Positions 1 through 64,000 of a stretch of DNA of 64,000 nucleotides are shown one piece after another. Source of the DNA: Oceanospirillum linum. GTDB taxonomy: Bacteria; Pseudomonadota; Gammaproteobacteria; Pseudomonadales; Halomonadaceae. The notes beneath the pieces are model-generated. The model was not told the DNA's origin, did not search any database, and saw only the letters and a list, made by a program, of their open reading frames with translations. Location of the stretch: assembly GCF_001995095.2 (NCBI RefSeq), contig NZ_MTSD02000003.1:248001-312000 (forward strand), written 5' to 3'. Both the position numbers and the translations under genes were made by a program. Each line of letters opens with the position of its first letter. Positions within the stretch are counted from its first letter, which is position 1.

Positions 1-291
1 GTTGGTGATGACCTGGCAGAAGGTAAAGCAACCCTGCCACTGATCCGAGCGATGGAGGTTGGCACGGAAGAAGAAGCCAAGCTGATCCGTAAAGCGGTAC
101 GCAAAGGCGGACTGGAGTTCCTTGAGCCTGTTCTGGAGATCATCAGTAAGACAGGCGCACTGCAGTATACAGAGCTGAAAGCCTTTGAGATGGCTGATAA
201 AGCAAAAGCCTGCCTGAACTGCCTTCCGGAATCCCCATTCAAAGAAAGGCTGGCCCTGTTTGCAGATATGGCCGTCAAACGCAACAGCTAG
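1..291 (+). CDS. ispB: Octaprenyl diphosphate synthase, 3' end only
   Basis: This is the last 96 residues of a trans-polyprenyl diphosphate synthase; the 5' part lies outside the window. The frame is open from base 1 and begins V-GDDLAEGKATLPLI, the second aspartate-rich region typical of IspB-type enzymes (GDDxxEGKxTLP). The family condenses isopentenyl diphosphate units onto farnesyl diphosphate to make the ubiquinone side chain. The C-terminal helical part (AMEVGTEEEAKLIRKAV onward) is intact to a TAG stop, and a good intrinsic terminator follows ten bases later. Chain length (octa- or nonaprenyl) cannot be read from this part. Confident about the family. Confidence 0.93.
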   Translation, partial: VGDDLAEGKATLPLIRAMEVGTEEEAKLIRKAVRKGGLEFLEPVLEIISKTGALQYTELKAFEMADKAKACLNCLPESPFKERLALFADMAVKRNS

Positions 292-300
292 AGCTACAGA

Positions 301-337
301 AATACTCTGCAGATAAAACATTTGCAGAGTATTTTTT
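301..337 (+). terminator. Intrinsic terminator after ispB
   Basis: Perfect 11-bp stem AATACTCTGCA / TGCAGAGTATT (301-311 and 323-333) followed by a T-run, ten bases past the ispB stop. Confidence 0.85.
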
Positions 338-527
338 ATTCATGCTTCAGTAACAGAGTGCTGATTGGCTCTGGGTCAAAAAAGTGCTTTTAAAACAAGG
401 CTATAAAATACCTGTCACATACCTCTATGCGACAGAGGCCAAGCCTGATATTTTAGTATGCAGCAAGGTAATAAGTGATAACCAGAGGGGCACCGGATCG
501 CCTACTGATGAGATATCGACAGGCGCC

Positions 528-2594
528 ATGAACGCGAAAAAAACCTCCATACAATCTCCGGATTCAGCGCGACTGATTGCGCTTGATAATCTGAGCATCC
601 CAACACTGATTGCTACCCGCGATGGTATCCTGCAGTACGCGAACAAGGCCGCCCGTCATTTACTTACCTATGGCGATGCCAGCAGCGATGTCCTGTGTGG
701 CAAAGAACTTTTCTACCGACTGGGCCCTAACCAGTATCACCAGTTAAAGCAGGCTTGTCAGCGATTCTGTGACGAACAGTTGAGCCTGACGTTCAATTAT
801 GGTGAACATAAAAAGCGTATACAGCTGTTTGTGACGCCACTGCTCACAGGCAGCCCGGAAGAAACTCTGCTACAGATCACACTGAAAGATGTAACCCAAT
901 ATGAAGCTGCGCAACACCTGCCGGTTCACTTTCATCAGGCGATGCAGCAGACAGAAGATATGGTTATGGTTACGGACTGCCAGGGACTGATCGAATACGT
1001 CAACCCAGCCTTTCTCAGCCAAACAGGCTACTCCGAAGCAGAAGTGATCGGTGAAACCCCTCGTATCCTCAGCTCAGATGAACATGATGAAGCGTTTTAT
1101 GCCGAGATGTGGAAAACGCTTCGCGCAGGGGAAAGCTATCGTAGCATCTTCATTAACCGCCGTAGAAATGGCGAGCGCTACCATGAAGAGAAAACGATCA
1201 CACCGATTCGCGATGATACGGGCCAGATCAGCCACTTTGTCGCCACAGGGCGCGATATAACAGATCTGATCAATAGTGAGCAGCGCCTGGACTATCTGCG
1301 CCGGTTTGACACGCTAACAGGTCTGCCCAATCGACAGCGCTTATCAGAGCAGTTTGAGCAGCACGTGATGCAGCGGCGTAAAACGCCAATGGCGCTATTT
1401 CTGGTAGACCTCGATCGTTTAAGCCGCATCAATGACAGTCTGGGCCGGCAAGCCGGTGATGAACTGCTACGACTGACGGCTAGCCGGTTACGCAAATCCC
1501 TGCCTGCACACTTTGTTGGCCGCCTCGGCAGTGACGCATTTATGGTCATGGCCGAAGAGGTACAAACACCGGACCAGGCCGCTCATCTGGCTCAGGAAAT
1601 CCAGCAGGTTATGGCCCTACCTTTCGAGCTCACCCAGGCCGAGCTCTTTATGAGCGTTAGTCTGGGCATAACTCTTTATCCCTATGACGGAGATCAGTTT
1701 GATGAGCTGGTCAACAAAGCCGACAGCGCCATGCACCGCTGCAAAGACCATGATCAGAAATTTGGCTTCTTCACTGAAGATCTGACCCTGCAAACTCAAC
1801 ATAGAGTCAAACTGGAAAATCAGTTACGCCAGGCACTGCTGCACAAAGAGTTTCATTTGGTCTTTCAGCCCAGAATTGATATTGCTACAGAGCAGATCAA
1901 CAGCGCAGAGGTGTTGCTGCGCTGGATAAAGCCGGATGGAAAGGTTATCTCTCCGGGAGAGTTTATCCCTGTACTGGAAGAGATGGGCTTAATAACCTCT
2001 GTTGGTGAGTGGGTTCTGATGCGAGCCTGTATCTATGCCAGTCAGTGGCAAAAAAAAGGCCAGCCCATAAAGATCTCAGTCAATCTTTCAGCGAAACAGT
2101 TACGCCAACCAAACCTTCCGGATATTGTTACCCGCTGCCTTGAAACCTCGGGCCTGAGTCCTGAACTATTGGAGCTTGAGCTAACAGAAACCAGCATGCT
2201 GGAAGATGTAAGCCATTCTATCAGTCAGCTTAGCCTGCTACGTGATAAGGGTATCCGTATCGCCATTGACGACTTTGGCACGGGATACTCATCCCTGGCA
2301 TATCTGAAACAGCTTCCGGCAGATACACTAAAAATCGACCAGGCGTTTATTCAGGAGCTGGATAGCAACGATCCCAGTGACCGGAATATCGTACAGACGA
2401 TTATTCAACTGGCGCATAATTTCAACCTCAGCGTCACAGCCGAAGGCATTGAAACAGAGCGCCAGCTTGAGATCATTCGCCAGCTGGGCTGTAACGAGGC
2501 CCAGGGATTTCTTCTCGCCAAACCGATGAATGAGCCTGAGTTACTAACGACACGACACGCATTTAATAGCCGTACTCAGGTAACGCGGGACTAG
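528..2594 (+). CDS. PAS-PAS-GGDEF-EAL protein with degenerate GGDEF
   Basis: Cytoplasmic c-di-GMP protein of 688 residues. Visible domains: an N-terminal PAS-like region (~15-70), a second PAS (~135-250), a GGDEF domain (~260-410) and an EAL domain (~425-680). The GGDEF signature reads GSDAF (~residue 334), so diguanylate cyclase activity is probably lost. The EAL half keeps EVLLRW (~461), NLSAKQL, ELTE and DDFGTGYSSL (~580), so it is probably an active c-di-GMP phosphodiesterase, with the degenerate GGDEF perhaps acting as a GTP sensor. No membrane segment is visible. The frame extends upstream to a GTG at 384, but that extension shows no domain and lies where a promoter would be expected, so the ATG at 528 is preferred; no strong RBS decides it. 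Confidence 0.88.
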   Translation: MNAKKTSIQSPDSARLIALDNLSIPTLIATRDGILQYANKAARHLLTYGDASSDVLCGKELFYRLGPNQYHQLKQACQRFCDEQLSLTFNYGEHKKRIQLFVTPLLTGSPEETLLQITLKDVTQYEAAQHLPVHFHQAMQQTEDMVMVTDCQGLIEYVNPAFLSQTGYSEAEVIGETPRILSSDEHDEAFYAEMWKTLRAGESYRSIFINRRRNGERYHEEKTITPIRDDTGQISHFVATGRDITDLINSEQRLDYLRRFDTLTGLPNRQRLSEQFEQHVMQRRKTPMALFLVDLDRLSRINDSLGRQAGDELLRLTASRLRKSLPAHFVGRLGSDAFMVMAEEVQTPDQAAHLAQEIQQVMALPFELTQAELFMSVSLGITLYPYDGDQFDELVNKADSAMHRCKDHDQKFGFFTEDLTLQTQHRVKLENQLRQALLHKEFHLVFQPRIDIATEQINSAEVLLRWIKPDGKVISPGEFIPVLEEMGLITSVGEWVLMRACIYASQWQKKGQPIKISVNLSAKQLRQPNLPDIVTRCLETSGLSPELLELELTETSMLEDVSHSISQLSLLRDKGIRIAIDDFGTGYSSLAYLKQLPADTLKIDQAFIQELDSNDPSDRNIVQTIIQLAHNFNLSVTAEGIETERQLEIIRQLGCNEAQGFLLAKPMNEPELLTTRHAFNSRTQVTRD

Positions 2595-2639
2595 CGCCTC
2601 ATCACTCAGAAAAATGGCCCTGCAAGGTTGATCCCTGTA

Positions 2640-5525
2640 TCAACAACCACCCTTATCCTGCAACACCTGGCGATGCATCTCCGCCTTAAAGCGGCTTATC
2701 ATATCGCCCGGCCATAATGGACGATCCAGCAAATATCCCTGCGCAAGATCACACCCTAGTGCCTGAAGGTATTCCAGCTGCTCTGTCGTCTCAACACCCT
2801 CTGCAACCGTAAGCAGGTTCAGGCTTTGCGCCAAACTGATGATAGCCCGGGTGATGGCACTGTCGTCCGCATCGTGGGGCAGGTCTGAAATAAAGGCTTT
2901 ATCAATTTTCAGTTTATCCAGTGGAAAGCGCTTCAGGTAGGCCAGAGAGGAGTAGCCGGTACCAAAGTCATCCAGAGAAACCCACACACCGAGCTCTTTC
3001 AACCGGCTTAAAATCCCGATTGCCTGAGAAGCCCCTTGCATCAGGGTGCTTTCAGTCACTTCAATCACCAGGTTCTCTGCCGGGAAGCCGGTTTCTTCCA
3101 GCACCCGACGAACCTGATCGACAAGCTCCTCCCTGAACTGCAGAGCAGAAACATTAACCGCCAGCTCGATATCCGGAAAACCCTCATCCCGCCAGCGCTG
3201 GCCCTGCAAACAGGCTTCATACATTACCCATGCACCCAGCTCCAGAATAAGCCCGGTTTCCTCAGCAAGCCCGATAAAAAAGTCAGGTGGCACCAACCCC
3301 TGTTCCGGGTGCTGCCAACGTACCAGAGCTTCAACACCACGCAGGCGCATATTTTTCATGCAGAACTGCGGCTGGTAAACCAGCCGCAGCTCACCTTCAG
3401 CGATGCCTTTGCGCAAGGCATTTTCCATCACCAGGCTACGGGAGACATCATCATTGATTTGCTGGGTAAAAAACTGATACTGATTCCGCCCCTGGGCTTT
3501 TGCATGGTAAAGCGCAGCATCTGCATTACGGAACAACATTTCAAAATTCAGCCCGTCCCCCGGGTACAGTGCAATACCGATACTTGGAGTCAGGGTCAAT
3601 GAGTGGCCACCCAGTTCAACCGGTTGACTTACATGCCTGATAATATCCCGCGCCACCAAAGCCGCATCATTGGGATGGTTAAGATCTGAAAGCAGAATTA
3701 CAAACTCATCACCACCGACACGACTGACGGTAACAAGGTCATCCACAAGTGCAGTCAGCCGCTCCGCCACAGCACAAAGCAAGCGATCACCAACCTCATG
3801 CCCTAAAGAGTCATTTACATTCTTGAAGCGATCCAGGTCAACAAACAGCAGCGCCAGATGACTATGGTTATGTCTTGCAATATGTACTGCCTGATCAACA
3901 CGGTCCGCCAGCAGACGCCGATTAGGCAGGTCAGTCAGAGAATCATATTCCGCGAGATAGCGCAGGCGTTTCTCATTAGCCTTACTCAACGAAATATCAC
4001 TCAACGTTGCGATATGATTAACAACCTCCCCATCCTCTCGCACCAGATTCAGGGAAAGCCATTCAGGAAAGAGAACTCCATCTTTACGCCGGTTCCAGAC
4101 CTCCCCCTGCCATCGTCCGGTCTTCATCAGCCTTGACCACATATCTTCATAAAATCGCTCGTCATGACTTCCGGATGCCATAAACGAAGGATTTTTACCC
4201 TCTGCCTCTTCCTGTGAGTATCCGGTTATCTCAGTAAACGCAGGGTTGACCGCCAAAATTCGGTTGGAGGCATCTGTGATCATGATCCCTTCTGTAGCGT
4301 TTTCAAAAACACGGGCAGAAAGCTCCAACTGACGACTGTTGTCTATTAACTGCGCTCTCTGGTGCGCAATATCCTGCTCATAGCGGATGAAGATTCGCCG
4401 CAACCAGCGGGAGTAAACCAGAGCCAGAATCAATGCCAGCAGCAAACCCGCCGCCAGCACCAACACAAAGTTTCTGACAGCATCGGCATTCTGGGCATCC
4501 AGAATTGCCTTATGCTCAGCCAACATAGGAGCCAGATCATCAGGATAGATCCCAGCCACTAACACCCACCCCCATTCAGGTACAACTTTGACCTGTGAAC
4601 GCTTAACAACAGGCCCTCGCCCATCCGGGTAAAACCAGCTGTATTCAACAATCCCGCCCCCTGAGGCCGCCGTATCCATGATGGCGTCAATCGCAGCACG
4701 CTGCAGGTCACGTACACCCCGGGTTTCAGACAAAACCGTCAGGGCTGTATTTGCCAACGTGTTACCCTGCAGATCCAATACCGAAATATAACCATTATCG
4801 CCGAAACGGAAATTTTCCAGCCGACGGGTTACCTCTTGCTTAAGGTCATTTTCAACCTGGTAGAGGTAGTCACCGGTACCAATAATCCAGTTATACGGTT
4901 CAAAAAGACGCACATAGGCAATTTTATCTTCCATCAATTTCTGATCCGAGGGCGCATACCAACGATAACGGGAAAAACCGGACTGCTGAGCATTGTTACT
5001 CACGGCATCAATCAGCCCCCGCATAATATAATGACCGGTATCGTCACGGTTATCATAGAGAGAACTACCTTCAAGATGAGGTGCCGTAGGTAAGAGAATA
5101 CTCACTCCTTCAAGGTCACCAATAAAGAGATAACCCCGACCGTCAAAAAAGCGGACATTGCGCAGAGACTCACGGATAAGGGTTTTGATCTCAGTGTCAG
5201 ACAAGCGATCTTTTGATTCAGCATAAATCGACTCCGCAACAGTCACTGCCTGATCAACGAATACTTTAGACTGCTCCTTCAGAACCTGCTCTGTTCGGGT
5301 GCGCATGTATTGGATATAACTGACTGTCGCATCCAGCTCAGACGCCAGCAGCCCCTCCTGCTGTTGCAAAACTTCTTGCTCTAGCCTGTCAAGCTGTTGC
5401 TGCTTTTGATTACCCAGAGCATAGAAGAAATAACCGCTGACAATCAGGCCGAAAATAAAGACAACCGCCAGCATGCCAATTGTTTGCAGGGCTGGCAGAC
5501 GCCGGGCCTTGAGCTCAAATTTCAT
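2640..5525 (-). CDS. Membrane Cache-PAS-GGDEF-EAL c-di-GMP enzyme
   Basis: 961-residue inner-membrane sensor. A TM helix near 15-35 and another near 352-370 bracket a periplasmic region with two Cache-like modules (GRGYLFIGDLEG around 150 and GDNGYISVLDLQG around 245). After TM2 come a PAS domain (~400-510, ITDASNRILAVNPAF), a GGDEF domain with intact GGDEF at ~603, and an EAL domain with EALVRW (~731) and DDFGTGYSSL. Both catalytic signatures are intact, so it may be bifunctional. No RxxD inhibitory site is seen just before GGDEF. The extracellular ligand is unknown; Cache modules commonly bind small organic acids or amino acids. ATG start, with AAGGCG upstream on the minus strand. It is convergent with the previous c-di-GMP gene (45-bp gap). 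Confidence 0.9.
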   Translation of the reverse strand: MKFELKARRLPALQTIGMLAVVFIFGLIVSGYFFYALGNQKQQQLDRLEQEVLQQQEGLLASELDATVSYIQYMRTRTEQVLKEQSKVFVDQAVTVAESIYAESKDRLSDTEIKTLIRESLRNVRFFDGRGYLFIGDLEGVSILLPTAPHLEGSSLYDNRDDTGHYIMRGLIDAVSNNAQQSGFSRYRWYAPSDQKLMEDKIAYVRLFEPYNWIIGTGDYLYQVENDLKQEVTRRLENFRFGDNGYISVLDLQGNTLANTALTVLSETRGVRDLQRAAIDAIMDTAASGGGIVEYSWFYPDGRGPVVKRSQVKVVPEWGWVLVAGIYPDDLAPMLAEHKAILDAQNADAVRNFVLVLAAGLLLALILALVYSRWLRRIFIRYEQDIAHQRAQLIDNSRQLELSARVFENATEGIMITDASNRILAVNPAFTEITGYSQEEAEGKNPSFMASGSHDERFYEDMWSRLMKTGRWQGEVWNRRKDGVLFPEWLSLNLVREDGEVVNHIATLSDISLSKANEKRLRYLAEYDSLTDLPNRRLLADRVDQAVHIARHNHSHLALLFVDLDRFKNVNDSLGHEVGDRLLCAVAERLTALVDDLVTVSRVGGDEFVILLSDLNHPNDAALVARDIIRHVSQPVELGGHSLTLTPSIGIALYPGDGLNFEMLFRNADAALYHAKAQGRNQYQFFTQQINDDVSRSLVMENALRKGIAEGELRLVYQPQFCMKNMRLRGVEALVRWQHPEQGLVPPDFFIGLAEETGLILELGAWVMYEACLQGQRWRDEGFPDIELAVNVSALQFREELVDQVRRVLEETGFPAENLVIEVTESTLMQGASQAIGILSRLKELGVWVSLDDFGTGYSSLAYLKRFPLDKLKIDKAFISDLPHDADDSAITRAIISLAQSLNLLTVAEGVETTEQLEYLQALGCDLAQGYLLDRPLWPGDMISRFKAEMHRQVLQDKGGC

Positions 5526-5866
5526 AATCGCCTTAATACAGATTCAACCTGTTGCAAAATAGCCTAAAAAGCATTTAATAGCTCCATACGGGAATTTAAG
5601 CCCGATGATAGAGTAAATCCGAAAACGTTGGACACTGTAGTGCTTTTTCCGTGGCAAAGAAAAGACTAACGTCAAACACGCCAGTACAAACAAATCCTAC
5701 ATTAGCCCATACAAATAGCCGCCTGTAGCGAATCAGACTCCGACAGGAATTGTTCAAGCCGGGGCATTTTTACTTTAAACTGGTGTTCAGGACGGTTAGA
5801 TTAAGACGGACAAAGGATCGTTAATCTATAAGCTCAAGAGCAGCCCGCGCCACACAAAGTCTCACA
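5526..5866. other. Intergenic region between divergent genes, no gene seen
   Basis: About 340 bases separating the Cache-GGDEF-EAL gene (minus) from the unknown membrane protein gene (plus). It must carry both promoters. I see no ORF with an RBS, no tRNA and no strong repeat. Confidence 0.5.
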
Positions 5867-6949
5867 ATGTTACAACGTGATACAGTTTTTCCGAGTGGTC
5901 AAGGCTACTATGACTCCATCACCCCTAACACGATACAAGCCTGCTTATATAAAATGGATGATAAAAACTTAGCGCCCGACGCTGATTCTGCTCAAACACC
6001 CAAAGACCTGCCATCCGTGCCGGGGGTTTACCCTGCGCACCATAAAATGTCAGCAGCGGAAGCCGCAGAAAAAGAAGCTGAACGCGAACGTGAAAAAATC
6101 AAAGCACAATGGGAAGCGAAGCAGGCGGAAAAAAAACAGGAAGAGCGTAAAAAGGCTGAAGAAGCACGGCTAAAAGCTGAGCGTGAAGCCCTTTACAAAG
6201 ACCTGGAAACGCTGAATTATGAGCTTCTGTCCCTGAGTGAATACCCTTCTGATTTTGAAATCGAATCTGCCCGACGCTCACGCCTGGGATGGTTTTTCGG
6301 TTTGGGTATCTCTGTATTCCTGTTTACCAGCTCACTGCTAAACCTGGTACACCCCTGGGTAGGAGGTATAGCAGGCGGCATTGCATTTGTACTTTGGTTA
6401 AGCCATGGCACAGGCATGATGCAATTTTTACCAGGTCTCTCTCGCTATCCTGAATTACTGGCTAAGCGGAGAAAGATCAAAAACGGGGTAACCGAATATA
6501 TCCAGCAGATTGAAGCCAAACGAGGCTTTATTCATCGTATCTATCCACTGGTACACCATAACCCAAGGCTCAGAGCACGTAAATTTCGCCGGATCGCTCT
6601 AATGTCTAAAGAGCACAATCTGATGAGCAACATGAAAACGTTGCAGGACGTTGCTCTATACCACGAATACCTTGATGAATGCCGAAAAGCAGCAGAGGAA
6701 TATTTCCGTTCAGAGCGGGAAGATCAGATGCTGGCGGACCTGGATTTTGACCCTAGTGTCGAAGATCTGGAACAGGAGCTGACTGACAATGCCCACGACG
6801 AAGAAAGTGCAGAAAGCGATCAGACAGATCAGCTGCCTGAAGAAAAAAGTCTGAAAACAGATGACAACAGCCTGAAAAATACTGATGAACCAGCCGTAGC
6901 ACCTAATGTAACATCATCGACTCAGGACGATCAGAGCGGCCAAAGCTGA
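5867..6949 (+). CDS. Unknown membrane protein with charged coiled coil
   Basis: 360 residues, family not recognised. Layout: a poorly structured N-terminus (1-55), a highly charged Ala/Glu/Lys helix (~58-120, predicted coiled coil), two hydrophobic segments (~139-160 and ~164-185, separated by HPWVGG), a basic region (LLAKRRKIKNG, ~200), a helical stretch with HHNPRLRARKFRRIALMSKEHNL, and an acidic disordered tail (~285-360). It looks like an inner-membrane hairpin protein with both large ends in the cytoplasm, possibly a scaffold; that is inference. The start is uncertain: ATG 5867 gives the longest form and ATG 5954 (MDDKNLAP) is also plausible; neither has a clear RBS. It precedes the CoA-binding gene by 27 bases, so they are probably co-transcribed. 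Confidence 0.7.
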   Translation: MLQRDTVFPSGQGYYDSITPNTIQACLYKMDDKNLAPDADSAQTPKDLPSVPGVYPAHHKMSAAEAAEKEAEREREKIKAQWEAKQAEKKQEERKKAEEARLKAEREALYKDLETLNYELLSLSEYPSDFEIESARRSRLGWFFGLGISVFLFTSSLLNLVHPWVGGIAGGIAFVLWLSHGTGMMQFLPGLSRYPELLAKRRKIKNGVTEYIQQIEAKRGFIHRIYPLVHHNPRLRARKFRRIALMSKEHNLMSNMKTLQDVALYHEYLDECRKAAEEYFRSEREDQMLADLDFDPSVEDLEQELTDNAHDEESAESDQTDQLPEEKSLKTDDNSLKNTDEPAVAPNVTSSTQDDQSGQS

Positions 6950-6976
6950 TCATTAAATCCGTTAAAGGAGCCTGCA

Positions 6977-7360
6977 ATGTCAATGCAAACCTCATTACCT
7001 CAACATGTCGTTGTGCTGGGTGCCAGTTCAAAACCAGAACGTCATTCTAATCAAGCTGTTCGTCTGCTGAAGGCTTATCAACATAAAGTCACTGCGGTAA
7101 ACCCTGCATTTGACCAGATTGAACAGTGTCCCTGCGTTCGTCAGCTTGCAGACATTCATCTCCCTGTAGACACTTTGTCGCTGTATCGCAATGCCCATCA
7201 GCTTGCGAACCAAATAGATGAAATCATTGCTCTTAAGCCTAAACGAATCATCTTCAACCCCGGAACAGAATCCTGGGAATTACAGCAAGCGTTAACCAAA
7301 TCAGGTATATTCTGGCAGGAAAACTGCACTCTCGTTATGCTACGCAGCGGGCACTTCTGA
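6977..7360 (+). CDS. CoA-binding (Rossmann) domain protein
   Basis: 127 residues forming a single CoA_binding domain of the YccU type: VVVLGASSKPERHSNQAVRLL near the start is the nucleotide-binding loop, then AVNPAFDQIEQ, and FNPGTESWELQQAL near 95. Such proteins resemble the N-terminal CoA-binding module of succinyl-CoA synthetase alpha but have no ligase part; their role is not established. The start is well defined by AAAGGAG seven bases before the ATG. Same strand and close to the preceding membrane protein and the following HDOD gene (about 100-bp gap). Confidence 0.85.
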   Translation: MSMQTSLPQHVVVLGASSKPERHSNQAVRLLKAYQHKVTAVNPAFDQIEQCPCVRQLADIHLPVDTLSLYRNAHQLANQIDEIIALKPKRIIFNPGTESWELQQALTKSGIFWQENCTLVMLRSGHF

Positions 7361-7462
7361 GCAGCCCGTTATTACGCCGGTGTCAAAAACAACACCAAGG
7401 GGTTTTTCTTCCGATCCTGATAACCCGTTCAGCCTTCGGGCAAAACTAAATAAGTCCTCCCT

Positions 7463-8704
7463 ATGCATACACATCCACTGTCACCGGAACGTCTGGCGAT
7501 TTTTGTCCCCTTTTCAAAGCTTTCTGAAGAGCACCTGATTCTACTGTGCCATCGCATTGAGATCTGCCAGGAGCCTGAGGGTAAAGAGATAAGCCCCAGA
7601 GGGGATAATCGCAGCGAAGAGCTTTTTCTGCTCAGTGGTCGGGTAACTGTTTTCGCAGAAGATGGCAGCGAAATAACGCTATCTGCAGGGGATAACCGCA
7701 GCCGATTCAGTTTGCTGAACTTACGGCCAAGCCCAAACCTTATCGTCAGCCAAACCGAGACAGAGTTCTTTCTTCTGGACAGCGACCTGCTGCAATCTCT
7801 CCAGGCTGAGTCCAACAACCTATCCCTGCCTCTGACAGAGATTCTGGCCAACGACAGCAGCCACCCCCTCGTGCTGCAGTTCTATCGCTCTCTGATACAA
7901 AATAAACTAAGCCTGCCATCCCTGCCGGAAGTAACCCAAAAGGTAAGCCAGATTATCGTTGATGAAGAGTTAAATGTTGATCATATGGCCTCGTTAATAG
8001 CGGCTGACGCCTCCCTGGCAGCCCGACTGCTTAAACTGGCAAACAGCCCTTTGTATCGTGCCTATGAGCCCATCAGTCAGTTATCTGAAGCAATTAAACG
8101 TCTTGGACTGAATGCGACCCGTCACTTGGTCTTAGCCTTTGCACTGCAGGTACAGTTCCAAATTCCTGCTGCAAACTGGGTCAGAAAACGTCAGCTGCGC
8201 AGCTGGAAAGAGAGCATCCAACTGGCTGCCATCTGCTATGTTCTGGCAAAAAAATGTACCAAAATTCCGCCGGAAGAAGCTCTTTTGGCAGGCCTGCTGC
8301 ACAATATTGGTGAATTACCCCTAGTGCAATTCGCCGCCCAATACCCCGAGCTTGCAGATGACCCGGACTACCTTGACCAGATAATGCAAGAAGCAAGAGG
8401 GCAGGCCGGTGCCATGATACTGCACCGCTGGAATTTACCAGAAGCCCTGGTAACCGCCGTGCAACATGTAGACACCTGGTTTTATGAGCCTAACTCCAAG
8501 GACGTTACACTGACCGATATTTTGATTCTGGCACGCCTGCACAGCATGGCCATGAATGACCGCTCTCCTTCTACGCCATCGATCAGCCAGGTTCCTTCCT
8601 ATGAGAAAATTGCACCAGGGCCCCTGACGAGCCAACAACGGCTTGAAATTCTTGAGGATGCCAGAGAGCAGATCAGCGAAATTAAAAGCATCTTCAATCG
8701 CTGA
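7463..8704 (+). CDS. cNMP-binding-like plus HDOD domain protein
   Basis: 413 residues. The N-terminal ~115 residues look like a cyclic nucleotide-binding beta-barrel (FVPFSKLSEEHLILL, LFLLSGRVTVFAEDG). The middle and C-terminal part is an HDOD domain (~155-345; SLPEVTQKVSQIIVDEEL, ASLAARLLKLANSPLYR, AIKRLGLNATRHLVLA, LLAGLLHNIGELPL). HDOD domains lack HD phosphohydrolase metal ligands and act as signalling or scaffold modules, often with c-di-GMP proteins, which fits the two GGDEF-EAL genes nearby. The canonical cNMP phosphate-binding cassette is not evident, so ligand binding is doubtful. ATG start without a strong RBS. Confidence 0.86.
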   Translation: MHTHPLSPERLAIFVPFSKLSEEHLILLCHRIEICQEPEGKEISPRGDNRSEELFLLSGRVTVFAEDGSEITLSAGDNRSRFSLLNLRPSPNLIVSQTETEFFLLDSDLLQSLQAESNNLSLPLTEILANDSSHPLVLQFYRSLIQNKLSLPSLPEVTQKVSQIIVDEELNVDHMASLIAADASLAARLLKLANSPLYRAYEPISQLSEAIKRLGLNATRHLVLAFALQVQFQIPAANWVRKRQLRSWKESIQLAAICYVLAKKCTKIPPEEALLAGLLHNIGELPLVQFAAQYPELADDPDYLDQIMQEARGQAGAMILHRWNLPEALVTAVQHVDTWFYEPNSKDVTLTDILILARLHSMAMNDRSPSTPSISQVPSYEKIAPGPLTSQQRLEILEDAREQISEIKSIFNR

Positions 8705-8845
8705 CACTCTAGAATCTGACAAATTACTTTTTTCTCTGCATGGCATCTGCTAAATCCGCAGGATAGGGTAAGATAGGCTAGGCATATTATCTCAGATTCA
8801 GCTGGCCTGCCGGCTGATCAACTGGAACAGGTTAAGGGGTCAAAC

Positions 8846-9283
8846 GTGCGAGCACTGATTCAAAGGGTCGCCCGGGCAAAAGTTGAAGTAGATCAACAAT
8901 GCATTGGAGAGATCAACCAGGGACTATTGGTCTTTATCGGTGTGGAGAAAGGGGATCGTACAGAAGATGCCGACCGCCTGTTAAAAAAACTGCTGGCCTA
9001 CCGGGTGTTTGCCGATGCCGAGGATAAAATGAACCTTAGCCTCACAGATGTTCAGGGAGGACTGCTTCTGGTCTCGCAGTTCACTCTCGCTGCAAACACT
9101 CAAAAAGGGCTGAGGCCCAGTTTCTCATCTGCAGCACCTCCGGCAGAGGGCGAGGATCTGTATAATTACCTTGTTGAACAGGCCAAAGGGCTCCACCCAA
9201 GCGTAGCTACAGGGCGTTTTGGTGCAGATATGAAGGTAGAGCTGCTCAATGATGGCCCGGCAACCTTCTTGCTGGAAACCTGA
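8846..9283 (+). CDS. dtd: D-aminoacyl-tRNA deacylase
   Basis: 145 residues, the usual DTD length. The family hydrolyses D-aminoacyl-tRNA (and Gly-tRNA-Ala), removing mischarged amino acids before they reach the ribosome. It begins with the typical MRALIQRVARAKVEV; the SQFTL motif (~77) and the C-terminal NDGPATF (variant of NxGPxT) form the active site across the dimer. The start is GTG at 8846 preceded by AAGGGG. It sits 30 bases upstream of an SDR gene, so the two are probably co-transcribed. Confidence 0.97.
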   Translation: MRALIQRVARAKVEVDQQCIGEINQGLLVFIGVEKGDRTEDADRLLKKLLAYRVFADAEDKMNLSLTDVQGGLLLVSQFTLAANTQKGLRPSFSSAAPPAEGEDLYNYLVEQAKGLHPSVATGRFGADMKVELLNDGPATFLLET

Positions 9284-9313
9284 TCGACTCCAAACAATTT
9301 CTAAGGCAGAGCT

Positions 9314-10093
9314 ATGACACAACACTCCAAATCGAGCAAAGTCGCGTTAGTCACCGGAGGCGGCCAGGGCATAGGCCGCGCTATCTGCCGGGGACTACTG
9401 AATCAGGGCATGATCGTTATTTGTGCTGATATCGACCTTGAAGCCGCCGATGAAACTGCCTCCCTCTATCAGGATCTGGGAACAATTAAAGCCCATTCGC
9501 TGGACGTTTCTGATGAACCTGTTGTTCAGGGGTGCATTCAGGAGATTATCGGAGAGTTTGGCCGCCTTGATGTGCTGGTCAATAATGCAGGTCTTTCAAC
9601 GCCCTTCAACGACCCGATTGAAGACCTTTCCCTTGAAGACTGGCAACGCTATCTTGATGTTAATCTGACAGGCGTATTCCTGGTCAGTAAACATGCCGTC
9701 CCCTACCTTCGGGAGCAGCAGGGCAGCATTATCAATATAGGCTCAACCCGTGCCAGCCAATCTGAACGGGATACAGAAGCCTACGCCGCCAGCAAAGGTG
9801 GCGTGATCTCACTGACCCATGCGCTGGCGATCAGCTTAGGTAGTGAAGTACGCGTAAACTGTATCAGCCCCGGCTGGATAGAAGTAGGAGACTGGCAGAA
9901 AGCGCGCACGCGCATCGAGCCTATTCACTCTCCTTCCGACCTGGCTCAGCACCCTGTGGGTCGTATCGGTAAGCCCGACGATGTCGCCTATATGGTCTGC
10001 TATCTGGCAACCGATGTCGCAGGCTTCATCACGGGTCAGAACTTCGTCGTTGACGGCGGCATGGGCGTCAAAATGGCCTATAACGACAGCTAG
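9314..10093 (+). CDS. Short-chain dehydrogenase/reductase (SDR)
   Basis: 259 residues, classical SDR fold. Near the N-terminus is the cofactor motif TGGGQGIGRA; NNAG follows near 92, catalytic Ser in INIGST, and YAASK for Tyr/Lys around 155-159; the C-terminus has FITGQNFVVDGGMG. An Asp after beta-2 (ADIDLE) favours NAD(H) over NADP(H). The substrate cannot be read from sequence. It follows dtd closely and converges with the YheS-type gene, with a strong hairpin between the two. Confidence 0.9.
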   Translation: MTQHSKSSKVALVTGGGQGIGRAICRGLLNQGMIVICADIDLEAADETASLYQDLGTIKAHSLDVSDEPVVQGCIQEIIGEFGRLDVLVNNAGLSTPFNDPIEDLSLEDWQRYLDVNLTGVFLVSKHAVPYLREQQGSIINIGSTRASQSERDTEAYAASKGGVISLTHALAISLGSEVRVNCISPGWIEVGDWQKARTRIEPIHSPSDLAQHPVGRIGKPDDVAYMVCYLATDVAGFITGQNFVVDGGMGVKMAYNDS

Positions 10094-10112
10094 CCTCCTG
10101 AGTCAGTCAGCA

Positions 10113-10142
10113 GGCGGCCGGATATGAGAATATCCGGCCGCC
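10113..10142. terminator. Perfect GAGA-loop hairpin between convergent genes
   Basis: GGCGGCCGGATAT (10113-10125), loop GAGA, ATATCCGGCCGCC (10130-10142): a perfect 13-bp stem. Neither side has a T-run, so it may be a 3'-end-stabilising or Rho-assisted element instead of a classical intrinsic terminator. Confidence 0.6.
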
Positions 10143-10157
10143 AATCCCACGAAAGAA

Positions 10158-12095
10158 TCAAAGATCTAACTCAGCCTCCGCTGTCTCTAACTCCTCTGAA
10201 AGCAGCATCCACTCTTCTTCGATGGTCTCTGAGGCGGTACTGAGCTCGCCCTGCCTTCTGAGCAACACCTGCAGACGATCTTTATTCTCATCCTGATAGA
10301 TCTCAGGCTCCGCAAGCTCCAGCTCAATATTACCAAGCTCTGCCTGAACCTTATCCAGCTCGGCTTCCAGCTTATCTACTTTTTTCTTCAGCGGACGTAA
10401 CTGCTCCCTGCGCTGTGCAGCCAGGCGACGCTCCTCTTTACGGTCACGCTTTTCTTCGACAGCTCCCTCCTTATCACCAGACGCAGGGGCAGCCTCTGGG
10501 CCAGCGCCTTTCTGCAAGGCCAGTGTCCGGTTCTTCAACCAGACATGATAATCCTCAAGATCACCCTCAAACGGCTCAACCCGGCCATCACATACCAACC
10601 AGAACTCATCGACTGTGTTGCGAAGCATATGACGGTCATGGGAGACCAGAATGACCACTCCCGGAAATTCCTGTAGCGCAAAAGTCAGCGCCAGCCGCAT
10701 TTCAAGATCCAGGTGGTTAGTCGGCTCATCCAGCAGCAACAGGTTGGGTTTCTGCCAGGCGATCAGAGACAGAGCTAAACGGGCTTTCTCGCCGCCAGAG
10801 AACCGATTAACCTCTGTCTCCACATCATCTCCCCGAAAACCAAAACCACCCAGGTAGTTACGGATCTCCTGCTCGGAAACTTTGGGTGACAGGCGCTGAA
10901 TGTGCAACAGTGCCGAGGCATTCAGGTCCAGAGACTCCAGCTGATGCTGAGCAAAATAGCCCACCTGCAGGTTTTCACTGGGTGTATAAATACCAGAAAC
11001 CACTGGCAGGTCGCCCACCAAAGTTTTAATCAGGGTCGATTTACCCGCGCCGTTCGGACCTAAAAGACCGACACGCATCCCCGGCAACAAGGTGAAGTTC
11101 ACCAGACTCAGGATCACGCTGCTGTCGCCATAACCGATATTGGCATCATCCATTACTAAAAGCGGGGACGACGTTTTCTCGGTACAGGGAATAGTAAACT
11201 GAAAGGGTGAATCTACATGGGCAGGAGCAATTTTTTCCATTCGCTCCAGTTCTTTAACCCGGCTTTGCGCCTGCTTCGCTTTTGAAGCTTTTGCCTTAAA
11301 GCGGCGGACAAAGCTCTCAATTTCAGCAATACGGGTCTGTTGCTTCTCAAACTGCGCCTGTTGCTGAGCCAGACGCTGGGCACGCATAATCTCAAATGCC
11401 GAATAATTACCGCGATAGAGGTTAATCTTCTGCTGCTCAAAGTGGGCGATATGCTCCACCACACTATCCAAAAAATCCCGATCATGGGAGATCAGCAGTA
11501 GCGTGCCGGGGTACTGGCGTAACCAGTTCTCCAGCCATAGCGTTGCATCCAGATCCAGGTGGTTCGTCGGCTCATCGAGCAGCAGCAGATCAGATGGCAT
11601 CAACAATGCCTGGGCGAGGTTCAGGCGAATACGCCAACCACCAGAGAAAGACTGCACCGGTTGCTGCGTCTGAGCCATCGTAAAGCCCAGCCCTAACAGT
11701 AGCTGCTCGGCACGATTAGGTGCCGTATAACCATCCAGTGTCTCCAGCTCGGCGTGTAAGCGGGCGATACCATGATTATCCCCGCTCGCTTCCGCCTCCG
11801 CTAAAGCATTCTGCACCTTGCGCAGCGGTTTATCGCCATCAAGGACATACTCAAGAGCTGTTTTATCCCGGGCGTGAACCTCCTGAGCCATATGAGCGAT
11901 ACGCAGTTGAGGCGGGATAAGTAATTCACCTGCATCCTGATGCAGCTCACCTAAAAGCAGTTTAAACAGACTGGACTTACCGGCACCGTTAGAACCAACA
12001 ACACCGATACGCTGACCACGATGGATAATCAGGGAGGTATTTTGCAGGAGAGAGAGACTTCCCCGTTGCAGGCTCAGGTCTTCTAATGTAATCAT
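10158..12095 (-). CDS. yheS: ABC-F ribosome-associated ATPase, YheS type
   Basis: 645 residues with two ABC domains and no membrane segment, the ABC-F pattern. The first Walker A is GSNGAGKSS (~34-42), signature FSGGWRIRL (~150) and LLLDEPTNHLDLD; an interdomain arm rich in Arg/Lys/Gln follows (FVRRFKAKASKAKQAQSRVKEL), then a second Walker A GPNGAGKST and FSGGEKARL. The C-terminal ~120 residues are a charged coiled coil. Length and the APAHVDSPFQF linker match E. coli YheS closely. ABC-F proteins act at the ribosomal E site to relieve stalling; the specific YheS role is less defined. Divergent from the TIGR02444 gene across 93 bases. Confidence 0.93.
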   Translation of the reverse strand: MITLEDLSLQRGSLSLLQNTSLIIHRGQRIGVVGSNGAGKSSLFKLLLGELHQDAGELLIPPQLRIAHMAQEVHARDKTALEYVLDGDKPLRKVQNALAEAEASGDNHGIARLHAELETLDGYTAPNRAEQLLLGLGFTMAQTQQPVQSFSGGWRIRLNLAQALLMPSDLLLLDEPTNHLDLDATLWLENWLRQYPGTLLLISHDRDFLDSVVEHIAHFEQQKINLYRGNYSAFEIMRAQRLAQQQAQFEKQQTRIAEIESFVRRFKAKASKAKQAQSRVKELERMEKIAPAHVDSPFQFTIPCTEKTSSPLLVMDDANIGYGDSSVILSLVNFTLLPGMRVGLLGPNGAGKSTLIKTLVGDLPVVSGIYTPSENLQVGYFAQHQLESLDLNASALLHIQRLSPKVSEQEIRNYLGGFGFRGDDVETEVNRFSGGEKARLALSLIAWQKPNLLLLDEPTNHLDLEMRLALTFALQEFPGVVILVSHDRHMLRNTVDEFWLVCDGRVEPFEGDLEDYHVWLKNRTLALQKGAGPEAAPASGDKEGAVEEKRDRKEERRLAAQRREQLRPLKKKVDKLEAELDKVQAELGNIELELAEPEIYQDENKDRLQVLLRRQGELSTASETIEEEWMLLSEELETAEAELDL

Positions 12096-12188
12096 GTGAT
12101 TTTACTGTCAAAAATGTTGCGTGCGGGAATTGAAGCCTGGATCAGATCGCGCAAAAAAGAATAATGATGAGCCCGGAGGCCGGCAACC

Positions 12189-12740
12189 ATGTCAGAACTT
12201 ACCTTGTCCTATGATAACCCATTCTGGCGTTTTTCTACGAAACTCTATCGTCTGGAAACCGTTGAAGCGGCCTGCCTTTATCTTCAGGATCACCAGGGCG
12301 TCATGGTTAACCAACTGCTTTTCAGCTGTTGGCTGACCACTCAGAATGTTTGCTTCACCTCGGAGTGGCCTACACAGGTAGAGCCTGTATTGGGTTGGCA
12401 TAATCAGTTTGTCGTACCGCTACGGAAACAGCGCCGTCAGCTGAAGCCTATGACAGGCGTTGAGGCACACCTGAAGGAGATGAGCGAACACCTTCTCTCC
12501 GCAGAGCTTATCGCCGAACAGCACGAACAGGCGCTTCTTTATCTTCTTTATTCTCTGAAAAAAGGCATGCAAACCTGTGCAGACAGAGAAACCGCCCTGC
12601 GCAGCAATCTGAAATTTACACTTAAAGATGCCAGGTTTACAGCAACAGCCCAACAGCAGCTGAAAAACTTACTGGAAATGGTTGTTGATCAGGATATTGC
12701 CCAGGCGATTATAATAGGCTTGTCTGCTGATCAGGTTTAA
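12189..12740 (+). CDS. TIGR02444 family (DUF2390) protein
   Basis: 183 residues matching the TIGR02444 pattern: N-terminal NPFWRFSTKLY, then LYLQDHQGVMVNQLLFSCWL and WHNQFVVPLRKQRRQLKP. Function is unknown. The family is often found beside a YheS-type ABC-F gene, as here (divergent, shared promoter region). It is probably a soluble helical protein; no signal peptide or TM segment. ATG at 12189 follows GGAGGCCGGCAACC, with the GGAGG a little distant. Confidence 0.82.
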   Translation: MSELTLSYDNPFWRFSTKLYRLETVEAACLYLQDHQGVMVNQLLFSCWLTTQNVCFTSEWPTQVEPVLGWHNQFVVPLRKQRRQLKPMTGVEAHLKEMSEHLLSAELIAEQHEQALLYLLYSLKKGMQTCADRETALRSNLKFTLKDARFTATAQQQLKNLLEMVVDQDIAQAIIIGLSADQV

Positions 12741-13143
12741 TCTGACCAGAATCGCCCTGCCTGCATACTTTAAATGCCATGGTATTTTTTATGGCAGCCA
12801 AGGGGAGCCTCTTATTCATATCCGGTGCAGAAGTGTTACCCTGATGACGGTGAATATAGATTTGACTCTAAAGGCAACACAAATAACACAATAGCTGGAA
12901 CACTTTAGCTCAATAGAAGTCTGAGTCTCCACCGCGACAGATACAAATGTCATCAACAGTATATCTGTCCATTAGCCTTATCCGCCGCTAAATAGCTTGC
13001 GGAAGGTATTAAAAGAGGCTCAGTGTATTACTCAGGCGTGCCGAAAACGGGGCCCTGGTACCAAATTAATTAATGATAGGCTGCCCGGGATTATCTGATG
13101 TATACCCCCAGCCGGAATTCGCAGCCCCTAATAAGGAGTTTTC
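12741..13143. other. Intergenic region, promoter of the FKBP gene likely
   Basis: About 400 bases between the TIGR02444 gene and the FKBP gene. A weak hairpin TGCCAT...ATGGCA (12775-12796) with an internal T-run may end the first transcript. No ORF with RBS, tRNA or recognised ncRNA seen. Confidence 0.45.
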
Positions 13144-13836
13144 ATGAAAAAAGCGCTACTCACCCTGACCCTCTCCGGCCTGCTTGCAGCACCCGTCATG
13201 GCAGACACGACCCCAACGACGGAAGAAGACCGACTGAGTTATAGTCTGGGACTGATCATGGGCCAGCGTCTGAAACAGGAGTTTACCGACCTGAATGTCG
13301 ACATGATGTCTCAGGCCGTAAAAGACTTGTACGCTGACGGTGAGATGAAGATGACCGAAGCAGAAGTCAAAGAAACCATGCAGGCTTACCAGCAGAAGAA
13401 AATGCTGGAACAACAGGAAGCTCAGGCAAAAGCTGCTGAAGCCAACCTGAAAGCAGGTCAGGATTTCATGGTCCAGAATGGCAAGAAAAAAGGCGTTGTA
13501 ACCACTGACTCCGGCCTGCAATACCAAGTACTGACTGCTGGTAATGGTGCAAAACCTGCTCTAACCGATCAGGTTAAAGTTCACTACGAAGGTAAACTTC
13601 TGAACGGTAAGGTATTCGACAGTTCTTATCAGCGTGGCGAGCCAGTCACCTTTGGTCTGAATCAGGTGATTCAGGGTTGGCAGGAAGGTCTGCAGCTGAT
13701 GTCTGTAGGCAGCAAGTGGAAAATATTCATTCCATCTGACCTAGCCTATGGCCCTGGCGGCACAGGTGGCCCTATCGGCCCGAATGAAACGTTGATTTTC
13801 GAAGTTGAGCTGCTGGATATTAACCCGGAAGCCTAA
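13144..13836 (+). CDS. Periplasmic FKBP-type peptidyl-prolyl isomerase
   Basis: 230 residues, FkpA/Mip/FklB type. A clear signal peptide (MKKALLTLTLSGLLAAPVMA, cut after ADT region) directs it to the periplasm. The N-terminal dimerisation domain (LSYSLGLIMGQRLKQEF, a long Gln/Lys/Ala helix to ~100) is followed by the FKBP catalytic domain (~118-228; VKVHYEGKLLNGKVFDSS, FGLNQVIQGWQEGL, IPSDLAYG, LIFEVELLDI). It catalyses cis-trans isomerisation at prolines and chaperones envelope proteins. The start is supported by TAAGGAG five bases before the ATG. Stand-alone transcription unit with its own terminator. Confidence 0.94.
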   Translation: MKKALLTLTLSGLLAAPVMADTTPTTEEDRLSYSLGLIMGQRLKQEFTDLNVDMMSQAVKDLYADGEMKMTEAEVKETMQAYQQKKMLEQQEAQAKAAEANLKAGQDFMVQNGKKKGVVTTDSGLQYQVLTAGNGAKPALTDQVKVHYEGKLLNGKVFDSSYQRGEPVTFGLNQVIQGWQEGLQLMSVGSKWKIFIPSDLAYGPGGTGGPIGPNETLIFEVELLDINPEA

Positions 13837-13871
13837 CCGCCGATAGCGGAAGTCCACGCGTCACGATATGC

Positions 13872-13900
13872 CCTGGCAGACTGTCTGCCAGGTTTTTTTT
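13872..13900 (+). terminator. Intrinsic terminator after the FKBP gene
   Basis: Stem CCTGGCAGA / TCTGCCAGG with loop CTG, then eight T residues. Confidence 0.9.
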
Positions 13901-13923
13901 GTTTCAATTTATTGGAATTCTGA

Positions 13924-13935
13924 CCTACCGGTAGG
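13924..13935. promoter_or_regulatory. Perfect palindrome in the DASS gene promoter region
   Basis: CCTACCGGTAGG is a perfect 12-bp palindrome lying between a possible -35 (TTGGAA, 13912-13917) and a good -10 (TATAAT, 13938-13943). The spacing is about 20 bases. It is a candidate operator for the anion transporter gene; the regulator is unknown. Confidence 0.45.
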
Positions 13936-14070
13936 CTTATAATTGTTAATTAACGTCACGGGCCTGACCTGCCTCTGCTAAAGCCTATCCCTGACTGGAC
14001 AGGCCTCCCCATAACGCCAATACTGCTTTGTACAGAGAAGCCTTAATCCCCTTCTGGAAAGGAAGCAAGT

Positions 14071-15546
14071 ATGGTCCAAACAACCTCGTCCTCTGGTCTA
14101 CGCCCAATACCCGCCGTTGTGGCACTCTGTATTGGGCTTCTTATCTGGCTACTACCTCAACCTGATACCGTATCTGACCAAGGCTGGCTGATGCTCGCCA
14201 TGTTTATTGGCACCATTGCCGCTATTATTGGAAAAGCGATGCCAATCGGAGCTCTATCCATTCTGGCCATTACACTCGTCGCCGCTTCCGGTGTTACCAG
14301 CGATAACCCTGGCACATCCATAAAAAATGCCCTGGGCAGTTTTACCAGCCCTCTGATATGGTTAATCGCCATTGCGATTATGATCTCACGGGGTTTGATC
14401 AAAACAGGTTTAGGCGCAAGAATCGGCTACCACTTTATTGCCCTGTTTGGTAAGCGAACCCTGGGAATCGGCTACGCCCTGGTACTATCAGAGCTAACGA
14501 TTGCACCTGTTACACCAAGCAATACAGCACGGGGTGGCGGTATTGTCCACCCGATCATGCTATCCATCGCCCGAAGCTTTGGCTCCAATCCGGAAGAGAA
14601 TAGTACCGAAAAAATAGGTAAATACCTGGCTCTGGTAAACTACCATGCTAACCCGATCACTTCTGCAATGTTTATCACAGCTACAGCCCCAAACCCCCTC
14701 ACGGTTAAACTTATTGCGGAAGCCACCGGGGCTGAGATCAGTCTGAGCTGGACAACCTGGGCAGTGGCAATGCTACTACCCGGACTGGTCGCTATCGCAT
14801 TAATGCCTTTGTTGCTCTACTGGCTCTATCCGCCTGAGATCAAAAAAACAGAAGATGCCCGAATCTTTGCCCGTCAAAAACTCGACGACCTTGGGCCTCT
14901 GAGCCGTGGCGAAAAGATCATGTTAGCGGTCTTTTCTATTCTGCTCGCCCTTTGGGCTGACCTTCCCGTATGGTTTTTTGGAGAAGCTTATCAGCTCAAT
15001 GCCACCACAAGTGCTTTTATCGGCCTGTCGATTCTTCTGATTTCCGGGGTTCTGGTCTGGCAGGATATTCTGGCAGAAAAAAGTGCCTGGGATACTCTGG
15101 TTTGGTTTGGGGCTCTGGTAATGATGGCCTCCCAACTAAACAGTCTTGGCGTTATCAGCTGGTTCTCCGCCAGCATACAGGAACTGATTGCACAAACCGG
15201 GCTCGGCTGGGCAGGAGCCAGTGGCTTACTGGTGCTGATTTTCCTTTACTCCCACTATTTCTTTGCCAGTACCACGGCCCACATCACAGCTATGATGGCA
15301 GCATTTCTAACTGTCGGTCTGGCAATGGGCGCACCGCCAATGCCTTTCGTTCTGATGATGGCTGCGGCCTCTTCCATTATGATGACACTGACCCATTACG
15401 CCACTGGGACATCACCTGTAATCTTCGGCTCCAACTATGTCACTCTCGGGGAATGGTGGCGTGCGGGTTTTGTTATGAGTGTCGTGAATTTAATAATCTG
15501 GGTTGTCATTGGCGGTCTTTGGTGGAAACTACTCGGATACTGGTAA
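14071..15546 (+). CDS. DASS-family divalent anion/dicarboxylate transporter
   Basis: 491 residues, about 12 hydrophobic segments, DASS/CitMHS-like (PF00939; CitT, TtdT, SODiT1 relatives). Diagnostic stretches are TPSNTARGGGIVHPIM near 150, TATAPNPLTVKL near 210 and THYATGTSPVIFGSNYV near 455, which correspond to the Ser-Asn-Thr substrate/Na+ binding hairpins. It probably carries a C4-dicarboxylate, citrate or 2-oxoglutarate, by symport or antiport; which is not decidable here. ATG start with GGAAAGGAAG upstream. Monocistronic; a palindrome lies in its promoter region. Confidence 0.92.
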   Translation: MVQTTSSSGLRPIPAVVALCIGLLIWLLPQPDTVSDQGWLMLAMFIGTIAAIIGKAMPIGALSILAITLVAASGVTSDNPGTSIKNALGSFTSPLIWLIAIAIMISRGLIKTGLGARIGYHFIALFGKRTLGIGYALVLSELTIAPVTPSNTARGGGIVHPIMLSIARSFGSNPEENSTEKIGKYLALVNYHANPITSAMFITATAPNPLTVKLIAEATGAEISLSWTTWAVAMLLPGLVAIALMPLLLYWLYPPEIKKTEDARIFARQKLDDLGPLSRGEKIMLAVFSILLALWADLPVWFFGEAYQLNATTSAFIGLSILLISGVLVWQDILAEKSAWDTLVWFGALVMMASQLNSLGVISWFSASIQELIAQTGLGWAGASGLLVLIFLYSHYFFASTTAHITAMMAAFLTVGLAMGAPPMPFVLMMAAASSIMMTLTHYATGTSPVIFGSNYVTLGEWWRAGFVMSVVNLIIWVVIGGLWWKLLGYW

Positions 15547-15614
15547 CACCTCCAGGGTACTTAAAACTCCAGTCTTAAATTAAGCAGAACCAAACAAGAG
15601 CTGTAACAAAACAA

Positions 15615-15645
15615 CCCCCAATGTTGAGTATCAACGCTTGGGGGG
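15615..15645 (-). terminator. Hairpin between convergent genes, likely terminator
   Basis: CCCCCAA...TTGGGGG with an inner GTTGA/TCAAC stem. Read on the minus strand it is followed by a T-rich TTGTTTTG, so it probably ends the outer-membrane protein transcript. Confidence 0.55.
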
Positions 15646-15705
15646 CACTTCAAACAGCTAGTGATTACAGCTCTTTATATCGCTACTGACAGGCCGAAAG
15701 TCACG

Positions 15706-16401
15706 TCAGAACCGATAACCGATACCGGCCATCAGAGCGTCCAAGTTATACTCACCCAGCGCATCAGGGTCTGTATTCAGGACACGCCGCCAGTTCAAAC
15801 CCAATTGCCAATCAGAAGTCAGCAGATAACCTACGCCTAAGCCGATCATAGGCGCCCATTCATGCCCGGACTTTCTGAAGCTTTCGTTCTCTGCCGCAAT
15901 AACAGTACCTGCAGCATTCACACTTTGCCCCCGAGCAAAACCGGAAGCAGTCTGATCCAACCACGCAAAGCCTAAGCGCCCCTTGAGGTGCCAGTGTTCA
16001 TTCATCCGGTACTGACCTACGGCACTAAACAGTAACCCCCTCTGTTCAGCTGTTTCCCGGATCATACGGGTACGGATAACCTCAGAACGACTGATGTCCG
16101 TGGAGCGCGAAGTAGCGGAGTTTTTCCCCAGATCAATGTAACTTAACTCAAGCGCCAGAGCAGAAGTGTATTGATAGCCTATCCCTAATAACAGAGCCCT
16201 GTCGCGGTTATCATCCGATAGGGTGGCCTGGCCGCCCTGGCCTATGATTTCGGCGTTATAATCCCGAAAGCTCCGCAGGTCTGAATCACCTCGGGCTTGC
16301 CCTATCTCCAGCACCAGATACGGAGCTGCATAACTGTTCATCGCTGCCAACAGCAAACCTACTGAGAGCATGATATGTTGAGAAAGCTGTTTGTATCGCA
16401 T
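15706..16401 (-). CDS. Outer-membrane beta-barrel protein
   Basis: 231 residues. Signal peptide at 1-26 (SVGLLLAAMNSYA, cut before APYL). The mature part has alternating-residue amphipathic strands typical of an 8-stranded barrel (ALLLGIGYQYTSALALELSYIDLG, HWHLKGRLGFAWLDQ, WAPMIGLGVGYLLTSDWQLGLNWRRV) and ends in the C-terminal aromatic signature YRF recognised by the Bam machinery. OmpA-N/OmpW-like porin domain; no peptidoglycan-binding domain. Function unknown. It lies just downstream of the DUF4347 gene on the same strand (about 40 bp), so they may be co-expressed. Confidence 0.83.
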   Translation of the reverse strand: MRYKQLSQHIMLSVGLLLAAMNSYAAPYLVLEIGQARGDSDLRSFRDYNAEIIGQGGQATLSDDNRDRALLLGIGYQYTSALALELSYIDLGKNSATSRSTDISRSEVIRTRMIRETAEQRGLLFSAVGQYRMNEHWHLKGRLGFAWLDQTASGFARGQSVNAAGTVIAAENESFRKSGHEWAPMIGLGVGYLLTSDWQLGLNWRRVLNTDPDALGEYNLDALMAGIGYRF

Positions 16402-16443
16402 TATAAGTTATATCCTGAATATTCAATGAAGTAGTTGCGAGCA

Positions 16444-19400
16444 CTAACCTAATAACATCCAGTCAAAGAACTGGTTGGCACCGGTGTCTTCAAAAGGAGA
16501 TAAGAGTTCCGGTGTCGCCGCAGATTCCCGATAACCCAGCGCACCAGGGTCAGTAATTACGCCATCAGCTAAACCGTCATCATCAAAAACACCACCATCC
16601 TCAATGACAAAGTTCAGCTGAAGCTTATTACCTACCTGCTCAACACTGCCTCCATAGGCCTCACTCGCCAGATTGACCCAGTTTCCACTGCTGGTTTGCT
16701 TCCAGTAACCGTTGACTTCAGTGCTTTTATCAACCAGCAGGCTAAAATGCTGGATATCACCAGGATCTGATACATCAGCTTTAAAGCTAACCAGCCCTAA
16801 CGGCCTGTCTAAGTCATTGGGCTTTTCCTCCGGCGCATCCTGCTGCGTGACATCCCGCAATGTAGCAAATGCACTTATACCATCAGAGTTATCGTCACTA
16901 TGATCAGTCATCACGGCTGCCAGAGTAATAAAGACCGTAGGCGCACCAGGGTCACTGGATACCTGGTCGGTATTGCGGAAAGGGACTGAAGACACATCAG
17001 ACTGTTCACGGTCAGCAATACCATCACCATTACCATCCCCTTGGGCTAGCCCATCTGCGGAAGGAGCAAAGTCTTCTACGCTTTCAGGGATACCGTCGCC
17101 ATCACTATCCGGCAGGCCTTTCCATTCGATTTCAGGGGGTAATGTTGCTTTAACTACTGAGGTAGCAGTACTTATTACTGTTTCAGAGGTGCCTTGTTGA
17201 TCGATATAGCTGGCTTTTACCGTAATGGTTTTACCCACGTCTGCCTTGGACAAAATATAAGCTGTATCTGTCGCGCCATCAATAATTACACCGCCAGCGA
17301 ACCATTCGTAACTTAAAGTGCCAAGACCGTCTGCATCGGCAAGGTTGTTGCTGAGCGTAAGTAGCCCGCCCTGTTTGGCGGTACCATTGATTGTAATGCC
17401 TCCAGTGGGGAGAGTATTTAGATTGGTAACCGTTGCAGTGGCGGCACTTGTTACTGTTTCAAAAGTGCCTTGCTGATCGGTATAGCTGGCTTTTACCGTA
17501 ATGGTTTTACCCACGTCTGCCTTGGATAAGGTGTAAGTTGTACCTGTCGCGCCATCAATGGTTATGCCATCAGCAAACCATTCGTAGCTTAAAGTGCCAA
17601 GACCGTCTGCATCGGCAAGATTGTTGCTGAGCGTGAGTAGCTCGCCCTGTTTGGCGGTACCATTGATTGTAATGCCCCCAGTGGGGAGAGTATTTAGATT
17701 GGTAACCGTTGCAGTGGCGGCACTTGTTACTGTTTCAAAAGTGCCTTGTTGATCGGTATAGCTGGCTTTTACCGTAATGGTTTTACCCACGTCTGCCCTG
17801 GACAAGGTGTAAGTTGTACCTGTCGCGCCATCAATAATTACACCACCAGCGAACCATTCGTAACTTAAAGCGCCAAGACCCTCTGGATCAGCAAGGTTGT
17901 TGCTAACAGCGAGTGTCTCGCCTTGTTTGGCAGTGCCTTTTATTGTGACAGTGCCAGTCGGTGCTTTATTGGCTCCTTGTATTGTAATCTCAATATCTTG
18001 GTTAGCAGTGCCCCCTTTACCATCATCAGCCGTGAGCGTATAGCTCAATATTAACTCTTCGCCTTTATTGAGATAATTGAAGCCGATATCACCAGAGTTA
18101 AAATCCCAAGTCAGCTCTGCTTGGTAAAGAGTTCCATCGGAAATAGGGGCTAGGCTAACACTGAACATTGATAACAGTGCTGCGTTTTCAGGTTGCTCTG
18201 CATCAGAGCTTTGATCGCTTCCATCACTGTTTTTTTCTTGAGCTGTTACGCTCGTTACAGTGACACCTACGTCATCAGATATATTCTTATCGGTGACCAA
18301 AAGTGAATTAGATGCGGTAAGGCCGATAGCAGCTGTTAACGCTGTGCCAGATGAGAGCTTGGCCGAATACTCCATAGCGCTGGGGATAATCTCAGTAACC
18401 CAAGCATCATTTCTAGAGCTACCATCACTAACATCCGTGGTATATTGCGTGTGATCAGTAAAGCCGGTACCAGCGATACCTGAGCTGTAATAGTCATACC
18501 CCATAAAAATAACGGTACCAGCATCGTAAGTTATGGTGGCGACAGCAGCATTGTCTTCCGTTCCATAGATGGGATTAAAGCTGGCCACAGTTCCTTTGCC
18601 AATGGAATCAGTTGCATTGGCGTAGCTTAGGCTGCTAGCGCCATCCGCAAAAGGCGTTCCAGCGGCATTAGCGCTGTTTAAATCCCAAGATGAACCGCTC
18701 TCAGTGGTCAGATCCCAGTCGAAAATACGGTTAAGAAACTGGGTGTCTTTGTCCCCACCTGTCCCTGTCATCATCATAACGCCGCCAGCACTAACCCAGT
18801 CACGAAGGATCGTTTTAGCAGACTCTGGAAAAAATGCTGGATCGGTAGGTGATTTATTTTCCATATCTGTCATGAAAAAGAAACCGCTGCTGTTTAGCTG
18901 AGTCGCAAAATTATCTGCCGCAAAACTCGTTATACTCGTATCAAGGGTGTATTTTCCACCATTATTGATTACGTTCTGAACAATACTGGCTAGGTTAGCA
19001 TTTTCATTACCGCTTCCAGGGGAGGAGTCGCTACCATTCAAGTTAGGATAAGAAAAAACTGATACCTGAGTTGATACATTGGCCGCACCAAACACTGGGG
19101 CATTATTTATATTCAGGTTCACCGTAGGGTTGCTAGTCAAGCCAAGAGAGCCATCTGAGGCGCTAATCGTAATAGTGGCCGCAGCATCTCCGGTTGCACT
19201 GGTATATTGAATATTAGAGGCGGTATCAAGGTAAGTATTAATATCCGCAGCAGAACCCACCAAAGTTATCTTAGTATCACTGTCCTTGCTTCCGGTGACA
19301 CCAGAGCCAACACCGGCACCATCCGCCGGTGTGGAAAAAGTACCGGCGGAAGCCGTTAAAGTCACAGTGAGTGAGTCGTCATCGGTATCTGCAAAAGAAA

Positions 19401-20037
19401 CCGCAGAGAGGTCAATATTAGAGACGGTGCTTTCAGTGACAGTTAGATCAGTTGGTGTGCCTGTGATAGAAGGGGATGCATTAGAAACTACTGGGCTGAA
19501 CCCTGAAGGAATCAAGGTGCTTTCATACAGGGATAAATTCATAGCAGTTTGTACATCACCTGTCGCCTGCTCCAACACCCAATCCCCGCCTTTACCTTCA
19601 GCCCCTGTCAAATCATCCGATGCGGCTACATCGGCACCAGTGGCTTGGGCAAGTTTGCTAATAAAATCCACACCGGTTTTCTCGGCGGCTACGTTACAGC
19701 CATACAGTAAAATATCACCGTTCACAGTAAGAGAAGAGCCAATCTGGCTAAGCTGTGTTTGGTATTGATTTAGTGTGTCAGAAGAGAGAGTCGTACTACC
19801 CAGTTGCTGAGCACCGGTCGAGCCATGTCCCAGAATATGAATCGCGCTATAGCCAGTGTGGCTCTGGGCCCAATCAGCCATTACCTGAATACCATCCTGA
19901 TCAGGGGCGACTAAAACCACTTCCATACCTTCAGGAAAGCCGTCAATCAAGGCTTGATAACCCGGTAGGCCTGTATCGATAAAGCTAACCTGACGAAAGA
20001 ATGATGATTCGGTAGTTGAACCTTTTAGCGTATCCAT
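16444..20037 (-). CDS. Giant DUF4347 / Ig-like repeat / choice-of-anchor U protein
   Basis: About 1197 residues. The N-terminal ~150 residues are DUF4347: IHILGHGSTG (His ~71) and ILLYGCNVA (Cys ~114), a His/Cys arrangement resembling clan CD (caspase-like) proteases. Then come cadherin/Ig-like segments, a middle Ser/Thr-rich region, three tandem 92-residue Ig-like repeats (~690-965; TAKQG, SYEWFA, DVGKTITVKASYTDQQGT), a calcium-loop stretch (DSDGDGIPE, GDGNGDGIAD) and a choice-of-anchor-U-like module (GYWKQTSSGNWV, DDDGLADGVITDPGALGYRE). No Sec signal, in keeping with DUF4347 proteins thought to leave by type I secretion. ATG 20037 is preferred (AGGA eight bases upstream); ATG 20064 is possible. 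It is probably surface-bound or secreted. Confidence 0.85.
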   Translation of the reverse strand: MDTLKGSTTESSFFRQVSFIDTGLPGYQALIDGFPEGMEVVLVAPDQDGIQVMADWAQSHTGYSAIHILGHGSTGAQQLGSTTLSSDTLNQYQTQLSQIGSSLTVNGDILLYGCNVAAEKTGVDFISKLAQATGADVAASDDLTGAEGKGGDWVLEQATGDVQTAMNLSLYESTLIPSGFSPVVSNASPSITGTPTDLTVTESTVSNIDLSAVSFADTDDDSLTVTLTASAGTFSTPADGAGVGSGVTGSKDSDTKITLVGSAADINTYLDTASNIQYTSATGDAAATITISASDGSLGLTSNPTVNLNINNAPVFGAANVSTQVSVFSYPNLNGSDSSPGSGNENANLASIVQNVINNGGKYTLDTSITSFAADNFATQLNSSGFFFMTDMENKSPTDPAFFPESAKTILRDWVSAGGVMMMTGTGGDKDTQFLNRIFDWDLTTESGSSWDLNSANAAGTPFADGASSLSYANATDSIGKGTVASFNPIYGTEDNAAVATITYDAGTVIFMGYDYYSSGIAGTGFTDHTQYTTDVSDGSSRNDAWVTEIIPSAMEYSAKLSSGTALTAAIGLTASNSLLVTDKNISDDVGVTVTSVTAQEKNSDGSDQSSDAEQPENAALLSMFSVSLAPISDGTLYQAELTWDFNSGDIGFNYLNKGEELILSYTLTADDGKGGTANQDIEITIQGANKAPTGTVTIKGTAKQGETLAVSNNLADPEGLGALSYEWFAGGVIIDGATGTTYTLSRADVGKTITVKASYTDQQGTFETVTSAATATVTNLNTLPTGGITINGTAKQGELLTLSNNLADADGLGTLSYEWFADGITIDGATGTTYTLSKADVGKTITVKASYTDQQGTFETVTSAATATVTNLNTLPTGGITINGTAKQGGLLTLSNNLADADGLGTLSYEWFAGGVIIDGATDTAYILSKADVGKTITVKASYIDQQGTSETVISTATSVVKATLPPEIEWKGLPDSDGDGIPESVEDFAPSADGLAQGDGNGDGIADREQSDVSSVPFRNTDQVSSDPGAPTVFITLAAVMTDHSDDNSDGISAFATLRDVTQQDAPEEKPNDLDRPLGLVSFKADVSDPGDIQHFSLLVDKSTEVNGYWKQTSSGNWVNLASEAYGGSVEQVGNKLQLNFVIEDGGVFDDDGLADGVITDPGALGYRESAATPELLSPFEDTGANQFFDWMLLG
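17147..17967 (-). repeat. Three tandem 276-bp Ig-like coding repeats
   Basis: Three head-to-tail copies of a 276-bp (92-codon) unit inside the DUF4347 gene. Units 2 and 3 share long near-identical stretches, for example around 17389-17460 and 17665-17736, which implies recent duplication or gene conversion. Copy number is likely to vary between strains. Confidence 0.9.
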
Positions 20038-20210
20038 AAAATATCCTGTAGGCATAAGGGTCATTGGCTGACTATTCGTCTACTCAGAGAATGGACGGCA
20101 CTTAATCAAGGCAAATTATTAATAGTCAATAGTAACAGTTTGTTACACGTTAGATTCTGACAAAACCTGACATTATAATACATCTAACGATAACCCTTTG
20201 TTTTAGCCAT

Positions 20211-20247
20211 AAAAAAAGCCGCAACGGTTACCCGTTGCGGCTTTTTT
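20211..20247. terminator. Bidirectional intrinsic terminator after typA
   Basis: Stem GCCGCAACGG / CCGTTGCGGC (20218-20227, 20232-20241), with A-run and T-run on either side. It ends typA on the minus strand. Confidence 0.9.
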
Positions 20248-20285
20248 CTGTGCAAACTCCAGCCTGAAACCGGAGCAGCAACTGC

Positions 20286-22106
20286 TTACTTATTCTTGGC
20301 GCGCTTACGCTCATTTTCAGTCAGCAGTTTCTTACGAACGCGGATCGATTCCGGCGTAACTTCCACCAGCTCATCATTTTCGATGAACTCAAGCGCCTGC
20401 TCCAGCGTGTGCTTGATCGGCGGAGTCAGCGTCAGCGCTTCATCAGTACCGGAAGCACGAACGTTAGTCAGCTGCTTACCTTTAGTCGGGTTAACCACCA
20501 GATCGTTACTACGGGAGTGGATACCGATCACCTGACCTTCATACACTTCCGCACCGTGACCCAGGAATAAACGTCCACGATCCTGCAGGTTAAACAAACC
20601 GTAAGACAGGGTCTTACCTTTTACCATGGAAACCAGTACGCCATTCTGGCGCTTAGCCACTTCACCATCTTTAACGGTGTCGTAACGGTCAAATACGCTG
20701 GTCATAATGCCGGAACCAGAAGTCAGCGTCAGGAACTGGCCACGGAAACCGATCAGGCCCCGGGAAGGAACGGTGAACTCAAGTTTCACACGGCCTTTAC
20801 CGTCCGGCTCCATGTTGGTCAGCTCACCTTTACGCAGACCCATCTCTTCCATAATTGAACCCTGATGCTGATCTTCAACGTCGATCACAACATTTTCATA
20901 GGGTTCCATCATTACGCCATCAACTTCTTTACGGATAACTTCCGGACGGGATACACCCATCTCGAAGCCTTCACGGCGCATGGTTTCAATCAGTACCGAC
21001 AGGTGAAGCTCACCACGACCGGACACGATAAATTTATCAGGAGAGTCACCTTCCGCAACACGCAATGCAACGTTGTGAATCAACTCCTGATCCAGACGCT
21101 CTTTGATATTACGGGAGGTTACAAACTTACCTTCTTTACCCGCAAATGGAGAATCATTCACCAGGAAGGTCATGCTAACCGTTGGTTCATCAACCGTCAG
21201 AGGAGGCAGAGCTTCAACCATCTCAGGGTCACACAAAGTATCAGAGATACTCAGGCCATCGATACCGTTAATACATACGATATCACCGGCATTCGCCAGA
21301 TCAGTATCAACACGATCAAGACCCATATAGCCTTTTACGTTCAGAACCTTACCTTTACGCTCATTGCCAGCAATGTTTTTAACCACAACCTGTTGGCCCG
21401 GCTTCAGCTGACCACGGGTAATACGGCCAATACCGATAACACCGACATAGCTGTCGTAGTCCAGTGCGGAGATCTGCATCTGGAAAGCACCAGCAGGATC
21501 AACATCAGGTGCAGGAACACGGTCAATGATCATATCCAGCAGCGGCTTCATATCATCAGCCATCTCTTCCGGATCATCACCGGCGATACCATTCAGTGCC
21601 GACGCGTAAACAACCGGGAAATCCAGCTGCTCATCTGTCGCTCCCAGGCTATCAAACAGGTCAAACACCTGATCCATAACCCAGTCAGGGCGAGAACCCG
21701 GACGGTCGATTTTGTTAATGACCACAATCGGTTTCAGGCCACGCTCGAACGCTTTAGAAGTAACAAAACGTGTTTGCGGCATAGGGCCGTCCTGGGCATC
21801 AACCAGCAACAGCACACAATCAACCATCGACAAAACACGTTCTACTTCACCACCGAAGTCCGCGTGCCCAGGAGTATCAACAATGTTGATCCGGTAATCT
21901 TCCCACTTGATTGCGGTGTTTTTCGCCAGGATGGTAATGCCGCGCTCTTTTTCCTGATCGTTGGAATCCATAACACGTTCGGAACCAACGTCTTTACGGT
22001 CCAGCGTACCGGAGAACTGAAGAAGAGAATCAACCAGAGTAGTTTTACCGTGGTCAACGTGCGCAATAATTGCAATATTGCGTAACTTATTGATATCTGA
22101 AGACAT
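20286..22106 (-). CDS. typA: Ribosome-associated translational GTPase TypA/BipA
   Basis: 606 residues, full length for TypA. G1 [15 protein letters not shown] (~16-30), switch regions with RGITI and [16 protein letters not shown] (G3), G4 NKIDRP, then the EF-G-like domains II, III and V and the TypA-specific C-terminal domain ([14 protein letters not shown]). The family binds 70S ribosomes and is needed for growth at low temperature and under stress, with roles in 50S assembly. ATG start; no strong RBS. Stand-alone, with its own terminator. Confidence 0.98.
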
Positions 22107-22497
22107 TCGGAGTATTTCGCCTGCTCAAAAATTAGAGACCGACCACACCAAACGATAGATAAACCCTAAAGCCGACCTAAAGAGCGAGTCCAGATCTCTG
22201 GAATGTTTGCTACCCAAAAGGAAGCAAAGTAAAAAATAAAAAAGGTTGGAAATTGTACACACTTTACGGTTTCGGTTGTATGAATTTCTTTACCGGAAGC
22301 CAATATATAAAGGTTTAAATCAGCAAACCCTTCAACTCTCAAGCAAAAACAAGTGCTTACGCAAGATAAGAATTAAGGGTTCGCCTTATTTGCAGAAAAA
22401 GTCTTTTTTTTAACTTTCTATCTTGTCGCGATCCGGTAAAATCCAGCTTTTTTTGTCGCTTGCGACATTTTACTGCTGCTTTAAAAACGGGTGAAAC
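22107..22497. other. Divergent promoter region typA / PP-loop gene
   Basis: About 390 bases. Near the PP-loop gene is a palindrome TGTCGCTTGCGACA (22454-22467) and a further GTCGCGA copy about 30 bases upstream (near 22425), a possible operator. No ORF, tRNA or terminator recognised. Confidence 0.4.
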
Positions 22498-23547
22498 ATG
22501 ACCAAACAACGCAGAGCCGTATCTCTGATTTCCGGCGGACTGGATTCCATGCTGGCTACCAAAGTCATTCAGGAGCAAGGCGTCCATGTAGAAGGAATCA
22601 ACTTTTACACCGGCTTTTGTGTCGAAGGACACACCCACGCCATTCGCAAGAAAGATAAAGAAAAACAAAAAAAGAACAGCTCCCTCTGGGTTGCTGAGCA
22701 ACTGGGAATCAAGCTGCATATTATCGATATCTCAGAAGAGTACAAAGATATCGTCCTCAACCCAAAGCATGGTTACGGCCAGAACCTTAACCCGTGCCTT
22801 GACTGTAAAATTGATATGGTCGCCCGTGCATGGCAATGGTGCCAGGACAATGACTTTGATTTTGTCATCACCGGAGAAGTCATCGGCCAGCGTCCTAAGT
22901 CCCAGCGTAAAGCCACCATGCCAATTATCGCCCGGGAGTCTCAGGTCGAGGATCGCCTGGTGCGGCCCCTATGCGCACAACATCTGCCCGAAACCTATCC
23001 TGAACGTGAAGGCTGGGTCAAAAGGGAAGAGCTGTATGACTTCAGCGGCCGCAGCCGTAAGCCACAGTTTGCTCTGGCTGAAAAATTAGGTATTGATGAA
23101 TGGTCGCAACCTGCGGGCGGCTGCTGCTTCCTGACCGACGCCAGCTACAGTAAAAAGTTACAGGATCTGTGGGATGCCCGCGGCGAACGCCGCTATGAAG
23201 TTGACGATATTATGCTGCTGAAAGTGGGTCGTCATATCCGCCCAGCTAAGAACTTCAAACTTATCGTCAGCCGTGAAGAGGGTGAAAACAACTTTATGCG
23301 CGGCTACCGCTCCCAGTTCACCTACCTGTATCCAACAAGTCATGGCGGCCCGCTGACCCTGATTGACGGCTCACCCACAGATGAAGATCTCGAGTTGGCG
23401 GCTCGCATCGTTGCCCGCTTCAGTCAGGGCCGGAACGCTGACAAAGTAACACTGGAAGTGGTGCGCGAGCATAACCAGCCAGCCCAGGTCGTCCAGGTTG
23501 TACCTATGCCTGCAGATGATATTCCTGAAGAGTGGTACATCCACTAA
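22498..23547 (+). CDS. PP-loop tRNA-thiolation-like enzyme (ThiI/MnmA-like)
   Basis: 349 residues. The N-terminal half is a PP-loop ATP pyrophosphatase: SGGLDS at ~12-17, which adenylates a target uridine or sulfur acceptor. Cysteines NPCLDC (~98-103) and AGGCCFLTD (~205) are where MnmA/TtuA-like enzymes hold catalytic or metal-binding Cys. The C-terminal third (GRHIRPAKNFKLIVSREEGE onward) resembles the NFACT-R-like RNA-binding tail attached to this subfamily. It is often annotated as a tRNA (5-methylaminomethyl-2-thiouridylate) methyltransferase relative, although it is not canonical MnmA. The TusA-like gene just downstream supports sulfur relay. Real substrate unknown. Confidence 0.83.
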   Translation: MTKQRRAVSLISGGLDSMLATKVIQEQGVHVEGINFYTGFCVEGHTHAIRKKDKEKQKKNSSLWVAEQLGIKLHIIDISEEYKDIVLNPKHGYGQNLNPCLDCKIDMVARAWQWCQDNDFDFVITGEVIGQRPKSQRKATMPIIARESQVEDRLVRPLCAQHLPETYPEREGWVKREELYDFSGRSRKPQFALAEKLGIDEWSQPAGGCCFLTDASYSKKLQDLWDARGERRYEVDDIMLLKVGRHIRPAKNFKLIVSREEGENNFMRGYRSQFTYLYPTSHGGPLTLIDGSPTDEDLELAARIVARFSQGRNADKVTLEVVREHNQPAQVVQVVPMPADDIPEEWYIH

Positions 23548-23583
23548 GCCCATATCGGATTATCATGGTTTAGCCTAAAAAAA

Positions 23584-23612
23584 CGTACCAGATCACTCTG
23601 GTGCGTTTTTTT
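23584..23612 (+). terminator. Intrinsic terminator after the PP-loop gene
   Basis: CGTACCAGA / TCTGGTGCG (one G-T pair) with loop TCAC, then seven T residues. It lies before the TusA-like gene, so that gene may have its own promoter or depend on readthrough. Confidence 0.8.
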
Positions 23613-23715
23613 CGTATTCAGCCTAAAATAAAAGCCTACTGCACAAATAGTGCGCGCCTTTAGCAGCTCCGAATCAAGACTGCATGGCTCTGGCTTCCCA
23701 TCGGAGAAAGATCAA

Positions 23716-23946
23716 ATGAGTCAACACGAACTGAATGCCCGCAATCTGCTCTGCCCGATTCCGGTGATCCGCACACAGAACAAAATCAGTGAACTATCCG
23801 CAGGAGATCAGCTTGTGGTCTATTGTACCGATCCGGGCACCTTGCACGATATTCCAGCCTGGTGTCGTGTTCATGGTCATACTTTAGTCTCAGCAGAAGA
23901 GCAATCTGATGAGATAGTCATTACTATTGAAGTTAATGACACCTAA
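23716..23946 (+). CDS. TusA-like sulfurtransferase
   Basis: 76 residues of the TusA/SirA family. LNARNLLCPIPVIRTQNKI carries the family CPxP motif whose Cys accepts persulfide sulfur. TusA proteins relay sulfur to tRNA thiolation or other sulfur-using enzymes. The start is ATG 23716, preceded by GGAGAAAG; a longer reading from GTG 23650 has no support. Placement right after the PP-loop enzyme suggests it feeds that enzyme, but a terminator lies between them. It may be a YedF/TusA paralogue and not TusA itself. Confidence 0.85.
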   Translation: MSQHELNARNLLCPIPVIRTQNKISELSAGDQLVVYCTDPGTLHDIPAWCRVHGHTLVSAEEQSDEIVITIEVNDT

Positions 23947-23949
23947 CAA

Positions 23950-23998
23950 GCACCATAACCGAGCACGACACACCAAAGCGCACCAAAAAAAAGCACCA
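23950..23998 (+). promoter_or_regulatory. Candidate NtrC enhancer array upstream of glnA
   Basis: A run of GCACCA-like half-sites: GCACCA at 23950, GCACGA at 23963, ACACCA at 23971, GCACCA at 23980 and GCACCA at 23993. NtrC recognises TGCACCA-N5-TGGTGCA, so these resemble one arm of the palindrome repeated directly. They lie about 90-130 bases before the sigma-54 promoter, the usual enhancer distance. Confidence 0.45.
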
Positions 23999-24080
23999 AG
24001 CTCAGCATAAGTGACTTCACATCCTTATCTCAGGCCTTCTGTTTCTGGTAACACATTGGTATTACTGCTTTTTTACCAAA

Positions 24081-24096
24081 TGGCATCTAACTTGCT
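24081..24096 (+). promoter_or_regulatory. Sigma-54 promoter of glnA
   Basis: TGGCAT-CTAAC-TTGCT matches the -24/-12 consensus TGGCAC-N5-TTGCA/T with a single difference and exact spacing. Transcription should start near 24106, about 100 bases before the glnA ATG. Confidence 0.85.
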
Positions 24097-24114
24097 AAAT
24101 AGATAATAAATATG

Positions 24115-24137
24115 AAAAGCCTGTCGGACGGGCTTTT
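24115..24137 (+). promoter_or_regulatory. Leader hairpin in the glnA 5' UTR
   Basis: AAAAGCC...GGCTTTT, just downstream of the predicted sigma-54 start, with only four T residues. It could be an attenuator-like or RNA-stability element; function unproven. Confidence 0.35.
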
Positions 24138-24209
24138 AACAATCCAAGTAAAAACGATTACGACAATCGATTTTGACAACAAAGCGAAAGCTCCATTGGA
24201 GGACAAGCA

Positions 24210-25616
24210 ATGTCAGCGAATACCCTTAACCTGATTAAAGAACATGACATCAAGTGGGTTGACCTGCGCTTCACCGATACAAAAGGTAAAGAGCAGCACG
24301 TTACCATCCCTGCCCGTTATGTCGATGAAGAGTTTTTCGAAAACGGCCAGATGTTTGACGGTTCTTCTATTTCTGGTTGGAAAGGCATTAACGAATCCGA
24401 CATGATTCTACTGCCAGACGACAGCACCAGCTTCATCGACCCCTTCTTTGAAGACAAAACTCTGGTTCTGCGTTGTGACATCATTGAGCCCGCTACCATG
24501 CAGGGCTATGAGCGCGATCCACGCTCCGTCGCTAAACGCGCTGAAGAGTACCTGAAGTCTACCGGTCTGGGTGACACTGCGTTCTTCGGCCCTGAGCCTG
24601 AGTTCTTCATCTTTGATGATGTTCGCTGGGACTCCAACATGTCCGGCAGCTTCGTAAAAATCGATTCTGAAGAAGCAGCATGGAACTCAGAGAAAGCAAT
24701 GGAAGGCGGCAACATGGGTCACCGCCCACGGGTTAAAGGCGGTTACTTCCCAGTTCCTCCCGTTGACTCTGTACACGACATCCGCGCCACTATGTGTAAC
24801 GTGATGGAAGAGATCGGTCTGAACGTAGAAGTTCACCACCATGAAGTGGCGACGGCTTGTCAGAACGAAATCGGCGTAGCCTTCAATACTCTGGTCAAGA
24901 AAGCTGACGAAGTTCAGATGCTGAAATACGTTGTACACAACGTTGCTCACGCGTATGGCAAAACAGCTACCTTTATGCCGAAGCCTGTTGTTGGTGATAA
25001 CGGTTCTGGTATGCACGTTCACCTGTCTTACTGGAAAGACGGCGTAAACCAGTTCGCTGGTGACCAGTACGCTGGCCTGTCTGAGTCTGCCCTGTTCGCT
25101 ATCGGCGGTATCATCAAACACGCTAAAGCACTGAACGCTTTCTGTAACCCAGGCACCAACTCTTACAAGCGTCTGGTTCCAGGCTTCGAAGCTCCTGTTA
25201 TGCTGGCGTACTCTGCCCGTAACCGTTCAGCATCGCTGCGTATTCCTTACACGTCCAGCCCTAAAGCTAAGCGTGTTGAAGCTCGCTTCCCTGATCCGAT
25301 CGCAAACCCATACCTGGCGTTCTCAGCTCTGCTGATGGCCGCTCTGGACGGTGTTCAGAATAAGATTCACCCTGGCGACCCAGCAGATAAAGATCTGTAT
25401 GACCTGCCAGCTGAAGAAGCAGCAGCAATCCCAACTGTTGCAGCTTCTCTGGAAGAAGCTCTGGCCTGCCTGGATGCTGACCGTGAATTCCTGACTAAAG
25501 GCGGCGTATTCACCGATGACATGATCGATGCATACATTGAACTGAAAAATGAAGATGTTGCACGCGTAAACATGACAACTCACCCAATTGAGTTTGACCT
25601 GTACTACAGCGTGTAA
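24210..25616 (+). CDS. glnA: Type I glutamine synthetase
   Basis: 468 residues, standard GSI-beta. It makes glutamine from glutamate, ammonia and ATP as a cytoplasmic dodecamer. Visible motifs: FDGSSISGW (~50), the catalytic FGPEPEFF (~128), [10 protein letters not shown] (~265), [18 protein letters not shown], and the adenylylation site with Tyr at residue 397 in DKDLYDLP, so activity should be controlled by GlnE-type adenylylation. ATG start preceded by TTGGAGGAC. Expression is probably driven by the sigma-54 promoter at 24081 under NtrC. It is followed by its own terminator, then the ntrBC operon. Confidence 0.99.
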
Positions 25617-25664
25617 GCTGACCAACAGCTAACAGGCTTCCGCTCTTCTTATGAAGAGACTTAA

Positions 25665-25694
25665 CCCCTGTCCTAAACTGGCAGGGGTTTTTTT
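25665..25694 (+). terminator. Intrinsic terminator after glnA
   Basis: CCCCTGTC / GGCAGGGG around loop CTAAACTG, followed by seven T residues. Confidence 0.88.
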
Positions 25695-25943
25695 ATGCCC
25701 GCTATCCCGCTATCCCGGTAAGCCTACAGCGGACAACAGTGTCGAAGCTGGCCTTTTCAGATAAAGCCGAAAACACCCTTCGCACCAAAAAAGCTCACCA
25801 GAAAGCACTATAACGCACGCACACAAACCAACATAGAATGTGCTGATAAGCGGAAGAGTCGGTGACAGCAGGACATTCAAAGAAGCTGCAAACGAAAATC
25901 CGCACAAAATCAGGACACTCTCAGCCAGCACAAGGCAGTCAAA

Positions 25944-25960
25944 TGCACTATAGTTGTGCA
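25944..25960. promoter_or_regulatory. NtrC-box-like palindrome upstream of ntrB
   Basis: TGCACTATAGTTGTGCA is a 17-bp imperfect dyad with perfect TGCAC/GTGCA ends and TGCACTATA identical to a well-known enteric NtrC site start. It lies about 170 bases before the ntrB GTG, where NtrC could autoregulate ntrBC. Single GCACC/GCAC half-sites occur nearby (about 25780-25830). Confidence 0.6.
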
Positions 25961-26029
25961 CACCAGTATACCAAGGCTATTGGCAAATCAACTTCAACCA
26001 AACCTGTAGCATCAGAGAAGCCTGAATAG

Positions 26030-26137
26030 ATGGGCAACCACTTATTTTTGCTCTTTATTTTCCTTACTGGTGCAATTTTTGCTGTATCTGTAGACCGATA
26101 TATAAAAAACATTCACGTCCCGGAGAGACAGGTGTGA
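26030..26137 (+). CDS. Possible 35-residue membrane peptide overlapping ntrB start
   Basis: Small ORF starting ATG-GGC-AAC and ending in a TGA that overlaps the ntrB start codon (GTGA, 26134-26137). The peptide begins MGNHLFLLFIFLTGAIF, one hydrophobic segment, then VSVDRYIKNIHVPERQV. The stop/start overlap and the TM-like composition suggest a real gene translationally coupled to ntrB, but its own RBS is weak (AGAAG) and the family is unknown. Confidence 0.4.
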   Translation: MGNHLFLLFIFLTGAIFAVSVDRYIKNIHVPERQV

Positions 26138-27216
26138 GCAAAACGGATCATCATAAACTTCTGCTCGACAATCTGAGTACAGCAGTCATCCAGGTAGACC
26201 ATAAGCTCCGCTTAGTTTACCTGAACCCTGCTGCAGAGATGCTGTTTGCCTGCGGGGCAAACAGGGCTATCGGTATGCCGGTTAATCAGCTGTTTATTGA
26301 GAATGACAGCACACCGGAGGCCTGGAAACAGGCTGCTAATGCTGGCCACCCATTCACCAAAAGGGAAAGCCAGATCGTATTGCCTAACGGAAGCCGGAAT
26401 ATTGTTGATTACACCGTAAGCCCGGTGCTGACACCAGAGGGCTATTACCTGGTCGTGGAACTACAACCCAGAGACCGCCTTCTGAAAATCAGCAAAGAAG
26501 AGGAGCTTTTGGCGCAGCAGGATACACTGCGAACCCTTGTTCGGGGCATGGCCCATGAGATCAAGAACCCTTTAGGTGGAATACGGGGAGCCGCACAATT
26601 ACTGGAGCGGGAATTACCGGAAGAAAGCCTGAAAGACTATACCGAAGTCATTATTAGCGAAGCTGACCGGCTGCGTAATCTGGTGGATCGTATGCTGGGG
26701 CCCAGGAAAATGCCGAACCTCAGCAGCCTGAATATCCATAAAGTCCTGGAGCATGTATATGCCCTGGTCGCGGCGGAGTCAGAGGGCAGTATTAAACTGG
26801 TAAGAGACTACGACCCCAGTCTGCCGGATCTGGTCGGCGATCAGGAACAGTTGATTCAGGCTATTCTCAATATCGTACGTAATGCGATGCAGGTGCTTGA
26901 AGAAAGCCAGCAGCAAGACAAACGTATCACTTTCCGGACCCGCGCCAAACGCCAGTTTACCCTCGGAGCGGAACGTCACCGCCTACTCTGTCAGGTAGAA
27001 ATTATCGACAATGGCCCAGGCATTCCACCGGAGTTGCTGGAAACTCTATTTTATCCACTGGTTACCGGGCGGGCCGAAGGCACTGGTCTTGGCCTCTCTA
27101 TCGCCCAAACGATTCTACATCAGCATCATGGGCTGATTGAGTGTGAATCCAAACCCGGGAAAACCCTTTTCAGACTTTTGATTCCGTTGGAGCAGAGAAA
27201 TGAGCAAACCCTATAA
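26134..27216 (+). CDS. ntrB: Nitrogen sensor histidine kinase NtrB
   Basis: 360 residues, also called NRII or GlnL. N-terminal PAS (~8-110, STAVIQVDHKLRLVYLNPAAEML), DHp with the phospho-accepting His in MAHEIKNPLGGIRGAAQL (~145), and an HATPase with NIVRNAMQ (N box), DNGPGIPPELL and GTGLGLSIAQ. It phosphorylates or dephosphorylates NtrC in response to PII and glutamine state. The GTG start at 26134 is supported by GGAG eight bases before it. It overlaps ntrC by 17 bases, so they are one operon. No TM segment: soluble. Confidence 0.97.
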   Translation: MSKTDHHKLLLDNLSTAVIQVDHKLRLVYLNPAAEMLFACGANRAIGMPVNQLFIENDSTPEAWKQAANAGHPFTKRESQIVLPNGSRNIVDYTVSPVLTPEGYYLVVELQPRDRLLKISKEEELLAQQDTLRTLVRGMAHEIKNPLGGIRGAAQLLERELPEESLKDYTEVIISEADRLRNLVDRMLGPRKMPNLSSLNIHKVLEHVYALVAAESEGSIKLVRDYDPSLPDLVGDQEQLIQAILNIVRNAMQVLEESQQQDKRITFRTRAKRQFTLGAERHRLLCQVEIIDNGPGIPPELLETLFYPLVTGRAEGTGLGLSIAQTILHQHHGLIECESKPGKTLFRLLIPLEQRNEQTL

Positions 27217-28627
27217 CGTATGGATTGTCGACGATGACCGCTCTATCCGCTGGGTACTGGAACGCTCGATGGAGCAAGAAGGCATGTCGGTTAAAGTTTT
27301 CGAGCGTGCCGAAGGGGTTCTCAAGGCCCTTGCCACAGAGGCCCCGGACGCCATTATCACCGATATCCGGATGCCCGGCATGGACGGTCTGGAGTTACTG
27401 GCTCAGATTCAGCAACAGCAACCTGCTCTGCCGGTGATCGTCATGACCGCCCATTCCGATCTGGAAAGTGCTGTCGCCTCCTATCAAGGAGGGGCTTTCG
27501 AGTATCTCCCCAAGCCCTTTGATGTTGATGAAGCCGTTGCCTTGGTTAAACGCGCCATCAGCCATGCAAAGGAACAGGAGCACCCTTCCGGTCAGGTTAA
27601 CCCGCTACCCAGCACAGAGATTATCGGTGAAGCACCAGCGATGCAGGAAGTCTTTCGTGCTATTGGCCGCCTGTCCCACTCCAATATCACCGTACTGATC
27701 AACGGAGAGTCAGGTACCGGCAAAGAGCTGGTCGCCCATGCTTTGCATCAGCATAGCCCCAGAGCCGGAAACCCCTTTATCCCGCTCAATATGGCGGCAA
27801 TTCCTAAGGATCTGATTGAGTCTGAGCTCTTTGGTCATGAGAAAGGTGCTTTTACCGGAGCTAACACGCAACGACGCGGACGCTTTGAGCAGGCTGATGG
27901 TGGCACTCTGTTTCTGGATGAGATCGGGGATATGCCAGCAGATACCCAAACCCGTCTGCTGCGGGTTCTCGCTGATGGTGAATTCTACCGTGTCGGTGGG
28001 CATACATCCGTTCAGGTTGATGTGCGTATCATCGCCGCAACGCACCAGGATCTGGAAACCCTGGTCCAGGAAGGCCGTTTCCGTGAAGACCTCTTTCATC
28101 GGCTTAACGTCATCCGTATTCATCTGCCGAAATTGAGTGAACGCCGGGAAGATATCCCGCGGCTGTCGGAATACTTCCTGTCAAAAGCAGGCAAGGAGCT
28201 GGGGGTTGAGCCCAAGATTCTGTTGCAGGAAACCATCGATTACATGCAGCAACTGTGCTGGCCAGGCAATGTACGCCAGCTGGAAAACACCTGTCGATGG
28301 ATCACCGTTATGGCCTCCGGGCGAGAGGTGCATCAGGATGACCTGCCTCCGGAACTGATGGAACAGAAACAGGCTGAAGGTGCGAATAACAGCCGATGGC
28401 AAAGTGCACTGCACCTATGGGCTGATAATGCCCTCACTGAAGGACGTAAAGGCATTCTTGATACCGCAGTACCGGAATTTGAAAAAGTCATGATTGAAGT
28501 TGCTCTGAAACATACCGCCGGAAGACGCCGGGATGCCGCAGAGCTTCTGGGTTGGGGGCGAAACACTCTGACCCGTAAAATCAAGGAACTCAATCTCGAC
28601 ACCAGCGGTGATGATGACGATCATTAA
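27200..28627 (+). CDS. ntrC: Nitrogen response regulator NtrC
   Basis: 475 residues, also NRI or GlnG. Receiver domain 1-120 with the acidic pocket in VDDD and the phospho-Asp in DIRMPGMDG (~54), Lys in LPKPFD. AAA+ sigma-54 activator domain ~140-370: GESGTGKE (Walker A), GAFTGA loop that contacts sigma-54, [12 protein letters not shown] (Walker B), and the R-finger region. A C-terminal Fis-type HTH ([22 protein letters not shown]) binds TGCACC-type sites. It activates glnA and other nitrogen genes from sigma-54 promoters. ATG start, 17-base overlap with ntrB. Confidence 0.98.
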
Positions 28628-28675
28628 ACACAGGGCGATGCATCACTACTGTTCAGGCAGTGCATATGTCCGACA

Positions 28676-28710
28676 AATATTCTGCCAGACACCCGTTCTG
28701 GCAGAATATT
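28676..28710. terminator. Long hairpin between convergent ntrC and trmL
   Basis: Perfect 14-bp stem AATATTCTGCCAGA / TCTGGCAGAATATT with a 7-base loop. T-runs are short on both sides; it probably acts in both directions. Confidence 0.7.
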
Positions 28711-28734
28711 TGGGTGATCGGATGACTCAAAAAA

Positions 28735-29199
28735 CTAAACAGCACCCTCAAACCCTACCTGACGCCATGCTTCATAGGTGATAATAGCTACGGCATTCGA
28801 CAGGTTAAGGCTCCGACTGGTTGCCATCATAGGGATTCTCAGCCAGTGATCGGTTGTAAACTGCGCTAAAATCTCCGCTGGCAAACCCCGGGTTTCCGGG
28901 CCAAACAGCAACACATCTCCCGCCTGAAATGACATATCGGTGGCAAACCTTTTAGCTTTGGTTGTGCAGGGGAAGATACGCTTACCTTCCATCGCCAGCT
29001 GAAACGCCTCAAAGTCCGGATAGCGACTCACTAATGCCAGGTCGTGATAATCAAGTCCTGCCCGCCGTAGTTTTTTTTCCTCCAGATCAAAGCCCAAAGG
29101 CTCAATCAGATGCAACCGGCAACCCGTGTTGGCACAGAGCCGGATAATATTCCCTGTGTTAGGTGCAATTTCAGGCTCAAACAAAGCCAATTCAAACAT
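28735..29199 (-). CDS. trmL: tRNA (cytidine/uridine-34 2'-O)-methyltransferase TrmL
   Basis: 154 residues, the minimal SPOUT/TrmH-type length. The [19 protein letters not shown] start, FGPETRGLP (~100) and the knot motif [27 protein letters not shown] are diagnostic. It methylates the wobble ribose of tRNA-Leu isoacceptors using AdoMet, in the cytoplasm. ATG start with GGAGAGAC upstream. Convergent with ntrC. Confidence 0.96.
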
Positions 29200-29443
29200 T
29201 AAAGTCTCTCCAATATGGGTTCAGGCCTTACCAATAAAGCCCAGAAAAAAATTGCTCAAACAGCGAAGGCTTAACCAGGAATTATCCATCATTATCATGG
29301 CTTAACGCATGAAACAAAAAAATACATATTGATACACACAGTAAAATCAAACAAAATACTACATACAAAGGGAATAAAACAAAAAAACCTAAATTAGGGC
29401 TGCAATAGTTATAAAAAGCCCAATTCATCCGAGGAACCTGACT

Positions 29444-31072
29444 ATGCTAAGCCAATTATCCGTCGGCAGGAAGCTGGCATTAATGCTTGCCATTCCTATT
29501 GTGGGATTGCTGGTACTCTTTCTTATGGCAAGAAACGAACTGGATCACTTCGATGAGGGTGTCGATACTATCTATGAAGACAGGGTTGTCCCTCTTAAGC
29601 ATCTCTATGAGATCAGTGTCGATTATGCGGTGCTTATTATTGATGCCGTAAACAAAGCCAATGCAGGCCTGATAACCGCCCAGGAAGCTATTGCCGGAAT
29701 TGATAGTGCCACCAAAGATATTGAAGAAAACTGGAAACTTTACACCTCAACGCAGCTAACCAACGAAGAAGCACAGCTTGTTCAAGAGGCGGAGCAGCTC
29801 TTTAAACCTGCCAATCAGTCAATTGCTAAACTGCACAGCCACCTGAGCGATCTCAGCGGAACAGTCCCAAATCAACTGAACGGCTTTGACGGCGAGCTTT
29901 ACGCGACGATTGATCCTATCGTCGATAAGATTGCTGAACTGATCAATCTGCAGCTACGTGTTGCCGGCGAACAGCGGCTACTTCTGAAAACAAATTATCA
30001 AACCAACAACATCATGATGATCATCGAACTCAGCATCGTTATTGTTATTATTGTTGTACTAGGGCTATTGGTGGCTCGTTCAATTACCGGCCCCCTATCA
30101 GTCATGCGCGATACCATTAATAATATTGAGACAAGCCATGATCTGACGCTACGTGTCAACGCTAACGGCAGCGATGAAGTAGCCCAGATTGCTCTGGCGG
30201 TTAACGGCATGATGAGTCAGTTTCAGCAACTGGTACAACAGGTGCTCCAGTCTGTACACAAGGTCTCGCAGGAGGCCGACAATCTCGCTCAGGCCAGCCA
30301 GCATACCAGTGATGGCATGATACGCCAGCAAGATGAGACCGACCATGTGGCCACTGCTATGAATGAAATGGTTGCCACAATCCAGGAGGTTGCCCGCCAT
30401 GCCTCGGAGGCAGAAAGTGCCGCGCAGACAACCCGTAGCGAATCCGAAAATGGCGACCGGATTTTGCAGAAAAATAACCAGATTATCGAATCTCTGGCGC
30501 AAGAGGTTGAAAATGCTTCCCAGGTAGTTTCATCGTTAGAAAATGAAGCCCAGAGCATCGCTTTAGTGATCGATGTCATCAAAGGGGTCGCCGAACAAAC
30601 GAATCTATTGGCCCTGAATGCAGCGATTGAGGCAGCCCGTGCCGGAGAGCAAGGTCGGGGCTTTGCTGTCGTTGCAGATGAAGTGCGCAGTCTTGCTCAA
30701 AAAACCCAGGAATCCACCCAGGAGATCGAAGGCGTCATAGTCCGGGTTCAGGAAAGCAGCCGAAATGCTGCCGCAGTGATGCAGAGAAGCCAGGAGCGCG
30801 CTAAGGCCGGCCTTGAACAGAGCGCCAAAACCAGTGCAGCACTTGCCCAGGTTACCCATCACGTTACGCTGATCAGTGATATGAACAGCCAGATTGCAAC
30901 TGCAGTCGAAGAGCAAAGCGCTACAGCAGATGAAATGAACCGAAGTGTCGTTAGCATTGCTGAAGTGACCAGAGACTCAACTTCAGCATCCCATCAGACA
31001 GCGGCAGCCAGTGAGGAGCTATCTCTCTTATCCACTGACCTTCACAGCATGGTCTCTCGCTTTCAGGTCTGA
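29444..31072 (+). CDS. Methyl-accepting chemotaxis protein (4-helix-bundle sensor)
   Basis: 542 residues. TM1 ~10-28, a periplasmic helical bundle (~30-185; 4HB_MCP type, with conserved [20 protein letters not shown]), TM2 ~192-212, HAMP (~213-265) and a long cytoplasmic coiled coil with the signalling hairpin [40 protein letters not shown]. It should sense a periplasmic ligand and control CheA. Ligand unknown. No pentapeptide tether for CheR/CheB at the C-terminus. ATG preceded by GAGGAA. Confidence 0.94.
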
Positions 31073-31282
31073 CAGATTAATTCACCTTCCGGTGTTAAAA
31101 CCTGCTTTTTCCACCGGATACTTGCTCCTATAATAGAGGCAGTTGCCTAATATTATTCAACGGTACACTGTCATCTGACTGCAGTCAGTATTAAGGTTGC
31201 AGGAAGCATCGTAGTTATAAAAAGTACCAACGCGCATTGTGAATAAAATATTATTCACACTAAGCACTTAGGAGTGTTAGAT

Positions 31283-31630
31283 ATGAGTCTGGATCTGCTA
31301 AACGAATTAGAAAAACGTGTTCAGTCTGCGGTAAGCACTATCGAAGATCTGAAACTGGAAATTGAACAGCTCAAGGAAGAAAATACAGCTCTGATCTCAG
31401 AAAAGGATGCCTGGGAGGGTCGTTTGGCAGAACTGCTGGGTAAATTTGATCTGATTGACGGTACTGCACCTGATACCACTGAAGAAGTATCTGGGCTTGC
31501 TGCTGAAAGCGATTCAGAAGAAAGCCTGGAAGATGAGACTCTGGCTAATCAAGCCTTTGAACAGGATTTTTCGGAGGCAACAGAGGAGCCGGAGCAGAGC
31601 AACGGCTTTAGCAGTAATAACAATTTCTGA
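31283..31630 (+). CDS. zapB: Cell division protein ZapB-like
   Basis: 115 residues. The first ~60 form the ZapB coiled coil (LLNELEKRVQSAVSTIEDLKLEIEQLKEEN, then DAWEGRLAELLGKFD). The C-terminal ~55 residues are an acidic, low-complexity tail (ESDSEESLEDE) not found in short enteric ZapB (about 80 aa). ZapB stabilises the Z ring together with ZapA. ATG 31283 is preferred over a TTG at 31274, because AGGAG lies eight bases upstream of the ATG. Confidence 0.85.
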   Translation: MSLDLLNELEKRVQSAVSTIEDLKLEIEQLKEENTALISEKDAWEGRLAELLGKFDLIDGTAPDTTEEVSGLAAESDSEESLEDETLANQAFEQDFSEATEEPEQSNGFSSNNNF

Positions 31631-31652
31631 TCTTAAACAGATCTGAAAAGAT

Positions 31653-31727
31653 AAAAACCGGCTTTTAACATACCTCTCAATAGTTGGGTTCCCATCATTG
31701 AAGGTCGCGTCATTCAGCCGGTTTTTT
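31653..31727. terminator. Bidirectional terminator between zapB and rimI
   Basis: AAAAACCGGCT (31653-31663) pairs with AGCCGGTTTTTT (31716-31727) across a loop of about 52 bases; A-run and T-run on opposite sides. The long loop lowers certainty. Confidence 0.55.
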
Positions 31728-31762
31728 GTACCGGATAAAAAATGCTGAGACCTGCCCTGTTT

Positions 31763-32209
31763 TTAGGTCAGGTCACAGGACATCAGAATAGCATTCTCCC
31801 GCCCCTCACCTGGCACGGCGTAATAATCCTTACGCACGCCATCTTCGGTAAATCCCAACTTACGGTACAAATGCAAAGCAGATACGTTGCTCTCTCTTAC
31901 CTCCAGAAGAATCAGTGCCAGATTTTGCTCCCGAGCCTGATCCATTACGGCTTCAAGTAAGAAAGCACCAATACCTTGTCCCTGAAGAGAGTCCTGCACC
32001 GCAATATTATGCAAGTGCCATTCATCAGCAATTTTCTGCAACATCGCATACCCAACCAAACGATCCTGAATAAAAACCCCCAGTAAAGTATCACCCCGCT
32101 GGAGTCCAAGCTCAAACATCAGACGGGTCCATGGGGTCAGGTGCGCAGCCCGCTCTATCGGCATGACCGCATCCAACTCCAGAATGCCGACCTCACGAAT
32201 TTTCTTCAT
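31763..32209 (-). CDS. rimI: Ribosomal protein S18 alanine N-acetyltransferase
   Basis: 148 residues, GNAT fold. NIAVQDSLQGQGIGAFLLEAVMDQA is the acetyl-CoA-binding motif A; VRESNVSALHLYRKLGF and the RKDYY region are typical of RimI. It acetylates the N-terminal alanine of ribosomal protein S18. The ATG overlaps the stop of the holD-like gene (4 bases, ATGA), the same holD-rimI gene order as in enterics, so translation is coupled. Confidence 0.94.
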   Translation of the reverse strand: MKKIREVGILELDAVMPIERAAHLTPWTRLMFELGLQRGDTLLGVFIQDRLVGYAMLQKIADEWHLHNIAVQDSLQGQGIGAFLLEAVMDQAREQNLALILLEVRESNVSALHLYRKLGFTEDGVRKDYYAVPGEGRENAILMSCDLT

Positions 32210-33039
32210 ACCTGATCTCTCTGGTGTTTGCGCTCCAACAAGCGATATAGTAACTGGCGCTTCCCGTCCGCCTGCCTCATCACATCGGTCAGGCTCATTG
32301 GATGATGCAGTGTAATATTCAGTAAGCCTTCGCTTTCAGCGATCAGTTCCGGCAGATCACCAAACCACCAGCACTCCTGGTTAGGCTTACAGCCCAATCG
32401 TGCCCCCTTAACCAGCGCCTGAAACACCTGAACAAACTCCTGCTCACGGCAAACCGCAGGCATTCCTGCCAAAGGCCAAACAAAAGGCAGGCTCACCACA
32501 GACTCCTTAAAGCCCACCAGATGCAGTATGGACTGAGCAAAAGGCAGAAACAGTTGTTCAGAATCACCATGCTCACCAAAATGGCTGACAATCAACGGAC
32601 GATCACCCTGTTGCCGGATAAAAACCAACTGGAGTCGTTCAGGCACCCGGTTAACCTTGCCTGCAGGTGCTGCCAGCGCATCCATAGGGTCCTGCGATCC
32701 AGCTTTTCCTGACGCGGTATTCTGCCTGTCAGGCTGAGCCGGTGCATCCGCCTCCCCATGGGTGCCGACCTGAATAACGGGTGGCTCCGCTTTATTCCGG
32801 GAAGGCACACTGACCGCAGACGGAATACCAGTTGAGGCTGAATCCATAGAGCGGGCGGAAGGCATCGATTCTGGCGAAATCTCTTTCCCGGGTCGCAAAC
32901 GATCCAGAGGCGAGGTTTGCTTAGGCACTTCATGATAGAAATACGCAGACGGCCGAGCGCCGGACAGAGGCTGCCGGGGCATCCAGCTGACAACTCCCAG
33001 CTGGTGAAGATAATCGAGCCGTTGGTTTTCATTCAGCAC
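32206..33039 (-). CDS. holD: Candidate DNA polymerase III psi subunit (HolD-like)
   Basis: 277 residues. The N-terminus (RLDYLHQLGVVSWMPRQP) resembles the conserved start of HolD (DWQLQQLGITQW-RRP), the part that binds the chi subunit, and the C-terminal 130 residues (LQLVFIRQQ...; HPMSLTDVMRQADGKRQLLYRLLE) resemble the end of psi. Between them is a poorly conserved Pro/Ser/Ala-rich linker of roughly 100 residues that enteric psi (137 aa) lacks. Location immediately before rimI matches enteric holD-rimI. Psi links SSB-bound chi to the clamp loader. Direct similarity is weak, so this remains a candidate. ATG start. Confidence 0.62.
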   Translation of the reverse strand: MLNENQRLDYLHQLGVVSWMPRQPLSGARPSAYFYHEVPKQTSPLDRLRPGKEISPESMPSARSMDSASTGIPSAVSVPSRNKAEPPVIQVGTHGEADAPAQPDRQNTASGKAGSQDPMDALAAPAGKVNRVPERLQLVFIRQQGDRPLIVSHFGEHGDSEQLFLPFAQSILHLVGFKESVVSLPFVWPLAGMPAVCREQEFVQVFQALVKGARLGCKPNQECWWFGDLPELIAESEGLLNITLHHPMSLTDVMRQADGKRQLLYRLLERKHQRDQV

Positions 33040-33142
33040 GGGGCGATAACATCCTATGAAACATAATGAATAAGCGTTGAAGACCTGTAAGCTTTATTAA
33101 AGCAGCGGCCCGCAGCCGGAAAAGATTTCGGCCAGAAACAAC

Positions 33143-33171
33143 AAAAAAGCGACAGGCATTATACCTGTCGC
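33143..33171 (-). terminator. Intrinsic terminator after leuA
   Basis: On the minus strand GCGACAGG / CCTGTCGC with a 7-base loop, followed by six T residues; about 85 bases past the leuA stop. Confidence 0.88.
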
Positions 33172-33178
33172 CCTCTTC

Positions 33179-33241
33179 ATTGAATATCTAAGAACCGGCA
33201 TTGAATATCTCACAGCCGATATTGTATATCCAAGAATTAAA
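33179..33241. repeat. Three imperfect 21-bp direct repeats
   Basis: Units beginning TTGAATATCTAAG, TTGAATATCTCAC and TTGTATATCCAAG, about 21 bases apart, between leuA and its terminator. Confidence 0.6.
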
Positions 33242-33256
33242 ATCCAGTGGATTCAA

Positions 33257-34804
33257 TCAGACTGCAGCCCCTTGCGGGTGCTTGCGTTCAACCTGACTGA
33301 CCAGTGCATTCAAAGCGTGAACATAGGCTTTTGCCGAAGCGATAACAATATCGGTATCGGCACCCAGACCGGTCACCAGACGTCCAGCTTTATCCAAACG
33401 CACCGTAACCTCTCCCTGAGAGTCAGTACCACTAGTGATCGCATTCACTGAGTACAGCTCCAGCACGGTATCGCTGTTTACAATCTTCTCAATCGCCTTG
33501 AAGGTTGCATCCACAGGGCCACTGCCTTCCGATTCAGCGGCTACTTCCTGACCATCAACACTCAACACCACTTTCGCCAAAGGCGTCTCACCGGTTTTAG
33601 ACTGCACCTCAAGAGTTTCCAGGCGGTAGCGCTCAACCGCATTGGTCACACGACTATCACTGACCAGGGCCTGCAGGTCCTCATCGTAGATCTCATGTTT
33701 TTTATCTGCCAACTGCTTAAACAGGGCAAAGGCGTGGTTCAGCTCCGCTTCCGAATCAAAGCTGATACCCAGATCCGTCAGGCGGGAACGGAACGCGTTC
33801 CGACCGGAGTGCTTGCCCAGCACAATAGCGTTGGTGTTCCATCCTACATCCTGAGCCTTCATGATCTCGTAGGTTTCGCGATGTTTGAGTACACCATCCT
33901 GATGAATACCGGACTCATGGGCGAAGGCATTTTTCCCCACAATCGCCTTGTTCGGCTGCACCGGAAAGCCGGTCACCGTGGAAACCAGCCGGGAGGTGGG
34001 TACAATATGCAGCGGTTCGATCCGGGTTTGCACCGTGAAGATATCAGGGCGAGTCCGGATGCCCATCACAACCTCTTCCAATGAAGCATTACCGGCCCGC
34101 TCACCAAGACCATTGATGGTGCATTCCACCTGACGGGCACCGGCCTGAACCGCGGCCAGGGAGTTCGCCACCGCCAGCCCCAGGTCATTATGGCAATGCA
34201 CTGAGAAGATCGCTTTGTCTGCATTGGGTATACGGTTTAACAGCTGACGAATAGTCTCTGCAAACTGATCCGGTATCGCATAACCTACTGTATCCGGAAT
34301 ATTGATCGTGGTAGCGCCAGCATCGATAGCCGCTTCAATAATGCGGCAGAGGAAATCGATCTCTGAACGACCGGCATCCTCACAGGAAAACTCAACATCA
34401 GAGATCAGGCTGCGGGCTTTTTTCACCGCCCGGACCGCCTGCTCAATCACCTGTTCCGGCTGCATCTGCAGTTTGTACTGCATGTGAATTGGTGAGGTGG
34501 CAATAAAGGTGTGAATACGCCCGGAATTGGCACCCGCCAGGGCTTCCGCCGCCCGCTCAATATCGGCATCCAAAGCGCGGGACAGACTACAGACGGTACT
34601 GTCTTTCACACTATCAGCAACCGCCTTAACCGCGTCAAAATCCCCAGGGCTGGCGATAGCAAAACCCGCCTCAATCACATCTACTTTCATCTTTTCCAGA
34701 TGTTTGGCGATACGCACCTTCTCATCTTTGGTCATGGATGCGCCGGGACTCTGTTCACCGTCCCGTAAGGTGGTATCAAAAATTACCAGATGATCGTTAC
34801 TCAT
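33257..34804 (-). CDS. leuA: 2-isopropylmalate synthase
   Basis: 515 residues, full-length LeuA. Condenses acetyl-CoA and 2-ketoisovalerate, the first committed step of leucine synthesis. [16 protein letters not shown] near the start, [15 protein letters not shown] (~200, metal ligands), [12 protein letters not shown], and [13 protein letters not shown] are catalytic; the C-terminal ~130 residues form the leucine-binding regulatory domain. The start is ATG 34804 (MSNDHLVIF) because GGAGA sits seven bases upstream; the ATG at 34819 has no RBS. Monocistronic. Confidence 0.98.
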
Positions 34805-34971
34805 GTTTATCTCCTGCATGGGGCCGTAAATTCCTTTTATGCCCCTGTATTGTCTGATGCTCCGGTCGCAGCCAAGGTTCGTCTGCGCCTGAGCTTTTTA
34901 CTTTTTATTTGACTATAGCGCCAGCATCAGACCTTGCCAACTCTGGCCCGCAGGGATAAACAAGATTCAAA

Positions 34972-35166
34972 CTACCGGTGTCGGTCTAATAGTTTTTTAT
35001 TACGTGCATAACGGCGAAAAAGCCATATTAGTAATGCTGAACACAACATAAGCCCCAGAACGGTCCCCTGCCAAAAAATGGCAACGTCATAGGTTCGTAG
35101 CAGGAAAATGATTATAAAACCAACCAACTGACTGGCCACAGCCATCAGTCGCAAGCCGTCATTCAT
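34972..35166 (-). CDS. Small two-helix membrane protein, unknown
   Basis: 64 residues with two hydrophobic segments (LRLMAVASQLVGFIIIFLL and FWQGTVLGLMLCSALLIWLF) and a basic C-terminus (RRYARNKKLLDRHR). Weak RBS (AGGT). It lies between leuA and the thioredoxin-fold gene. No family recognised; gene reality moderately likely from composition. Confidence 0.5.
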   Translation of the reverse strand: MNDGLRLMAVASQLVGFIIIFLLRTYDVAIFWQGTVLGLMLCSALLIWLFRRYARNKKLLDRHR

Positions 35167-35252
35167 AGCGTTTTACCTGTGGTTAGTGGAGATTTTCACC
35201 CCAGTTAAGGAACCCATAGCCTGAACTGCGTTCTGAAGCAGGATCGTTTACA

Positions 35253-36344
35253 ATGCGTCTGGGATCGTTTCAGATTTACACCTATTATTTCAAATTCAAA
35301 CAATATGGCGGCCAAATGCTAAGAACAAGATCTTTCGCTGTTGCATTCTCACTGGCTCTTTTCGGAGCAGGTCTTCACACGGCTCAGGCCAGCCTGAACA
35401 CGCACCAGACCGGCAACGAAGCACCTGCAACCCAGATAGCGACCGTATCAACATCAAGTACGTCAGAAAAGAATCCATCATCAGACTTAGCCGCCAAAGG
35501 CAGCGAAAGCATGGTAAGTCTGCCCTTACCTATCTCCCGGGCTCTTGAGCAGGGATTGGTGCTGGAAAGCCAGTTTAATGCGGAATCCGGCCTGACAGGC
35601 TGGGTACTCTCCCTTGATGGTCAGTTTACTCTGGTTTATACCACACCAGACCAGCGCACACTGATCTCTGGCGCCCTGATCAATGAAGCGGGCCAGAACC
35701 TATCTGAACGTTATGCCCAACAATACTTCCCAAAGCCTGATATTGCGTTGCTGGAAGAAGCAACTTATATCAGTGTTGGAGCGCCAAAAGAGCTTAATCT
35801 TCCCGATTCAGCCACAGCACCGGTTGATGCCAACCCGAACAGCGAAAGCACTAGCACCCATGCAGAGTCCGGAGCGGAACCTGCAATTGAACAAGCCATT
35901 GAAGCCAAGCGTGTTATCTACGCGTTTTTTGATCCCAACTGCCCTTTTTGCCATCTCGCATGGAAAGCCTTTCAGCCTTATATAGATAAAGGGGTTGAGA
36001 TCCGTTGGATTCCGGTCGCCTTCCTGAACCCGGAAAGCCGGGATAAAGCAGCCGCTATTCTGCAAAGCCGGAACCCGGAGGACGAACTGACAGAAAGTAT
36101 GCGCCTGTTCAATACAGAGCAGCAGCCAACAGCAGCATTAAAAGAAACGTCCCGCCGCCAGCTGCAAAGCAATATGAAGCTGATGCAACGTTTTGGGATT
36201 CAGGGAACACCCGGGCTGGTCTGGGCGGATGAGAACGGTGAACTGAAGGTTCGCAGTGGTATGCCAAAGCTGGGGGATTTTTCCCACATAACAGGACTAC
36301 CGGAACAACCTCAGACAGACCCGGAGTTATTCCGTTTTCGTTGA
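35253..36344 (+). CDS. DsbG/DsbC-like periplasmic thiol protein
   Basis: 363 residues. It has a Sec signal (RSFAVAFSLALFGAGLHTAQA), a ~65-residue Ser/Thr/Ala-rich linker, a region with LEQGLVLESQFNAESGLTGWVLSLDGQFTLVYT that resembles the DsbG/DsbC N-terminal part, and a thioredoxin fold with CPFC at ~231 (AFFDPNCPFCHLAWKAF) and cis-Pro in QGTPGLV. It probably isomerises or oxidises disulfides in periplasmic proteins; redox state unknown. ATG 35253 has AGGA nine bases before it, but ATG 35316 gives a cleaner signal peptide. It is followed 19 bases later by a membrane thioredoxin gene. Confidence 0.82.
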   Translation: MRLGSFQIYTYYFKFKQYGGQMLRTRSFAVAFSLALFGAGLHTAQASLNTHQTGNEAPATQIATVSTSSTSEKNPSSDLAAKGSESMVSLPLPISRALEQGLVLESQFNAESGLTGWVLSLDGQFTLVYTTPDQRTLISGALINEAGQNLSERYAQQYFPKPDIALLEEATYISVGAPKELNLPDSATAPVDANPNSESTSTHAESGAEPAIEQAIEAKRVIYAFFDPNCPFCHLAWKAFQPYIDKGVEIRWIPVAFLNPESRDKAAAILQSRNPEDELTESMRLFNTEQQPTAALKETSRRQLQSNMKLMQRFGIQGTPGLVWADENGELKVRSGMPKLGDFSHITGLPEQPQTDPELFRFR

Positions 36345-36363
36345 ACCATAAAGGACCCACACC

Positions 36364-37212
36364 ATGGATGCTGTTTCACTCGGCCCTTTTATGCTATCAG
36401 CCAAAGTGATCTACCTGATCACTTCCGTGGTTCTCTTTTTTATCGGAGCAGAACTACTGCAATGGCTGAAGGTAAAAAAATGGCCTGACAGCACCTTCAG
36501 TTTCAGTCATTGGGCTCAAAACAGCTTTTGGTTTGGCTTAATTCTGGGCCGATTGACATATGCTGTTCAGCACTTTGATAGCTATCGTCATGACCTGATC
36601 TCTGTCCTTTATTTCTGGCAGCCCGGCTACTCTATCACAGCAGCCCTGATCGCAGCAGTTGCGGTTAGTTTCTGGTTTTTCCGCTCGCCTAAATGGCTTC
36701 TGATCAGTCTTACCTGGCTGACAGGTTGCACTCTGGCCTGGTTTACCCTTTCTGCTCTTGACCCTATCAGCAGTAATAAGCAGCAGAAAATCCCCGAACT
36801 CACTCTGACAGCGCTTCACCAGGATAGTCCTTACACCAGACCCATCTTTCTTCCGGAACAGCAAGGTGCCGTGATCCTGAACATCTGGGCGAGCTGGTGT
36901 GGCCCTTGTCGCCGGGAGATGCCATCCCTGGTTAAATTTGCAAAGGACTACCCTGAAGTAAAGCTCTGGCTGGTAAACCAAGGGGAGTCACCTCAGATGG
37001 TACGGCGCTTTATTGAAAACAGTGATAGCGTTATACCGGAGCAGATAATACTTCTCGACCCCAGTCAAAGCCTGATACAAGCGATTCAGGGCGTTGGCCT
37101 GCCAATAACACTGGCCTACAGGGATGGACAGCTGATGGATAGCCACACAGGAGAGGTCAATCACGCTCGCCTGAGAGAGATGACAAAAGCAATCCTGCCA
37201 GAAGAGCCGTAA
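36364..37212 (+). CDS. Membrane-anchored TlpA-like thioredoxin with Lgt-like N-terminus
   Basis: 282 residues. The first ~135 residues hold about four hydrophobic segments; SFWFGLILGRLTYAVQHF and the following YFWQPGYS resemble pieces of the Lgt (prolipoprotein diacylglyceryl transferase) fold, although the catalytic Lgt Arg/His set is not evident. The C-terminal ~130 residues are a periplasmic thioredoxin domain with WASWCGPCRREMPSL, then the cis-Pro loop (GLPITLAY). Close spacing to the DsbG-like gene suggests a membrane-tethered reductase for it. ATG start. Confidence 0.83.
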   Translation: MDAVSLGPFMLSAKVIYLITSVVLFFIGAELLQWLKVKKWPDSTFSFSHWAQNSFWFGLILGRLTYAVQHFDSYRHDLISVLYFWQPGYSITAALIAAVAVSFWFFRSPKWLLISLTWLTGCTLAWFTLSALDPISSNKQQKIPELTLTALHQDSPYTRPIFLPEQQGAVILNIWASWCGPCRREMPSLVKFAKDYPEVKLWLVNQGESPQMVRRFIENSDSVIPEQIILLDPSQSLIQAIQGVGLPITLAYRDGQLMDSHTGEVNHARLREMTKAILPEEP

Positions 37213-37397
37213 TTCCCTGCTCACCTCTTCCCATGATCTATGCTTGAAAGCACTGGGGATACGGCAATAAATCCGTTAACATAGCGCCCTTTTTTCCCGG
37301 CCAGGCCACTTCAGTCATTTATCAGCTGAAGGGGCACCCCGGAAAGCGACACCACTTTCTTATTTGCTAACTTATTACCCACGTTAAAGAGGTATAC

Positions 37398-40271
37398 ATG
37401 CTGCCCTACATTCCCGGACAACGATGGATCAGTGACGCCGAAAGCGACTTAGGATTAGGAACCATTCTGACCTGCGATATGCGAAGCGTAACCGTGCTGT
37501 TTCCTGCTTCGGGAGAGACCCGCGTATATGCCACCCGTTCAGCTCCGCTCACCCGGGTGTCTTTCTCCAGTGGTGACCAGATCGAAAGCCATGAAGGTGA
37601 GCGTTTTATCGTTGCTACCGCACTGGAAGAAGACGGTCTGCTGGTTTATATCTGCCTCGACGCCCAGGGCAATGAGAAAGAAGTGCCTGAGACGCACCTG
37701 AACAATCACCTCAGCCTGCAGAAAGCAAAAGACCGCCTGCTGACCGGCCAGATCGATCGTAATGACTGGTTTAACTTGCGTTACCGCACCTTACTGCACA
37801 GTGATAAGCAAAGCCGTGCCGCCATTCAGGGCTTATCCGGTGCCCGAATGGCACTTATCCCTCGCCAGCTCTATATCGCCCATAGTGTTGGAAGTCGTTA
37901 CGCTCCCCGGGTTTTGCTGGCTGATGAAGTAGGCTTGGGTAAGACCGTAGAAGCGGGACTCATTCTGCATCGCCAGTGGCTCACCGGAAACGCCCAGCGC
38001 ATTCTGATTGTGGTGCCGGAGTCTCTGCAAAACCAGTGGCTGGTAGAAATGCTTCGCCGTTTTAATCTGCAGTTCAGCCTGTTTGATTACGAGCGGTGTG
38101 CCCAGTACCCCGGTCAGAACGCCTTTGAACAGGCGCAACTGGTGATCTGCAGCCTGGAACTACTGACGGACCACCCCGAGCTTCAGGAGCAGGCTGTTGC
38201 CGCCCAGTGGGACACTCTTGTTGTCGATGAAGCTCACCACCTTGAGTGGCACCCGGAGGCTCCGAGTCAGGCCTATCAGTGCATCGAGCAGCTAGCAGAA
38301 GACACCTCTGGCCTGCTTCTGCTGACGGCAACGCCAGAGCAGCTGGGAAAAGCCAGCCACTTTGCCCGCCTTCGCCTGTTAGACCCGGAGCGTTACTCAA
38401 GTTTTGAGCAGTTCGAGCAGGAAGAAGGCCAGTACCAGCCCATTGCTGAAGCGGTTGAAGCCTTAGAAGAGATCGCCGATGGTGAACCGGCCACCCAGAC
38501 GGTTATCGCTCAGCTCCGTGACCTGCTGCCAGAGTCGGACGCTCAGGCACTGATTGAGCTGATTGAAAACGATGAAGCGGATCTGGAGCAGATCGATTCC
38601 GCCTGCACCCAGTTACAGGGGCAACTCCTGGACCGTCACGGCACCGGGCGCGTTTTATTCCGCAACACCCGTGACACGGTCACCGGCTTTAAGCAGCGCC
38701 AACTACAGAGCCACCCACTGGAGCTACCGGAAGCCTATGAGACTCAGATGTCTTCTTCTGAATTGCAGGCCCACCTGAGCCCGGAACAGTACATCGAAGA
38801 TGCCTTAGTAACCGATAACTGGGCTAAAGATGACAGCCGTTTCCAATGGCTTCTCGAACATCTGCACAATCACGACGACGAGAAAACGCTGTTGATCTGC
38901 CATAGAGCCGCCAGCGCCCTGGCTCTGTCTGAAGCACTGAAAGAGGCCACCGGCCTGCACGCACCAGCCTTCCACGAAGGCCTGAGCATTCTGGAGCGTG
39001 ACCGTGCCGCCGCCTGGTTTGCCGATCATGAGTCCGGCCCTCCGGTACTGATCTGTTCGGAAATTGGCAGTGAAGGCCGTAACTTTCAGTTTGCCCGTCA
39101 CCTTGTGCTGTTTGATCTGCCGCCGAACCCGGATCTTCTGGAACAGCGTATCGGCCGCCTCGACCGTATCGGTCAGCAGCACGATATTCAGATCCATGTG
39201 CCCTACTTTGAAGAATCCGGTCAGCAGGATCTTCTGGAGTGGTACGACAGAGGTCTTAACGCCTTTACCGCACCCTGTCCTGCAGCTTCTGCACTCTTTG
39301 CCGAGTTTGGCGAAGCAGTTTCTGATGCCATCATCAGCCAGGATGCTGAACGCCTTGAGCAACTCACTGAAGCCACCGCACAACGTCGTCAGGAACTGAA
39401 TGCCGCCATGCAGGCGGGCCGTGATCGCCCACTGGAGCGTAACGCCTGTCGTCCGCAGGACGCACAGGAACTGGTCAATGCCATTGAAGCTCAGGATGAA
39501 CCGGAAGCACTGAATACCTGGCTGGAAAATGCGCTGGATATCTTTGGTGTTAACAGCGAAGAGACCGGCGAGTTCAGCTGGCATCTGACACCAGGTGAAC
39601 ACATGCTTAACTCGGATCTGCCGGGGCTCGACAACGAAGATGGCTTCTCCATGACCACCAGTCGCGACTATGCCCTGCACCGTGAAGACCTGCAGTTCTT
39701 TAGCTGGGAACACCCGTTTGTACAAGCCCTACAGGAGCAGGTTGTTTCAGGCAGTCTCGGCAATAACGCCGTCAGCATCTTCAAAACCAAGGCGCTGCCG
39801 GAAGGTACACTGCTGTTAGAAGTGATCGCAGCCATTCACTGCGCCGCACCAAAACATCTGCAGATCGGCCGTTACCTGCCACCAACCACTATGCGCTTCC
39901 TGCTGGATGAGCGTGGCAATGATCTGGGCAAAAAAGTCAGCTTTGAGGGTCTGAGCCCAAAACTGGATAGACTGAAAAAAGCCACCGCGCGGGAAGTTGT
40001 GAAACTACGCCAGGAACAGATACGCGAACTGGTGGATACCGCGGACAGCCGCGCCAATGACATTCTGCCAACGGTGATCGAAGAGGCACAGCTGAAGATG
40101 CAGTCTCTGCTGTACCCTGAGGTGCAGCGCATGAAAGCCCTGCGCGAGGTAAACCCATCGATCCGTGATATCGAAGTCAAAGCACTGGAGATGGAGTATC
40201 TTGCTGTGGCCGATGCGCTGGAAAAAGCGCGGGTGAATATCGAAGGTATCCGGGTGATTGTGACGGCATAA
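37398..40271 (+). CDS. rapA: RNA polymerase-associated ATPase RapA
   Basis: 957 residues, full length. SWI2/SNF2 ATPase: N-terminal Tudor-like modules (GQRWISDAESDLGLGTI), Walker A LADEVGLGKTVEAGLIL (~175), DEAH as VVDEAHHLEW (~278), TATPEQLG, and helicase C motifs (ICSEIGSEGRNFQFA, QRIGRLDRIGQ). RapA binds RNA polymerase and recycles it after termination. ATG preceded by AAAGAGG. Monocistronic with a strong terminator. Confidence 0.97.
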   Translation: MLPYIPGQRWISDAESDLGLGTILTCDMRSVTVLFPASGETRVYATRSAPLTRVSFSSGDQIESHEGERFIVATALEEDGLLVYICLDAQGNEKEVPETHLNNHLSLQKAKDRLLTGQIDRNDWFNLRYRTLLHSDKQSRAAIQGLSGARMALIPRQLYIAHSVGSRYAPRVLLADEVGLGKTVEAGLILHRQWLTGNAQRILIVVPESLQNQWLVEMLRRFNLQFSLFDYERCAQYPGQNAFEQAQLVICSLELLTDHPELQEQAVAAQWDTLVVDEAHHLEWHPEAPSQAYQCIEQLAEDTSGLLLLTATPEQLGKASHFARLRLLDPERYSSFEQFEQEEGQYQPIAEAVEALEEIADGEPATQTVIAQLRDLLPESDAQALIELIENDEADLEQIDSACTQLQGQLLDRHGTGRVLFRNTRDTVTGFKQRQLQSHPLELPEAYETQMSSSELQAHLSPEQYIEDALVTDNWAKDDSRFQWLLEHLHNHDDEKTLLICHRAASALALSEALKEATGLHAPAFHEGLSILERDRAAAWFADHESGPPVLICSEIGSEGRNFQFARHLVLFDLPPNPDLLEQRIGRLDRIGQQHDIQIHVPYFEESGQQDLLEWYDRGLNAFTAPCPAASALFAEFGEAVSDAIISQDAERLEQLTEATAQRRQELNAAMQAGRDRPLERNACRPQDAQELVNAIEAQDEPEALNTWLENALDIFGVNSEETGEFSWHLTPGEHMLNSDLPGLDNEDGFSMTTSRDYALHREDLQFFSWEHPFVQALQEQVVSGSLGNNAVSIFKTKALPEGTLLLEVIAAIHCAAPKHLQIGRYLPPTTMRFLLDERGNDLGKKVSFEGLSPKLDRLKKATAREVVKLRQEQIRELVDTADSRANDILPTVIEEAQLKMQSLLYPEVQRMKALREVNPSIRDIEVKALEMEYLAVADALEKARVNIEGIRVIVTA

Positions 40272-40287
40272 CGTCACCAATCAGAGA

Positions 40288-40330
40288 TAAAAAAGAGCCG
40301 CAGGGTTTAACCCCTACGGCTCTTTTTTTA
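40288..40330 (+). terminator. Bidirectional terminator after rapA
   Basis: AGAGCCG...CGGCTCT with an inner GGG/CCC stem, A-run before and T-run after; also serves the convergent 194-aa gene, whose stop is just beyond. Confidence 0.87.
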
Positions 40331-40333
40331 TGC

Positions 40334-40918
40334 CTAAAAGTGGTAATTGATATTGTGCTCAACAAATACGCTTCTTGGTTCAAAGAGAAATACCGGGCTT
40401 TTTTCACACAACTGATGCATTGCGTAGGACAAAGAATCCCTGAAGGTATTGAATAAAGACTCCTGCTCAGCACTGTGAAGCTCTGCATCTAAGTTAAGAA
40501 TCAGAGCTCTGCATGGATCTGGTGCATCTTCATCTTCAGCAAATACCGGATCAGGAGAACACCGATACCACTCCATTGGGAAAAGATAGTGTTCCGTTAA
40601 AGAGCTGACAGCTTCATCTACGAATCGCTTTAAAGAAGTCAAACTTCTATACGCCTCAGTAATAAAGATACAGTTAAGGCGGGCTGTCATATGAAACTGT
40701 GGGTATTCATCGATTTCATACCAGTCGCTATCTAACCAGATATTAATAAAACCGATATAGTCCTCACCTTCCTTCAAAGCGAACGTAACCTGGCTGGGGT
40801 TAAAAGGCTGGTCTATATTCTGCGTTGCGGCTGCCCGACTGAATACACAATCACCATAAGCCTCTTTAAAAAGAGGTTCTAAAACATCTACGTCACTATA
40901 AAAAATTCGCTCAACCAC
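40334..40918 (-). CDS. Unknown 194-residue cytoplasmic protein
   Basis: No family recognised. Weak GNAT-like feel in the middle (GFINIWLDSDWYEIDEYPQFHMTARLNCIFITEAYR, about 55-90), where an acetyltransferase would have its central strands, but no acetyl-CoA loop is visible. Acidic, no signal peptide or TM. The GTG start is well supported by AGGAG eight bases upstream. It sits alone between rapA and a small-peptide region; may be an orphan acquired gene. Confidence 0.65.
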   Translation of the reverse strand: MVERIFYSDVDVLEPLFKEAYGDCVFSRAAATQNIDQPFNPSQVTFALKEGEDYIGFINIWLDSDWYEIDEYPQFHMTARLNCIFITEAYRSLTSLKRFVDEAVSSLTEHYLFPMEWYRCSPDPVFAEDEDAPDPCRALILNLDAELHSAEQESLFNTFRDSLSYAMHQLCEKSPVFLFEPRSVFVEHNINYHF

Positions 40919-41104
40919 AATAAAACTCCTGACAAAAACTGGTTTCCTTTTTAAGAAAACACAAGTCTGTTATACGTCAAGAGGGCTTATGGCGGTTAAA
41001 TTGTAAAAAAACGTACCGATTACGGCTGCAAATTTCTAGAGCAATTCTGCTCATTTGTTATACAAAATAACGCTCTATTTTACAGATAGGATTAGGGAGA
41101 AATA

Positions 41105-41242
41105 ATCGATTCGATCAGCCAAGTACCAGTACATTTAGGAACTCTAAGCGCCTTTGCCGTAATCGCATGTATCTATTTTGGGCTTGAATGGCTTGAAAAA
41201 AGATTGCTAAAGAGGAGAAAAAACAGTGATGGGAAAAGATGA
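41105..41242 (+). CDS. Possible 45-residue membrane peptide, non-canonical start
   Basis: Open frame of 45 residues from an ATC at 41105 to TGA, preceded by TTAGGGAG five bases earlier (a strong Shine-Dalgarno), but with no ATG, GTG or TTG usable as a start. The peptide has a TM-like segment (LGTLSAFAVIACIYFGLEWL) and a basic tail (EKRLLKRRKNSDGKR), the pattern of a small membrane protein. It might use ATC or ATA, or be a decayed gene. A hairpin AAAGCCTC / GAGGCTTT (41255-41276) follows. Confidence 0.35.
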   Translation: MDSISQVPVHLGTLSAFAVIACIYFGLEWLEKRLLKRRKNSDGKR

Positions 41243-41297
41243 AAGAAAAGCAATAAAGCCTCCAGCAAGAGGCTTTCAGCTTATCCGTGTTAACGTA

Positions 41298-42686
41298 TCA
41301 CTCATTCGCCATGGCTGCAGTCTGCTCTTCAGGCTCAGGTGCTTCCGGATCAATAAGGCCAGGGCGAGGCAGTAGTGGCTGCATCTTCTTATAGAGCGCC
41401 TCAATCTTGGCTTTATCTTCAGCGGGAAGCTTGTCATTCCAGGAGAGTTCAACCGCCAGTCGCCAAAGGTGACGGAAGCGCCAGAGCAAACAAGTTAATA
41501 GTTCCGAGATTTCAGACATCTCAACCTGATCGATCTGGTCTTTATTTTTCTCTCCCCAACCAAGCCATTCCGACAGATGCTCGGACCCCATACCTGCGGA
41601 ATCACGCACCCAGCGCAACTGGGTAATACACTCGGAAACACCCCTGGCGATACGTGAACAAGGGTAGTCAGACGCAATATCAAAAAGCTCAACAGCCATC
41701 TCAAAGAGCTGGTGTACCTGATCGTTCTGGCGGGAAACACTTCCGACATTAACTTCAGGTAACGCTTTATTAACATGGGAAGAAATTTTTGGCTCTTTCA
41801 GCACTGCAAGCAAGGCTTCAACATTACGCACACCAAAAGTGCTCATATTGACTTCAAGATAGGCATTCCAGGTCAGAATTGTCCTGCTGGTACGCTCTTT
41901 ATCATAAAAAATATCAAATAGCTGATCAGCCAGCCCAACCAGTGGTGCTGCCCAGTTAATCTCTTTTGCAGGCTTTTGTGCAGGATAACCTGACCGGTCA
42001 CAACGCTCCTGATGATCTGCAACAGCACTCAACACATCTTCATCATAAATTTTGCGCCCTTCCAAAATGATACGAGCCACAATCGGATGCGTTTTAAGGG
42101 CGCGCCATTGCTGGTAAGTCAAACCTTCCTGTTTAGTCGCGGCCTCTACGGGTATATGCAGCAAACCAATATCATGGCTCAGGCCTGCAGCAAAAGCAGA
42201 GAAGTAACTCTGGTGTGGTAAATCCTGTATCTTTGCCAATAGCGGAGCCATCCAGGCACAGAACAAGCTTCGCTTATAGAGATCCGGCATCACTTCCTGC
42301 ATCACTGTCAGGCGTTGCAGAATCTGAGCGGGTATCGGCTTAACAAAAAGAAGTTGCCGGAGAGTTACTTCAAATTCAAAGTGCTGATGCAGCAAGTTGA
42401 GTTCTGACTCACTCTCAACCAACTCCAGAATCTGATTTAAAATGTCATAAACGGTAAGAGGGTTTGCAACACTGATAGACTGATCAAGTTCTTTTTTGAG
42501 CTTATGTTGAACCAGGTGACCCGCAACCTTCTGATTGATCACTGCCCCTTTTTTCAACAGCAGAACACCATGTTCATTCAGGATATCTTCGGAGGCTGTC
42601 GCAGGGTGAGTATCTTGGACATCAGCCAGATGATTGACATACTCATCGGTCTGGTTCAGTTCATATTCGTTGTTCTCTTCTGACAT
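41298..42686 (-). CDS. HD-GYP-like metal phosphohydrolase
   Basis: 462 residues. A helical N-terminal region (~1-130) precedes an HD-GYP-type domain: GLSHDIGLLHIP (~170, HD pair), KTHPIVARIILEG, and DHQERCDRSGYP (~222) where canonical proteins have HHERxDGxGYP. The altered HHE to DHQ ligands cast some doubt on metal binding and c-di-GMP hydrolysis. A helical C-terminal half (~300-460) is not assigned. ATG preceded by AGGGGCG. Confidence 0.82.
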   Translation of the reverse strand: MSEENNEYELNQTDEYVNHLADVQDTHPATASEDILNEHGVLLLKKGAVINQKVAGHLVQHKLKKELDQSISVANPLTVYDILNQILELVESESELNLLHQHFEFEVTLRQLLFVKPIPAQILQRLTVMQEVMPDLYKRSLFCAWMAPLLAKIQDLPHQSYFSAFAAGLSHDIGLLHIPVEAATKQEGLTYQQWRALKTHPIVARIILEGRKIYDEDVLSAVADHQERCDRSGYPAQKPAKEINWAAPLVGLADQLFDIFYDKERTSRTILTWNAYLEVNMSTFGVRNVEALLAVLKEPKISSHVNKALPEVNVGSVSRQNDQVHQLFEMAVELFDIASDYPCSRIARGVSECITQLRWVRDSAGMGSEHLSEWLGWGEKNKDQIDQVEMSEISELLTCLLWRFRHLWRLAVELSWNDKLPAEDKAKIEALYKKMQPLLPRPGLIDPEAPEPEEQTAAMANE

Positions 42687-42871
42687 CCAAAACGCCCCTA
42701 AAATGCCATTACAAGCTGCTATCGAAGTGAGCTATTCCTGAGGGAATAAGTCATCTATCAAAATAGATGCCCCTGAATACAAGGGATAAAACACCAGCTC
42801 ACCTTTCCGTTAATACCTGCCATAATAACAAACTAAACCGCTTTGAAAATATTTCTCGTGTCTCCCTGACG

Positions 42872-43768
42872 CTATCGCTCTAAAATCTGCGCAAGTGCGG
42901 GCCTGACAGTAGGATACTGAAATACAAAACCAGCCTTTTCTAATCGATAGGGGACGACTTTAGCCCCCGTCAGCAGCATCTGTGATAGCTCCCCCAGCGC
43001 CAGCTTTAGCAGCCAAGCAGGAACCGGCATCAGCATAGGGCGCTTCAGAACCCCTGCCAGAATACGGCTAAAGGTCGCATTACGTACCGGAGTTGGCGCT
43101 GCACCATTAAAAGCACCACTCATATCATCTCTTTGAATCAGAAAAAGAATGATATTGACCAGGTCCTCTCTGTGAATCCAGGGCATATAGTGCTGACCGG
43201 AGCCTAAGCGCCCTCCGAGCCCCAGCTTAAAGGGTGTCAGCAAGCGGTCTAACATACCGCCATCCGGCCCCAGAACCAGACCTGTTCTTAACAAACAAAC
43301 CCTTACACCACTCTGCTCTGCTGCCAGTGCCTCAGTTTCCCACTCGACACACAGGCGATGGGCAAACTCATCATGGGCCGCAGATAGTTCAGTAACCTCA
43401 TCATCACCGTGAGCCCCATAGAACCCGATGGCAGAGCCACTGATCAGCACTTTGGGCTTATGACCTGCCTCTTCAGCAAAACGTACCAGCTGGCGGGTTG
43501 GTCGTAGACGGCTTTGCAACAGCTCGTCTTTTCGGGCGTCGCTCCAGCGAGCATCAGCGATAGGAGCACCCGCCAAGTTGATCATTACATCAATGGGCTG
43601 GCCCAGCCACTGCAAAGGATCAGAAGCTGCATTCACCGGACGCCCAATAATAGAATTCACTTGATCCGGCCAGCGACTGACAACGTAAAGCACATGCCCT
43701 TCATCCAAAAGACGATGGCAAAGAGCCTTACCAATAAAACCTGTGCCACCTGTAAGCATAATGTTCAT
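42872..43768 (-). CDS. TIGR01777 NAD(P)-dependent epimerase-like protein
   Basis: 298 residues, YfcH-type extended SDR: start MLTGGTGFIGKALCHRLLDEG (Rossmann loop), VINLAGAPIADARWSD, SGSAIGFYGAHGDDEVTE, LRTGLVLGPDGGMLDRLL, and C-terminal LTGAKVVPYRLEKAGFVFQYP (DUF1731). Role unknown; relatives are found near light- or cell-division-related genes. ATG 43768 follows GGAGG eight bases before it; the longer in-frame reading to 43900 lacks support. Divergent from the CbiX-like gene. Confidence 0.9.
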   Translation of the reverse strand: MNIMLTGGTGFIGKALCHRLLDEGHVLYVVSRWPDQVNSIIGRPVNAASDPLQWLGQPIDVMINLAGAPIADARWSDARKDELLQSRLRPTRQLVRFAEEAGHKPKVLISGSAIGFYGAHGDDEVTELSAAHDEFAHRLCVEWETEALAAEQSGVRVCLLRTGLVLGPDGGMLDRLLTPFKLGLGGRLGSGQHYMPWIHREDLVNIILFLIQRDDMSGAFNGAAPTPVRNATFSRILAGVLKRPMLMPVPAWLLKLALGELSQMLLTGAKVVPYRLEKAGFVFQYPTVRPALAQILER

Positions 43769-43920
43769 CTGGTACGCCTCCTGCCAGTCAATCACACTAC
43801 ATTGAGTATGATTTAAAACTGATAAATTTGTATAATTTTTTTGATCTTGTACAAGTATACCCCTGAGACACGCTTTCGGATCAGACCCCTTAGATAACAC
43901 TCGCTAAAAAGGCTTCCGCT

Positions 43921-44337
43921 ATGTCCGCAACCGCCCCGACATCACTTGAGAATAACGACCGCCAGACACTGCTTGTACTTCTGGCCCATGGCAGTAGCGA
44001 CCCCGCCTGGCAGAAACCCTTCAGGGAGATGGCCGACAGTATTGCAGCTAACCAGCCACACCCGGTAAGACTAGGATTTATGGAGCTTTGCGGGCCTTCC
44101 CTTGAGGATATTGCCAATGAACAGTCTGCGGATCAGATGATTGATATTGAAATTCTGCCACTGTTTTTTTCCGCAGGCCGCCACCTCAGACAGGATGTTC
44201 CCAGGCAGATTCATGAACTGAATAAACGCTTCCAACACCTTACTTTTACGCTGCATGACCCGGTGGGATTTCACCCCAAAATGACCGAGGCCCTAACTTC
44301 GATTGCAGCTGATCTCAATTTCTTCGATAAAAAATAA
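43921..44337 (+). CDS. CbiX/SirB-type chelatase family protein
   Basis: 138 residues: LLVLLAHGSSDPAWQKPF (His of the metal site), VRLGFMELCGPSLEDI and IEILPLFFSAGRHLRQDVP, the short CbiX form. Family members insert cobalt or iron into sirohydrochlorin for cobalamin or siroheme. No other tetrapyrrole gene is here. Divergent from the epimerase gene; AT-rich shared promoter region with TGTA-containing repeats. Confidence 0.86.
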   Translation: MSATAPTSLENNDRQTLLVLLAHGSSDPAWQKPFREMADSIAANQPHPVRLGFMELCGPSLEDIANEQSADQMIDIEILPLFFSAGRHLRQDVPRQIHELNKRFQHLTFTLHDPVGFHPKMTEALTSIAADLNFFDKK

Positions 44338-44368
44338 TTGTACAAATTGTTTTTTTTGTACAATTATT
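44333..44368. promoter_or_regulatory. LitR-type operator upstream of the DUF523 gene
   Basis: Perfect 13-bp inverted repeat AATAATTGTACAA / TTGTACAATTATT with a 10-base T-rich middle. It contains TGTACA-N12-TGTACA (44339-44362), matching the operator form recalled for class II LitR of Pseudomonas putida, T(G/A)TACA-N12-TGTA(C/T)A. It overlaps a possible -35/-10 for the downstream light-cluster genes. Confidence 0.65.
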
Positions 44369-44465
44369 AGCAGACACCAACAGGTTACTACCTATACTTA
44401 TAGTCATAGAAAACCTGATGCACTACCCATTAACGTAAGCCAGTGTCTGACAGAGGTCTGCTGCT

Positions 44466-45449
44466 ATGAAAAATGCCACCACAGCATCACAAACATCATT
44501 TTTTCCGGATCGGGAAATTCGCATCGGCATCAGCCAGTGCCTGCTGGGAGAACAGGTTCGTTTTGATGGCGGACACAAACACGCTCGCTACTGCACAGAT
44601 GTTCTGGCAAAACACTTCACCTTTATACCAACCTGCCCTGAAGTGGGAGCAGGTATGAGCATCCCCCGGGAACCGATCCGGCTGGTCAGCATGCAGGATG
44701 AAATACGAGTACGGGGTACTAAGAGTGATGATGACTATACCGAGCAGCTAACCCAGTTCAGCGAACGCACTGTTAGTCAGCTGACGGGCCTGAGTGGCTA
44801 TGTTCTGCTGGGCAAGTCACCTAGCTGTGGCATGGCCCGCGTTAAGGTATATCGTGAAAATGGCAACCGGTCAGATATATCCCAGGGTGGTATCTTTGCT
44901 GAAACATTAATGCGCACCTATCCCGAGCTACCGGTTGAGGAAAGCGGGCGCCTGACCGATCCTCAGTTGCGGGAGAGCTTTCTGACCCGTGTTTACGCCT
45001 ACAACACTTGGCTGGCGCTGGAAGAAGCGGGTATGACACCCAAAGCACTGCTCGATTTTCACACCCAATACAAACCCCTGCTAATGGCCCACAACCAGCA
45101 GGCTTATCGGGATCTGGGCAAATGGCTGGCCGGTGTAGATAAAGCCAGCGCCGAGCAGAAGGCCAAAGAATATCTGCCTAAATTTATGGCGATTCTGAAA
45201 GAACCGGCCACCCGTGAAAATCACACCAACACCCTGATGCACCTGCAAGGCTACCTGAAAGAGAAGCTGACCAGCTCAGAACGCCAGAATCTGCGTCAGA
45301 CCCTTGATAATTACCGCACCGGTATGATCCCGCTGATAGCGCCTCTGGTACTGATGCGTCATCTTTTTGAGGTACATGGTTGCGAATATGCCGGTAACTA
45401 TCGCTATCTATACCCTTACCCGGAAGACCTGGCCATTGACGGCGTGTAA
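44466..45449 (+). CDS. DUF523-DUF1722 (YbgA) fusion, TudS-like
   Basis: 327 residues. N-terminal DUF523 (~16-160): IGISQCLLGEQVRFDGGHK, TCPEVGAGMSIPREPIRL and LGKSPSCGMARV; the three cysteines fit the [4Fe-4S] site of thiouracil desulfidase TudS. C-terminal DUF1722 (YbgA, ~190-320). Such fusions usually sit beside photolyase, as here. Biochemical role in the light cluster unknown. ATG with a weak upstream GAGG. First gene behind the LitR-type operator. Confidence 0.9.
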   Translation: MKNATTASQTSFFPDREIRIGISQCLLGEQVRFDGGHKHARYCTDVLAKHFTFIPTCPEVGAGMSIPREPIRLVSMQDEIRVRGTKSDDDYTEQLTQFSERTVSQLTGLSGYVLLGKSPSCGMARVKVYRENGNRSDISQGGIFAETLMRTYPELPVEESGRLTDPQLRESFLTRVYAYNTWLALEEAGMTPKALLDFHTQYKPLLMAHNQQAYRDLGKWLAGVDKASAEQKAKEYLPKFMAILKEPATRENHTNTLMHLQGYLKEKLTSSERQNLRQTLDNYRTGMIPLIAPLVLMRHLFEVHGCEYAGNYRYLYPYPEDLAIDGV

Positions 45450-45482
45450 TACAAACTACTTAAGCGAATCAGCAGGAATATC

Positions 45483-46436
45483 ATGAGCCAACCCCATACA
45501 CTCCATCCCTTCAGTTCAACAGAAGTTGCCCGAACGGAAGATCGCTGGCTACCTATCCGGGAAGTTTCTGAGCGCACTGGCGTCAACTCAGTCACGCTCC
45601 GCGCCTGGGAACGTCGTTACGGCCTGATCAAACCTCAGCGTACCCACAAGGGACACCGACTCTACTCAGAGTTTGATATCGAACGTATCGAGCAGATTCA
45701 GCAATGGCTGGGCCGAGGGGTTTCTGTGGGGCAGGTCGCTAAGCTGTTACCACCATTGACCGAACGGGAAGCCGCTGCCCAGGGATCAAGCCCGACAATA
45801 CCGTCGGCCAACCCTGAGCCGGATTGGCAACCGGTATTGGATGAATCCATGGCGGCGTTACATCAGGGCAATATCATCCGCTTTGACCAGACACTGAATC
45901 AGGTAAGTGCCATCTATCCCGCAGCTCTGCTGATGCGTTTTTTCTGGCAGCCACTGCTGGCCACTCTGGCCGCCGAACCCGAGGGCGAGCGCCGTCAACT
46001 GGTGCAGTTACAGTTGGACAGCTATCTTCGCAACCTTGTCGGTGCACGTCTGATGCATCGTAATCTACAGGCTAAAGAGCAGAAACGTCTGCTGATCAGC
46101 CACCTGCCAACGCAGTCCCCTAAGTTTGAACTCTGGCTGGCAGCACTGATGTGTACCGATCTGAATATTCCCGTGCTGCTGATGGATGGGTTACCGGGAT
46201 GGTCGCTACTGCACCTGATTGAACAGCAGCAACCCCTGAGTGGCGTTTTACTGCTGGGCAATGAGAAAACCGCACCACTGAAGCAGAGTGAGCAGCAGCA
46301 GCTTAAGACGATGAACCCACCCTGCTGGCTGGCTGGCCCTCTGGCCAGGATTCAGCCGGATATTTTTACCGAGTGCGGCTGGCAGATCGCTGAAGACTGG
46401 CCGGAGCTACTGAACGAAAAGCGACAGGAGTTCTGA
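45483..46436 (+). CDS. MerR-family LitR/CarH-like regulator without B12 motif
   Basis: 317 residues. N-terminal MerR HTH (WLPIREVSERTGVNSVTLRAWERRYGLIKPQRT; ~22-90). The rest resembles the CarH/LitR effector region (ALHQGNIIRFDQTLNQ, LLMRFFWQPLL, LISHLPTQSPKFELWLAAL), but the B12-binding motif ExxxH and DxHxxG are missing, as in class II LitR that work with a LOV-domain antirepressor. It probably represses the photolyase cluster in the dark from the operator at 44339. Starts ATG with AGGAATATC; same strand as DUF523 and phr. Confidence 0.87.
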   Translation: MSQPHTLHPFSSTEVARTEDRWLPIREVSERTGVNSVTLRAWERRYGLIKPQRTHKGHRLYSEFDIERIEQIQQWLGRGVSVGQVAKLLPPLTEREAAAQGSSPTIPSANPEPDWQPVLDESMAALHQGNIIRFDQTLNQVSAIYPAALLMRFFWQPLLATLAAEPEGERRQLVQLQLDSYLRNLVGARLMHRNLQAKEQKRLLISHLPTQSPKFELWLAALMCTDLNIPVLLMDGLPGWSLLHLIEQQQPLSGVLLLGNEKTAPLKQSEQQQLKTMNPPCWLAGPLARIQPDIFTECGWQIAEDWPELLNEKRQEF

Positions 46437-46505
46437 TGCTGTCAGCATCAAAAACGCCTGCATTGAACCGGTAGAGACAGAATCAGAGACAAAAAAGGAA
46501 GCGAT

Positions 46506-47975
46506 ATGGCACAACTGGTGTGGTTCCGATCCGATCTGAGAGTTCATGATAATCCCGCGCTCTTTACCGCCTGTCAGCAGGCTCAGCAGGAGGGAACAGA
46601 CGTTATCGCCTGTTTTCTGCGCCCCCTTGAGCAATGGCAGTCCCATAACTGGGGACAAAACCGGATACGTTATACCGAACGCTGCCTGCTGGACCTCAAA
46701 GAGGAGCTTGAGGCGCTGCATATCCCTCTGATCTGTCAGGATGTGGCAACCTTTGCCGGACAAATTCCGGCACTGCTCCAACTGTGCCAGCGGCTGAACT
46801 GCCATCAGATTTTCGCCAACGAAGAACCGGAACTGAATGAGCGTCAACGGGACCAGCAACTGATTGCTCAGGCGGAACCCGCAGGTATCCATTGCCAGCT
46901 GTTTCATGACCAGAGCCTTCTGCCACTGGGCAGCGTGCTGAAAAATGATGGCACCCCCTATCGGGTCTACACGCCGTTCCGTAAACAGGCGCAACAGATG
47001 ATCGCCCAGCAACCGGTGCAAACCTTCCCAGCTCCTGCGCCTGTGATATCTGACCCACAACAGAGTCTGCAGCTAAAAATCGATTCACTATCATTGGATC
47101 AGCCGGACCTGGTGATTTTTCAGCCCCAAAACTATTCAGACGATCCGATTCAACAGCGCTGGCCGGCCACCGAAAAAGAGGCTTTTCATCAGCTGGAGCT
47201 GTTCTGCGGGCAGCCGATCAATCGCTATAAAACTCAGCGTGATTTTCCGGCCGATGCCAAAGGCACCAGTCTGCTGTCACCCATGCTGGCAGCGGGTAAG
47301 CTCTCTGTTAAAAGTTGCTGGCAGGCTGCAGAGCAGATACGCCTGAGTGACCCCGCTGCTGCAGAATCGGCCAGCACCTGGCAGGGAGAGCTTCTCTGGC
47401 GGGATTTTTATCGTCATCTGCTGGTTTTGTATCCGGAACTGAGCCGCAATCAGCCTTTTAAAAAAGAAACGTCCAATATCCAATGGCGCAACGCTCCTGA
47501 CGATCTGCAACGCTGGCAGGAAGGCAAAACCGGCTTTCCACTGGTGGATGCCGCGATGCGCCAGCTGAAAGAAACCGGCTGGATGCACAACCGGCTGAGG
47601 ATGCTGACTGCCGTTTTCCTGAGTAAGTACCTGCTGATTGATTGGCATGAGGGAGAGCGCTGGTTTATGCAGCATCTGGTGGATGCGGATCTGGCGTCAA
47701 ATAACGGCGGCTGGCAGTGGGCCGCATCCACCGGCACCGATGCCGTGCCATACTTTCGGCTGTTAAGCCCCTACCGTCAGGCGGAACGCTTTGATGCGCA
47801 AGGAGAGTTTATCGCCCGCTTTGTGCCGGAGCTGGCAAAGTTACCCGCAAAACAGCGCATCCAACCGAAAGGTTATGTGCAGGGCTATCCGAATCCGGTG
47901 GCCGATCTTAAAGAGGGTAAGGAAAGAATGATGGCGGCGTTTAAAGCGGTGAAGTCGGAATCTTCGGCTTCATAG
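46506..47975 (+). CDS. phrB: Deoxyribodipyrimidine photolyase
   Basis: 489 residues, class I CPD photolyase. N-terminal antenna-binding domain (LVWFRSDLRVHDNPALF, FANEEPELNER) and C-terminal FAD domain (GELLWRDFYRHLLV, TGFPLVDAAMRQLKETGWMHNRLRMLTAVFLSK, DLASNNGGWQWAASTGTDAVPYFRLLSP). Uses blue light and FADH- to repair cyclobutane pyrimidine dimers. ATG preceded by AAAGGAAGCG. Third gene of the light cluster. Confidence 0.97.
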   Translation: MAQLVWFRSDLRVHDNPALFTACQQAQQEGTDVIACFLRPLEQWQSHNWGQNRIRYTERCLLDLKEELEALHIPLICQDVATFAGQIPALLQLCQRLNCHQIFANEEPELNERQRDQQLIAQAEPAGIHCQLFHDQSLLPLGSVLKNDGTPYRVYTPFRKQAQQMIAQQPVQTFPAPAPVISDPQQSLQLKIDSLSLDQPDLVIFQPQNYSDDPIQQRWPATEKEAFHQLELFCGQPINRYKTQRDFPADAKGTSLLSPMLAAGKLSVKSCWQAAEQIRLSDPAAAESASTWQGELLWRDFYRHLLVLYPELSRNQPFKKETSNIQWRNAPDDLQRWQEGKTGFPLVDAAMRQLKETGWMHNRLRMLTAVFLSKYLLIDWHEGERWFMQHLVDADLASNNGGWQWAASTGTDAVPYFRLLSPYRQAERFDAQGEFIARFVPELAKLPAKQRIQPKGYVQGYPNPVADLKEGKERMMAAFKAVKSESSAS

Positions 47976-48281
47976 GCAAAGTGCCGCCATGAAAGGCCGA
48001 TATTGCCTATACTCATGACAAGGGTGGACGTTCATTTTCCCGTGACATCCGATTACTTCAGCCTCTCAGCAGGAATAGCACGCTGCTGTAATGGAGAGTA
48101 AAACAAGCCGCTAACCCTCTGGACTATCGCTCTTTAGCGCTTTTTTCTATACTCCAATCATGCTGTCACTCGGGCAAACACTATTTATTGACGGGGTAAA
48201 CGTGCAATATACCCCCACACGTTTTAGACTATGCGCGACTATTTCTGACAGAAATCGAATAATAACCACTGGATTTTTTCT
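47976..48281. other. Intergenic region phrB to fabA
   Basis: About 300 bases. Holds an inverted repeat ATAGGCAA...TTGCCTAT (47972-48010) after phrB, a weak CGCT/AGCG hairpin with six T residues (48128-48146), and the fabA upstream dyad at 48198. No gene seen. Confidence 0.45.
48198..48224. promoter_or_regulatory. Inverted repeat upstream of fabA
   Basis: AAACGTG-N13-CACGTTT, a perfect 7-bp dyad about 60-85 bases before the fabA start, a possible operator for a fatty-acid regulator. Confidence 0.4.
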
Positions 48282-48797
48282 GTGACCAAGCAAAATTCTT
48301 ATAGCCGTGAAGAGTTGCTGCAATGCAGCCAAGGGGAGCTATTTGGTCCGGGCAATGCTCAGCTGCCTGCACCTAATATGCTTATGTTGGACCGTATCGT
48401 CAGTATTACTGAAGATGGCGGCGAACACGGTAAAGGCGAGATTATCGCCGAACTGGATATCACACCTGATCTTTGGTTCTTCGACTGCCATTTCCCGGGT
48501 GACCCGGTAATGCCTGGTTGTCTTGGACTTGATGCTATGTGGCAGCTGGTAGGCTTCCACCTGGGCTGGTTGGGCAACCCTGGCAAAGGTCGAGCCCTTG
48601 GCAGTGGTGAAGTTAAATTCACAGGCCAGATTCTGCCAACGGCTAAGCTGGTGACCTACAAGATCACGATTAAGCGCGTTATCTCCCGCAAACTTTGCCT
48701 GGGTATCGCTGATGGCTCGGTATCAGTTGATGGTCGTGAGATTTACACCGCAAAAGATCTGCGTGTGGGTCTGTTTACTTCAACAGATAACTTCTAA
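48282..48797 (+). CDS. fabA: 3-hydroxydecanoyl-ACP dehydratase/isomerase
   Basis: 171 residues, full length. Makes the cis double bond of unsaturated fatty acids by dehydrating 3-hydroxydecanoyl-ACP and isomerising trans-2 to cis-3. [24 protein letters not shown] carries the catalytic His (~70) and Asp (~84). GTG start at 48282; no strong RBS. It is 15 bases from fabB, the normal fabAB operon. Confidence 0.98.
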
Positions 48798-48812
48798 GAC
48801 AGAGGGCTAACC

Positions 48813-50030
48813 ATGAGACGTGTAGTTGTAACCGGAATGGGCATTGTATCCTGCCTGGGTAATGACGTTGCCTCCGTGCTTGAGTCCCTACGTCAGGGTC
48901 GCTCTGGTATTAAATTCAACGAAGAGTATCGCGATCGCGGTTTCCGCAGCCATGTTTCCGGCTCTGTGGATATCAATCTCGACGAGATGATCGACCGTAA
49001 GCTGAAACGCTTTATGGGTGATGCTGCGGGCTACGCATACCTCTCCATGCAGCAGGCTATCGCCGACTCAGGCCTGAGTGAAGACCAGGTCTCCAACGTA
49101 CGTACCGGCCTGATCGCAGGCTCCGGTGGTGCATCATCTGCAGATCAGGTAGAAGCTGCAGATATTCTGCGTGAAAAAGGCTTACGCCGCGTTGGTCCTT
49201 ACCGTGTTACACGCACCATGGGCAGTACTGTATCTGCTTGTCTGGCAACGCCATTCAAGATCAAGGGTGTTAACTACTCTATTTCCTCAGCATGTGCGAC
49301 CAGTGCCCACTGTATAGGGGCCGGTGTAGAGCAGATTCAGCTGGGGAAACAGGACGTTATTTTCGCCGGTGGCGGTGAAGAGGAACACTGGACGCTCAGC
49401 TGTTTATTTGATGCCATGGGCGCGCTGTCCACTAAATATAACGAGACACCTGAAAAGGCTTCCCGTGCTTACGATGCGAACCGTGATGGTTTTGTTATCG
49501 CTGGCGGCGGCGGTATGCTGGTTCTGGAAGAGCTGGAACATGCTAAAGCCCGTGGTGCCAAGATCTACGCAGAGGTGGTTGGCTATGGCGCAACCTCTGA
49601 CGGCTACGATATGGTGGCTCCTTCTGGTGAAGGTGCGCAACGCTGCATGGAACTGGCGATGTCTACCGTTGAAGGGGATGTTGACTACATTAACACTCAC
49701 GGCACATCAACGCCTGTGGGTGACGTAGCCGAGCTGAAAGCGGTTAAAGCCGTCTTTGGAGACAACAGCCCTGCGATGAGCTCCACCAAATCACTGACCG
49801 GCCACTCTCTGGGTGCCACCGGTGTTCAGGAAGCGATCTACAGCCTGCTGATGATGAAAAATGATTTCATCACTGCATCGGCTAACGTAGAAGAGCTGGA
49901 TGAACAGGCACAGGGCCTGGATATCGTGACAGAACTGCGTGAAGGCGTAACTCTGAACCGAGTCATGTCCAACAGCTTCGGTTTTGGCGGCACCAACGCC
50001 ACCCTGATTATGCAGCGCTTTGAAGGTTAA
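48813..50030 (+). CDS. fabB: 3-oxoacyl-ACP synthase I
   Basis: 405 residues. Decarboxylative condensation elongating cis-3-decenoyl-ACP; partner of FabA. Catalytic Cys in [12 protein letters not shown] (~163), His in [11 protein letters not shown] (~298) and [10 protein letters not shown] (~333), C-terminal [16 protein letters not shown] with GAGGGC upstream. Ends in a strong terminator. Confidence 0.98.
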
Positions 50031-50061
50031 TCAGTATCACTGACTCGCTTTAAACTGCATT

Positions 50062-50113
50062 AAAAAACCCGCGCGACTCTTAGTGAATACTAAACGTCGG
50101 AGCGGGTTTTTTT
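50062..50113 (+). terminator. Terminator after fabAB
   Basis: AAAAAACCCGC (50062-50072) pairs with GCGGGTTTTTTT (50102-50113), enclosing further pairing bases. T-run on the + side. Confidence 0.85.
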
Positions 50114-50404
50114 GTGGTTCCAGAGCTGATTGAGCATATCAAAAGAGTTGGCAAGGTTTCCTATGAGACGGCGTCGTAATAGCTTTTCTGACTAACGCTC
50201 CGTTTTCCTTCAAACACCAACCAACAGCGCCAAAGGCAAAATGGCGGATGACGCCCCTTAACCCCCTGAGCAAAAATCAACCACTGCGTACAGGGCTTAT
50301 ACCGCCCTACGCCGTGGCTATAACGTCGCAGCCACAAGGGGCTGTAGGGTGCCATAAGCGGCCTGAGGCACGAAGGCAGCGTCATGCACCGCTGAGAGCT
50401 CCGG
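50114..50404. other. Intergenic stretch with hairpins, possible genomic repeat
   Basis: About 290 bases after the fabAB terminator with no convincing gene. It contains CCCTAC-(N2)-CGTGGC...GCCAC-(N5)-GCTGTAGGG, an inverted repeat of REP type around 50303-50350, and a 74-codon minus-strand frame that looks like repeat-derived sequence. Suspect a dispersed intergenic repeat; needs genome comparison. Confidence 0.35.
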
Positions 50405-51280
50405 CTACAACACCCAGGCCAGTGTCAGCGGAAGGACTAATACGCTGGTAAAGTTGCCCAGCAGCACAATGGATGCCACTCTTGTGGGCTCCTGATTAAA
50501 CTGCTCTGCGATCATATAGTTGAGTACTGCAGGAGGTAGTACACTGAAAACAACCAGAATGGCCAGCTGTTGAGGGTCAAAAGTCCAGATAAAAGTTGCC
50601 AGCCACGCCATAAGAAGCCCGGACAACGGACAAAGAACGGCACCGGTCAACCCCATCTTCCAGTCAGAAAGATCCACGGATAACAGGCGTACACCCAGGG
50701 TAAACAGCATCAGCGGAATGGAAATCTGTCCCAACATATCCATCGGGATCGCTACTGCCTCCGGTAATGACCAACCTGCAAAGCTAAAAATAAAGCCGAG
50801 AATTGTCGCCTGTACCACGGGCATTTTCAGCATGGCGCTGAATTTTGTTCTGTGGTCCAGAATATACAGCCCAATACTGAAGTGCAGCAGCATTTCGACA
50901 ATAAAGACCATCACGGCAGCAGGAAGTGCCGCTTCGCCAAAGGCGAGAACGATCAGCGGAATCCCCATATTGCCGGTATTATTGAACATCATCGGCGGAA
51001 TGAAAGTTTTTAGATTCCAACCCAATAACTTCACTAATGGTAAAAGCACCACACCAGAGCCTAATACCACCAACGCTGAGGCCAGGGCCAGATCCTGATA
51101 AGCCACCATATCGAAAGATTTGTCCGCCAGTACCGAGAAAACCAACGCCGGAACAAAGACGTCCATATTCATACGGTTAGCGGTTGATATATCGGTTGGC
51201 TTCCAGCGACCGTAGAAAGCACCAATCGCCACCACCAGAAATAGCGGGAAAACGGTCAGTAATAACTTTTCAACCAGCAC
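50405..51280 (-). CDS. AEC-family transporter (auxin efflux carrier-like)
   Basis: 291 residues with about 10 hydrophobic segments of the AEC/BASS-related fold (PF03547): FPLFLVVAIGAFYGRWK at the start, NTGNMGIPLIVLAFG near 108, and the second half repeat ISIPLMLFTLGVRLL, VLPPAVLNYMIAEQF. Bacterial members move malonate, malate or other anions; the substrate is not decidable. GTG start with GAGGAGAG upstream. A separate transcription unit from the universal stress gene upstream of it on this strand. Confidence 0.88.
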   Translation of the reverse strand: MLVEKLLLTVFPLFLVVAIGAFYGRWKPTDISTANRMNMDVFVPALVFSVLADKSFDMVAYQDLALASALVVLGSGVVLLPLVKLLGWNLKTFIPPMMFNNTGNMGIPLIVLAFGEAALPAAVMVFIVEMLLHFSIGLYILDHRTKFSAMLKMPVVQATILGFIFSFAGWSLPEAVAIPMDMLGQISIPLMLFTLGVRLLSVDLSDWKMGLTGAVLCPLSGLLMAWLATFIWTFDPQQLAILVVFSVLPPAVLNYMIAEQFNQEPTRVASIVLLGNFTSVLVLPLTLAWVL

Positions 51281-51345
51281 ACAACTCTCCTCGGCTTAAG
51301 TTCAAACAGGAAACAAATGGGCTGAACAGCCCGAAAATATAAAAG

Positions 51346-51390
51346 AAAGCCGGGTAAACCACCCATTAGGCAGTGTATCCGGCCAGCTTT
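51346..51390 (-). terminator. Possible terminator after the universal stress gene
   Basis: GCCGG (51349-51353) and CCGGC (51379-51383) with flanking AAAG/CTTT pairs; on the minus strand followed by TTTCTTTTATATTTT. Confidence 0.5.
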
Positions 51391-51440
51391 ATAGCGCTAA
51401 CGCATCTTTTGGGCGAGTTAGCGGGGCAAGTAACAAAGAC

Positions 51441-51938
51441 TTACTGGTCGTTGGGTACCATAAGGACTGGTATTTTGGTGTGCATTCCAATCTGCTGTGC
51501 GGTATCTCCCAGCAGCTTCTGCCCGAACAATCCGTGATGACTGTGGGAGCCAATCACAATCAGATCCGCCTGCTCAGTTTTAGCCACACGCAGTACCAGT
51601 TCCGCAGGATTGGCCTCATCAACCAGGATCTGCACATCCAGCTCACCGGCATCCGGAAGACCATCCAGCTCTTCATCCCGAAACTTAGCCACACGGGCCT
51701 GCATAGTATCCCGAATCCGGGTCATCCCTTGGTCATGAATCTCTTCAAGCGCTTCTTTTGGCAGATAGTGCTCAATAATCGCATGACCAAATTCACTCAC
51801 CGGCTCCAAGGCGTGTACCATGATGATACGAGCTTTGTATTGACGCGCCAGGTTAACGGCATGGCGAAACACAGGTCGTGTGTTTTTGCCCAACGTTGTG
51901 GCGTATACGATGGTGTTAATCTCCGGAAGCATAGGCAT
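51441..51938 (-). CDS. UspA-family universal stress protein
   Basis: 165 residues, one Usp domain: TIVYATTLGKNTRPVFRHAVNLARQYKARIIMVHAL at the start, and the ATP-binding type C-terminal motif GSHSHHGLFGQKLLGDTAQQI, KIPVLMV. Cytoplasmic stress-response protein of unknown target. ATG 51938 or ATG 51932; AAGGAAAG sits just upstream. It lies about 34 bases downstream of the split chemoreceptor on the same strand. Confidence 0.92.
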   Translation of the reverse strand: MPMLPEINTIVYATTLGKNTRPVFRHAVNLARQYKARIIMVHALEPVSEFGHAIIEHYLPKEALEEIHDQGMTRIRDTMQARVAKFRDEELDGLPDAGELDVQILVDEANPAELVLRVAKTEQADLIVIGSHSHHGLFGQKLLGDTAQQIGMHTKIPVLMVPNDQ

Positions 51939-51972
51939 CTTTCCTTTTATAGTTCAGACCGTTCAGACCGGT

Positions 51973-53304
51973 CTAAAGTATTCTGAAGCGAGCACTCAGT
52001 GCTTCCAGCTGCGCAGCACGCTCGTGCACGGCACGACTGGCTGACACAATTTGCCCGGTTGCTTCATGGTTTTGCCCAATCTCATGGGCAATATGATCCA
52101 TATCACGAGCCATCTGACTGGTGGTTTGGGCCACTTCACGCACTGCATTCATGATTTCCTGAGTCTGGTCAGCTGCATCACGGGTTTGCTGTTCAATCGC
52201 CCGTACCGCTTCCACGGCCTGGTCACCCAGTTGACGCCCCTGCTCAACCCGACTACGGCTCTGCTGCATTGCGTTAATCACAGACTGAGTATCATTCTGA
52301 ATCGCTTCCACCTTCTCAGTAATATCCGTGGTCGCTTTAACCGTTTGCTCTGCCAGTGTTCGAACCTCATCGGCCACCACAGCAAAACCACGGCCCGCCT
52401 CACCAGCACGTGCTGCTTCAATCGCTGCATTCAATGCCAACAGGTTGGTTTGCTCGGCAACACCAACAATCAGGTCAATCACCACATCAATCTCTTTTGA
52501 GCGGGCTCCCAGGGTTTCAACAGAGCTGCTGGCCTGGTCAACAACCTCAGCAACATCAGCCAGGGCCTGAATCGCCTGACCGATCACCTGAGCACCTTGA
52601 TGGGCTGTTTCAAATGCAGCATTAGCTGAATCACTGACATGCTGAGTGGTATCCGCAACCTGATCTGTTGTAGCACTGATCTCTTCCGTGGCGGCAACCA
52701 GAGAGCTACTGCGGGATGAAATAGAGCTACTGCCATCAACAATCTGCTGCACAGAGGCATCCATACTGTCAGCGGTTTGCTTTAGCTCACTGTTACTCTG
52801 TACAAGATGACTGATCACATCATTTAAGCCACCACTCATGGTATTGGTCGCTACCGCAAGATGGCGGAATTCATCTTTTTCACTGCCTTTCTCTGCCATT
52901 TTATGAGTCAGATCGCCCTTGGCTATCTCACTGAGCACTTCCAGGGTTTGCTTCACGTTACGGCTTATAGATACCGCGACAGAAGCCACAATCGCGCCAA
53001 TAACAATCGCCAGCAACCCACTGCCTAACATGATGGACCAACGAGCAGTCGCAGCAGCTTCAGTCGCATGCTGCTGAGCTTTTACCAGCAGATTCTGTTC
53101 AAGATAGAGCCGGCTTTGCTGCATCTGATCGGAGATCTGTTGGCGATGATCTGCCAGCCGGGAGTCCAGTGCCGCCAGCTCTGTTCTCATTGCCATTACT
53201 TTATGCAGGGTTTCTTCATACTTATCGACAAAAGGGAAAAAGAGATCATCGAAGGCCATCGCCCGAATATCGGTACGCAGCTGGTCCACAGAAGCCTGCA
53301 CCAC
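51973..53304 (-). CDS. Downstream half of the split chemoreceptor
   Basis: 443-residue open frame from GTG 53304 (AGGAG at good distance). Contains the distal sensor helices, TM2, HAMP and the complete MCP signalling domain. If expressed alone it would lack TM1, so its N-terminal sensor half would be on the wrong side of the membrane unless it pairs with part 1. Listed separately because translation restart is credible; see the pseudogene entry for the whole frame. Confidence 0.55.
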
Positions 53305-53310
53305 ACCCCG

Positions 53311-53862
53311 CTACTCCTCTGTCGGGTAGATCAGGAAATCTTTCTCTTTAGCCCGAATTTCCCGTAACCGGGCAGCAAAAGAACCAAACACTTCGATTTC
53401 ACTGAGCAGGGCAGCGGAATGCTCCTCCAGTTGTCCCAACGTACCGCTCTGGGCACTGAGACCATAACTCTTCCGGACCTGGAGCCATTGATCCAACGTT
53501 TTAAGGTAAGGCTCCAACTGAGTTGTTGTATCCGACAACAGAGATTTTGCTCTGTCATCATCCAGATTATCTGCCGCTGTATTGAGCTGATTGATAGCAT
53601 TACTTTTCAGCCCGCCAAGAGCGCTATCGATAGCACTGATGGTTTCTTCGTTCGCGGTTTCCCGCAGTTTGGAAAATTGCAGTAACTGGACTTCAAGATT
53701 ACTGACCTGTTGTGTCACATGACCGAGACGCATCACATGTTCAGATGCACCGGTCAGCAAACCCAGGCTGATAGTAGAATAGAGACCCATCGAGCTAATA
53801 CCCAGAACAACACCCAGGACAACTGCGATAAGCTTTTGACGTAATGAGAGGTTAAAACTCAT
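53311..53862 (-). CDS. Upstream half of the split chemoreceptor
   Basis: 183 residues from ATG 53862 (AAAGGAGCTCTGGCA upstream) to the amber TAG. It holds TM1 (QKLIAVVLGVVLGISSMGLYS) and about 145 residues of the periplasmic helical sensor, with no signalling part. On its own it would be a membrane-anchored sensor fragment. Confidence 0.55.
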   Translation of the reverse strand: MSFNLSLRQKLIAVVLGVVLGISSMGLYSTISLGLLTGASEHVMRLGHVTQQVSNLEVQLLQFSKLRETANEETISAIDSALGGLKSNAINQLNTAADNLDDDRAKSLLSDTTTQLEPYLKTLDQWLQVRKSYGLSAQSGTLGQLEEHSAALLSEIEVFGSFAARLREIRAKEKDFLIYPTEE

Positions 53863-54009
53863 TGCCAGAGCTCCTTTTTATGCCTACACAGGCGATACTT
53901 TTTATTTTTAGGGATCAGAAGGCACCCAATGCGGCTTTACAGGCTACATCGGGAACCATACGATGATCTATCCTTAGACGCACATTTCAGAGTAACAGTC
54001 ATTGAACCA

Positions 54010-56928
54010 TCAAGCCGTTTTTGCAGTACTCAGGCGATCTACCAAATAGATAATAGACTGATACGGAATACCGCTATGCTCACTTAAACCGATCTCACAG
54101 GTTCTGCTGTTGGAATAACCTTCATCACAACCGGCTACCGCATCCGGCAGATCCTTCAAGGCTGAAGCATTCAGCTCCGGCTGAGAAAAACCTTTGTCAC
54201 CAGCAAAGCCACAACAGGTGATATCCGGTGGCGTAATAACCTCATCGGCACAAGCTTTAGCCAGTGCGAGAAATTTATCAGCCAGTCCCATTTTGGTGGT
54301 GCTGCAGGTAATATGCAGCGCAATACGATCTTTCTTAGCAACAATCGTCAGGCGGGGCAGGACAAAGTCATAAATAAATTCGACCTGTTCGTACAAGCGC
54401 AGACGGCTATCCAGTTTTTCTCGCATTTGCATCAGGCAGGGACTGGTGTCACAAAACACCGGATATCGCCCATTGTCGGTTGCGGCCAGCAGAGCCTTAT
54501 TCAGCTGATCGGCTTTCATATCTGCAGCAGCAAACTGACCTTTACTCTGAAATGGCATACCGCAGCACTGATCACCCAGGCGACCAGGGAAGATTACCTC
54601 AAAGCCTGCTTTATTCAGTAGGCTTATGGTAACTTCCGGTGTGGATCTGTCTTCACCCTGATGACGCGCAGCCCCCATAATGCGGGTCGCACAACTGGGC
54701 AGATAAACGACCCGGTTATCATCCGTAAGACCTTGCCTTCCCTCTGTTAAGGAAGTCTCAGTCACGTCCCCCTGCAGACGTTTTTCCGGTTGACTCATCG
54801 GCATACGCTTTAAGATGTCATCGATCTTAGGCGAAGCCTTAGGCATGGACGGTGTCCACTGCTGCACACGATTTCCGGACACTTTACGTGCCATAGATGT
54901 GATCGCCGACATATTCTTACTGCCGACCAAGGTATGCATTCCGTCAGTAACCTTTAGCATGGTACGGGAGGTGTTGGCAACCGTTTCAAAGTGATCCGCA
55001 ACCCATTTCGCAGCTCCCGAGTAACCTTTGTTGCGCTCATGGCGAAGGCTACGGGTGAGATCTCCGGTGTTAATACTAACCGGACAATTCATCTCACAAA
55101 GCCCACAAGCCGCGCAGGTATCAATGCCCTGGTAGTCGTACTCACTAACCAACGCTTTCAGACGATCGGCTTCCTGCTGACTCCCTTGCCCCTGGTCAGC
55201 GGTATCTTCAAGGCGATTAATTTCTCTCCAGATCACGATGCGCTGACGGGGTGTCAGACTGAGATTTCGGGACGGGCAGGAGGACTCACAGAAGCCGCAC
55301 TCGATACACTTATCGATCAGGGAGTCCGCCGGAGGCAGAGGTTTGAGGTTTTCAAGATGCAGATTCGGATTGCGGGTCAGAATCACATCAGGATTCAGCA
55401 GATGATCCGGGTCAAACAGTGCCTTGAGCTGCCACATCAGATCATAAGCATCTCTACCCCATTCAAGCTCTACATAGGGCGCCATATTGCGGCCGGTGCC
55501 ATGTTCCGCTTTTAGTGACCCCTTATACTTCACCGCCACCAGATTCGCCACATCATCCATCAGTTGCTGATAGCGAGTGATCTCTTCCGGGTCATCAAAC
55601 CCCTGGGTAAAGACGAAGTGCAGATTACCTTCCAGCGCGTGACCAAACAGCAGCGCTTCATCGTAGCCGTATTTGCGGAACACCTGCTGCAGCTCCAGCA
55701 CACCTTCCGCCAGCTGCTCAATGGGAAAAGCAACATCTTCGATAATCACCGTAGTACCGGTCATCCGTACAGCGCCCACTGCAGGAAAAAGTCCCTTACG
55801 GATCTTCCAGTAGAGGTCATAAGTGGCGCTGTCTTCGGTAAACCCGATAGGCGCAACGGTTTCAATATCGCCAATCGCAGCCGTCACTTGCGCCAGTTTC
55901 TGCTCCAGCTCCTCACGCTCACTGGCTCGGACATCCACCAGAAGGGCTGCGGCATTATCTCCCAGCGTTTTCAGAATCTCCGGCATACCGGGCTTATCTT
56001 CCACAGCCCGAAGGCCAGCACGGTCAATCAACTCAACCGCAGCCACCGGCGTTGGCTTCATCGCGGTTACCGCACGACAGGTGGACTCCATATCCGGAAA
56101 GAAGATCATCGCAGCGGCTTTCAGAGGATGTTCGATCACCGTGCGGTAGGTCACTTCGCTGATAAAGCCCAAAGTACCTTCAGAGCCGATCATCAGGTGC
56201 TTCAGAATATCAAAGGGATCACTGTAATCCACCAGCGAATTCAGACTATAGCCCGTGGTGTTCTTCAGTCGGTATTTATGGCGGATCAGGTCAGCCAGTT
56301 GCTGATTATCACGGGTTTTTTCCCCCAATGTTTTCAATTCAGCCAACAGGCCGGCATGACTTTGCTCAAAAGCTTTACGGCTAGCCTCATCGGCGGTATC
56401 CAATAACGTACCATCCGCCAGAATGACCCGCATATGTTCAACTGTATTATAGCTGTTCTGGGCGGTGCCACAGCACATGCCGCTGGCGTTATTAGCAGCA
56501 ATACCACCGATCATAGCCGCATTAATAGACGCCGGATCAGGGCCGATTTTTCTCTGATAGGGTGCTAATAACTGGTTCGCTTTTCCACCGATAACACCGG
56601 GCTGCAGGGAAACCGAGTCACCCTGGTCATGAATATGATAACCGCGCCAGTTACTGCTCAGCTGAACCAGCACCGAGTCGGTCACCGCCTGACCGGACAG
56701 GCTGGTTCCGGCGGCACGAAAGGTCACCGGCAACTGACGGGCGGCCGTCGCTTTCAGTACTGAAATCACCTCCTGCTCACTATCAACCCGCACCACTAAC
56801 TGGGGGACCAGCCGGTAAAAACTGGCATCGGTACCATAAGCCAGTGTGCGCAATTCGTCATGGATCAGACGCTCCTGACTGATAAACCCGCTCAGTTCGT
56901 TATACAGCTCTTGATAGGCTTGCTTCAT
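54010..56928 (-). CDS. FAD/Fe-S D-lactate dehydrogenase, Dld-II type
   Basis: 972 residues, GlcD plus GlpC-like fusion. FAD-linked oxidase N-terminal half: FRAAGTSLSGQAV (~50), PASINAAMIGGIAANNASG; FAD_oxidase_C ~ 260-520 (GHALEGNLHFV). Two 4Fe-4S motifs CIECGFCESSCP (~537) and CAACGLCEMNCP (~600), then CCG-domains (QCCGMPF ~775, CCGFAGDKGF ~920). It matches the Dld-II enzyme of Shewanella, next to lldEFG, and should oxidise D-lactate (or a D-2-hydroxyacid) and pass electrons to quinone. ATG start, 81 bases after lutC; last gene of the operon. Confidence 0.9.
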   Translation of the reverse strand: MKQAYQELYNELSGFISQERLIHDELRTLAYGTDASFYRLVPQLVVRVDSEQEVISVLKATAARQLPVTFRAAGTSLSGQAVTDSVLVQLSSNWRGYHIHDQGDSVSLQPGVIGGKANQLLAPYQRKIGPDPASINAAMIGGIAANNASGMCCGTAQNSYNTVEHMRVILADGTLLDTADEASRKAFEQSHAGLLAELKTLGEKTRDNQQLADLIRHKYRLKNTTGYSLNSLVDYSDPFDILKHLMIGSEGTLGFISEVTYRTVIEHPLKAAAMIFFPDMESTCRAVTAMKPTPVAAVELIDRAGLRAVEDKPGMPEILKTLGDNAAALLVDVRASEREELEQKLAQVTAAIGDIETVAPIGFTEDSATYDLYWKIRKGLFPAVGAVRMTGTTVIIEDVAFPIEQLAEGVLELQQVFRKYGYDEALLFGHALEGNLHFVFTQGFDDPEEITRYQQLMDDVANLVAVKYKGSLKAEHGTGRNMAPYVELEWGRDAYDLMWQLKALFDPDHLLNPDVILTRNPNLHLENLKPLPPADSLIDKCIECGFCESSCPSRNLSLTPRQRIVIWREINRLEDTADQGQGSQQEADRLKALVSEYDYQGIDTCAACGLCEMNCPVSINTGDLTRSLRHERNKGYSGAAKWVADHFETVANTSRTMLKVTDGMHTLVGSKNMSAITSMARKVSGNRVQQWTPSMPKASPKIDDILKRMPMSQPEKRLQGDVTETSLTEGRQGLTDDNRVVYLPSCATRIMGAARHQGEDRSTPEVTISLLNKAGFEVIFPGRLGDQCCGMPFQSKGQFAAADMKADQLNKALLAATDNGRYPVFCDTSPCLMQMREKLDSRLRLYEQVEFIYDFVLPRLTIVAKKDRIALHITCSTTKMGLADKFLALAKACADEVITPPDITCCGFAGDKGFSQPELNASALKDLPDAVAGCDEGYSNSRTCEIGLSEHSGIPYQSIIYLVDRLSTAKTA

Positions 56929-57009
56929 TGTGATTTCACCCTACATCAATAATCATGACCGCTGATGGCATGTTTCAACGTTGTTCTAATTCCGGTCTTT
57001 CAGGCTCGG

Positions 57010-57666
57010 TTACTGGCGCACCAGTACGACCAGTTCTTTCGGGCCATGTACGCCATAGGCCAAGGTTTGTTCAATATCGGCGGTCTTGGATGGGCCGGAG
57101 ATCAGCAGCGCATTGGTTGGCATCCCTACAGATACCCAATCTTCTGACATGATCACCTCATGGAAGGTGTTTTTCAGCTGGCTGGCATCGACCACAGCGA
57201 AATGGATCGGTGGCACCAGTGTCATCAGGCGGGGCTGGTCATTGTCTGGCCAAAGCACCAAAGTGCCGGTCTCGGCAATAGCACTACGCACATCGGTAAT
57301 CGCAGCATCAACACCGGAGAACAGCTCCGCTTTCCAGCCTTCAATGGGCTGGTCATAGGCCAGCAGCTCCACATCACCATCCGCAAGAGCTTCCCGGGTA
57401 TCAACGCCCACCTGAGCTTTCAGAGGAGTAAGCAGGTTTTTTACCTGCTTCTCAGCTAACAGCTCTTTCAGTTTTTCCAGCCAGTTGTCTTTACTAACCC
57501 GATGCACTTCCCCATGCACCGATTCGATCTTTTGCTGAAAGAGGTCCAGCTTTTCACTGTCACTCCACTGCTTCTCCGTTACTACGGAAAAGTCACTGAC
57601 AGGAGCAGTCAAAGCGCCATCACGGCGATGACGCAGACGATTTAAAATAGCATCACGGGCGCTCAT
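57010..57666 (-). CDS. lutC: L-lactate utilisation protein LutC
   Basis: 218 residues of the LUD family (LutC/LldG). SAIAETGTLVLWPDNDQPRLMTLVPPIHFAVVD is the conserved LUD core (~125-160); STP-like tail PSKTADIEQTLAYGVHGP near the end. It forms, with LutA and LutB, the enzyme oxidising L-lactate to pyruvate. ATG 57666 overlaps the lutB stop by one base (TGATG), with GGAG upstream, so the two genes are coupled. A GTG three bases earlier is not needed. Confidence 0.93.
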   Translation of the reverse strand: MSARDAILNRLRHRRDGALTAPVSDFSVVTEKQWSDSEKLDLFQQKIESVHGEVHRVSKDNWLEKLKELLAEKQVKNLLTPLKAQVGVDTREALADGDVELLAYDQPIEGWKAELFSGVDAAITDVRSAIAETGTLVLWPDNDQPRLMTLVPPIHFAVVDASQLKNTFHEVIMSEDWVSVGMPTNALLISGPSKTADIEQTLAYGVHGPKELVVLVRQ

Positions 57667-59165
57667 CACAGATCTCCAGCGTTTTCTCGTTGATTGTTGT
57701 CCGAAGCCTGTACCTGCTGACGGGTCTTCATCTGCTGATGCAGTGTCGTTTTCGCCAGCTTGGGCATGGTGCGACAGCTCATCCAGGCGCCCATACCTTT
57801 ACTTAACAGCGCATCCGGCAACAAACCCCACAGAACCGTGGCAAGGCCTGTTCCAGAACGGTACAGCCCCCCATGCTTATGCATTTTCGCCCAGCCTTTC
57901 CAGATCAGTGGCTCCATTCCTTTACGCTTAGCGCCACGCCCTTTTACAACGGAATTGTCGTGACGGTGATCCCCCGCCACAGATTCTTCACGCAGCCGCA
58001 CCAGCAACTTAGGTATCGGAATTTTCACCGGACAGACTTCACCACAGGCCCCGCAGAGAGAAGACGCGCTGGGCAGATCTTTGGCATCATCCAGCCCGGC
58101 CAGATGGGGCATCAGGATTTTGCCGATCGGCCCCGGATAGGTATAGCCATAAGCATGCCCACCAATGCGGGTATAAACAGGGCAATGATTCATGCAGGCA
58201 CCGCAGCGGATACAGCGCAAAGTATCTAACAGCTCATCATCCTGATAGATATTGGAGCGGCCACCATCCACCAGTACCAGATGCACCTCCTCCGGCCCAT
58301 CCAGCTCACCCTCTTTGCGCGGGCTTGAGATCATATTAAAGTAGGTGGTGATATGCTGACCGGTAGCCGAACGGGTCAAAAGTGACAGCAGAGGCGCCAC
58401 ATCCTCCAGGTTCTCCACCACTTTCTCGATACCAGTCACGGCAATATGTACCGGCGGAACCGTCGTGGTCAGACGGCCGTTACCTTCGTTTTCCACCAGA
58501 CACAGGGTGCCGGTTTCCGCCACCGCAAAGTTAACACCGGAAACACCCACATCAGCTTTTTCAAAGCGCTCCCGTAACTGCTGCCGGGCTTCTGCTGTCA
58601 GGTACTCCACATCACGGGATTTTTGGGTGCCGGTTTTCTCATGCAGCAGATCGGAGATCTGCTCCGTGTTCTTGTGAATCGCTGGCATAATAATATGCGA
58701 CGGCGTCTCTTCCGCCAGCTGAACGATATATTCGCCCAGATCAGATTCCAGCGCTTCGATACCATGCTCTTCAAGGTAGTGGTTCAGCTCCATCTCTTCG
58801 CTGACCATAGACTTACCTTTGATAACGCTTTTAGCATTTTTTCCGTTGCAGATATCGAGAATAATTTTGCAGGCTTCATCGCCGTTTTCCGCCCAGTGCA
58901 CCTTCACACCCTGGGCGATCAGGTTAGCTTCCAGCTTTTCCAGCAGCTCCGGCAATTTGGATAACGCACGCAGGCGGATTGCGGCGGCTAACTCACGGGT
59001 TCGTTCCAGCTCCTCATCCGATGGAAACGCCTGCTGGCGTTTCTCCATCAGACCATCCATCGCTTTACGGAAGTTGGCCCGGATCTGCGGATTGGTAATG
59101 GCGTCATGCACTCTGGGATGAAACTCCCCGACACCATTTTGCTGAGGTGAGGCATTATGACCCAT
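57666..59165 (-). CDS. lutB: L-lactate utilisation iron-sulfur protein LutB
   Basis: 499 residues. LUD domain in the first ~300 (GVNFAVAETGTLCLVENEGNGRLTTTVPP), then ferredoxin-like part with CIRCGACMNHCPVYTRIGGHAYG (~332) and CGACGEVCPVKIPIP (~388), and a LutB C-terminal region. Carries two 4Fe-4S clusters in the LutABC complex. The ATG at 59165 (MGHNASPQ) has GGAG eight bases before it and is preferred over the GTG at 59201. It overlaps the lutA stop by 11 bases. Confidence 0.95.
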   Translation of the reverse strand: MGHNASPQQNGVGEFHPRVHDAITNPQIRANFRKAMDGLMEKRQQAFPSDEELERTRELAAAIRLRALSKLPELLEKLEANLIAQGVKVHWAENGDEACKIILDICNGKNAKSVIKGKSMVSEEMELNHYLEEHGIEALESDLGEYIVQLAEETPSHIIMPAIHKNTEQISDLLHEKTGTQKSRDVEYLTAEARQQLRERFEKADVGVSGVNFAVAETGTLCLVENEGNGRLTTTVPPVHIAVTGIEKVVENLEDVAPLLSLLTRSATGQHITTYFNMISSPRKEGELDGPEEVHLVLVDGGRSNIYQDDELLDTLRCIRCGACMNHCPVYTRIGGHAYGYTYPGPIGKILMPHLAGLDDAKDLPSASSLCGACGEVCPVKIPIPKLLVRLREESVAGDHRHDNSVVKGRGAKRKGMEPLIWKGWAKMHKHGGLYRSGTGLATVLWGLLPDALLSKGMGAWMSCRTMPKLAKTTLHQQMKTRQQVQASDNNQRENAGDL

Positions 59166-59931
59166 GGCAGCGTCTCCAAAGAAAACTGGCGATATGTTCA
59201 CCTTTAAAATGGCTATCCTGGCCTTGGTTTTCCATCTGCTCTGCAGCGCCGGTAATATTCATCATACAACCACAGTCACTGGTGATCAGGGTATCGGCAC
59301 CGGTGGCAGCAATCGCTGCAACTTTATCGGTCACCATCGCTTCGGATATTTCAGGATGCCGAACCGAAAACGCGCCGCCAAACCCGCAACACTCCTTTAT
59401 CCGTTCCTGCTCAACCACTTCAACATGGGCCATTTTCCCCAGCAGCGACGGACCGACATCGCCCAAACCCATCTCACGACGGGCGCTGCAGGAGGTATGC
59501 ATGGCAACCCTGACCGGCTCGCCTTTATCTTCAATCTGCATATGACAGACATGCAGTAAAAATTCCGTCAGCTCATAAATACGACCCGAAATTTCCCGCG
59601 CCAGCGCCTCTTCAGGATAGCCCGCAAACAGTTCAGGATAATGTTCCCGCATCATGCCGGCACAGGAGCCGGACGGCAGTACGATCAGATAGTCCTCAGG
59701 AAACAACGCCAACTGAGCCGCTGCGACTTCACGGGCCTGGTCGTGATAACCCGAAGTATAAGCGGGCTGACCACAACAGGTCTGATCCTGAGGAAAAATA
59801 ACCTCGATGCCTTCACGCTCTAACAACTGGATACCGGCCATGCCAGCATCAGGATAGAAAAGATCCACCAGACAAGTGCCAAAGAAGTAAACCTTCTTAG
59901 GTTTTGGGGGATAAAGCTTAATACTGCTCAT
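59155..59931 (-). CDS. lutA: L-lactate utilisation protein LutA
   Basis: 258 residues: two CCG domains (TCCGQPAYTSGYHDQA ~62 and ECCGFGGAFSVRHPEISEAM ~192), which bind Fe-S clusters in the glycolate-oxidase/heterodisulfide reductase style. First gene of lutABC. Preceded by 237 bases after dctM, so it may have its own promoter. ATG start with a modest GAGTG upstream. Acts in the cytoplasm with LutB and LutC. Confidence 0.94.
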   Translation of the reverse strand: MSSIKLYPPKPKKVYFFGTCLVDLFYPDAGMAGIQLLEREGIEVIFPQDQTCCGQPAYTSGYHDQAREVAAAQLALFPEDYLIVLPSGSCAGMMREHYPELFAGYPEEALAREISGRIYELTEFLLHVCHMQIEDKGEPVRVAMHTSCSARREMGLGDVGPSLLGKMAHVEVVEQERIKECCGFGGAFSVRHPEISEAMVTDKVAAIAATGADTLITSDCGCMMNITGAAEQMENQGQDSHFKGEHIASFLWRRCHGS

Positions 59932-60168
59932 CGCTAAATCACTCGTATTATTAAGCCCTGCCGGAGCAGTGCTATTTATGTCGTAGCATCCTGGTAAGTC
60001 AGGCCGTTTAGCATTCGGGATGCCGGCACTGTGTCCTTGAGGTTATATTTCTGTCAGGTTTATCCCACTGACCAGGGCGGTAAGCACTAAACATACTGTA
60101 GATAAAGAGATGTTTAATGCCTCAGGCAGCCTGCCCCAGGCGGGAACAGGCTTTAATCACTCTACTGC

Positions 60169-61554
60169 TTAACCGTATGCCATAGCTGGGAGCCAGAGCA
60201 CCAGCTCAGGCCAGGCAACAATAATTGCCAGTGCCAGCAGCTGAATCATGATGAAAGGTACAACGCCTTTGTAGATATCAGACAGTTTTACATCCGGAGG
60301 GCAAACACCTTTCAGGTAGAAGATAGAGAAGCCCACCGGCGGCGTCAGGAAAGATGTCTGCAAGGCCATCGCCACTAACATCACAAACCAAACCAGCTCA
60401 GGATTATCCACAACGCCGTAACCATCAATATCCAGGCCCAGGGCAGAGATCACAGGAGCAAGCAAAGGTAACGCAATCAGGGTGATTTCGATCCAGTCCA
60501 AAAAGAACCCCAGCAGGAAGATGATCGCCAATACACAGGCAATAATGCCGTAAGTGCCAAATGGCAGACTCGTCAGCCAATGCTCAATCAACTCATCACC
60601 ACCCAGCTCACGCAGTACCAGAGCAAAACAGGTCGCGCCAAGAAATACGGCAAAAATGTAAGCTGTGGTGTTATACGATCCCTGCGCAACTTCTTTAAAA
60701 ACTTTCAGGCTCAGTTTTTTGTTATGCCAGGCCAACAAAGTTGCCCCCAGCGCACCAACACCGGACGCTTCCGTCGCGGTCGCAATACCGGCAAAGATAG
60801 AACCCAGTACCGCAACAATCAGGGCAACCGGTGGCAGAATACTTTTGAACACCGCAAGGATCATCTTCATCTCAACCGGCTTGGCATCTGCCGGTAGCGG
60901 TGCAGCAGAGGGTTTAAATACACCGACCGCCAGAATAAAGACCACGTACATAAAGCCCAGCATCAGCCCCGGAATCACTGCTCCCATGAACAGATCGCCC
61001 ACAGACAGCGCCAGCTGATCCGCCATAATCACCAGCATGATAGAGGGTGGAATAAGAATACCCAGCGTACCGGCAGACGCGATGGTGCCTAGCGCCAACG
61101 GTTTGGAGTATTTCTGCTCCAGCATCGCGGGTAGTGACATCAGCCCCAGCAGTACAACAGACGCGCCGACAATACCGGTGGAAGCCGCCAGAATAATACC
61201 AATCAAAGTCACCGTGATCGCTAAGCCACCACGGACACGGCCAAACAACTGCTGAATCGAATTCATCAGTTTTTCCGCCACACCGGAGCGATCCAGCATG
61301 ATACCCATAAAGATAAACATAGGCAGGGCCACCATGACCCAGTTATCCATGATCTTATATATTCGGTTCACCACCAGGCTCAGGGTGAGCATATCCAGCC
61401 CGGTAAAGGTGTCCAGATAGATATCCGACAGGTAACCGATAAAGGCAAACGCTACGCCAACGCCGCCCAGAACAAATGCCACCGGAAAACCGGTGAACAG
61501 CAACGCGATGAAGCTAAGGAACATCGCGATGACAAGAATCTCATTTACTTCCAT
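60169..61554 (-). CDS. dctM: TRAP transporter large permease
   Basis: 461 residues, DctM family, about 12 TM segments. Typical patches: FPVAFVLGGVGVAFAFIG at the start, GRVRGGLAITVTLIGIILAASTGIVGASVV, GTIASAGTLGILIPPSIMLVI, and LGFFLDWIEITLIALPLLAP. Forms the ion-coupled channel with DctQ and takes substrate from DctP. It lies 13 bases after dctQ. Context (lactate genes on the same strand) points to lactate or a 2-oxo/2-hydroxy acid as cargo. Confidence 0.95.
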   Translation of the reverse strand: MEVNEILVIAMFLSFIALLFTGFPVAFVLGGVGVAFAFIGYLSDIYLDTFTGLDMLTLSLVVNRIYKIMDNWVMVALPMFIFMGIMLDRSGVAEKLMNSIQQLFGRVRGGLAITVTLIGIILAASTGIVGASVVLLGLMSLPAMLEQKYSKPLALGTIASAGTLGILIPPSIMLVIMADQLALSVGDLFMGAVIPGLMLGFMYVVFILAVGVFKPSAAPLPADAKPVEMKMILAVFKSILPPVALIVAVLGSIFAGIATATEASGVGALGATLLAWHNKKLSLKVFKEVAQGSYNTTAYIFAVFLGATCFALVLRELGGDELIEHWLTSLPFGTYGIIACVLAIIFLLGFFLDWIEITLIALPLLAPVISALGLDIDGYGVVDNPELVWFVMLVAMALQTSFLTPPVGFSIFYLKGVCPPDVKLSDIYKGVVPFIMIQLLALAIIVAWPELVLWLPAMAYG

Positions 61555-61566
61555 CTGACGAACCCC

Positions 61567-62103
61567 TTATTCACCTTTTATCAGACCAACCACATCACGC
61601 ATCAGACGTGACAGACCAGCCAGAAACAACAAACCAAAACTCAGCGGAATAACCGATTTAATCAACCAGCGATAGGGTAATCCCGTCGGAGATGCTGAGC
61701 TTTCATTGATTCGCCAGGAGTCATAAACAAACGGCAGACTGGAGTCGAACACAACATAGATAAAGGGAAACATCAGAAACAGAATGCCAAAAATTTCCCA
61801 TAAGTGTTGCGCTCGACGACTTAGCCGCGCGTGGAAAAGATCAACTCGAATATGAGAATTAGTCACTTGAGCATACGAGATACCAAACATCACACCAACG
61901 GCATAGAGGTGCCACTGCAGCTCCTCCAGTACAACAAGACCATGATTAAAGCCATAGCGCAGAACAACCTGCACAATAATGACCGCCATAAGCACGACAT
62001 AAGCCCAAGCGAAAACTTTACCTGCTGACAGGACTATTTTGTCCAGAAAATCAGCCAGAGGCACATTTACCTTGGGAGAGGACGTTGTGTGAGACACAGC
62101 CAC
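61567..62103 (-). CDS. dctQ: TRAP transporter small permease
   Basis: 178 residues with four TM segments (VFAWAYVVLMAVIIVQVVLRYG, LYAVGVMFGISYAQ, WEIFGILFLMFPFIYVVF, IPLSFGLLFLAGLSRLM). The ELQWHLYAVGV patch is characteristic of DctQ. ATG (ATGGCTGTGTCT) with GGAGCGTG close before it; 216 bases after dctP and 13 before dctM. Confidence 0.93.
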   Translation of the reverse strand: MAVSHTTSSPKVNVPLADFLDKIVLSAGKVFAWAYVVLMAVIIVQVVLRYGFNHGLVVLEELQWHLYAVGVMFGISYAQVTNSHIRVDLFHARLSRRAQHLWEIFGILFLMFPFIYVVFDSSLPFVYDSWRINESSASPTGLPYRWLIKSVIPLSFGLLFLAGLSRLMRDVVGLIKGE

Positions 62104-62244
62104 GCTCCTGAAAACATCTTTGGGGGATTGATGGCACTAATAATAAGGCCGGATTTGATTAACCTCTTGCCGGTAAAACCGACAGGCAAGGTGCTTTTAT
62201 TCAATCACAGGACAGATTACTAAGCACTTCCCCTTATTGGGTTA

Positions 62245-62272
62245 AGGCACCAGAGGTGAACCTCTGATGCCT
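62245..62272 (-). promoter_or_regulatory. Stable hairpin between dctP and dctQ
   Basis: AGGCACCAGAGG-TGAA-CCTCTGATGCCT: 12-bp stem with one mismatch and a four-base loop, no T-run. A probable 3'-stabilising element allowing more DctP than DctQM, as commonly seen after binding-protein genes. Confidence 0.6.
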
Positions 62273-62319
62273 CAGCGCTTCAGGCATCAACACAATGGTG
62301 CTGAGCCTGACTCATCAGG

Positions 62320-63393
62320 TTACTTCTGGCGCGGCAGGTAACCGTTACTACCCCATAGTTTGTAGTCTTCACGGAAACCATTCAGGTCATCCCACACCTT
62401 TTTGAAAAAAGCATCATCTGCTGCTTCTTCCTTAGCAACATCAACCCATGCTGTCCGGAAAGCCTCCAGCATAGTGTCGTTCCATTTCATGATTTTCACG
62501 TTGTTCTTCTCGACGTTCTCTTTCATCACGGCAAATTGCTTCGCCTCACCTTCTGCAAAGGAGTCAGCCATAGATGCCTTACACACCTGATTCATAACAG
62601 CCTGCTGGGACTCTGACATCTGATTCCAGGTGTCCTTATTCAGCAGCAGCTCAAATATCGTCGACTGCTGATGCCAGCCTGGGAAGTAGTTATATTTAGC
62701 AATTTTGTGGAAGCCTACACGGGTATCAACAGCGGGCATGGAAAACTCTGTGGCATCAATTGCGCCTTTTTCCAGCGCCGGAAAAATTTCTGAACCGGGC
62801 AGCAATGACGTAGAAACACCCAGTTTTTCCATCACTTTGGCACCCAGGCCAAAGAAGCGCATACGCAGACCCTGTAGGTCTTCCGGCTTTTCAATCGGCT
62901 TCGCAAACCAACCAGATGTTTCCGGTGGATTAATCGCACAAGGCAGGACTTTCACGTTATAGCCCGCCTGGTCATACATCTCCTGATACAGTTTCAAACC
63001 GTTACCGTAGTACATCCAAGCCATATACTCACCAGCATCAGGGCCGAAAGGAACTGCTGAAAAGATTGGAGAAGCAGGGATCTTACCCGCCCAGTAACCA
63101 GCCGTTGTATAGCCTGCATTAATTTTACCGCGGGAAACCGCATCCAGAATTTCAAATGGAGCCACCAGCTTGCCCGGCTCATAGACTTTCATACGAATAC
63201 TGTTATTGGAAACCAACTTCACTTGCTCAGCCACTTTAGGAATAGGTGAGCCAAGACCCGGCAGACTGGTAGCAAATGCCACCGGCACCTTCAGAAGAAT
63301 TTTTTTATCAGCAGCCTGAGCGTCCAGCGCAATACCTGCCAGAGCAACAGAGACGGAAGCAGCTGTCAGGGTGGTTTTCATTATTTTTTTCAT
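62320..63393 (-). CDS. dctP: TRAP transporter substrate-binding protein
   Basis: 357 residues. Signal peptide MKKIMKTTLTAASVSVALAGIALDAQA. DctP/TakP fold: SRGKINAGYTTAGYWAGKIPASPIFSAVPFG (~95-120), PPETSGWFAKPI (~160), LQGLRMRFFGLGAKVMEKLG, and AIDATEFSMPAVDTRVGFHKIAKYNYFPGWHQ. Resembles TakP, which binds 2-oxo acids, and the lactate-binding TRAP proteins; Arg in RMRFFG is the usual carboxylate anchor. Delivers substrate to DctQM. ATG 63393 preceded by GGGAA; first gene of the block. Confidence 0.94.
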   Translation of the reverse strand: MKKIMKTTLTAASVSVALAGIALDAQAADKKILLKVPVAFATSLPGLGSPIPKVAEQVKLVSNNSIRMKVYEPGKLVAPFEILDAVSRGKINAGYTTAGYWAGKIPASPIFSAVPFGPDAGEYMAWMYYGNGLKLYQEMYDQAGYNVKVLPCAINPPETSGWFAKPIEKPEDLQGLRMRFFGLGAKVMEKLGVSTSLLPGSEIFPALEKGAIDATEFSMPAVDTRVGFHKIAKYNYFPGWHQQSTIFELLLNKDTWNQMSESQQAVMNQVCKASMADSFAEGEAKQFAVMKENVEKNNVKIMKWNDTMLEAFRTAWVDVAKEEAADDAFFKKVWDDLNGFREDYKLWGSNGYLPRQK

Positions 63394-63520
63394 GATCGAT
63401 TCCCGAGCGTTTGGATTTGTTTATTGTTATTCAGTCACCGGAATACTCTGCCCTGCCTATAACAGCAATCTAAGCTATTACAGCCAAGCACATGTTTCCG
63501 ATAAATCCTCAACAGAATCA

Positions 63521-63537
63521 AATTGGTCAAACCAATT
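63521..63537. promoter_or_regulatory. PdhR/LldR-type operator upstream of dctP
   Basis: AATTGGTCAAACCAATT: perfect 7-bp arms AATTGGT/ACCAATT with a 3-base centre. This is the form of GntR-FadR-subfamily sites (PdhR: AATTGGTnnnACCAATT). It lies about 130-145 bases upstream of dctP and could control the lactate block. Confidence 0.72.
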
Positions 63538-63812
63538 TACAAGACTCTGACAGCAAAGATAGAGACCTTCTCTGCCTCTTGTCAAATATCTTTGCACCAC
63601 AATACAACCCATACCATCTGTTTTGCCCTGCAATGGTGCTAAAAGAAAGAAAAAAACAAAAATATTCACCAGCACAGCTTCCAAATAGGCCTTATTAATA
63701 CTTAATAACGACGACATACAGAAATATTCTCTTTTTTGACAATCCTGATCAGTAATGGGCTCTGTAGCCAGTACAAACACCACATTTGACAGTTCTTGAG
63801 ATTATAACTAGC

Positions 63813-63827
63813 ATTGGTATTACCAAT
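63813..63827. promoter_or_regulatory. Second PdhR/LldR-type operator
   Basis: ATTGGTATTACCAAT: perfect 6-bp arms with a 3-base centre, same core TTGGT-N3-ACCAA. 290 bases from the first site; it may serve looping or a divergent gene beyond the window. Confidence 0.6.
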
Positions 63828-64000
63828 TTCAATAAACTGTTTCAGAGCATAAAAGCAAGGCCGCTAAACACCAGCTTGGATCACCCAGCAGCCTTTTATA
63901 TTCATCCGCTGACTGCATAGCAGTCCATTTAGGTTTACCAATCGTGGAAAGCAGCAACTACCGCCGGGTTAAACAACCCAAGATTTCTGACATCATCATG

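Follow-up and report, generated by a model that had tools for sequence, protein, structure and literature searches.

An in-frame TAG, probably a very recent nonsense mutation, interrupts a chemoreceptor gene of Oceanospirillum linum

The genome of Oceanospirillum linum contains a chemoreceptor gene whose frame is broken at codon 184 by a lone TAG, and we consider it probable that this HBM-type receptor gene acquired a nonsense mutation very recently in the one strain sequenced. The gene lies in the window, by which we mean the whole stretch of 64,000 nucleotides that was analyzed (contig NZ_MTSD02000003.1, positions 248,001 to 312,000). In the course of events that we favor, a single nucleotide substitution would very recently have made the codon of a non-conserved residue into TAG. 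Translation of the mutant gene would then mostly end after TM1 and the first sensor helices, leaving a non-signaling fragment and a strain that makes no receptor, or very little of it. A GTG downstream may yield some C-terminal fragment, by way of a motif inherited by chance from sense codons. Such a chain would carry about 90 residues ahead of TM2, a tail that it would have to export without TM1, so a working receptor is unlikely to result. The loss would probably be tolerated, since the genome holds some fifty other chemoreceptor genes (54 MCP-domain matches, one of them a weak second match apparently inside a gene already listed). As it stands, the case is one of a single lost or silenced sensor in a genome well supplied with others.

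The preliminary description of this DNA, made from its letters alone, had set out the frame, the TAG, an AGGAG, a nine-base spacing, and a GTG, and re-reading of the minus-strand sequence confirmed all of these (Table 1). It had also taken the two halves, which share a frame, to form one complete receptor. Each of them can be aligned without an internal gap to intact orthologues 628-629 residues long, which marks this as a real gene rather than a fortuitous pairing of open reading frames (ORFs). Its 630 codons include two in-frame stops only, the TAG at codon 184 and the terminal TAG. In Pfam searches the piece after the internal stop matched the MCP signaling domain strongly and HAMP just below the cut-off, and the piece before it, with the sensor, gave no convincing match. 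TM2, HAMP, and the signaling domain are all encoded downstream of the TAG and are thus absent from the product of the first frame.

Table 1. Features of the interrupted chemoreceptor gene and of its neighbors in the O. linum window
Feature	Position in window	Strand	Remarks
Chemoreceptor gene, HBM-type by predicted fold (TM1, helical sensor, TM2, HAMP, MCP signaling domain)	51973..53862	-	630 codons, internal and terminal stops counted; start ATG at 53862, read down to 51973
N-terminal piece of 183 aa (TM1, then the sensor helices as far as the 179-181 turn)	53311..53862	-	Helices placed by modeling the O. sanctuarii orthologue
In-frame TAG, codon 184	53311..53313	-	Alignment; Gln (3/5) or His (2/5) in congeneric orthologues
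AGGAG, Shine-Dalgarno-like	53314..53318	-	Sequence; spans two Glu codons; also in the intact sister gene
In-frame GTG, codon 187, possible restart	53302..53304	-	Sequence
C-terminal piece that a restart would give, 443 aa (remaining sensor helices, TM2, HAMP, MCP signaling domain)	51973..53304	-	Frame and Pfam
Terminator of the chemoreceptor gene, TAG	51973..51975	-	Sequence
GlcD-like FAD/Fe-S dehydrogenase, upstream neighbor	54010-56928	-
LUD-like protein, upstream	57010-57669	-	Weak partial match
LutB/LldF, upstream	57666-59201	-
DctM-type TRAP permease, beyond LutB	60172-61566

A protein search over 58 genomes returned matches in 10. All 15 of the other matched genes, O. linum's own paralogue included, are uninterrupted frames of 623-667 codons, although one of them (genome G007) covers the query only partially. 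The idea of a conserved two-ORF receptor was therefore rejected. Among the matches are five congeneric orthologues, one in each of the five other Oceanospirillum genomes searched, and each is a single intact frame beside the same dehydrogenase gene. Compared with the window protein they lack at most one residue each, at the extreme end, and over the N-terminal piece identity is 77% to O. sanctuarii, 68% to O. maris, and 60% to O. sediminis. The alignment settles which sense codon the TAG replaces, a point the preliminary description had raised: it stands for a Gln or His codon (Gln, Gln, Gln, His, and His in the five orthologues). The codon of the sister species, O. sanctuarii, is one nucleotide substitution away from TAG. 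The site is thus a variable one, and no simpler change could have produced the stop. None of the five congeneric orthologues has the internal TAG, and four of them share the terminal one.

How long the stop has been in place can be estimated only coarsely, as pairwise dS to the sister is about 1.6; it reaches 2.5 to O. sediminis and lies beyond estimation to O. maris, these being the three orthologues compared. With dS at 1.6 or higher, dating by dN/dS was dropped and a branch comparison of amino-acid changes was used alone, counted by parsimony with O. maris as the outgroup. The window branch had 16 changes against 11 on the sister branch before the TAG, and 10 against 9 after it. The neighboring dehydrogenase (36 versus 19) and the universal-stress-like protein (3 versus 2) also changed more on the window branch, so the window lineage may be somewhat faster overall. 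Compared with the sister lineage, amino-acid change shows no significant excess before or after the TAG, which supports the earlier proposal that the event is recent or tolerated. Set against the neutral expectation, the upper 95% excess allows at most about 4% of the branch to have been unconstrained before the TAG and about 1% after it, a bound made rough by saturating dS and parsimony counts.

The further claim that nothing else in the frame had decayed holds for stops and indels, of which there are no others, but not fully for residues. Five private changes fall in columns that are invariant in the five intact orthologues, and four of the five lie in residues 1-34, the TM1 region. Changed invariant columns thus number 4/22 in residues 1-34 versus 1/308 elsewhere (Fisher p = 7e-5, in a post hoc test). 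The hydropathy of TM1 is the lowest of the six proteins, at 2.09 versus 2.35-2.58. Because the test was chosen after the data were seen, we take this as a hint that TM1 is drifting.

To place the break within the receptor, we used an AlphaFold model of the first 340 residues of the O. sanctuarii orthologue, built with three sequences (pLDDT 78.2, pTM 0.63). The predicted sensor is a two-module, all-helical periplasmic structure of about 250 residues between TM1 and TM2, and the model has helices at residues 7-67, 75-99, 103-133, 140-156, 160-178, 182-201, and 205-314. Codon 184 falls at the start of helix 182-201, directly after the turn at 179-181. The best four matches of the model in the PDB are the McpS ligand-binding domain with malate or succinate (2YFA/2YFB), at a modest E of 4e-4 to 1e-3, TMt 0.58-0.59, and 11-12% identity; the TorS sensor domain ranks 18th, yet with a higher TMt of 0.70. 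A sequence search for a solved sensor structure gave only chemoreceptor matches in the signaling domain and weak, unrelated coiled coils. Pfam contains an HBM model, and no HBM profile was listed for the window gene or for two orthologues at E up to 10. The HBM-type assignment of the preliminary description is therefore upheld at the level of predicted fold, where McpS is the best match, and finds no counterpart at the level of sequence profiles; we regard the sensor as HBM/McpS-like by its modeled fold.

The likeness to HBM chemoreceptors (McpS, McpQ, McpK) extends beyond the fold, predicted for the sister, that is nearest to McpS: the window gene has the TM-sensor-TM-HAMP-MCP architecture and a carboxylate-metabolism neighborhood. 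Unlike them, it has about 12% identity to McpS in the structural alignment, no listed HBM profile match, and an internal stop. HBM receptors are linked to organic acids (PMC5126104). The dehydrogenase adjoins the receptor gene in all five congeners (re-checked in three), which makes a carboxylate such as lactate a reasonable guess for the ligand. From the gene neighborhood, we would say that the ligand is probably of this kind and is handled by the adjacent lactate-oxidation-like genes.

The preliminary description saw in the AGGAG and the GTG nine bases after it a built-in restart signal. The intact gene of the sister has this AGGAG too, and likewise the in-frame GTG at codon 187, so the motif predates the stop and did not evolve for the split. 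The other four orthologues gave no such motif at this position. Two of them have a different one, ten codons earlier and with a shorter spacing, in which AAGGA precedes an in-frame TTG or ATG (codon 177) by four bases, so Shine-Dalgarno-like starts come and go in this stretch of the gene. As a background, we asked how often a codon in the window's 44 longest non-overlapping ORFs has, in the ten codons downstream of it, a five-base Shine-Dalgarno core with an in-frame start. An equally good restart follows 472 of 18,181 codons (2.6%); for Gln codons the figure is 31 of 955 (3.2%). By this count AGGAG-N9-GTG is only mildly unusual and no more than chance can supply, and the notion of a restart by design is not supported. 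The restart may nonetheless be in use. The RNA around the stop folds with z = 0.77, which is nothing unusual, and a structured recoding signal was accordingly dropped as a candidate. The motif carries a caution for similar cases, as an in-frame restart beside a stop looks designed and yet here predates the stop, and chance supplies one at a few per cent of codons.

We also considered whether UAG might be decoded in this organism, amber suppression having been offered earlier as one explanation. ARAGORN called all of the 66 tRNA genes found, with 150 of 192 candidates scored. None of the 66 has a CUA anticodon that would read UAG, in a list that is incomplete (no tRNA-Ile was called). A pattern search for a CUA anticodon loop gave four matches; one falls within a tRNA-Arg(UCU) gene, and at the other three there is no tRNA. 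RF1 is present in the genome, and TAG is an ordinary terminator: of the 44 window ORFs it closes 10, including both pieces of the chemoreceptor gene. On these grounds an amber suppressor or a reassignment of UAG was rejected.

Single lesions elsewhere in the genome were sought by comparison with syntenic O. sanctuarii DNA, covering 41 ORFs of the window and 400 kb of contig C109 (264 ORFs, including antisense shadows). The codon-184 TAG was the sole event called among the 41 window ORFs; a scan that admits short overlapping ORFs gives further window rows, all set aside, at ORF ends and in two ORFs of 130 residues. The automatic scans flagged numerous antisense or extended ORFs (35 rows from the C109 stretch, more in a second scan). 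By judgment, stops within the first 44 residues or the last 12 were excluded, as were those in shadow-like ORFs under 200 residues. Five rows in four longer ORFs were also excluded for their nearness to an end or gap: residues 46 of 266, 60 of 467, 45 and 52 of 233, and 691 of 703. What was left after sorting is the codon-184 TAG, a TAA in another chemoreceptor, and two frameshifts.

This second chemoreceptor (G000:C109:646500-654500) has a lone in-frame TAA at C109:650364, 93 codons before its end; both relatives that were checked, O. sanctuarii and O. maris, have an intact gene with Gln at the site. The frameshifts relative to O. sanctuarii affect a PAS-GGDEF protein near C109:949924 and a glycosyltransferase near C109:663781, both named from their sequences. 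A third chemoreceptor, an Aer-like PAS-MCP protein (G000:C231:59000-63000), is frameshifted near C231:59.7 kb, whereas every one of the five congeners has a single frame of 533-542 codons as its best match. When the comparison with the sister was reversed, neither set of ORFs yielded a frameshift call (0/275 and 0/43); four nonsense rows, three in the 275 ORFs and one in the 43, were set aside as lying near ORF starts or, in one case, in an ORF that fails the coding filter. Chemoreceptors were scrutinized harder than other genes, and we claim no enrichment among them. The scattered single-lesion genes fit either recent loss of redundant sensors or base-calling errors.

Some points weigh against a nonsense allele. 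Constraint on both sides of the TAG would also fit a gene that is still read through or restarted, the cluster of changes in TM1 could mean that the N-terminal piece alone is drifting, and base-calling errors could explain the other single-lesion genes of the assembly equally well. This last point leads to the main rival, a base-calling or assembly error in a strain whose living gene is intact, which we judge unlikely although by no means negligible. It gains from the draft state of the assembly (285 contigs), from the other lone lesions in well-conserved genes (the chemoreceptor TAA and the Aer-like, PAS-GGDEF, and glycosyltransferase frameshifts), and from the absence of called frameshifts in the reverse direction. 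Lone substitution errors are, however, rarer than indel errors in many assemblies. Moreover, both nonsense lesions sit at positions where relatives have Gln, which fits ordinary mutation.

Other readings take the gene to be expressed across or around its stop. Two chains might be made, one ending at the TAG and the other restarting at the GTG at 53304, so that a TM1 plus part-sensor chain and a TM2-HAMP-signaling chain reassemble or act separately. The AGGAG at its nine-base distance, the modeled position of the break at an inter-helix turn, the constraint after the TAG, and the post hoc clustering of private changes in TM1 would all suit this arrangement. We nevertheless think it quite improbable, as the motif is inherited from sense codons, is shared with the intact sister, was not found at this position in the four other orthologues, and has a background of 2.6% of codons; the local RNA is not unusually structured, and the C-terminal chain would have to translocate its residues ahead of TM2 without TM1. 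The option of separate chains raised in the preliminary description keeps its motif, but that motif is older than the stop and 0/15 of the other matched genes are split. A related scheme, in which the accidental, pre-existing AGGAG-GTG now starts a TM2-HAMP-signaling chain that is under selection and TM1 drifts in a short N-terminal chain, has in our estimation a very slim chance of being right. Low-level synthesis of the full-length receptor by near-cognate decoding of the TAG would account for the constraint kept on both sides and could draw on the tRNA-Gln genes present. We find such readthrough very improbable: no CUA-anticodon tRNA is among the 66 called, RF1 is present, TAG also ends this very gene, and the internal TAG is shared by none of the five congeners.

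Related systems have been described. One study presents in-frame stops in constrained bacterial genes as a widespread feature that is frequently short-lived, and gives a TAG/CAG family as an example (PMC7918605), a point in favor of readthrough. The genes treated there resemble ours in having a lone TAG in a conserved frame with constraint on both sides. They differ in that here the stop occurs in one of six genomes and is not shared by orthologues, so the argument that the study builds on shared stops does not apply. For two chains the precedent is CetA/CetB, a bipartite energy-taxis receptor with its chemoreceptor domains in two chains (PMC2628428). That receptor is divided at a domain border, with PAS on one side and TM-HAMP-signaling on the other, whereas in O. 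linum the break falls inside the sensor fold, in one genome, and the 15 other matched genes are single frames. If the two-chain reading were true, the gene would offer a rare view of fission at an early stage, in a transmembrane receptor that is passing from one chain to two. Among the Oceanospirillum chemotaxis literature listed, no title concerned the window chemoreceptor gene, which is not proof that it is unreported.

The genome also encodes what appear to be CetB/CetA-like receptors, made of a PAS-like ORF and a TM-MCP ORF that comes directly after it, at C231:206000-210000 (207 kb) and C210:239500-243000 (241 kb). For the MCP partner at C231:207 kb, the best match in all five congeners is likewise a short, separate frame of 439-490 codons; this apparent two-chain receptor thus seems to keep its arrangement in the relatives, and the split at codon 184 does not.
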